Part shown: positions 1 to 26,719 of the stretch, piece after piece | Layout of the letters: every line of letters begins with the position of its first letter | Position numbering within the stretch: the first letter of the stretch is position 1 | The notes under the pieces: generated by a model | What the model was told of the DNA's origin: nothing | Seen by the model: the letters and a program-made list of their open reading frames with translations, nothing else | Database searches by the model: none | IMG/VR virus record: IMGVR_UViG_3300042549_000923 | Location: 1 to 26,719 of that record | From: a virus | DNA: 26,719 bases | Strand: one strand, 5' to 3' | Position numbers and translations under genes: made by a program

Positions 1-661
1 GATCTGGCGTGTTTTCAGTAAAAAAGCCAGCACCAACGTTCCAAATTGCATCCGGTATACCGCTGGACTCATCAAAGATCAGCATCATGCCGTCCTGATT
101 GTGTACACCCGCATAGGCGTCTGGGTTCTCTTCCGACCACAGCTTACCTTCTGCCGCCCAATATCGGGTGCCCTTCTTTAAATCACGCTCCACCAGGTCA
201 GTCAACCATTTAGCCGGCACCAGCTTTGTGGCACTCACCTCCCACCAGTGCGAATTAATCAGCATGGCCGTCCACTTGGTCAACTCGGCCCAGGTGACCG
301 AGCGCAACTGGTTCTCGCTGTTGGCAGAAATCACCACGCTGCCGCCAATCCGAGTCGTCAGCATCCAAAGCACCAGCCAACTTACCAGCGCAGACTTGCC
401 AATACCACGGCCACTGGACACCGCCTCGCGGATCGTACCGAAGTCAACCTTGCCCTTTTGTGACTTTATATGCTCAGTAATATCTCTCAACACCTCTCGC
501 TGCCACTTGCGTGGGCCACTAAATTTCGCCAGTGGCGTGTTCTTCACACCCCAAGGAAAGGCATACATAACAAACGCCTCTGGGTCATCCGCAACCTGCG
601 GTGACCACAGTTCAGTCATCAGCGTCTGTTCTTCTTGTGCCTTGTAGATTGGGAGTTGCAT
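1..661 (-). CDS. terL: Terminase large subunit, N-terminal part (cut by window edge)
   Basis: This is the ATPase end of the DNA-packaging motor, which pumps phage DNA into the prohead. About 220 residues are visible; the nuclease half lies beyond the left edge. Translating the minus strand from the ATG at 661 gives an open frame with a Walker A-type loop GRGIGKS (about residues 84-90) followed by a hydrophobic helix, and a Walker B MMLIFDE (about 192-198), in the order and spacing of phage large terminases. The stretch ISANSENQLRSVTWAEL is typical of the adenine-binding/motif region. No good Shine-Dalgarno site precedes the ATG; an in-frame ATG at 619 is an alternative start. The gene is separated from the small terminase by two other genes, which is unusual. 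The identification of the family is firm; the exact start is not. Confidence 0.93.
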   Translation of the reverse strand, partial: MQLPIYKAQEEQTLMTELWSPQVADDPEAFVMYAFPWGVKNTPLAKFSGPRKWQREVLRDITEHIKSQKGKVDFGTIREAVSSGRGIGKSALVSWLVLWMLTTRIGGSVVISANSENQLRSVTWAELTKWTAMLINSHWWEVSATKLVPAKWLTDLVERDLKKGTRYWAAEGKLWSEENPDAYAGVHNQDGMMLIFDESSGIPDAIWNVGAGFFTENTPD

Positions 662-683
662 TTAATGTATTAAGTGGTAAAAT
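656..683 (+). promoter_or_regulatory. Candidate sigma70 promoter for the lone plus-strand gene
   Basis: TTGCAT (656-661), a 16-base spacer and TAAAAT (678-683) make a reasonable -35/-10 pair on the plus strand. The -35 lies on the start codon of the minus-strand terminase gene. The predicted start of transcription falls near 690, which is itself the first possible ATG of the following gene, so a leaderless message is conceivable. Confidence 0.45.
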
Positions 684-689
684 GAGAGA

Positions 690-896
690 ATGATTATATC
701 TCCCGTGGTAAATACAGACATGAAAATGTCTAAAAAAATGTTTGATGCACTTTGTTTGCATGAAATGCGATGCATGGTCACAGGCGTTCATCAGATTACA
801 GAAGAATCTGTTAAAGCATTTTTAACAGAACGGTGCGGAGAAAAACTCGCCAACGCTTTTAAACCACATTTTTTGTTCAGTATCCCAGACGCTTGA
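690..896 (+). CDS. Small hypothetical protein, lone plus-strand gene (moron-like)
   Basis: The gene encodes 68 residues and I do not recognise the family. It is the only plus-strand gene in a block of minus-strand genes and carries its own candidate promoter just upstream, the arrangement expected of a phage moron expressed independently of the lytic programme. The protein is soluble, with a basic/Met-rich start and a helical middle (ITEESVKAFLTERCGEKLANAF). There is no clear Shine-Dalgarno at 690; in-frame ATGs at 720 and 726 would give 58- and 56-residue products. The 3' end overlaps the end of the convergent gene by 20 bases. No terminator is visible after it. Confidence 0.55.
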   Translation: MIISPVVNTDMKMSKKMFDALCLHEMRCMVTGVHQITEESVKAFLTERCGEKLANAFKPHFLFSIPDA

Positions 897-2226
897 GCAA
901 TTCATTGCTAATTACGCCAGCGTAAGGTTTCATTTGCAATGCCCGAATGTCGGTTTGGCCTGGATTTGTTGGGTCAATAATTCCACGCGCACGGGCCACC
1001 TCCGGCATCAACTCAAAAATATTGCGATTTTCAGCCAAAGTTCCAAGTCCCTGGCCTGGCACACCACGAGGGTACGAAGGGTGACCAGACTGCATGACCA
1101 TAGGCTGGCCTGCGTATATCTCACCAACATTCATCACGCCAGCATCAGGTGCCATCAATTGCGCCGGATCAGCAACCGCCAGTCGCGCCTGACCAATATT
1201 TAAGCCGCCTTGATTTCTAAAGTCAACATCCATCATGTTTTTCAGAGCCTTGCGTACAGTGTCTGGCGCACTACGAAATTGAGCAACACTTTCAGGACTT
1301 GATACGCCAGACCATTCAGGAATGTACTGCTTAATCGCCTTGTCCAGCATTCTTTTCTGCGTCTTATTCATTGCACTGTCAGCATACGACAGCATGGTTT
1401 CGCCAGTCATGGCCGCAAAGTCGCCTCCAGTCGGCGCCATACGCCAAGGCAAAAACAACGGATTCTGGCCGGTTGCCGCCTTAATCTCGCCGGCACCCTT
1501 CATGATTGCATTTACAGGAGCCTGAGCAGATGCCCAAACTTGACCAGGATTATCAAACATAAAACCCTGACCACCACGCAATTCAACTGGACGGTTAAAC
1601 GTTACATCATTTATTCCAACCAAGTTGCCGCCAGCAGCAGTTCTATCCGACATGCTGGTGATAAACGGACGACCTTCAAAATCCGCCAGTGAAACTGATG
1701 GAGCCTGGGCCTGCTGTGTTGGCACCACGTTGGTGGTCATCTGCTGCAACTTAGCCTGCTCCAGCTTGCGAGGGTCAAAGCGTAGATCAAACTCACCCAT
1801 TAATGCGCTGTTGTCAAACTTACCGGCTGCGTTTTTTTCTATTGCCGGCAAGATGCCGCCGGTTTTAGTGAGATAACTTTCAGCCATCTCACCTACTTTG
1901 GGGGCTACAAATCTTCCGGTTGCCATTGCGCCTTTGCCGGCTAATCTGGCTGCTGGTCCTATTGTGGGGGCTAATGCCATTGCTGCGTCTAGGGCATCGT
2001 TGTTGAACCTTGTGGTTCCGCCAATACCGCCAGCACCAGTTGTCAAGGGTTCGCCATAACTTAACCTATCCAATGTCCGGCTGATCTGGGGCAACGCCAA
2101 AAAGTTGGCAACGCCTTGCGCCTGCTGAGTACGCTGTGGACTGTAGGACTGTGCAAGAAAATCCGCCACGTTGCCTAGAAGGGCGTTACGTGGGGTTGCT
2201 TGGAGTAGAGCGTTGGGATACGGCAT
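877..2226 (-). CDS. Hypothetical phage protein between terminase genes (possible virion/ejected protein)
   Basis: About 449 residues from the ATG at 2226 (a TTG at 2244 would add six). I recognise no catalytic motif. The first 140 residues are Ala/Gly-rich and helical, with phrases such as LGNVADFLAQSYSP, LDRLSYGEPLTTG and ALDAAMALAPTIGPAARLAGKGA, a style common in phage ejection-type proteins. The C-terminal 250 residues form a denser globular region (GGQGFMFDNPGQVWASAQAPVNAIMKG; PSYPRGVPGQGLGTLAENR) that resembles a conserved domain of polyvalent phage virion proteins; this is an impression from memory, not a match. It lies directly after the small terminase on the same strand and before the large terminase. 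No Shine-Dalgarno is evident at either start. Role unknown; delivery with the DNA is a guess. Confidence 0.75.
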   Translation of the reverse strand: MPYPNALLQATPRNALLGNVADFLAQSYSPQRTQQAQGVANFLALPQISRTLDRLSYGEPLTTGAGGIGGTTRFNNDALDAAMALAPTIGPAARLAGKGAMATGRFVAPKVGEMAESYLTKTGGILPAIEKNAAGKFDNSALMGEFDLRFDPRKLEQAKLQQMTTNVVPTQQAQAPSVSLADFEGRPFITSMSDRTAAGGNLVGINDVTFNRPVELRGGQGFMFDNPGQVWASAQAPVNAIMKGAGEIKAATGQNPLFLPWRMAPTGGDFAAMTGETMLSYADSAMNKTQKRMLDKAIKQYIPEWSGVSSPESVAQFRSAPDTVRKALKNMMDVDFRNQGGLNIGQARLAVADPAQLMAPDAGVMNVGEIYAGQPMVMQSGHPSYPRGVPGQGLGTLAENRNIFELMPEVARARGIIDPTNPGQTDIRALQMKPYAGVISNELLKRLGY

Positions 2227-2238
2227 GGGGGGATGATA

Positions 2239-2461
2239 AATCAATTATTTTAAAAAATAAAATAAATTGTTTGCGAGACCACCGTAACCGCCGGACCTTA
2301 CGCCGTGGGCCTCCCCCCCCCCACCGGGCCAGGCCAGGCCGGGCGAGTCGGGCATGGGCCACGCACCCAGCCCACTTATCCACAGGTTATCAACAGCTAC
2401 ATCTTGGTTAACATAACGCCCGTTATATCAAGTAGACGCATCGTCGTCAGAGTTATCCACA
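2239..2461. other. Candidate replication origin: AT-rich tract plus three DnaA-box matches
   Basis: The 183-base gap between two minus-strand genes, plus the first 34 bases of the next, contains perfect copies of the DnaA box TTATCCACA at 2376-2384 and 2453-2461, and TTATCAACA (one mismatch) at 2387-2395, all on the plus strand. At 2243-2268 there is an A/T-only near-palindrome (arms AATTATTTTA and TAAAATAAATT) that could melt or extrude. Between them lies a GC-rich block with a run of ten C at 2313-2322 and repeats of GGCCAGGCC. No protein is supported here. Box cluster plus AT-rich element is the classic bacterial origin layout, but function is inferred. Confidence 0.5.
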
Positions 2462-2934
2462 AGCAACCTAGTCTTGGGTAGTACGTCAGTGACATCAATA
2501 GGTGCCAATGACTTCACCCTAGATTGCGCTGCCTCCAATGCGCCAATGACGCTGATGCGCTCATCTCGCACGGTCATGTCAATGCGGTCGCCATATACGC
2601 GAGGCTTCAGCTTGCTGGCTATCCACTTGCGAGCATCGACCTGCATACGCTTCTGTTGCACCCAGGCAGACGCCATAGCGCCTTCTAAGCCGGCAGGCAT
2701 CTCCTGGTCGGACAACTCCAGTATCTCATCAGCCATCTTGTCAGCACGGTCTTGTACAGCCTTGTCGTATGCATCGCGCAACGCATCATTCTGCTTTAGC
2801 ATGTCCTGGAACGTTGACCATCTTGGCATTCCATCATCAAGCAGCACTGTACTCAAACTCTTGCCTGCTGAGACTCGCGCCACGATCTCGCGCCAAACAG
2901 GATGATCTTCAGGCCATTTCTCTGGCCTGCCCAT
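2428..2934 (-). CDS. terS: Terminase small subunit
   Basis: This is the DNA-recognition subunit of the packaging motor, which selects phage DNA and loads the large subunit. The sequence has an N-terminal MGRPEKWP followed by an HTH-like region (ARVSAGKSLSTVLLDDGMPRWSTFQDML), then helices (RDAYDKAVQDRADKMADEILELSD) and the family hallmark VDARKWIASKLKPRVYGDR near the middle, then a tail ending in acidic residues. I place the start at ATG 2934 because the family usually begins MGRPxxY/W and CAGGTG lies 6 bases upstream. Longer versions starting at ATG 2955, 2976, 2979 or 3039, or TTG 3063, remain open in frame. The C-terminal codons contain a perfect DnaA box (2453-2461). Confidence 0.88.
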   Translation of the reverse strand: MGRPEKWPEDHPVWREIVARVSAGKSLSTVLLDDGMPRWSTFQDMLKQNDALRDAYDKAVQDRADKMADEILELSDQEMPAGLEGAMASAWVQQKRMQVDARKWIASKLKPRVYGDRIDMTVRDERISVIGALEAAQSRVKSLAPIDVTDVLPKTRLLVDNSDDDAST

Positions 2935-3133
2935 GATTGCACCTGTTTTAGTCATCTTTTCAGCCAGTTTCTTCATCATTACCCCATGCGCATACGCGTA
3001 ATAGTCCGAAATGTCGCCGAATTGAGTATCCAACGACATTTCCCCAACACAAATTGTCGCCAAATCACTGATTCAACGACAAACGATTTAAACGGCTTTT
3101 AAGCCATCTTCCCATCAAACCTAGGCAACCATA

Positions 3134-3418
3134 TCAACTCCCACCATTCCCACCCTCCTGAGCCCGTTTAAGCCTATTCGCCACCAACATAGCGTACCCA
3201 GCAATATCCACCCAGTTATCGTCATAGTTCGGATCACCATTCAATATCCGTGCGACTTTGTGTTGCACCATCTCCAATGCCTCACGCTGGTCGGCATTCA
3301 ACCGACTCCAGCCATTTGTCATTCTCATCTCGCTCTTGAGTAGTTGTGCAATCTTTGCATGTCCCTCAAACAATCCATATCGGTCTTTCCGACCTTCCAG
3401 CATTTCATTCACATCCAT
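3134..3418 (-). CDS. DUF6378-like phage protein
   Basis: The 94-residue protein matches the pattern I know from small phage proteins of the DUF6378 type: ExRxxRYGLFEGHAKIAQLLK, then W..LNADQREALEMVQHKVARILNGDPNYDDNWVDIAGYAMLV. The paired conserved acidic and His residues and the all-helical composition suggest an enzyme-like helical bundle, possibly related to nucleotide metabolism, but no function is established. The start at ATG 3418 is chosen because GAGGA lies five bases upstream; a GTG at 3430 is in frame but contains that site. It is the next minus-strand gene upstream of the small terminase. Confidence 0.8.
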   Translation of the reverse strand: MDVNEMLEGRKDRYGLFEGHAKIAQLLKSEMRMTNGWSRLNADQREALEMVQHKVARILNGDPNYDDNWVDIAGYAMLVANRLKRAQEGGNGGS

Positions 3419-3449
3419 GTTAGTCCTCACTTACTTGTTAAAACATAAA

Positions 3450-3485
3450 CACAATTAATCACGTCATCATCCCACAATTAATCAC
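3450..3485. repeat. Two 13-bp direct repeats in an AT-rich gap (possible iterons or operators)
   Basis: CACAATTAATCAC occurs exactly at 3450-3462 and 3473-3485, 23 bp (about two helical turns) apart. Degenerate CAATCAATCA/ACAATCAATA words continue to about 3520. The gap 3431-3674 holds no supportable gene; it contains these repeats and two strong GC-rich hairpins. Confidence 0.5.
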
Positions 3486-3554
3486 ACAATCAATCATCAA
3501 CCATCCAACAATCAATAACAAACAATTCCACCCCAAACTTTCCCTGCATCGAAT

Positions 3555-3606
3555 CCCCCCAGCCCCCTCACCCTAAAGGGTGTGAGGGGGGTTAGGGGGG
3601 TTTTTT
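3555..3606 (+). terminator. Strong plus-strand rho-independent terminator with no known upstream gene
   Basis: CCCCCC (3555-3560) pairs with GGGGGG (3595-3600), and inside it CCCCCTCA...CCC pairs with GGG...TGAGGGGG around a TAAA loop (3574-3577). Six T follow at 3601-3606 on the plus strand. The U-tract polarity is plus, yet the nearest upstream plus-strand gene ends at 896, so it either caps an unseen transcript or blocks antisense read-through. Confidence 0.7.
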
Positions 3607-3639
3607 CGTGCATTTTGCCCGTTTTTCCCCTTTCCCCTC

Positions 3640-3670
3640 AAACCCCCCTTAGGGGACTTGGGGGGGTTTT
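3640..3670 (-). terminator. Hairpin after the primase-helicase gene, probably bidirectional
   Basis: AAACCCCCC (3640-3648) pairs with GGGGGGTTT (3661-3669) across an 11-base loop. It begins five bases after the stop codon of the minus-strand primase-helicase. The T run is short on both strands, so it is a moderate terminator or 3'-end stabiliser. Confidence 0.6.
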
Positions 3671-3674
3671 CCAA

Positions 3675-5672
3675 TCACGAAATACCCATCATCATCATGC
3701 CAGATTGCTCCGGTTCTACCACGATCCACCCCTCTTCGTGGGATGAAATAATCTGCTTATCAAGCAGTGCACCGATCAACTTATTCTTATAAGACGACCC
3801 CAAATCGTTCTCAATGGTGCGTTCTTTGCGCCCGTCTTCCCGCATCTTGTTGCGTAAGTTATCCCGACTGATGTAGGGCAAACCCTGACGCTCCTCGCAC
3901 TGACCAAAGTACCATGCCTCCTTCAGCCGGTGCCGGAATTCAGCCATTGTGGTGTCAATCTTGACCTTAGTCACGGCTTCTGCTGCCACCACGACTGCAC
4001 TGGTCACCTGCTCGCCATCCTCATCAAACCATCCTGGAATAGGCACGCTCATGAGGTTTACATGCATGGTTTCTGCCATTTCGGCGTCTTTTGACTTGCG
4101 CTGAACTATCTGCATTGGCTGGTCGTCCTTGGCTGGGACTATGCTGATCTCTATATCTAATGCACCTCGCCATGCGCTTGAACCCCGTGCGCGGTGCTGG
4201 GCTTCATCTGATACGCCTGTATGGTGAACCAATACGACTGAGCATTTGAACTCTTGCATCAGCATGTTGCAGGCATCGAGCATTGTCTTGGCGTCCTGGC
4301 TGCTGTTTTCATCACCGGCTAGAAAACGGTGCAGGGTGTCCACTACGATTACTTGTGGCCTGACTGGCATGGCGCGTAGGTTGCTTACTACCTTTAGGTA
4401 GCCTGTTGGTGTATTCAGGTCGCAACCGTCTTTGGATAGCCACATGTTGAGCCGGTCTTGAGTATTGTGGTTCTTCCAGGCTGCAATCCTGCTTTTCAGA
4501 CCGTGATGGCCCTCGCCTGCTAAATAGACCACGTTGCCTGGGCGTACCTTATGGCCGATCCAGTCTACTGTGCCGGATGCCATGCGTAGGCACCAGTCCA
4601 GCACCACAAAGGTTTTGCCACCACCTGATGGGCCGTGCACCATAACCAATGCTTGGTCCTGCAACCAACCTTTTACTAGCCATGAAACTGGTGCTGGCTG
4701 GGAACAGAAGTCGTCTGCTGCTATTAGCCAATCATCCTTTGGTGGATTGAGTAGCATCAGCAAATCATTGCCGGCCTGGGCGTAATCATTGGCGTCACCA
4801 AGGGAGGGCGGCATTACCATCCTGGCTCCGTACTTGGCGCTGGCTTGTTCGGCGTACTTCTGGCCCACACCGGATGCGTCATGGTCTGCAATTATTACAA
4901 TGTCTTTGTAAGTTTGGTGCAAGGCTTCAGTTACCGGCACTAGGTTGGACGCTGAGTATGCAACAACGCAGGCCATGCCTGTCTTTTCGTAGATGGTGGC
5001 TGCGGTTGCAAAGCCTTCGGCCATATACAGTGTCTTGGTTAAGTCAGGGATGCCAATGATATTAAACTTGCCGCCGGTTGCGCCGCCTGGGTGGTACAGT
5101 TTGCCGCCGTTGTGGTCGATGTACTGGAGCGTGGAGAGTATGCCGTCCTCATCATAGAGTGGCACCACCAACCGGCCATCACCTGTCACACGTGCGCCGT
5201 TGGCTGTTATGCCTTTGCGTTTAAGGTAGGGATGCTCGTCACTTGCGCCGGTGCAATCGGACCAGATTGTCTCTACTGTGTTGGCTGCTACCTCTTGGCT
5301 CTTCTTTGTTTCTGCATCTCTCATGGCCTTGGCCTCTGTCATGCGCCGGGTCAGAGCCATCTCTTCGGCTGGTGTAAATGTGCGACCAACGTCTGCCCGG
5401 AACGTCACCTCTACGCCTGAGCGCCAATCACCGAAACGACCAGCCGGTATGCCATCGGCAAAGCAGACGTACCAGCCTGACTTGTCACCATGTCCTGGCG
5501 AGCCCTTGGTGCCGGACTTGAATCGGTGCAGCTTGCCGTCTAGATGGATGGACTCTGGTGGCTCCAACCCAGCGTTGGCAATCGCATCACGCAACTGGTC
5601 TTCTGCTGGTGCTATGTACTTCTCAGGCGGTGGCGACCACGCCCCACCAAATATGCTCGTCAGGTCAGCCAT
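3675..5672 (-). CDS. TOPRIM primase-helicase (bifunctional replication protein)
   Basis: This 665-residue replication protein should prime and unwind phage DNA. An N-terminal primase-like segment includes GRFGDWRSG (about 79-86). A TOPRIM fold follows, with the acidic signatures LYMAEGFATA (Glu at about 219) and IIADHDASGVG (Asp at about 263 and 265). The C-terminal half is a RecA-fold helicase of the RepA/AAA_25 type: Walker A HGPSGGGKT (346-354), Walker B VIVVDTLHRF (441-450) and VLVHHTG (480-486). No zinc-finger cysteines are visible at the N-terminus, so DNA recognition may differ from T7 gp4. Its start ATG overlaps the end of the repressor gene by eight bases, implying translational coupling. 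With no polymerase gene in view, it likely works with the host replisome. A few extra Met residues close the C-terminus (SGMMMMGIS). Confidence 0.92.
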   Translation of the reverse strand: MADLTSIFGGAWSPPPEKYIAPAEDQLRDAIANAGLEPPESIHLDGKLHRFKSGTKGSPGHGDKSGWYVCFADGIPAGRFGDWRSGVEVTFRADVGRTFTPAEEMALTRRMTEAKAMRDAETKKSQEVAANTVETIWSDCTGASDEHPYLKRKGITANGARVTGDGRLVVPLYDEDGILSTLQYIDHNGGKLYHPGGATGGKFNIIGIPDLTKTLYMAEGFATAATIYEKTGMACVVAYSASNLVPVTEALHQTYKDIVIIADHDASGVGQKYAEQASAKYGARMVMPPSLGDANDYAQAGNDLLMLLNPPKDDWLIAADDFCSQPAPVSWLVKGWLQDQALVMVHGPSGGGKTFVVLDWCLRMASGTVDWIGHKVRPGNVVYLAGEGHHGLKSRIAAWKNHNTQDRLNMWLSKDGCDLNTPTGYLKVVSNLRAMPVRPQVIVVDTLHRFLAGDENSSQDAKTMLDACNMLMQEFKCSVVLVHHTGVSDEAQHRARGSSAWRGALDIEISIVPAKDDQPMQIVQRKSKDAEMAETMHVNLMSVPIPGWFDEDGEQVTSAVVVAAEAVTKVKIDTTMAEFRHRLKEAWYFGQCEERQGLPYISRDNLRNKMREDGRKERTIENDLGSSYKNKLIGALLDKQIISSHEEGWIVVEPEQSGMMMMGIS

Positions 5673-5850
5673 GAGACACGCGCCGACTCTCTAAGTAGTC
5701 ACTGATCTTTTGCATCACCTTGTGAGTGGGGTTCGCCTCTGGATTGCTCCTGATCTGGCGGATCGTGTTGTAGTGAACGCCAGTGGCCTCAGCCACCTTG
5801 GTCGGTACCCGATCTTCAAGGGCATGTCGGATTTCGTCGAGGGTCATCAT
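5665..5850 (-). CDS. Small HTH DNA-binding regulator (Cro/CI-like)
   Basis: The 61-residue protein is almost entirely a helix-turn-helix domain: TLDEIRHALEDRVPTKVAEATGVHYNTIRQIRSNPEANPTHKVMQKISDYL, with the recognition segment around VAEATGVHYNTIRQI. AAGGTGA lies seven bases before the first of two adjacent ATG codons (5850 and 5847). It is the first gene of the minus-strand replication operon and borders a region with two overlapping divergent promoters and inverted repeats, so it probably represses its own promoter and the early plus-strand promoter. There is no dimerisation or protease domain, so it is Cro-sized rather than a full CI repressor. Confidence 0.85.
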   Translation of the reverse strand: MMTLDEIRHALEDRVPTKVAEATGVHYNTIRQIRSNPEANPTHKVMQKISDYLESRRVSHG

Positions 5851-5861
5851 TTATTTTCACC

Positions 5862-5890
5862 TTTGTATTGATTGTGGTGAAATTCTACAA
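5862..5890 (-). promoter_or_regulatory. Minus-strand promoter for repressor/primase-helicase
   Basis: Read on the minus strand: TTGTAG (5890-5885), 17 bases, TACAAA (5867-5862). The -35 sits inside the perfect palindrome 5882-5896. Its footprint overlaps almost completely with the opposing plus-strand promoter. Confidence 0.5.
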
Positions 5891-5896
5891 TAGAAT
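5868..5896 (+). promoter_or_regulatory. Early plus-strand promoter
   Basis: TTGATT (5868-5873), a 17-base spacer and TAGAAT (5891-5896). The -10 is the right arm of a perfect inverted repeat. It would drive the early operon beginning at 5949, whose first gene has AAGGAGAG six bases before its ATG. Confidence 0.6.
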
Positions 5897-5948
5897 ATCG
5901 TTAAGCGCCGAACTGACTACCAGACGGGCGTGAAAAAAGGAGAGCCAC

Positions 5949-6617
5949 ATGGCTATTAGTTTGAAGACGACCGGCAGTCTATCTGCCAATGGAGTTAAGT
6001 TGCTTGTCTATGGACAAGCTGGCGCTGGTAAGACTAGCCTGATCAAGACCTTGCCCCAGCCAATCGTGCTGAGTGCTGAAGGTGGTTTGCTGTCAATCCA
6101 GGATGCAGACTTGCCGTACATTGAGATTACTAGCATAGAAACTTTAAAGGAAGCCTATGTCTGGTTGACCGAAACCACAGACTACAAGTCGGTGGCTTTG
6201 GATTCAATTTCTGAGATTGCAGAGGTTTGCCTGAACTACGAAAAGAAAATCAACAAAGACCCACGCGCTGCTTACGGTGCCATGCAAGAACAGATGGCCG
6301 ACATTATTCGTGCGTTCCGTGACTTGCCTGGATTGCATGTGTACATGAGTGCCAAACTGGAGAAAACACAAGATGAAATGGGTCGTATTCTGTATGCGCC
6401 GTCTATGCCTGGCAATAAGACAGGCCAGTCGCTCCCTTATTTCTTTGATGAAGTATTGGCCCTAAGAATTGAGAAGGACGCTGACGGCAACACGCAACGC
6501 GCTTTGATGTGCGATTCTGATGGCTTGTGGTCAGCGAAAGACCGTAGCGGCAAACTCAGTGCCTGGGAAGCCCCAGACCTGGGAGCCATCATTGCCAAGA
6601 TTGGCGGTGCAGCATGA
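5949..6617 (+). CDS. Sak4-like RecA-fold ATPase (recombination)
   Basis: The 222-residue AAA_24-type ATPase has Walker A YGQAGAGKTS (21-30), Walker B SVALDSISEI (81-90) and a long helix LNYEKKINKDPRAAYGAMQEQMADIIRAF. It resembles the short RecA-core proteins of phages grouped as Sak4, which assist single-strand annealing and recombination and usually sit near a single-strand-binding protein. A DUF669 gene four places downstream fits that pairing. The C-terminal part (SMPGNKTGQSLPYFFDEVLAL) is typical of the group. It is the first gene of the early operon, with a strong ribosome-binding site. The ATPase call is firm; the recombination role is family-based inference. Confidence 0.88.
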   Translation: MAISLKTTGSLSANGVKLLVYGQAGAGKTSLIKTLPQPIVLSAEGGLLSIQDADLPYIEITSIETLKEAYVWLTETTDYKSVALDSISEIAEVCLNYEKKINKDPRAAYGAMQEQMADIIRAFRDLPGLHVYMSAKLEKTQDEMGRILYAPSMPGNKTGQSLPYFFDEVLALRIEKDADGNTQRALMCDSDGLWSAKDRSGKLSAWEAPDLGAIIAKIGGAA

Positions 6618-6793
6618 CAAAGAAGAAAGAAACACCACTGCCTATCAGTGACATCACGTTGCGCGATTATTTCGCAGCCAAGGCAATGGGTGATGTGTTG
6701 GCAAGCAAGCACATTGTTTCCATGAAATATTCAGAATTGGCCGAAGGTGCCTACAAGATAGCAGACGCGATGCTTGAGGAGCGTACAAAATGA
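6614..6793 (+). CDS. Small conserved phage protein
   Basis: The gene encodes 59 residues: a Lys-rich start (MTKKKETPLPIS) followed by TLRDYFAAKAMGDVLASK and EGAYKIADAMLEERTK. The phrases LRDYFAAKA and AYKIADAMLEER recur in many small phage proteins of unknown function. It starts on ATGA overlapping the stop of the Sak4-like gene and ends on ATGA overlapping the next start, so it is tightly coupled within the early operon. All-helical and soluble by composition. Confidence 0.8.
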   Translation: MTKKKETPLPISDITLRDYFAAKAMGDVLASKHIVSMKYSELAEGAYKIADAMLEERTK

Positions 6794-7029
6794 TCGCCAC
6801 TAAAAAACAAATGTATGAACACTATGTTGCTGCTGGAATGCCAGAGATTTATGCCTTCATGGCGGTGCAAGAAGTCGGCGGAAATTATTTAGATACACAC
6901 GTTTCTGAAACGTTGCTTGGCGCTTTCATCTGGCGTAAGTCAAAACTTGGTTTTGAGTTTTGGGATGCAGTTCACAGCGAACTTGAAGCAATTGAACTTT
7001 TCAAACTTCTAACCCATTTTAAGTATTAA
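6790..7029 (+). CDS. Hypothetical early protein
   Basis: The 79-residue protein is not recognised. It is rich in aromatic residues and has no visible motif, signal peptide or membrane segment. GAGGAG lies eight bases before the ATG, and the start overlaps the preceding stop by four bases, both supporting expression. It belongs to the early operon between the Sak4-like ATPase and the SSB-like gene. Confidence 0.7.
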   Translation: MIATKKQMYEHYVAAGMPEIYAFMAVQEVGGNYLDTHVSETLLGAFIWRKSKLGFEFWDAVHSELEAIELFKLLTHFKY

Positions 7030-7031
7030 AA

Positions 7032-7418
7032 ATGAACATCTCTGTACTTATCCACATCTGGGAAGCTGCTAAGGCACTGGAAAAGCAGGCCGTAGCAGAC
7101 CGCCGTGATGCTGAAGACAAAATGGTCAAGGCATTGTCAATTGCCAAGGACTTAGACGGCACCAAGAACTTTATGTTTAATCAATATAAAGTTTCTGTTG
7201 TTGGCCGCATTGACCGCAAAGTTGACTCTGACAAGGTTCAGGAACTGGCGACAGAACATGGCCTTGAGGAACACCTTTCAAGTCTGTTTCGTTGGAAGCC
7301 AGAGATTAATTCTTCTGTCTGGTCATCAACCAGCGAAGAGATCACCAAATTGCTGTTACCCGCAATAACGTCCAAGCCTGGACGCCCTTCTTTTACTATT
7401 ACTTTACAGGACAAATAA
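7032..7418 (+). CDS. Hypothetical conserved phage early protein
   Basis: The 128-residue protein begins with a charged helix (IHIWEAAKALEKQAVADRRDAEDKMVKAL) and continues with a beta-rich part (GTKNFMFNQYKVSVVGRIDRKVDSDKVQEL) and a C-terminal W.PEINSSVW segment. This combination is familiar from small proteins encoded beside DUF669/SSB genes in phages, where they are thought to act in replication or recombination, but no activity is known. The start has only a weak ribosome-binding site; it begins two bases after the previous stop, so coupling is likely. A TTATCCACA word at 7048-7056 falls within its first codons. Confidence 0.75.
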   Translation: MNISVLIHIWEAAKALEKQAVADRRDAEDKMVKALSIAKDLDGTKNFMFNQYKVSVVGRIDRKVDSDKVQELATEHGLEEHLSSLFRWKPEINSSVWSSTSEEITKLLLPAITSKPGRPSFTITLQDK

Positions 7419-7420
7419 TC

Positions 7421-7945
7421 ATGGCATTTCTCGACCAATCTTTTTCTTTAGATGAACTTCCCGTTGCAACAACTAACAACTTTGAACCGTTGCCTGCCGG
7501 CTGGTACACAGCGACCATTAACAAAGCTGAAGTAAAAAATACCAAGAGTGGAACCGGCCAATACATTGCCATTCGTTATGACATCACTGGCCCAACTCAT
7601 CAGGGTCGTGTGGTGTTCGGCAACCTGAACATTAAGAACGATAACGTCAAAGCTGCTGAGATCGGACGCCAGCAGTTGGGTGAAGTCATGCGTGCTATTG
7701 GACTGACTCGTGTGACTGACACTGACCAATTGATTGGTGGGCAACTGTCCATCAAACTGGCTGTTAAGAATGACGCGCAATATGGTGATAGCAATGAACT
7801 TAAAGGCTTTAAAGCATCCGGTTCTGCTCCTGCTTTCCGTGCTGCTGAAAGTAGTGCAGTTCCTTTGCCCCACTTTTTGGCATCTTCTCCACCAGCTTCA
7901 CCTGGCGCAGCTTCCAAAGCATCACCACCTTGGGGAAAAAAATGA
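7421..7945 (+). CDS. DUF669 family, SSB-like protein
   Basis: The 174-residue protein has the DUF669 pattern: FEPLPAGWYTATINKAEVKNTKSGTGQYIAIRYDITGPTHQGRVVFGNLNIKNDN, then AEIGRQQLGEVMRAIGLTRVTDTDQLIGGQLSIKLAVK, followed by a low-complexity Ala/Ser/Pro tail ending SPPWGKK. Family members are OB-fold-like and are considered phage single-strand DNA-binding or recombination accessory proteins. The flexible tail is SSB-like in layout but lacks the acidic tip of bacterial SSB. It lies in the same operon as the Sak4-like ATPase, a common functional pairing. Confidence 0.88.
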   Translation: MAFLDQSFSLDELPVATTNNFEPLPAGWYTATINKAEVKNTKSGTGQYIAIRYDITGPTHQGRVVFGNLNIKNDNVKAAEIGRQQLGEVMRAIGLTRVTDTDQLIGGQLSIKLAVKNDAQYGDSNELKGFKASGSAPAFRAAESSAVPLPHFLASSPPASPGAASKASPPWGKK

Positions 7946-8244
7946 GCTACGCTGATTACGAGATGCGTATTGTCCAATGGGCGGAAGCTCGGCAGATTAT
8001 CCCCAATAGCACACCAGAAGTTCAATTGCTTAAAGCAATTAGTGAGATGGGTGAACTGGCTAATGCCACCATTAAAGGTAATCGCTTAGATGTCATGGAT
8101 GGCGTTGGTGATGTCATGGTGTGCCTGATCAATTATTGCGCTTTGCAAGACATTAACTTGGTGGACTGCATGGAACTGGCATACAGCCAGATCAAAGACC
8201 GTAAGGGCACATTGCTGCCCAACGGCGTGTTTGTCAAAGAGTAA
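7942..8244 (+). CDS. MazG-like NTP pyrophosphohydrolase
   Basis: The 100-residue all-alpha NTP pyrophosphatase has the metal-binding signature EMGELANATIKGNRLDVMDGVGDVMV: Glu at 35 and 38, Asp at about 53 and 57. Enzymes of this group hydrolyse (d)NTPs to monophosphates, cleaning the nucleotide pool or lowering ppGpp; the phage substrate is not predictable from sequence. Starting at ATG 7942 gives the usual ATGA overlap with the preceding stop; an in-frame ATG at 7930 would add four residues. Confidence 0.85.
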   Translation: MSYADYEMRIVQWAEARQIIPNSTPEVQLLKAISEMGELANATIKGNRLDVMDGVGDVMVCLINYCALQDINLVDCMELAYSQIKDRKGTLLPNGVFVKE

Positions 8245-8251
8245 TTGAATC

Positions 8252-8333
8252 GGGGGGAAAGCGGATGCTGTGAACGATCGCGGAACTCGGTACGGTGAGT
8301 TCGGACAACGGCGCAGACGCAGCGAGTACCCCC
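8252..8333 (+). ncRNA. Candidate structured RNA / leader element
   Basis: The 106-base gap between the MazG-like and nuclease genes is strongly structured. GGGGG (within 8252-8257) can pair with CCCCC (8329-8333); inside it GCTGTG (8267-8272) can pair with CGCAGC (8318-8323) using one G-U; and GAACTC (8283-8288) pairs perfectly with GAGTTC (8297-8302) over an 8-base loop. The nested arrangement fits a multi-stem RNA. The region is open in the nuclease frame from a GTG at 8270, but that extension (with a run of four Arg) does not look like coding sequence. It could be a cis-regulatory leader or a small RNA. No Rfam family was identified. Confidence 0.45.
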
Positions 8334-8350
8334 ACCTAATTGGTAAAAAT

Positions 8351-9376
8351 ATGCAAATTCCAGAATCAAACCAAACTATTGCGGCACTGATTGATGCCGC
8401 ACATGAGGCGCGTCAAGAAAAACCTCGGGCACACCTTGGTGCTTCTTTGCTGGGCCACGGTTGTGACCGCTGGTTATGGTTGTCGTTTCGCTGGGCTGTG
8501 CAGGAGAAGTTCAAGGGACGCATCCTGCGATTGTTTCGCCGTGGTCACATGGAAGAGTCAACCATTGTGTCTGACTTGAGAGCAGCCAACATTGATATTC
8601 GCCAGGTAAACAATGAACAAGCGCGTGTTGATTTTGGTTCGCATGTGTCTGGATCGCTTGACGGAATCATTGAGAAAGGTGTGCCGGGTGCCACCAAGAC
8701 TCGCCATGTGGCTGAATTCAAAACGCATTCCAAAAAATCGTTTGATGATTTGGTAAAAAAAGGCGTGGAAAAGTCCAAGCCAATGCACTATGTCCAGATG
8801 CAAGTGTACATGCGTGGCACAACTTTGGATCGTGCGTTATATGTTGCTATCTGCAAGGATGATGACCGCATTTACACAGAGCGTGTCGAATACGTGCCAG
8901 AGGTTGCCATCAAAGCAATTGAGCGCGGCCATCGCATTGCATTGTCAGACCGTATGCCTGAGCCAATGAGTGCAGACCCGACATGGTACGAGTGTTTGTA
9001 TTGCCCAGGTCACGACATGTGCTTTGAGTCAAAGACCACCAAGCATGTGAACTGCCGTACCTGTGCCCACGCCACGCCATTGTCTGACTCAACTTGGCAT
9101 TGCGCTAAATGGGACGATGTGATACCAGTGGACGCCCAGCACAATGGTTGCGACCACCATGTGATCCACCCAGACTTAGTTCCATGGCAACGTATGGAAG
9201 GTCCAGACCAATGGACTGCGCGTTACAAGATCAAAGACAAAGAAGTCAACAACGGTGAGCCATCGTTCGATGTTTACGGCAGCAAGGAATTGATTGCCAA
9301 TCCAGCAGCCTGCACCAGTGGTGATCCATTTATGGCCGAGATGCGTAAAGACTTTGGTGGAAGGATCGTTGGGTGA
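8351..9376 (+). CDS. Cas4/RecB-like PD-(D/E)XK nuclease with Fe-S and zinc-type cysteines
   Basis: The 341-residue protein has the PD-(D/E)XK core HVSGSLDGII (Asp104), HVAEFKTHS (Glu122-x-Lys124) and YVQMQVYM (Gln149/151). Cys38 (HGCDRW) and the C-terminal trio Cys215-x2-Cys218-x5-Cys224 reproduce the Cas4/AddB-type [4Fe-4S] ligand layout. A second cysteine/histidine set follows (CRTC at 235/238, Cys251, Cys267, His269/270) and looks like a zinc ribbon. Such enzymes trim DNA ends during phage recombination or replication. I choose ATG 8351 because homologous-looking sequence begins there; the Shine-Dalgarno is weak and a structured element lies directly upstream. An upstream GTG (8270) is less likely. 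Confidence 0.88.
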   Translation: MQIPESNQTIAALIDAAHEARQEKPRAHLGASLLGHGCDRWLWLSFRWAVQEKFKGRILRLFRRGHMEESTIVSDLRAANIDIRQVNNEQARVDFGSHVSGSLDGIIEKGVPGATKTRHVAEFKTHSKKSFDDLVKKGVEKSKPMHYVQMQVYMRGTTLDRALYVAICKDDDRIYTERVEYVPEVAIKAIERGHRIALSDRMPEPMSADPTWYECLYCPGHDMCFESKTTKHVNCRTCAHATPLSDSTWHCAKWDDVIPVDAQHNGCDHHVIHPDLVPWQRMEGPDQWTARYKIKDKEVNNGEPSFDVYGSKELIANPAACTSGDPFMAEMRKDFGGRIVG

Positions 9377-10188
9377 AACATGAAACAAAAACTATGCATC
9401 TCTTTGCCGGTATCGGAGGTGGCTTGCTTGCCGACCTCATTCTTGGCCACAGACCAATTGTCGCTGTTGAGTGGGATAAATATGCCTGCAAAGTCTTGCG
9501 AGAACGAGCAACAGACGGATGGTTTCCCGGATTGCATGTGTGGGAAGGGGACGTTCGATTGTTTGATCCATCCGAGTACACAGGAATCGTGGATTGCATC
9601 CATGCAGGATTCCCTTGCCAAGACATTAGTGTCGCTGGAAAGCAGGCAGGCGTATCTGAGGGAACCCGATCAGGTCTTTACCGCGAAATCCTGCGCATCG
9701 CTGGCGTGGTACGACCAAAGCAGTTGTTCTTGGAGAACGTATCAGCAATCCTTTCTAACGGACTCGGAACCGTACTCGGAGACTTGGCCTCGCTGGGGTA
9801 TGACACAAGGTGGCTCTGCATACGCGCATCCGATGTCGGAGCGCCGCATCACAGAGACAGATGGTTTTTACTTGCCAACGCCAACGGTAACAACGGGCGC
9901 ACAAGTTGCATGGGACAAGACGCCGGGGCAGACAGGGGGAACGAGTTTGGCGGGATGGGTGAAATACTGGCCGACACCGACAGCGCACAACGCCAAAGAT
10001 CAGAACTCGCCAAGCGAAGCGAAAAGGAATACGCCAACACTAGCTGCCCAAGTTGGTGGGAAGTTGAACCCAGATTGGGTCGGGTGGCTGATGGGATTTC
10101 CCATCGCGTGGGCCAACTCAAAGGTTACGGAAACGCGCAAGTCCCACTTCAAGCCGCAACCGCCTACCGATTGCTTGGAGGACTTTAA
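9373..10188 (+). CDS. dcm-like: DNA cytosine-5 methyltransferase
   Basis: The 271-residue enzyme contains the ordered C5-methyltransferase motifs: I LFAGIGGGLLADL, IV GFPCQDIS with the catalytic Cys, VI FLENVSAIL, VIII HHRDRWFLLAN, and IX/X EPRLGRVADGI...GYGNAQVP. It transfers a methyl group from S-adenosylmethionine to cytosine in a short target, probably protecting phage DNA from host restriction. The target-recognition stretch between VIII and IX is short and hydrophilic. The GTG start at 9373 overlaps the preceding stop and has AAGGA seven bases upstream; ATG 9394 is the alternative. Unusually, the whole gene is also open in another frame that carries a different recognisable protein family. 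Confidence 0.92.
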   Translation: MKHETKTMHLFAGIGGGLLADLILGHRPIVAVEWDKYACKVLRERATDGWFPGLHVWEGDVRLFDPSEYTGIVDCIHAGFPCQDISVAGKQAGVSEGTRSGLYREILRIAGVVRPKQLFLENVSAILSNGLGTVLGDLASLGYDTRWLCIRASDVGAPHHRDRWFLLANANGNNGRTSCMGQDAGADRGNEFGGMGEILADTDSAQRQRSELAKRSEKEYANTSCPSWWEVEPRLGRVADGISHRVGQLKGYGNAQVPLQAATAYRLLGGL

Positions 10189-10198
10189 TGCTCCGTGA
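9380..10198 (+). CDS. Second-frame overlapping protein (WPTPTA / WxxWLMGFP family)
   Basis: This frame is open for 272 codons inside the methyltransferase gene. It is not random. It contains DCMCGKGTFDCLIHPST, SMQDSLAKTL, SCASLAWYDQSSCSWRTYQQS, SETWPRWGMTQGG, LPTPTV, YWPTPTAHNAKDQ, RNTPTLAAQVGGKLNPDW and WLMGFPIAWA, which are the signature phrases of a phage/prophage protein family of unknown function that I recall both alone and near C5 methyltransferase genes. The translation start is uncertain: ATG 9380 has a poorly spaced ribosome-binding site; ATG 9482, 9536 and 9602 are alternatives. It ends eleven bases into the helicase gene. Either dual coding is real or the family partly reflects overprinting. 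The open frame and motifs are seen; expression is not shown. Confidence 0.55.
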   Translation: MKQKLCISLPVSEVACLPTSFLATDQLSLLSGINMPAKSCENEQQTDGFPDCMCGKGTFDCLIHPSTQESWIASMQDSLAKTLVSLESRQAYLREPDQVFTAKSCASLAWYDQSSCSWRTYQQSFLTDSEPYSETWPRWGMTQGGSAYAHPMSERRITETDGFYLPTPTVTTGAQVAWDKTPGQTGGTSLAGWVKYWPTPTAHNAKDQNSPSEAKRNTPTLAAQVGGKLNPDWVGWLMGFPIAWANSKVTETRKSHFKPQPPTDCLEDFNAP

Positions 10199-11771
10199 CT
10201 ACCAACAGAAGGCCATAGACGACCTCTACAAGTGGTTTTCTAATGGCAACCAAGGCAATCCCTGCATGGTGCTTCCAACCGGGTCTGGCAAGAGCCATAT
10301 CGTGGCAGCACTGTGCAAGGATGCATTACAGAACTGGCCTGAAACCCAGATTCTCATGCTTACGCATTCCAAGGAATTGATTGAGCAAAACGCTGAGAAG
10401 ATGCGCCAGCATTGGCCTGGTGCGCCGATGGGCATTTACTCAGCCAGCTTGGGCAAACGACAGCTTGGTGAACCGATTACCTTTGCCGGTATCCAGTCGG
10501 TAAGCAAGAAAGCACAACAAATCGGCCACATCGATCTGTGCATCATTGACGAATGTCACCTGGTGTCCCACAAGGACGAGGGTGGATACCGCAAGCTGCT
10601 CAAAGACCTGTTAGAGATCAATCCAGAGATGCGCGTGATTGGCCTGACGGCCACGCCATTTCGTCTTGGTCATGGTTACATCACTGACAAGCCTGCGCTG
10701 TTTGATTCGTTGTTGTACTCGGTTGGCATTGAGGAGTTGCTGTTTAAAGGGCACCTTGCGCCATTAAAAAGCAAATTTACCAAAGTCAAGTTGGATACAT
10801 CAGGCGTCCACAAGCGTGGCGGTGAGTTTATTGAGTCAGAGTTGCAGGCGGCAGTAGACAACGACGATCAGAACCAGTCTGTCGTGCGCGAGGTGATTTC
10901 TTTGGCCGGTGATCGCAAGGCATGGTTGTTCTTTTGCACTGGCGTTGACCATGCCCAGCACATTGCTGAAACTTTGCGTAGTCAAGGCATTGCAGCCGAC
11001 TGCGTGACTGGCGAGACACCAAAGAAAGAACGTGCCCAGATGTTGGCCGACTTCAAGTCTGGCAAGTTGCGTGCGCTGACTAACGCCAACGTGTTAACCA
11101 CCGGTTTTGACTACCCGGACATCGACTTGATTGCCATGCTGCGTCCAACGATGTCGCCAAGCCTGTACGTGCAGATGGCTGGTCGTGGCTTGCGCCCCAA
11201 GTCGCACACCGACCACTGCCTGGTGCTGGACTTTGCCGGCGTGGTATCAACGCATGGCCCCATCACCAACGTGCAGCCCCCAAAGAAAAATAACGAGGGC
11301 AACGGCGAGGCACCGATCAAGGTCTGCGATAACTGCCAAGAAATCTGCGCCATCTCTGTCAAGGTGTGCCCGGCTTGCGGTATGCCATTTCCTGCGTCAG
11401 AACCGGCAAAGCTGGCGCTGCGTCACGATGACATTATGGGATTGCAAGGCACCGACCTAGAAGTTACCGCATGGAGTTGGCGTGTTCACACCAGTCGCAC
11501 CAGTGGCAATGAGATGTTGGCGGTAACCTACTATGGTGGCCTGAGTGATGTCCCCATCACTGAATACCTAGTGGTGCTGAACCAGGGCTATGCCGGTGAC
11601 AAGGCACAGCAAATGCTGATTGCACTTGCCACCAAATCACAAGCGAGTCTGATGGGTGCAAACTCGTTGTTCTTGATGGTTGAGGCTATGAATAAATCAG
11701 TGCCACCAAGTAGCATTGAGTTTAAGAAAGACGGCAAATTTTTTAGAGTAATTAACCGGAGTTGGAAATGA
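10188..11771 (+). CDS. SF2 DNA/RNA helicase (DEAD/DEAH, RAD25/UvsW-like)
   Basis: The 527-residue helicase has motif I LPTGSGKS (29-36), II DECH (121-124), III TATP (154-157), and VI QMAGRGLRP (329-337). A short zinc ribbon follows (CDNCQEIC at 380-387, CPAC at 394-397), then about 120 residues without a recognised domain. Phage enzymes of this type remodel branched DNA or R-loops during replication and recombination. GGAGGA lies five bases before the ATG, and the start overlaps the methyltransferase stop (TAATG). Its neighbours (nucleases, methyltransferase, Sak4-like ATPase) place it in the early DNA-processing operon. Confidence 0.93.
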   Translation: MLRDYQQKAIDDLYKWFSNGNQGNPCMVLPTGSGKSHIVAALCKDALQNWPETQILMLTHSKELIEQNAEKMRQHWPGAPMGIYSASLGKRQLGEPITFAGIQSVSKKAQQIGHIDLCIIDECHLVSHKDEGGYRKLLKDLLEINPEMRVIGLTATPFRLGHGYITDKPALFDSLLYSVGIEELLFKGHLAPLKSKFTKVKLDTSGVHKRGGEFIESELQAAVDNDDQNQSVVREVISLAGDRKAWLFFCTGVDHAQHIAETLRSQGIAADCVTGETPKKERAQMLADFKSGKLRALTNANVLTTGFDYPDIDLIAMLRPTMSPSLYVQMAGRGLRPKSHTDHCLVLDFAGVVSTHGPITNVQPPKKNNEGNGEAPIKVCDNCQEICAISVKVCPACGMPFPASEPAKLALRHDDIMGLQGTDLEVTAWSWRVHTSRTSGNEMLAVTYYGGLSDVPITEYLVVLNQGYAGDKAQQMLIALATKSQASLMGANSLFLMVEAMNKSVPPSSIEFKKDGKFFRVINRSWK

Positions 11772-12121
11772 CAGAAAAAATACCATCAGAGCATTACGAA
11801 CAAGCCGTGCTTGTAAGTTGGTTCAGACGAAGTTATGCAGGTGTGCGTATCTTCGCAATACCGAATGGCGGGGCCAGAAGCATCACTACAGCCGCTGCGC
11901 TGAAGGTGGAAGGGGTGAGTGCTGGTGTACCTGATCTATGCGTCCCAGCTTGGGGCATGTGGATAGAGATGAAGCGCGTGAAAGGTGGCGTGGTCAGCAA
12001 GGAACAGAAGGACTGGATTGAATACTTAGAAAGTGTTGGGCAGTGTGTTATAGTGGGAAAAGGTGCGGAACACGCAAAGATTCAAATCAAGGAACACCAT
12101 GAAAAACGAAATCAAGAATAA
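11768..12121 (+). CDS. VRR-NUC domain nuclease
   Basis: The 117-residue protein is a stand-alone VRR-NUC domain of the PD-(D/E)XK superfamily: IPNGGARSITTAAALKVEGVSAGVPDLCVP (Asp56), WIEMKRVKGG (Glu67-x-Lys69), SKEQKDWIEYLESVG (Gln80) and CVIVG. Related proteins cleave branched or flapped DNA, including Holliday-junction-like structures. ATG 11768 overlaps the helicase stop (ATGA) and has GGAG six bases upstream; a TTG at 11762 would add two residues. Helicase and structure-specific nuclease in one operon suggest joint processing of recombination intermediates. Confidence 0.92.
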   Translation: MTEKIPSEHYEQAVLVSWFRRSYAGVRIFAIPNGGARSITTAAALKVEGVSAGVPDLCVPAWGMWIEMKRVKGGVVSKEQKDWIEYLESVGQCVIVGKGAEHAKIQIKEHHEKRNQE

Positions 12122-12251
12122 ATTTGTCACCTTACGACTGCCAGAAAGCGTAATGTCTGCATTGCGCCAGCAAGCAGCCGCTGAAGCCAGAACTTTGCAG
12201 GGTCAAATCTTGTATTGCTTGCAACAAGCGTTGCCAAAGAAGGTAAACTGA
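12099..12251 (+). CDS. Ribbon-helix-helix (Arc-like) DNA-binding protein
   Basis: The 50-residue protein has the layout of an Arc/MetJ-type ribbon-helix-helix regulator: a short strand FVTLRLPESV, then helix MSALRQQAAAEAR and helix LQGQILYCLQQAL. Such proteins bind DNA as dimers through paired N-terminal strands. AAGGA lies about six bases before the ATG. The gene overlaps the end of the VRR-NUC gene by 23 bases and is the last gene before a strong terminator, so it may regulate the operon end or the following promoter. Confidence 0.82.
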   Translation: MKNEIKNKFVTLRLPESVMSALRQQAAAEARTLQGQILYCLQQALPKKVN

Positions 12252-12276
12252 AGCCGCAGTTGCTTCTCCCTTCAAC

Positions 12277-12304
12277 AGACCGTCCATGTGACGGTCTTTT
12301 TTTT
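12277..12304 (+). terminator. Rho-independent terminator of the early operon
   Basis: AGACCGTC (12277-12284), loop CATGT, GACGGTCT (12290-12297), with T from 12297 to 12304. It closes the operon that starts at 5949. Confidence 0.92.
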
Positions 12305-12326
12305 CACTAATTTGTGAAGATTCGTG

Positions 12327-12353
12327 TTGCAACGTGTTTATCTGTGGTACATT
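12327..12353 (+). promoter_or_regulatory. Candidate promoter for the second plus-strand operon
   Basis: TTGCAA (12327-12332), a short 15-base spacer and TACATT (12348-12353) preceded by TG at 12345-12346 (extended -10). It lies between the terminator and the first gene of the next block, exactly where a promoter is needed. Confidence 0.4.
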
Positions 12354-12384
12354 AATTCATCGCAACAACAAATTGGAGAACGAA

Positions 12385-12591
12385 ATGACACGATTTACAG
12401 AGAAAACAGTTCGTACAGATGGTCAATGGTTAAAAATCAGCCGCGACAACACCAAACGCACATTCACTTTTGCCCGTGGCTACGCAGGCCAGTACACAGC
12501 CAACGAAATTGAAACTTTGTCTTTCAAATGGATTGCCAACTGGACGGAAGCACTTGCCCGTGCCAACAACACTTTGGCAGATTACCGTTAA
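12385..12591 (+). CDS. Hypothetical small protein
   Basis: The 68-residue protein is not recognised. It contains RTDGQWLKISRDNTKRTFTFARGYAGQYTANEIETLSFKWIANWTEALARAN, basic and Trp/Thr-rich, with no membrane segment. GGAGA precedes the ATG by six or seven bases, which fixes this start against an in-frame ATG at 12334. It is the first gene after the internal terminator and candidate promoter. Confidence 0.72.
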   Translation: MTRFTEKTVRTDGQWLKISRDNTKRTFTFARGYAGQYTANEIETLSFKWIANWTEALARANNTLADYR

Positions 12592-12603
12592 AAGGAAAAA
12601 ACC

Positions 12604-12807
12604 ATGATGCACCCCATCGAAACCCTAACCTTTGACCTGCTCCAGGGCAAGTGCCCAACAGCAAGTCAGATCGCCAACCTGTGCTACGCGCTTCATTTTG
12701 CAATGGTAAATGCAAATACAGAAGAAATGACCTGGCTTGAAGTGTCCTTTGAGGACATGGGTGATCACATGATCAAAGCCATTAAAAACTCAACAACAGA
12801 AGAATAA
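12604..12807 (+). CDS. Hypothetical small protein
   Basis: The 67-residue acidic, helical protein (ETLTFDLLQGKCPTASQIANLCYALHFAMV; LEVSFEDMGDHMIKAI) is not recognised. AAAGGA lies seven bases before two consecutive ATG codons. It is the second gene of the small-gene operon. Confidence 0.72.
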   Translation: MMHPIETLTFDLLQGKCPTASQIANLCYALHFAMVNANTEEMTWLEVSFEDMGDHMIKAIKNSTTEE

Positions 12808-12809
12808 TC

Positions 12810-12944
12810 ATGCGCGAACACTACACACCACCCGCACATCACCGCATTGGAAAACGCGCCCAGGCAATGGCCGACTACCTCACCGCCTTGGCTGTTGGCC
12901 TGGCTTTAACCATCTTGGCCTTGGCCTACTTTGATATTTTTTAA
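12810..12944 (+). CDS. Small single-pass membrane protein
   Basis: The 44-residue protein has a polar, His/Arg-rich start (MREHYTPPAHHRIGKRAQAM) and a single hydrophobic helix, YLTALAVGLALTILALAYF (about 23-41), ending two or three residues later. The positive N-terminus predicts it faces the cytoplasm. It begins two bases after the preceding stop. Function unknown; inner-membrane micro-proteins in phage early regions can act on host processes, which is inference. Confidence 0.65.
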   Translation: MREHYTPPAHHRIGKRAQAMADYLTALAVGLALTILALAYFDIF

Positions 12945-12952
12945 GGACTGAA

Positions 12953-13108
12953 ATGAAAACCAATATGCTAGTACGAGCGCGTCAGCACTTCAACTGTGCT
13001 GATCGCCAGATCAATCGCCACAACCAACGTGCTTGGGTACGATCCATCCGTTTCCTAGGCGACAAGTGGCTGCTGGCCGCACCTATTGCCAAACGGAGCG
13101 CGACATGA
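12953..13108 (+). CDS. Small basic hypothetical protein
   Basis: The 51-residue, strongly basic protein (LVRARQHFNCADRQINRHNQRAWVRSIRFLGDKWLL) could bind nucleic acid, but no motif is evident. TTAAGGACTGAA before the ATG is a good ribosome-binding site, and the stop overlaps the next start (ATGA), which supports translation. Confidence 0.65.
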   Translation: MKTNMLVRARQHFNCADRQINRHNQRAWVRSIRFLGDKWLLAAPIAKRSAT

Positions 13109-13347
13109 GAATCAATGCCAAATCCGAAACACACACCCTGCCAGTGCAGTCCGACAAAGCCAATAAGCGCACACACGGCACTGAGGGGTACACACCGCGT
13201 ATCAAGCGAGCGAACGAAGCTATGCCGCCCTCTAACCACCTGTGGAGTCGTGATACGTATCGGACGGGTGACGGTGAAGTTCGCGGGGCTATGCGTCCCG
13301 GCTCTGAGGATGCCATGAAGCTGCCAAGCAGGGGGTACTCGACATGA
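13105..13347 (+). CDS. Small hypothetical phage protein
   Basis: The 80-residue, basic, Pro/Gly-rich protein has no predicted globular domain. Its C-terminal part, LWSRDTYRTGDGEVRGAMRPGSEDAMKLPSRGYST, recalls short phage proteins that end in RPGxxDAxxxPSRG-like motifs, a resemblance from memory only. Both ends use ATGA overlaps with neighbouring genes, strongly suggesting translational coupling and favouring the ATG at 13105 over an in-frame ATG at 13033. Confidence 0.65.
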   Translation: MRINAKSETHTLPVQSDKANKRTHGTEGYTPRIKRANEAMPPSNHLWSRDTYRTGDGEVRGAMRPGSEDAMKLPSRGYST

Positions 13348-13493
13348 AAAACACATTGGAAGAAATCATGCTGTGGGCCGTGGCAATCCTTGGCGTTATT
13401 TTGGCAGTAGGCATGGTCTCATTTGTTTGCGGCACATTGTTTGGTTTTGCTACCCTAATAGCTAGGGCAGCGTTTCATTTGTGGGGTGTGTGA
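13344..13493 (+). CDS. Small hydrophobic membrane protein
   Basis: The 49-residue protein has a short acidic start (MKNTLEEIM) and then a nearly continuous hydrophobic region, WAVAILGVILAVGMVSFVCGTLFGFATLIA (about 11-40), enough for one long or two short membrane helices. It overlaps its neighbours at both ends (ATGA and TGATG). Unknown function; it is far from the lysis genes, so a holin role is not assumed. Confidence 0.65.
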   Translation: MKNTLEEIMLWAVAILGVILAVGMVSFVCGTLFGFATLIARAAFHLWGV

Positions 13494-13846
13494 TGACTAA
13501 AGACGAAGCATTGAAACTGGCGCTTGATTTCCTGTTGAGCCGGCGAATGGGCGCTGAAGAGTTAATCGTCGAAATTCAAGAAGCCTTGGCGCAGCCAGCG
13601 CAGGAGCCTGTGGCGTGGATGCGCCCCAGTGAGGAGGGGTACGACTCAGCATTTCGTGACCACAGCACTGTAATGGCTTGCACGGGCAACCCGTGGACTG
13701 GTTGGGCTCCTCTTTACACCACCCCACCAAAGCGCACATGGGTTGATCTGACGGATGAGGAGCGAAGCGAGTGTAAGCAGTCGCCTTCTATCGCTGACCA
13801 ACACCGTGCTATCGAGACCAAACGCAAGGAGAAGAATCTTGACTAA
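13493..13846 (+). CDS. Modular phage protein, KDEALKLAL family, copy 1
   Basis: The 117-residue protein starts TKDEALKLALDFL, followed by a helix ending IQEALAQPAQEPVAW and then a Trp-rich part (GNPWTGWAPLYTTPPKRTWVDLTDEER). These modules are common in phages of Burkholderiales-type hosts, in shuffled combinations and with unknown function. The next gene begins with nearly the same 34-bp DNA sequence, so the pair arose by duplication or recombination. ATG 13493 overlaps the preceding stop; a GTG at 13481 would add four residues. Confidence 0.75.
   Translation: MTKDEALKLALDFLLSRRMGAEELIVEIQEALAQPAQEPVAWMRPSEEGYDSAFRDHSTVMACTGNPWTGWAPLYTTPPKRTWVDLTDEERSECKQSPSIADQHRAIETKRKEKNLD
13494..13527 (+). 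repeat. 34-bp direct repeat, copy 1
   Basis: Positions 13494-13527 and 13840-13873 match at 33 of 34 bases and encode the N-termini of two consecutive genes. They differ by A versus G at the 23rd base. Confidence 0.9.
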
Positions 13847-14384
13847 AGACGAAGCATTGAAGCTGGCGCTTGAGGCGTTGCAATTTTCACTCCACGTGGG
13901 GTTTGATGAATCAAGTGAAAGCCAAATCAAAAAAGGCGCCAAAGCAGGACAAAAGCATCGACAAGCCATCACCGCCATCAAAGAAGCCCTAGCACAGCCA
14001 GCACCCTCGCAATACGGTTCGCCCGAGTTGCAGGCAATGATTGTGGCGCGTGCGATTGAGAAAGATCGTGCAGCACAGCCAGCGCGGGAGCCTGTGATTG
14101 GCACAAAAACTTGGTTTGAAGATGGAAAAATCGTCACGCAAAATCTTTATCACAGTGACATCTATACCACCCGCAACACTCAAGAAGAACACATGACCCA
14201 CACGATCAACAGCACGCACACCGCTGCGGTGGCAACCGACTACTACTGGATACCCATCGACGCCAACACGCCAAGGGGCGTGAAGCTACAGCTACTCGGA
14301 AATGGCGGCGTGGCTGCATACGGTAACTACCAAGGTGCCCCATTCTGGAGTCACTGGGCACCATTACCTAAGAGGACAGATTGA
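13839..14384 (+). CDS. Modular phage protein, KDEALKLAL family, copy 2
   Basis: The 181-residue protein starts at a TTG (13839) chosen because AAGGAG stands seven bases upstream and the paralogous module begins there; the open frame extends further upstream only as an overlap with the previous gene. Order: TKDEALKLALEALQF, AITAIKEALAQPA, a second AAQPAREPV segment, a His/Thr-rich linker, and a C-terminal WIPIDANTPRGVKLQLLGNGG...FWSHWAPLPKR module resembling DUF551-like WxPxxxxxP...W.PLP proteins. The latter is a tentative likeness. It overlaps copy 1 by eight bases. Function unknown. Confidence 0.75.
   Translation: MTKDEALKLALEALQFSLHVGFDESSESQIKKGAKAGQKHRQAITAIKEALAQPAPSQYGSPELQAMIVARAIEKDRAAQPAREPVIGTKTWFEDGKIVTQNLYHSDIYTTRNTQEEHMTHTINSTHTAAVATDYYWIPIDANTPRGVKLQLLGNGGVAAYGNYQGAPFWSHWAPLPKRTD
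13840..13873 (+). repeat. 34-bp direct repeat, copy 2
   Basis: Second copy of the repeat at 13494-13527, 346 bases downstream. Shorter matches (CAGCCAGCGC-GGAGCCTGTG) at about 13594 and 14078 follow the same module pattern. Confidence 0.9.
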
Positions 14385-14385
14385 A

Positions 14386-14688
14386 ATGAATTGCCCCAAC
14401 TGCGGCGCTGAGAATATGCGTACCACTGAGACCTTCAAGATGCCCTGCGAAACGGTACGTACAAAGCAGTGTCAGGTGTGCAAGTGGAAGTACACCAGCC
14501 GGGAGACAATCTCTGAAGACATCGTGATTCCATCCGCCGTGCGGAATCTGAAATCTAAACGAAAGCCTGTGCCTCTGTTTTTACAGCGGCAATCCGAGCA
14601 GTCCAACCTTTACCAAACGTCTTCCAGGTCGGAAGGTCAAGCAGAAACGACAATCGACGGCGCCCATAGTCGTCAATTAACTGAGTAG
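14386..14688 (+). CDS. NrdR-like zinc-ribbon protein
   Basis: The first 50 residues resemble the zinc ribbon of NrdR: MNCPNCGAENMRTTETF, then CETVRTKQCQVCKWKYTSRETI, with CPNC and CQVC as the metal ligands. The ATP-cone domain of NrdR is absent, so this is a stand-alone zinc ribbon, possibly DNA-binding. GAGGA lies nine bases before the ATG. The last 45 residues are Ser/Gln-rich, lie opposite the lysozyme gene on the other strand and are probably an unstructured run-on. No terminator separates the two converging operons. Confidence 0.75.
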   Translation: MNCPNCGAENMRTTETFKMPCETVRTKQCQVCKWKYTSRETISEDIVIPSAVRNLKSKRKPVPLFLQRQSEQSNLYQTSSRSEGQAETTIDGAHSRQLTE

Positions 14689-15064
14689 CGTCAAACGCAT
14701 TGACGGCGGCAAGAGTCTTTGGGCCAATGTCGCCGTCAACCTCAACACCCACACAAGCCTGGAGCCACTTGGCCGCACGACCTGGGCCACTGTTCACAGC
14801 AGCATCGAACACCACCAGGTCAACGCCTGACGGCAGATCGTCACCGCGCACCTTGTCCCAGTATTTGCGCCGGTACATTGGAGCCACTTTGGCAGGGGTT
14901 AGATCGGTCATTTGACGGACGGTGACCGGATGTCCTGTCCACTCTTCCCAGACGCGTTTAGTGACGCCTAGGTTGGTCATGCCGCCTGGATCGAGTGGGT
15001 GATCGGAGAAGCCACCCTCATGAGCCAGCACCTTCTGAAGTGCCTCGGCAAAGTTGGATTTCAT
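14555..15064 (-). CDS. Endolysin, GH108-type peptidoglycan hydrolase
   Basis: The 169-residue lysozyme cleaves the peptidoglycan glycan strand at the end of infection. It has the GH108 N-terminal domain FAEALQKVLAHEGGFSDHPLDPGGMTNLGVT with the catalytic Glu16 in HEGGF, then YRRKYWDKVRGDDLPSGVDLVVFDAAVNSGPGRAAKWLQ and a C-terminal PG_binding_3-like region (VDGDIGPKTLAAVNAF). There is no signal peptide, so export should rely on the holin encoded immediately upstream. Its start overlaps the holin stop (ATGA). The 3' 134 bases overlap the convergent zinc-ribbon gene. Confidence 0.93.
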   Translation of the reverse strand: MKSNFAEALQKVLAHEGGFSDHPLDPGGMTNLGVTKRVWEEWTGHPVTVRQMTDLTPAKVAPMYRRKYWDKVRGDDLPSGVDLVVFDAAVNSGPGRAAKWLQACVGVEVDGDIGPKTLAAVNAFDATQLIDDYGRRRLSFLLDLPTWKTFGKGWTARIAAVKTEAQAFV

Positions 15065-15429
15065 TTCTTGAAGCTGGCGACGATGCGGCTACCGAACAAG
15101 AAACCAAAGGCAATGTTGGCCGCTTCTAAAGCAATACCTTGGATACGCACATCGACTGGTGCGTATAGGGTGCTGATACCGACTGTAATGACCGCCAGGG
15201 CACCAATGTATCTAGCGGAAGCCCGAAGGTCTACCACCCACTGCGAGGGCTGTCCTATGGGTTTATCAAGTTCTGCCAGTGCCTTGATCTTCTCAATCTC
15301 ATTGGTGTCCAGCTTAATCTGGTCTTCAATACTGGTGGCCTTGACGCCACCGAAGAAGTTGGTCATCAGTTGTTTGATGCCCTCGACACCCACAGGCACT
15401 AGAGCGCCAATGATTGATTCAATAATCAT
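15061..15429 (-). CDS. Putative holin (3TM holin-like)
   Basis: The 122-residue membrane protein lies directly before the endolysin. A hydrophobic N-terminus (IIESIIGALVPVGVEGI), a charged middle (KLDTNEIEKIKALAELDKP) and two C-terminal hydrophobic helices (YIGALAVITVGISTLY; IALEAANIAFGFLFGSRIV) fit the phage three-transmembrane holin type. It would form the inner-membrane lesion that releases the endolysin. I choose ATG 15429, which overlaps the previous stop (ATGA); an upstream ATG at 15495 would add 22 residues encoded within the neighbouring gene. Confidence 0.8.
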   Translation of the reverse strand: MIIESIIGALVPVGVEGIKQLMTNFFGGVKATSIEDQIKLDTNEIEKIKALAELDKPIGQPSQWVVDLRASARYIGALAVITVGISTLYAPVDVRIQGIALEAANIAFGFLFGSRIVASFKK

Positions 15430-15668
15430 GGTTTGTACCCGTGACTGGTGGCCCAGCCTAATAGCATGTAACCAAGCCCAACAACAGCAGACCAAGCTAA
15501 TCCACTAAGCGTTTTCTCAATGACTGCCTTGCGGAGTTCAATACTCTGAGCTTCCTTTTGGATTGCCATCTTCACCCACCGCTGTTCATCTTGAGACAAT
15601 GCGATTGTTGATTTATTGATGGCGAAGGATATGTCAAGAACAAGTTGCTCCATTTCTTCAGGCGTCAT
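15426..15668 (-). CDS. Lysis-cassette membrane protein (single TM)
   Basis: The 80-residue protein has a long charged helix (EEMEQLVLDISFAINKSTIALSQDEQRWVKMAIQKEAQSIELRKAVIEKTL) followed by one membrane segment (SGLAWSAVVGLGYMLLGWA) and a short tail. Small proteins of this form are common next to holin genes in phages and may be accessory holins or membrane regulators; the specific role is not established. It overlaps the holin start by four bases and is the first of the three lysis genes. Confidence 0.78.
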   Translation of the reverse strand: MTPEEMEQLVLDISFAINKSTIALSQDEQRWVKMAIQKEAQSIELRKAVIEKTLSGLAWSAVVGLGYMLLGWATSHGYKP

Positions 15669-15695
15669 GATTATATTTTCCCTTAGTGAACTATT

Positions 15696-17528
15696 TTATT
15701 GACCTGTCAGTGCGTTAACGTTTGTAGAGCTTGGTGCCAGTGCGTTGTAGTTTACAGACTCAGCAATCTGTTTTTTTAATGCTATGTTCTTGGCAATGTC
15801 TGCGGCCTGACTTGCGCCAGGAAACCGAATAGACGCCAAGTTTTCTAAACCTCGCATGACCACGTTGCCTGTATTTGACCAATTCACCGCCTTGGGGTCT
15901 TTGACCAAGGCGTCTTGAACCACTTGTTTCAAATCACGCAGTTGGCTGGCACCAGATTTGCCAAACATGTACTCCAGCTTTCCCTCACGATCCAACGAAT
16001 CCATTGCGGTTTTGAGTTTGGCAAAAGACAGTTGGCCGCTGGCGTTCTTTGTCAGTTGATCTTTTAGGTGCTCGACTGTCTGGCCTTGCAGTTCTGCATA
16101 AGCCTGGCGACCTTCTGGCCCAGCTTTTTTAAGCAGCTTGGTGACGGTACGCATCTCTTCCAAGCTACCGTCCAAGACAATGTGAGAAAAGACATCGTCG
16201 AGCGCAACGGCACGGTCAGCGTATCCACCCTTGGTGCCAAGCAACTTGGCAACACGGTAGTTGTTCTCAAAGTCGTTTGCCAACTGCCTGCGAGACTGAC
16301 GCGCCGTGCGGTACAGGTCGCCGCCAACGCCCTCTGTGGCCTCGTCAATCAATCCCTTCAAGTCTTTACCGTAGGTTGCATTGGGTGTGCCTGGCTGCGC
16401 CTTCTTGCCAATGTTCTGGTAAATGTCTTCCAGCGCACGAATAGAGATTGAACCCTTGTTGGTTGGATCATTCAGGCGCAACTGCTCAAGCGTATCTTGC
16501 AGGATCGGAGCCAGCGACTGTTGAGTCGTTGGTGTTTGCCTGTTGATAAAGTCCACCAGCCCTTGGTATGGCACCTCTTCCAGAGTCTGTCCGGATGTGT
16601 CTGCCGCCTTGTACTTGGCCTTGTACGCATCAAATTTCTTTTGATACTCTTTGGTCAATGCCTCGTCAACAATGCTGCCGACCTTGCGGTAGGCATCCGG
16701 GTCTGCAAACTCAGCGCCAGTCTGAGACGCCATTTGCTCAAACTTGTTGACGATGGCCTGCTTCTGCTTGGCCTTTAACTCAATCAGTGGCTTGGCGAGT
16801 TCAGGTTTTTGCTTGACGATGTCAGACTCAAACTGTTGCAAACCAAGCTCAGGCATCTGCTCACCCTTGGTCAATGGGATGCCCATACGCTGTGCGCGTT
16901 CTTGGCGCATCGCAGCCTCGGAGGTAGAAGCAGCGCCCATACCAACCATGCCTGGTTCTTCTTTGCGTATGGCAGACACCAAGGCATTCCGAGCCGGTGT
17001 CACGGCCTGCGTCAGGATTGGCCGCAGTTGGTTCATAGCAGGGCCAGCCAACGTACTTAGCGCGGTGCCTGCGCTGGTCAATGGCGTTGGTGGGATCGCA
17101 CCAAGTACATCAACAGCCTGGCCTACCAGTTGTGGGCCAGTCTGGGTGCGAGGTTGGTAGAATTGTTCAGACACAGTCTGTGCAGCGCGTTGTCCCATCT
17201 CACGACCTTGTGGCGTACCCTGACCACCATAAGCCTCGCCAAACATTCGCGCCACTGGCGTAGTGATTGCACGGCCAATGTTTCCAGCAACGATGGCCGG
17301 CGTCTCCACCAGGCCCATCAACTTGTCTTGCATTGATGGTTCTGCCGCCCTTGGCAAGGATGTAATGCTGCCAGGAATAAAACTTTCACCAGTCAAATTG
17401 ATTGACTTGTAAAAGTCCTGCTTTGGAATATCGGCATAGAACTTTTGATGCAACGCATCGGCCAATTGCAGGTCAGGAATATCCGCGTACTGCGGATACT
17501 TCTGACGGATGTCAGACATTGTTGCCAT
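15696..17528 (-). CDS. Ejection/internal virion protein, third (P22 gp16-like position)
   Basis: The 610-residue protein is the last of three successive large proteins before lysis, the position of P22 gp16. It opens with MSDIRQKYPQYADIPDLQLADALHQKFYADIPKQDFY, a motif I associate with injected phage virion proteins, continues with an Ala/Gly/Pro-rich segment that could be membrane-active (about 80-190), and then has about 400 residues of charged helices. Such proteins leave the virion with the DNA and help it cross the cell envelope. The start at 17528 has AAGGACA upstream and lies one base after the preceding stop. The gp16 assignment rests on gene order and composition, not on alignment. 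Confidence 0.75.
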   Translation of the reverse strand: MATMSDIRQKYPQYADIPDLQLADALHQKFYADIPKQDFYKSINLTGESFIPGSITSLPRAAEPSMQDKLMGLVETPAIVAGNIGRAITTPVARMFGEAYGGQGTPQGREMGQRAAQTVSEQFYQPRTQTGPQLVGQAVDVLGAIPPTPLTSAGTALSTLAGPAMNQLRPILTQAVTPARNALVSAIRKEEPGMVGMGAASTSEAAMRQERAQRMGIPLTKGEQMPELGLQQFESDIVKQKPELAKPLIELKAKQKQAIVNKFEQMASQTGAEFADPDAYRKVGSIVDEALTKEYQKKFDAYKAKYKAADTSGQTLEEVPYQGLVDFINRQTPTTQQSLAPILQDTLEQLRLNDPTNKGSISIRALEDIYQNIGKKAQPGTPNATYGKDLKGLIDEATEGVGGDLYRTARQSRRQLANDFENNYRVAKLLGTKGGYADRAVALDDVFSHIVLDGSLEEMRTVTKLLKKAGPEGRQAYAELQGQTVEHLKDQLTKNASGQLSFAKLKTAMDSLDREGKLEYMFGKSGASQLRDLKQVVQDALVKDPKAVNWSNTGNVVMRGLENLASIRFPGASQAADIAKNIALKKQIAESVNYNALAPSSTNVNALTGQ

Positions 17529-17529
17529 G

Positions 17530-19080
17530 TTATGGTGTCCTTAGTCCGAGTGGATCATCACTTGTTGAACCTGCTGGGCCTGCTGTAGTACCGATGTTTT
17601 TAGCACCAGGCCCAGCTTGAACTTTCATGCCGCGAATTGATGTCTCACGAGTTTTTTGCTTTTGAGCAATTGTTTTTGCGTCATCTCCAGGCTGAGGGAA
17701 ATACAATCTTTCAGCGGTAGCAAACTCAGGAACACTGATAGATGCGCCAGATTCCTTGCGAAGCTGTGCGGTAATAAAGTTAATCCTTGCCTGCTGAACT
17801 TGTTGTTGTTCTGGACTCAGACCACCCATAATTTGTGGCAAGGCGTTGTAAATAGAACCAGTAACACCTTCCAGCTTGTCTCCAATAAGTGGAACTAAAC
17901 CAACTGTGCCACTAACAACGCCACGTATACGACCTGTATTTGTTTCACCCTGTTTTTCAAGGTTGGTCAAAATATCATGAGCTTCTTTCATACGCATACC
18001 GTATGTCGTAGAAGCACCTTGCGACTCAGTAAGAGCAGCAGCTTTGCCAGTTACAGGCACCATTGCAGGACGGCCACCGTCACCGACATTGATTGCGCCA
18101 CGAGCGCCAGGCACAGCAAGAGCAGCACCGGCAACAGGAGGAGCAGCAGCACCACCAGGAGCAGCCATCATCAATGGTGTGATGTCGTTTTTATTCTTCT
18201 TATTGACGGCCAAGTAAGCACCTTCGGCGTCTTGAATCAAGTCAAAGCCAGGATTGGCTTTTTCCCAATTAAATTTAGTTTGCTCAAATGCCAAGCGTGC
18301 ACTAGCAATTCTAGCTGTTGATTGTTGACCAGCAGCAGCAGTGCTGGCTGTCAATTGTTCGCCAGGTGTAGCCAGCATTTTGATGTCGGTGGGGCCAACC
18401 ATGCGTTTTCCATAGTTTGGCAGGCGTGGATTACCTTCTTCCATCCACTCGTTCTGACCGTCAGTCTTTTTTACTGGTTTTGACTGAAACAACTCAGCAG
18501 TGTCCTTATTGGACAAACCTTGCGTAGACAAATATTGTTGGCGCTCAGGGGTAGACATAGCAAGCAATTGTTGAGTTTTTGCTTTTGCTTGTTCTGCCGT
18601 TAGATGTCCATCCAATACAGCGTCTTCGCCAAACGCAATAATATTGGCGTCTGATGGATTGCGTGACATCTCAGACAAAGACCTGTTAATAAAATCTCGT
18701 TGTTTGTTCTTTGTGTCAAGTTTAATTTCGCCAGTCTTTGCACGTTTTTCACCAGCTCCCGCTTCAGCCAATTCAATATCAACTTTACCTTTTCTTTGTT
18801 CTTGCAAAAACTTCAAATGCGCTTGGTAAGCAGTTGGTGACTGAGATGCAAGCTGCTGAAGAAACTCAGGACTTTCCATCTTTCCAGCAGAACGAGAGTA
18901 CAAACCACGCAAGGCAATTTGTTCTTCTTGCAATCGTTGCTTTTCAGCAATGTTCATCTGGTTCAACTGGTTGGCAGATTGGTTTTGCTGAAGCTGTTGC
19001 AACTGCGCCATCATATTCAATGGCGATTCAGGTTGCCGGAATTGGGCACCTTGTGCGATTAGAGCGTTAAGATCGGCCAT
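17530..19080 (-). CDS. Ejection/internal virion protein, second (P22 gp20-like position)
   Basis: The 516-residue protein begins with a Gln-rich, probably coiled segment (NMMAQLQQLQQNQSANQLNQMNIAEKQRLQEEQIALRGLY), continues with charged helices, contains an Ala/Pro/Gly low-complexity stretch (MMAAPGGAAAPPVAGAALAVPGA, about 305-330) and ends with a helical region (FITAQLRKESGASISVPEF). Middle position in a gp7-gp20-gp16-like trio suggests a DNA ejection protein. AAGGA precedes the ATG. The family call is by context and composition; individual motifs are not diagnostic. Confidence 0.72.
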   Translation of the reverse strand: MADLNALIAQGAQFRQPESPLNMMAQLQQLQQNQSANQLNQMNIAEKQRLQEEQIALRGLYSRSAGKMESPEFLQQLASQSPTAYQAHLKFLQEQRKGKVDIELAEAGAGEKRAKTGEIKLDTKNKQRDFINRSLSEMSRNPSDANIIAFGEDAVLDGHLTAEQAKAKTQQLLAMSTPERQQYLSTQGLSNKDTAELFQSKPVKKTDGQNEWMEEGNPRLPNYGKRMVGPTDIKMLATPGEQLTASTAAAGQQSTARIASARLAFEQTKFNWEKANPGFDLIQDAEGAYLAVNKKNKNDITPLMMAAPGGAAAPPVAGAALAVPGARGAINVGDGGRPAMVPVTGKAAALTESQGASTTYGMRMKEAHDILTNLEKQGETNTGRIRGVVSGTVGLVPLIGDKLEGVTGSIYNALPQIMGGLSPEQQQVQQARINFITAQLRKESGASISVPEFATAERLYFPQPGDDAKTIAQKQKTRETSIRGMKVQAGPGAKNIGTTAGPAGSTSDDPLGLRTP

Positions 19081-19089
19081 GATTTATCC

Positions 19090-19959
19090 TTATCGGAGGT
19101 ACATACCAGAGCCAAGTCCTGGCGTTGTGGTTGGATACGTAGGCTGAATGTATGGAGTTTGAAATCCTGACATGTCTTGTGAAGATGAGTCAGAAACAGG
19201 ATAAAACCGATTCATCATTTGATTTGTTTGGTACATGCTACCAATGGTGCCCAAAGCATTACCCATCGTATTGCCAACACCAAGTTGACCTGCTGCCATA
19301 GACTGACCGGCACCATACTGACCAGCACCAATGGCTTGACCTGCGCCTGTAATCAGATTCCCACCAGAAGCACCGTACTGACCAGCAGCACTACCTTGAT
19401 TGCTTGCAGCAGACTGACCCGATGCCATTAGACTGCCCAATGGTTGAAGCTGGTTTGTACGTTGAGTCTGATAACGGTTAAAGGCATTTTGGTATTCTTG
19501 AGAACCCATCTCTTGACCGTATCGAGTTGCTGCTTTAAGCGCTCCACCAGAGATCAAGCCACCACGAGCGGCGGCTTGTCGGTCAAGTGCTTTCTGACCC
19601 TCAGACAATCGGAAGGCATAACCTGGGTCTTGTTGAAAATCAGCAGTACCAAAATCACGAGCATATTTGCCGTAACCAGCAGCGCCAGTATTGCCACCAA
19701 GCCCCATCAGTTCCATCAGTCGATTCTGACCAGTTAGGCCAGCTTGGCGGTACGGTTCCTGTAAACCAATCTGCCGTTCGTACATTCTCTCCTGAAGGGC
19801 AAGAGCTTCTCGGGCTGCTTGTGCCTGGGTGTCTGCTTGCTGAGTAGCAGCAGCCGCTTGAGTTTTTGCGGCAGATGTGGCACCCTTAGATGACAACAGT
19901 CCACCAAGTAAAGCTGTGCCTCCGAGGAATGCTTGTCCTGCTGTAATTCCGAATGTCAT
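19090..19959 (-). CDS. Ejection protein, first (P22 gp7-like, DNA transfer protein)
   Basis: The 289-residue protein has a hydrophobic Gly/Ala start (TFGITAGQAFLGGTALLGGLLSS), a Gln/Ala helix (AAKTQAAAATQQADTQAQAAREALALQERMYERQ), the phrase RDFGTADFQQDPGYAFRLSEGQKALDRQAAARGGLISG (about 101-138) typical of phage injection proteins, and a repetitive Gly/Ala/Gln region (about 180-235) with AGQYGA-type units. It should be released early from the virion and prepare the envelope for DNA entry. The start overlaps the cupin gene's stop (ATGA), with AAAGGA in front. Confidence 0.82.
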   Translation of the reverse strand: MTFGITAGQAFLGGTALLGGLLSSKGATSAAKTQAAAATQQADTQAQAAREALALQERMYERQIGLQEPYRQAGLTGQNRLMELMGLGGNTGAAGYGKYARDFGTADFQQDPGYAFRLSEGQKALDRQAAARGGLISGGALKAATRYGQEMGSQEYQNAFNRYQTQRTNQLQPLGSLMASGQSAASNQGSAAGQYGASGGNLITGAGQAIGAGQYGAGQSMAAGQLGVGNTMGNALGTIGSMYQTNQMMNRFYPVSDSSSQDMSGFQTPYIQPTYPTTTPGLGSGMYLR

Positions 19960-20486
19960 GATGTTATCCTTTCAAGCTGTCGCATGTCGTCCAGCAAACC
20001 CATTTCATCGTAACTTGGTGCAATGAGTTCAGCCTCTACTTTGTCCAAATCCGATTCGCTGCAATATTTGGTTACGTGTACCGTCATCCATACGGTGTCT
20101 TCTTCGGCAACCACAGCACGTTTCAAGCCCACTTCTGAGACAAATCCACACGGTGCCTCAAAATATTTCTTGCCAAATTCCGTCATAACAGAAACTTTGC
20201 CCTTCATGATAAAGTTCAAATGCTGATGCCGGTGAATTTTACCAATGATTAATGTCCCTTTGGGAATAAACATCTGCCGAGCGTAGGTGCTGCAACCGTA
20301 ATCTTCGCTAACTGGTGAGAAATAGTGCGTCAGGGTGCAATCTGGCAACTTGTCTTCCATCTCACCATCAGCAATCATTTTTTGCATACCTTCCTGAACC
20401 GTCAAAATGTCTTGACGAAATTTAACCTTGTGCGGAGCATTTTGGCTTACCGCAAGATTAAACTCAGGCCCGTATGTGACTTGCAT
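19956..20486 (-). CDS. Cupin-fold phage protein
   Basis: The 176-residue protein contains a cupin-like beta barrel: YARQMFIPKGTLIIGKIHRHQHLNFIMKGKVSVMTEFGKKYFEAPCGFVSEVGLKRAVVAEEDTVWMTVHVT. HRHQH and a later Glu/His could hold a metal, but the second cupin motif is loose, so catalysis is uncertain. Similar proteins occur in late operons of tailed phages without a known role; a structural or sugar/ligand-binding function is possible. It lies between a small beta-rich protein and the first ejection protein, overlapping both by one to four bases. GAGGT precedes the ATG. Confidence 0.78.
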   Translation of the reverse strand: MQVTYGPEFNLAVSQNAPHKVKFRQDILTVQEGMQKMIADGEMEDKLPDCTLTHYFSPVSEDYGCSTYARQMFIPKGTLIIGKIHRHQHLNFIMKGKVSVMTEFGKKYFEAPCGFVSEVGLKRAVVAEEDTVWMTVHVTKYCSESDLDKVEAELIAPSYDEMGLLDDMRQLERITS

Positions 20487-20821
20487 TACGAAACCTCACG
20501 CCCAGAAGCACGAATGTTGATTGCTGTAGCAGTACCTGCTAGTGTAGATATAAACGCACCCGGTGACAATACTTGGCCCACCAGTTCGGGGAATGTGTAC
20601 ACCTCGGTAGGCTGCAACGTCTTGGTCTTGGTGATCAAGTTGGCATCCCCGGCTGAAAACGACACTGTGACCAAGTTGACCGACAACGTGGCAGCACTGG
20701 CGCTGTAGTTCGTGGCAGTAAACTTGTCAATGATTGTAGTGACGCCATTGGCGGTGTACTGGGTGACCTGTGTCGCTTCGGCAATCTTGGCCGGGATCAG
20801 GACTTTGACGGTAACGGTCAT
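20486..20821 (-). CDS. Small beta-rich virion-associated hypothetical protein
   Basis: The 111-residue protein is Thr/Ala/Val-rich with regularly alternating beta-strand-like segments (ITVT-type start MTVTVKVLIPAKIAEATQVTQYTANGVTTIIDKFTATNYSAS...). It looks like a small jelly-roll or decoration-type domain and follows the tail-fibre gene. No family was recognised. GGAG lies before the ATG, and its stop shares a base with the cupin start. Confidence 0.7.
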   Translation of the reverse strand: MTVTVKVLIPAKIAEATQVTQYTANGVTTIIDKFTATNYSASAATLSVNLVTVSFSAGDANLITKTKTLQPTEVYTFPELVGQVLSPGAFISTLAGTATAINIRASGREVS

Positions 20822-20830
20822 GGGTAACTC

Positions 20831-22129
20831 CTATTGTTCAGTCTGGGTGACTGCAAGAATAACGGCAGGTGCCGCTGGTGCAAAGGCGGTAGCAGCTACG
20901 GTGGCGATGCTGACGTTGGTATTGTCTGCTGCGTACATGACCTCGATGAAGTCACCGGCCAGCAAGGATGCAACTTCATTCAATGTCACAACCAAGTAGC
21001 CGTTGTTCAGTGTGATCGAAGCGACTCGGGCTGAATTGGGAAAATCTGTCGTCCCGTTTTTGCGCAACCAGACCCAAATAGATTTTTGTGCGCTATTGTT
21101 AGAAGTAATCTGTACAGAAGCGGCGATGTTGTACAGGCCAGCTTGAGCTACGTAAATTTCAGAGGTTGTCGTGCCAATGGATACGCCATTGGCGATCTCT
21201 GTGTTGGTGAACAGTAACGGGTAGGCGGTATTGATGACTGCCGGGCTTTGGCTGTTGGTCTTGGTGAACTCGCCATAATAAATCTGTTGCTCGATGGTGG
21301 GTCGGACAAAGATCACGCCGTCGGTAGTGCCGACTTGTAGCACGGCTGCGATGGGCACCACGTTATTCGGCGCGGTTGGCTTGACGTTGGTAAGTCCACC
21401 CGCCACTGTTGGGCTGGCGTACAAGATGTCACCAAGGGTAAACCCGCTGGTGTCTACGTCACGCACAAAGCCCCAAACGGTGCAGTAGCCTTTTTGCCCT
21501 GTGTCTGGCAGGTCGTGTGTCATCACGCCCACGACGTACAGCGTGTTTGTTGCGCCGTTGGCTAGATAGGGTGCCACTGACAGTGCGCTGTCCGGTATGG
21601 CCCCGGTAAACCCTACCACGGTGCCGTTTGGGATGGTGACTCCGGTGAAGTTAGCCACGCGAGCGTAAGTTTCCAGTCCAACCTGCTGCACCACGTCGTA
21701 TTCCATGCCGAGGTCAACGGTCTGGTCTGTTGCGTTCCAGCCCATCCGGCCCATCTGGTTGGTGTGCGGCGCGTCGACCTCGAAATCCAAATAGTTGGTG
21801 TTCAACGTATTGCTGTTTAGCAAAGGCGGTGCACTGTCAAGTGCTTGAATTTCTTTTTGCAGTTCGGCAACATCTGACTCTAGTGACGAGTTGCTGGCAT
21901 AAGCAGCAAAGCCAGCAGGCACCGGGTCAACAGTGGTCAGGTCAATCTCTTGAACTGGTGGTCCTACCTGCAAGTCGGTCAATGACGCATAGTTAGTACC
22001 GCTGCCTGTAAGCTGAAACAGATTGAAGAAGAATCTGTACCATTCACGCGAGATCAGGCCAGTCCGGGCATCCGTAAGAGGAACCCGAGGTGGCGTGATA
22101 TTTGTGAGGATGACGTTTGGTTCACTCAT
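20831..22129 (-). CDS. Tail fibre / receptor-binding protein candidate
   Basis: The 432-residue protein has a short N-terminal attachment-like segment (ITPPRVPLTDARTGLISREWYRFFFNLFQLTG), a small coiled part (ESDVAELQKEIQAL), a beta-rich middle (ETYARVANFTGVTIPNGTVVGF...GYCTVWGFVRDVDTSGFTLGDILYASP) and a C-terminal C1q/TNF-like jelly-roll domain (FTKTNSQSPAVINTAYPLLFTN...GLYNIAASVQITSNNSAQKSIWVWLRKNG...LLAGDFIEVMYAAD). Such C-terminal domains often trimerise and bind receptors. It follows the gp10-like gene with an ATGA overlap, a fitting position for a tail appendage. No endorhamnosidase-like tailspike features are seen. Confidence 0.75.
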   Translation of the reverse strand: MSEPNVILTNITPPRVPLTDARTGLISREWYRFFFNLFQLTGSGTNYASLTDLQVGPPVQEIDLTTVDPVPAGFAAYASNSSLESDVAELQKEIQALDSAPPLLNSNTLNTNYLDFEVDAPHTNQMGRMGWNATDQTVDLGMEYDVVQQVGLETYARVANFTGVTIPNGTVVGFTGAIPDSALSVAPYLANGATNTLYVVGVMTHDLPDTGQKGYCTVWGFVRDVDTSGFTLGDILYASPTVAGGLTNVKPTAPNNVVPIAAVLQVGTTDGVIFVRPTIEQQIYYGEFTKTNSQSPAVINTAYPLLFTNTEIANGVSIGTTTSEIYVAQAGLYNIAASVQITSNNSAQKSIWVWLRKNGTTDFPNSARVASITLNNGYLVVTLNEVASLLAGDFIEVMYAADNTNVSIATVAATAFAPAAPAVILAVTQTEQ

Positions 22130-23568
22130 GCGTTTGTCGGGGTTACGTAAAGTTCAGCACCCATGATGGCAATCTTAACTGGATCGGTACCAGACACCTC
22201 ATACACCCGGTCACGCAGCTTGAGGGTCATGCCCAGACGCCGCCAGATGGTGCGGTAACCGTACTGACCAATGGCACCCATAAGCTGCCAATGCTCGTTG
22301 CTCCAAGTGTGACCACCATCGTCTGACCAGCGTAGCATGGCCTCTGGCTGGCTACCCTGGCCCACAACCAGACCAACACCTGTCTCAGCGTCAAGCTGGA
22401 GGCTGTGGTGCGATGTACGTTTCAGGTTGTTCTGCCCAGGTGCCAACGCACGCCATGACCGAAGCCACTTCTGAGGCTGGCTATTGTCAGCATAGATGTC
22501 TAGGTCAAACGTGTAGATGTTGCCGGTTTCAAAGTCACCGACAACAGTGTTGCCTTCAAAGTTGCACTGGCAATTAGAACGATGCCGAGTAAACGCACCA
22601 TTCACAAATCCAGCACGCTCATGCCACATTTGTGTGGATACGTCATACACCCAAGTTGCGTTGGCAGTTGGGAAGATCAGCACGTAAAACGAGTGGCCTT
22701 CTTGCTGGTACGTGTAAGCCAAAGCGTCGGAAATGTTGCCATACTGAGCAATTGCATACTCGATGGCATGGGTAGAAACCCTAGTGCCTGTGTATCCGTT
22801 GGCCCGGTAGACGATACCTTGTCCACGGGCATCTGTGCCCAGCCAGAACAGGCCGTTGTCGAGCTTGGCAACCGAGTACGCAGCTACACAGCCAATTTCG
22901 TTAAAAGCGCCTTGAATACGCGCCAATGGAAAATCAGGATTGCCAGCGTTATACCAGACCTCAACGGAATCAGAGCCAAACAGCCAGGCTTCGCGGTGGT
23001 CAACTATCAGCGCCACCAGTCCGTCAGGTGAACCTTCGGCACTGGCAAAGTCAAGAGGATCGACTGATAGGCCATCAAGCAGGCTGGTAACCCAAACGCG
23101 CTGGCTGTTAGGTTCGTTAAATACGAAGTACCCGTCAAGATAACCAACTGTTACAGCGCCTGGGAAGTCAGGGTCTGTAATCTGGGCAAAGACGTTGGTG
23201 ACTTCGTTGTAGATGTAACTTGGACCGTTGCAGGCAATAAATAACTGTGTGCCGTTGTCAGCAATCGAAACAGGCCCAGTGCCAGACACATTGCCCAGCT
23301 TAACGGGTGTACCTGTCAGGCTTGTCAGTTTAAAGAACTCAGTGCCCGAGACAACGTAAAAGTCAGAGCCATTGGTCTGGTGTGCCCACAAAGCCCGTAT
23401 TGGGCCTGTACCAACAGTTTGCAGAAAATTAAGGCCAGGGGCGCGGTTTAAGAATCCAGACTCTTTACCGCCTTCTGGGATCAGTTCCGGGAACAGATTG
23501 ATCATGCGATTGTCGGCAGCGTTGACGCTGCGAGCAACATACGCTGAACCAAGAATCTGGGTTTTCAT
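22126..23568 (-). CDS. P22 gp10-like packaged DNA stabilisation / tail hub protein
   Basis: The 480-residue protein matches the Phage_stabilise pattern: MKTQILGSAYVARSVNAADNRMINLFPELIPEGGKESGFLNRAPGL, repeated beta-propeller-like strands, HREAWLFGSDSVEVWYNAGNPDFPLARIQGAFNEIGC and W.R.GMTLKLRDRVYEVSG at the end. In P22, gp10 joins the gp4 ring to the needle and seals the DNA-filled head. Its start ATG (23568) is preceded only by a weak GGTAG; the region upstream has been taken up by the divergent HNH gene's promoter, so its leader may have been rearranged. Confidence 0.9.
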   Translation of the reverse strand: MKTQILGSAYVARSVNAADNRMINLFPELIPEGGKESGFLNRAPGLNFLQTVGTGPIRALWAHQTNGSDFYVVSGTEFFKLTSLTGTPVKLGNVSGTGPVSIADNGTQLFIACNGPSYIYNEVTNVFAQITDPDFPGAVTVGYLDGYFVFNEPNSQRVWVTSLLDGLSVDPLDFASAEGSPDGLVALIVDHREAWLFGSDSVEVWYNAGNPDFPLARIQGAFNEIGCVAAYSVAKLDNGLFWLGTDARGQGIVYRANGYTGTRVSTHAIEYAIAQYGNISDALAYTYQQEGHSFYVLIFPTANATWVYDVSTQMWHERAGFVNGAFTRHRSNCQCNFEGNTVVGDFETGNIYTFDLDIYADNSQPQKWLRSWRALAPGQNNLKRTSHHSLQLDAETGVGLVVGQGSQPEAMLRWSDDGGHTWSNEHWQLMGAIGQYGYRTIWRRLGMTLKLRDRVYEVSGTDPVKIAIMGAELYVTPTNA

Positions 23569-23576
23569 GCTATACT
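23568..23576 (+). promoter_or_regulatory. Extended -10 promoter for the HNH gene
   Basis: TGCTATACT (23568-23576) is an extended -10 with TATACT; no clear -35 is seen 17 bases upstream. It overlaps the start codon of the opposite-strand gp10-like gene. AAGGAG lies seven bases before the HNH start codon. Confidence 0.5.
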
Positions 23577-23603
23577 ACCATTCATATTAAAAGGAGTTAG
23601 ACT

Positions 23604-24149
23604 ATGGAAACGTGGAAACCAGTTTTGGATTTTGAAGAATTGTATGAGGTAAGCGACTTTGGAAATATGCGCCGTATTGCCAGAGCCAAATCTCTTGACG
23701 CCACAAAAATTCCCAAGGCAAAACAAATGTTTGAACACGGCGCTACCCTTAAAGAAGTTGCTACTTTTTTGGGCACCAGCATACCCACAGCCCATTCTAT
23801 CAAGTTGGGCAAGACTTGGGCCGGTGATGCCGCTTACAGACCATGCAAAATTAAATTGCTTAAAGGGTACTTTCAAGTTTCGCTGTGCCGAAACGGTGTG
23901 TACGCTCGCCGCGCTGTCCATCGCGTCATGTGGGAAGCATTTAACGGGCGTATTGAAGGCCGTTTGGAAATAAATCACAAAGACCTTGACCGCGCTAATA
24001 ACCAATTGGATAACCTGGAAATTGTCACGCACCAGCAAAATATTCAGCATGCGATTGACGCATACAAAACTCAAGGACTTTTGAGAGCCGTAAAAGGCAC
24101 CAAGGGCTTTGTTGCGGGTAAGCATAGTAAGTACGACAACGCTCAATAA
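23604..24149 (+). CDS. HNH homing endonuclease (NUMOD4 + HTH + HNH)
   Basis: The 181-residue protein is a free-standing HNH endonuclease of the homing type. NUMOD4 is at residues 1-24 (WKPVLDFEELYEVSDFGNMRRI), a helix-turn-helix-like segment follows at about 37-70 (AKQMFEHGATLKEVATFLGTSIPTAHSIK), and the HNH core is VHRVMWEAFNGRIEGRLEINHKDLDRANNQLDNLEIVTHQQN (about 105-146) with His106, Asn124-His125 and Asn140-region ligands. It nicks or cuts DNA and promotes its own spread between phages. It is the only plus-strand gene in the late region, with its own promoter and an excellent ribosome-binding site, and its end overlaps the gp4-like gene end by seven bases. Confidence 0.9.
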   Translation: METWKPVLDFEELYEVSDFGNMRRIARAKSLDATKIPKAKQMFEHGATLKEVATFLGTSIPTAHSIKLGKTWAGDAAYRPCKIKLLKGYFQVSLCRNGVYARRAVHRVMWEAFNGRIEGRLEINHKDLDRANNQLDNLEIVTHQQNIQHAIDAYKTQGLLRAVKGTKGFVAGKHSKYDNAQ

Positions 24150-24859
24150 TTCGATGCGTAGATGTTGAAACGCTGGCGAGTCGCCACGATAGCGTAAGGC
24201 ATCGACATCACATCGTCAGGGTTATTGATACGCTTCAGGTTACGCTTGCTGGTCATAGCAATGCGCGACACCTGGGGGCTGGGTTCTACGCCAAACTCAG
24301 GTGCAAACTCCATTGCTAGGTTATACGTAAACGCACGCATGTAACCCGGTGGGAAGTGCAAGTCAGTTGCCAAGGTAGCGGGTTGATCAAGTTCCTGCAC
24401 CGACACGAAGTGCCATTCAAGGTCACGAGTTGGTCGGGGGTAGATCGACATGGTGATGTCGGGGAAGCCCATGTTCACAAAGCAGACCTGCGGATACGTG
24501 CTGGTTACAGTCTTGACGGCAATGCCGTTGTACTGCTGCTGGTTAATGAACTTGATGCCAAAGGACACGTTGGTGCCCGGATCACGGAAGTAAGTAGCGT
24601 CATCCAGCATTACAGGGCGCAGGCCTATAAAGTTACCAGAAGGGCCAAGGGTGCGAATGTACTCGCCGGCAGGCCATGTAAATACTTGATCTTGGGTGCA
24701 AAACACGGCCAAACGCTCAATAGACCACGAGTCGATCATCTGGTTTAACGCTATCAAAGCGTCTTGAGACATGGCAGCAGACGGCGTTTCACCTTCGGCA
24801 AGAATGCCAAGCAATCGGAGTGACCGATTAATTTGATCGCCAGCGGTGTATGTCGTCAT
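24143..24859 (-). CDS. P22 gp4-like head-tail adaptor (tail accessory factor)
   Basis: The 238-residue protein has the P22_Tail-4 pattern: YTAGDQINRSLRLLGILAEGETPSAAMSQDALIALNQMIDSWSIERL at the N-terminus, GxxIRTLGPSGNF, ITMSIYPRP and LHFPPGYMRAFTYNLAMEFAPEFG. In P22, gp4 multimers extend the portal ring and receive gp10 and the tailspikes. AAGGAG precedes the start. The next late gene on this strand is the gp10-like one, as in P22, although the HNH gene now sits between them on the other strand. Confidence 0.92.
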   Translation of the reverse strand: MTTYTAGDQINRSLRLLGILAEGETPSAAMSQDALIALNQMIDSWSIERLAVFCTQDQVFTWPAGEYIRTLGPSGNFIGLRPVMLDDATYFRDPGTNVSFGIKFINQQQYNGIAVKTVTSTYPQVCFVNMGFPDITMSIYPRPTRDLEWHFVSVQELDQPATLATDLHFPPGYMRAFTYNLAMEFAPEFGVEPSPQVSRIAMTSKRNLKRINNPDDVMSMPYAIVATRQRFNIYASNY

Positions 24860-24861
24860 GA

Positions 24862-25056
24862 CTAGACTCCTTCGGTTTCCACCTTACGGGTGTATTTGCG
24901 CTTGATCCCGAGTGTGTTAACGGGAGCCGCTTCTTCGGAGTCCGAAGGCGTTTCTAGATTGTACCTTGTCCAGCCGTTTTTCTCATCAGCTTCAGCTTCC
25001 ATGTCGGAAATTGCTACTTTGGAACCGTGGAGAAAGTGTTTTAAATAAATGTGCAT
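24862..25056 (-). CDS. Small conserved head-region protein
   Basis: The 64-residue, highly charged protein (HIYLKHFLHGSKVAISDMEAEADEKNGWTRYNLETPS..., ending GIKRKYTRKVETEGV) has the form HxxHGxKVAISxxEAxxDExNGW, which I recall from small proteins between the coat and adaptor genes of many phages; function unknown. The start has no Shine-Dalgarno site: a UUCG hairpin ends only seven bases before the ATG, so translation may depend on that structure or on coupling. Confidence 0.72.
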   Translation of the reverse strand: MHIYLKHFLHGSKVAISDMEAEADEKNGWTRYNLETPSDSEEAAPVNTLGIKRKYTRKVETEGV

Positions 25057-25063
25057 GTTAAAA

Positions 25064-25081
25064 CGGGGGCCGAAGCCCCCG
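25064..25081 (-). terminator. UUCG hairpin 3 (terminator-like)
   Basis: On the minus strand CGGGGGC-TTCG-GCCCCCG, 7-bp stem, followed by TTTTAAC. It starts 5 bases after the stop of the 25087-25305 gene and lies right before the next start codon. Confidence 0.7.
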
Positions 25082-25086
25082 ATACA

Positions 25087-25305
25087 TTAGGCAGTAATGC
25101 CGAGTGTTTTCAATGCTGTACGGAGAGCATTGATAGCGGTTGCCAACTCAGTACCTGAAGCGGTATTGGTAACAGCCGTAATAGCAGCAGGTTGAGCAAC
25201 AGGAGTAACGCCGAAGAAACCAGCGGTACCTCCAGCTTTACCCATGACTGCGCCATCCAATTGCTGATCTTCATAAGCAACGCCGATTGATTTGGTATTA
25301 GGCAT
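25087..25305 (-). CDS. Head fibre/decoration-like small protein
   Basis: The 72-residue protein starts MPNTKSIGVAYEDQQLDGAVMGKAGGTAGFFGVTP and ends with a helix TELATAINALRTALKTLGITA. A Gly-rich centre plus terminal trimerisation-type helix is usual for small head-fibre or decoration proteins following coat genes. AAGGAACATC precedes the ATG, and a UUCG hairpin lies on each side of the gene. The head-fibre label is by resemblance and position. Confidence 0.7.
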   Translation of the reverse strand: MPNTKSIGVAYEDQQLDGAVMGKAGGTAGFFGVTPVAQPAAITAVTNTASGTELATAINALRTALKTLGITA

Positions 25306-25321
25306 GATGTTCCTTTAAAAA

Positions 25322-25341
25322 GATAGGGCCGAAGCCCCACC
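25322..25341 (-). terminator. UUCG hairpin 2 (terminator)
   Basis: On the minus strand GGTGGGGC-TTCG-GCCCTATC, an 8-bp stem with two G-U pairs, followed by TTTTT. It follows the 25346-25756 gene and precedes the ribosome-binding site of the next gene. Confidence 0.75.
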
Positions 25342-25345
25342 CGAT

Positions 25346-25756
25346 TTAGCCAATACGATAGCAGGTGTAAGTGCCATCACCCGTCTTGCGAGCGCGGAAA
25401 ATAGCACCAAAGCCAGAAGCAGTGGTCAGGCCAGAGCCAACCAAAGTCCAGCCGGTATTGACAGTCAGTGTGCCCACGCCAGTGCTGGTAGACATGACAA
25501 CAAAGTCAAATGTGCTGCCAACTTTAGCGCTGCTGATTTCTGCGTCCACGCCACCCACACCGGCCACCAGCGGAAGCTGGAGGTTGTTGGCATTGGTTTG
25601 TGTGTACAGAATGATGCCACCTTCCAGATCAGCAACCGTCAAAGCGGCAGTTGCGTTAGCTGTGTAGGTTGCAGGAGCTGGAGCGTAGCCCAGCACGATT
25701 TCGTTGAGGTTGCCATCACCAAGTTGATAGCCGCCGCCGCCGTTAGGTAGTGCCAT
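25346..25756 (-). CDS. Capsid decoration-like protein
   Basis: The 136-residue protein starts MALPNGGGGYQLGDGNLNEIVLGYAPAPATYTANATAALTVADLEGGIILYT and ends GFGAIFRARKTGDGTYTCYRIG. It is beta-rich and Gly/Thr/Ala-rich, the pattern I know from small proteins encoded right after coat genes in phages, probably outer head decoration. AAGGA precedes the ATG. A UUCG hairpin separates it from the coat gene. Confidence 0.75.
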   Translation of the reverse strand: MALPNGGGGYQLGDGNLNEIVLGYAPAPATYTANATAALTVADLEGGIILYTQTNANNLQLPLVAGVGGVDAEISSAKVGSTFDFVVMSTSTGVGTLTVNTGWTLVGSGLTTASGFGAIFRARKTGDGTYTCYRIG

Positions 25757-25791
25757 GATAATTTCCTTAAAAAGAATGATTTACGAAGAAA

Positions 25792-25805
25792 GGGGCCGAA
25801 GCCCC
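25792..25805 (-). terminator. UUCG hairpin 1 after the coat gene
   Basis: On the minus strand GGGGC-TTCG-GCCCC, 5-bp stem, followed by TTTCTTCG. It lies 7 bases after the coat stop codon; the short U tract suggests partial termination or 3'-end protection. Confidence 0.65.
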
Positions 25806-25812
25806 ATTCAAT

Positions 25813-26719
25813 TTAGCCCCAGATGCGGGAAGCCATTTGAGGACGAATCGTGCTGTAGCCATACAGAACGTCGATACGGCAAGGCATACGGTCGTTGTTG
25901 ATGTCGTACTGACGAACAACGCGCAGGCTGATACCGTTATGCACAGCACGAGCAGCCATGTCAACACCTTGTGGGAGCAACAGGTCAGCAGTGGCAAACG
26001 TAATGGCGTCCTTGTGGTACACCAAGTTCTGTGCATACTGGCTGGAAGCGGCACCCAGGAAGGTAGCAGCTTTACCAGTCACGGGCAACACATTCATGGT
26101 AGCCAGGGCATGACCAGCCGAGTACATGGGGTACACGGTCACAGTCCAGGTGCCAGACACGGCAGTAGCGTCAGCCAGGGCAACGAACTGATACAGAGAA
26201 CCAGTAGACTCACGAGTCTGTGGGTTGACTGCATAGCTGTCAGCAATGGTAAACACGTCACCAGCCTTGATGGTGGTGGTCACAGAGCCTTGTTCCAACA
26301 GGATGGTAGAAGCACCTTCGGAAGTCACGCCAGGAGTCTTCACCAAAGTGGAGGCCGAGGCATCACGAGAGCCGGTGGTGTGCTGTTTGATCGACTGAGA
26401 CATATTGATCTCGTCAAAGCCCAACACGCCAGTACCCATCATGCCGTTACGGAACTGCTTGCTGATGGTGTCTGTTGGATTGAACAGACCCTTCATACCC
26501 TCAACCAAACCAGCGTTGGCGGCAGGATTAACGGTAGCGTAGCGTGGAGACATAACAGCAGCGTTCTCATTCAGCTTCTGCTGGGCTTGCAACAGCACCA
26601 AAGAAGTAGAAGGAGTAGTGCCTGGGGTGCCAACGGAGTTACCGATGTACTTGTAGGCATTGGCAACGTCAGCGTCGATGCTGGAGGCCAACTGGCTGAT
26701 ACGAGGTTTCAACACACGC
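25813..26719 (-). CDS. Major capsid protein, P22 coat-like (N-terminus cut by window edge)
   Basis: About 300 residues of the coat protein are visible, reading in from beyond the right edge; roughly the first 100 or more are missing if it has the usual P22 length. Features typical of the P22_CoatProtein family include NPAANAGLVEGMKGLFNPTDTISKQFRNGMMGTGVLGFDEINMSQSIKQHTTG, an inserted-domain-like beta region (STILLEQGSVTTTIKAGDVFTIADSYAVNPQTRESTGSLYQFV) and the C-terminal FATADLLLPQGVDMAARAVHNGISLRVVRQYDINNDRMPCRIDVLYGYSTIRPQMASRIWG. It forms the icosahedral shell. A UUCG hairpin follows the stop. Confidence 0.93.
   Translation of the reverse strand, partial: RVLKPRISQLASSIDADVANAYKYIGNSVGTPGTTPSTSLVLLQAQQKLNENAAVMSPRYATVNPAANAGLVEGMKGLFNPTDTISKQFRNGMMGTGVLGFDEINMSQSIKQHTTGSRDASASTLVKTPGVTSEGASTILLEQGSVTTTIKAGDVFTIADSYAVNPQTRESTGSLYQFVALADATAVSGTWTVTVYPMYSAGHALATMNVLPVTGKAATFLGAASSQYAQNLVYHKDAITFATADLLLPQGVDMAARAVHNGISLRVVRQYDINNDRMPCRIDVLYGYSTIRPQMASRIWG

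Follow-up and report, generated by a model that had tools for sequence, protein, structure and literature searches.

In prokaryotes, long overlaps between genes on the same strand seldom gain acceptance, and as a rule gene callers retain only one of the two frames. M.AquI (CYCGRG) is a C5 methyltransferase made up of two polypeptides, and in the EcoHK31I system the gene for the beta polypeptide (about 176 aa) is nested within that for alpha and read in a different frame. The two-polypeptide nature of M.EcoHK31I, a C5 methyltransferase specific for YGGCCR, was described by Lee, Kam and Shaw 1995 (cited in PMC3404938). Its large polypeptide carries motifs I-VIII and X together with the predicted recognition domain, and its small polypeptide carries motif IX only, whereas the small subunit of M.AquI has both motif IX and motif X (PMC3404938). 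A second protein in another frame of phage methylase genes has also been described for the ShiLan domain, an out-of-frame HNH endonuclease (PMC11855218).

The DNA analysed here (the window) comprises 26,719 bases, corresponding to positions 1 to 26,719 of the IMG/VR virus record IMGVR_UViG_3300042549_000923. Its + strand contains two frames, F1 (alpha; 9373..10188, 271 aa, GTG start, TAA stop), the catalytic chain of a C5 cytosine methyltransferase, and F2 (beta; 9380..10198, 272 aa, ATG start, TGA stop), which is in frame +1 with respect to F1. Both are open from end to end for about 270 codons each on the same DNA, as a first-pass annotation of the window had stated. Like the large polypeptide of M.EcoHK31I, F1 has motifs I-VIII and X without IX, and a motif IX equivalent is located on a second polypeptide, F2, again encoded in an overlapping frame; this likeness concerns the division of motifs. 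Unlike in EcoHK31I, the second frame spans the whole of the first (272 vs 271 aa, as opposed to about 176 aa for EcoHK31I beta), and the gene belongs to a phage, where a scan of its neighbours revealed no recognisable restriction enzyme. Whereas the predicted recognition domain of EcoHK31I resides in the large subunit, the corresponding region of F1 is predicted to be disordered and recognition-like sequence is found in F2. The distribution of the catalytic half and the motif IX half over two polypeptides is shared with M.AquI, but motif X (GNAQVP) remains on the catalytic chain F1. In contrast to the ShiLan domain, a mobile endonuclease that has been inserted, F2 does not represent an insertion, and its conservation extends over catalytic motifs. 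The two-polypeptide principle is already known; its combination with full-length overlap and a near-obligate spread among phages and prophages was not found described. Literature searches for an overlapping-frame phage methyltransferase returned nothing specific, and the label of phrog_1008, the family matched by F2, reads 'DNA methyltransferase', with no mention of a +1 frame over phrog_363-type genes, the position in which F2 lay at the loci examined.

Division of motifs between the two frames

F1 contains motifs I (LFAGIGGG), IV (GFPCQ), VI (ENV), VIII (RDRW) and X (GNAQVP; 10129..10146, + strand) in this order, the last of which aligns to canonical motif X and includes an invariant GN at residues 253-254. 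F1 matched phrog_363 (E=2e-61), and PF00145 covered it at profile positions 2-168 of 324 only. Comparison with 27 single-chain enzymes by hhalign yielded an alignment of motifs I-VIII (E = 4e-33), followed by X only, and a canonical motif IX was not found in F1 with either PF00145 or hhalign. The first-pass description of F1 as containing every C5 motif holds for motifs I-VIII and X but not for motif IX, and the hallmark of a single-chain enzyme, motif IX plus a recognition domain between motifs VIII and X, was not seen in F1. In the AlphaFold model of F1, residues 1-173 mostly have a pLDDT above 90, residues 175-243 are disordered, and a helix is formed again at motif X. The model is devoid of the small domain, and a Foldseek search with it matched the catalytic domain of M.HhaI and M.HaeIII. 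By its motifs and predicted fold, F1 is a C5 cytosine DNA methyltransferase, with a presumed catalytic activity.

F2 matched phrog_1008 (E = 2.7e-22) and contains the previously noted motifs SETWPRWGM, WPTPTA, GGKLNPDW and WLMGFP. No Pfam or NCBIfam family was found for F2, and solved structures in the PDB gave no convincing sequence or profile match to it. Using hhalign, F2 was aligned with canonical enzymes at motif IX only (18 columns, E = 0.13, individually weak), with the motif IX equivalent GKLNPDWVGWLMGFP located at F2 residues 227-241 (10058..10102, + strand). By eye, GKLNPDWVGWLMGFP and RRLTPRECARLMGFP have L, P and LMGFP in common at equal spacing. Since the match is weak when taken by itself, the assignment of motif IX rests on single-chain intermediates, in which the motif corresponding to that of F2 lies between motifs VIII and X of one chain. 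In two single-chain enzymes from actinophages (L044 and L045), the PF00145 match extends to position 312-316 of 324 and the C-terminal half matches phrog_1008; RLNAAFAEWMMGLPDG of L045 aligns directly to canonical motif IX, RrLtpREcarlqgfp.

The DNA of F1 residues 175-242 (9895..10098, + strand), a predicted disordered linker in F1, encodes the recognition-like region and most of motif IX in F2. Conserved TPTA and LNPxW blocks of F2 lie over this variable region, and the part of F2 upstream of motif IX, including WPTPTA, probably holds the recognition sequence. As first reported, EPRLGRVADGI in F1 and NPDWVGWLMGF in F2 are encoded by common DNA. The N-terminal half of F2 (YDxxSxSWRT...SETWPRxGM) is conserved, is without counterpart in canonical methyltransferases and may have some other role; the DNA of its SETWPRWGM motif (9776..9802, + strand) codes in F1 for the LGDLASLGYD region just before motif VIII. 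AlphaFold prediction of F2 alone gave a mean pLDDT of 57.7 and a pTM of 0.25, a poor result that would be expected of an obligate partner and proves nothing.

The gene pair is tightly packed between its neighbours. The alpha GTG overlaps the TGA stop of the preceding gene, the TAA stop of F1 overlaps the ATG of the next gene, which encodes a DEAD/ResIII-type helicase (10188-11771), and F2 ends 10 bases past the end of F1. Within the dual start region GTGAAACATG (9373..9382, + strand), the alpha GTG is followed 7 nt later by the beta ATG. A Shine-Dalgarno-like sequence of putative function, GGAAGGA (9359..9365, + strand), which was read directly from the DNA, is situated 7 nt 5' of the GTG at 9373 and 14 nt 5' of the ATG at 9380. 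The ORF adjoining the pair upstream (8270-9376) has no Pfam match and is nuclease-like by appearance, and a VRR-NUC domain protein is encoded after the helicase (11762-12121). The neighbourhood of the pair is of the replication/recombination type found in phages.

Selection on the second frame

In the window, the longest F2 run comprises 269 codons, compared with a mean of 122 and a maximum of 256 in 2000 synonymous-codon shuffles of F1. Across the span of F1, the +1 frame contains 1 stop, the other same-strand frame 13. For relatives at 35-46% F1 identity, the similarity of F2 exceeded the null implied by F1 by z = 2.7 to 6.5, and for closer relatives it was about 10-15 standard deviations above the F1-implied level. 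The wobble base of each F1 codon is also position 2 of an F2 codon, so that F2 is usually altered by substitutions that are synonymous in F1. Among 112 non-redundant F1 genes, wobble identity at positions with the same residue was 0.565 vs 0.373 in the shuffled null, which ignores phylogeny, an effect that is limited but not removed by an internal control (F1 residues 91-110, where identity was at its minimum of 0.43) and by single-chain methyltransferases as an external control (0.385 vs 0.372 null). Identity peaked at 0.90 at F1 residues 228-245, the DNA of F2 motif IX, and reached 0.78 (vs 0.37 null) at residues 174-242 and 0.64 (vs 0.35 null) at residues 131-150. Over the N-terminal half of F2, the wobble excess at F1 residues 1-60 corresponded to a z of about 36-40. 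The wobble positions frozen in F1 lie where F2 has W, P, L, G and M residues that are conserved.

The start codon of F2 was evaluated in 96 distinct loci, defined as relatives with an [N/R]EL-type F1 beginning. ATG is used at 92 of these loci and GTG at 3, with the GTG starts arising where an F1 asparagine codon (AAT) is changed to arginine (CGT). In the majority of relatives, the alpha and beta starts are 4 nt apart (xTGAATGAG). At 15 of the 96 loci, the preceding F1 codon is a non-start, and the F2 start is retained in at least 14 of them; an in-frame stop is found immediately 5' of the F2 start in 87/96. In E. coli, the overlapping start codons AUGUG and GUGUG can yield both frames (PMC9841429). 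For the phage represented by the window, we infer dual initiation.

These data bear on the notion that F2 might merely shadow F1 without coding for a protein, its openness being due to chance and its similarity among relatives to the conservation of F1. The codon use of F1 leads to about 6 expected +1 stops per gene, such that long open runs are not rare, but in many relatives F2 is more open and more similar than under the synonymous-codon null, the wobble bases are frozen, the F2 start is conserved, and the +1 frame of canonical single-chain enzymes is interrupted by 7-33 stops; the shadow reading retains next to no probability. The first-pass annotation had anticipated for such a shadow that F2 would always accompany methyltransferase genes and that its non-synonymous sites would change freely; F2 does almost always overlap a methyltransferase, but substitution at its non-synonymous sites is not free. 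A chance open frame was rejected on the basis of codon shuffling, wobble constraint and the conserved start, and sequencing error as the source of the second frame was excluded by its recurrence across many independent records. Judged from these comparisons of sequence, F2 is a coding frame under selection and not open by chance. The earlier suggestion that the phage may use both frames gains support: both appear to be used, and F2 is conserved (phrog_1008) and constrained.

Distribution and rearranged forms

F2 was present in the +1 frame at 80/80 IMG/VR loci chosen by F1 alone and at none of 30 full-length single-chain PF00145 enzymes from bacterial genomes, whose +1 frame contained 7-33 stops. 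Among the loci tested, the pair of F1-type gene and F2 and the single-chain enzymes are mutually exclusive. Loci were also selected by F2 (184 loci, about 175 distinct: 28 + 79 from IMG/VR, 22 from annotated phages, 18 from GTDB contigs and 37 from genome samples, some of them redundant), and a methyltransferase was found in the -1 frame at all of them except L029. The GTDB contigs were searched with a single F2 sequence as query, the genome samples (two sets of about 400 genomes) with phrog_1008; 24/398 genomes matched in the phylum of L132 (Thiobacillus) and 4/398 in the phylum of L144 (Shouchella). Full-length overlap is usual in relatives close to the window, and in other relatives F2 is open over the second half to two thirds only. 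The records are inconsistently annotated, with alpha only, beta only or both.

A free-standing F2 gene was found only at L029 in IMG/VR, phages, plasmids, GTDB contigs and genome samples, with the single plasmid hit left out. At this locus, the catalytic half and the motif IX half are separate, non-overlapping genes, and one ORF contains LNPDWVGWLMGYP followed by GNAVVP. The first-pass proposal that the F2 family later moved away from its place of origin finds no support, given the overlap with a methyltransferase at all but this one of about 175 distinct loci. Its mention of separate phage genes with the F2 motifs fares no better: in the split pairs of actinophages (L039, L041, L042, L126-L128), the F2-like gene still overlaps the catalytic half and extends into the motif IX and motif X parts of that enzyme, an arrangement that is more AquI-like. 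Since F2-like genes nearly always overlap or continue the same enzyme, we regard F2 not as an independent protein but as the part that the methyltransferase lacks, namely motif IX and the recognition region.

Several loci display further arrangements. In L021 (3991-5286), F1 comprises 432 aa with a long extra stretch ahead of motif X, and a second F2-like C-terminal match lies farther downstream in +1, with the F2 ORF staying short. The methyltransferase of L130 (Mycobacterium phage Llama, 1805-2564) is split into two ORFs by a change of frame that affects F1 and F2 alike. In the record of Gordonia phage Geodirt (L128, 1643-2864), annotation is limited to gp4, the beta-type ORF, and leaves out the catalytic alpha ORF that overlies the 5' half of gp4. 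Among methyltransferases that are bacterial and probably of prophage origin, one group (L153, L155-L160, L166-L169) has a seemingly rearranged motif order, in which NEIDPYAAQWL and GDVDERSIE (II, III) are followed by FFAGIGG (I) and then PCQ (IV); a +1-frame beta ending in LNPxHxRWLMxxP was seen in five of the group. In the single-chain actinophage enzymes L033, L044 and L045, which have motif IX in the main chain, a SETWP-like stretch persists in +1 and is possibly a remnant of beta.

The persistence of this stretch despite a main-chain motif IX, together with the N-terminal half of F2 for which canonical methyltransferases offer no counterpart, could be taken to mean that F2 has a function of its own and is unrelated to the methyltransferase on whose gene it was overprinted. 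We consider this unlikely, given that F2 carries the very motif IX equivalent that is absent from F1, that it accompanies all F1-type genes tested but none of the tested canonical single-chain enzymes, and that F2-like C-termini are fused into single-chain methyltransferases. The overprinting envisaged by the first-pass annotation is correct insofar as part of F2 must be overprinted on methyltransferase motifs; the birth of an unrelated family at this site is not borne out.

In L017-L019, an indel fuses motifs I-VIII of F1 to motif IX of F2 in one 304-codon ORF, with motif X left out of frame. Exactly these parts would also be joined if a +1 ribosomal frameshift led from F1 motifs I-VIII to the recognition region and motif IX of F2, with the F2 start remaining unused, and in some relatives F2 is indeed open over its second half only. 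The product of such a frameshift would, however, be without motif X, which F1 conserves, and both conservation and constraint are seen at the start codon of F2 and in its N-terminal half, making this alternative highly improbable. As read from their sequences, L017-L019 show how near the split and fused states are.

Heterodimer model and significance

F1 and F2 very probably represent the alpha and beta chains of a heterodimeric C5 methyltransferase of the M.EcoHK31I type whose genes overlap over their whole length, with the assembly and activity of the heterodimer deduced from the division of motifs. Briefly, the ribosome would start both frames from the adjacent codons GTG 9373 and ATG 9380. 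Alpha would form the catalytic domain with the SAM site, the PCQ nucleophile, ENV, RxR and motif X, beta would supply motif IX as well as, probably, a large part of the recognition region, and the two chains would assemble into a single enzyme after translation. The arrangement probably arose in a single-chain ancestor through two frameshifts that compensated each other, the first located after motif VIII and the second before motif X. These would have moved the VIII-X segment to frame +1, with each chain keeping overprinted filler where its partner holds its domain. Judging from the general roles of phage methyltransferases, the enzyme probably shields the phage DNA from host restriction or may control gene expression.

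More tentatively, and with more doubt than confidence on our part, there may be a large and for the most part unrecognised clade of phage and prophage C5 methyltransferases that are obligately heterodimeric by full-length overlap and in which the N-terminal half of beta is, in addition, a newly invented domain. If so, this domain would have been overprinted on catalytic motifs and might serve in subunit docking or have a separate anti-host role.

The overlap described here is strongly supported and has a clear reason, as the two frames would encode two halves of one enzyme, and it recurs across many host groups. Cloning of 'the methyltransferase' of such a phage would probably give an inactive half. 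The F1/F2 family provides a clean test case for the evolution of two jointly constrained frames and for dual initiation from starts separated by only a few bases.
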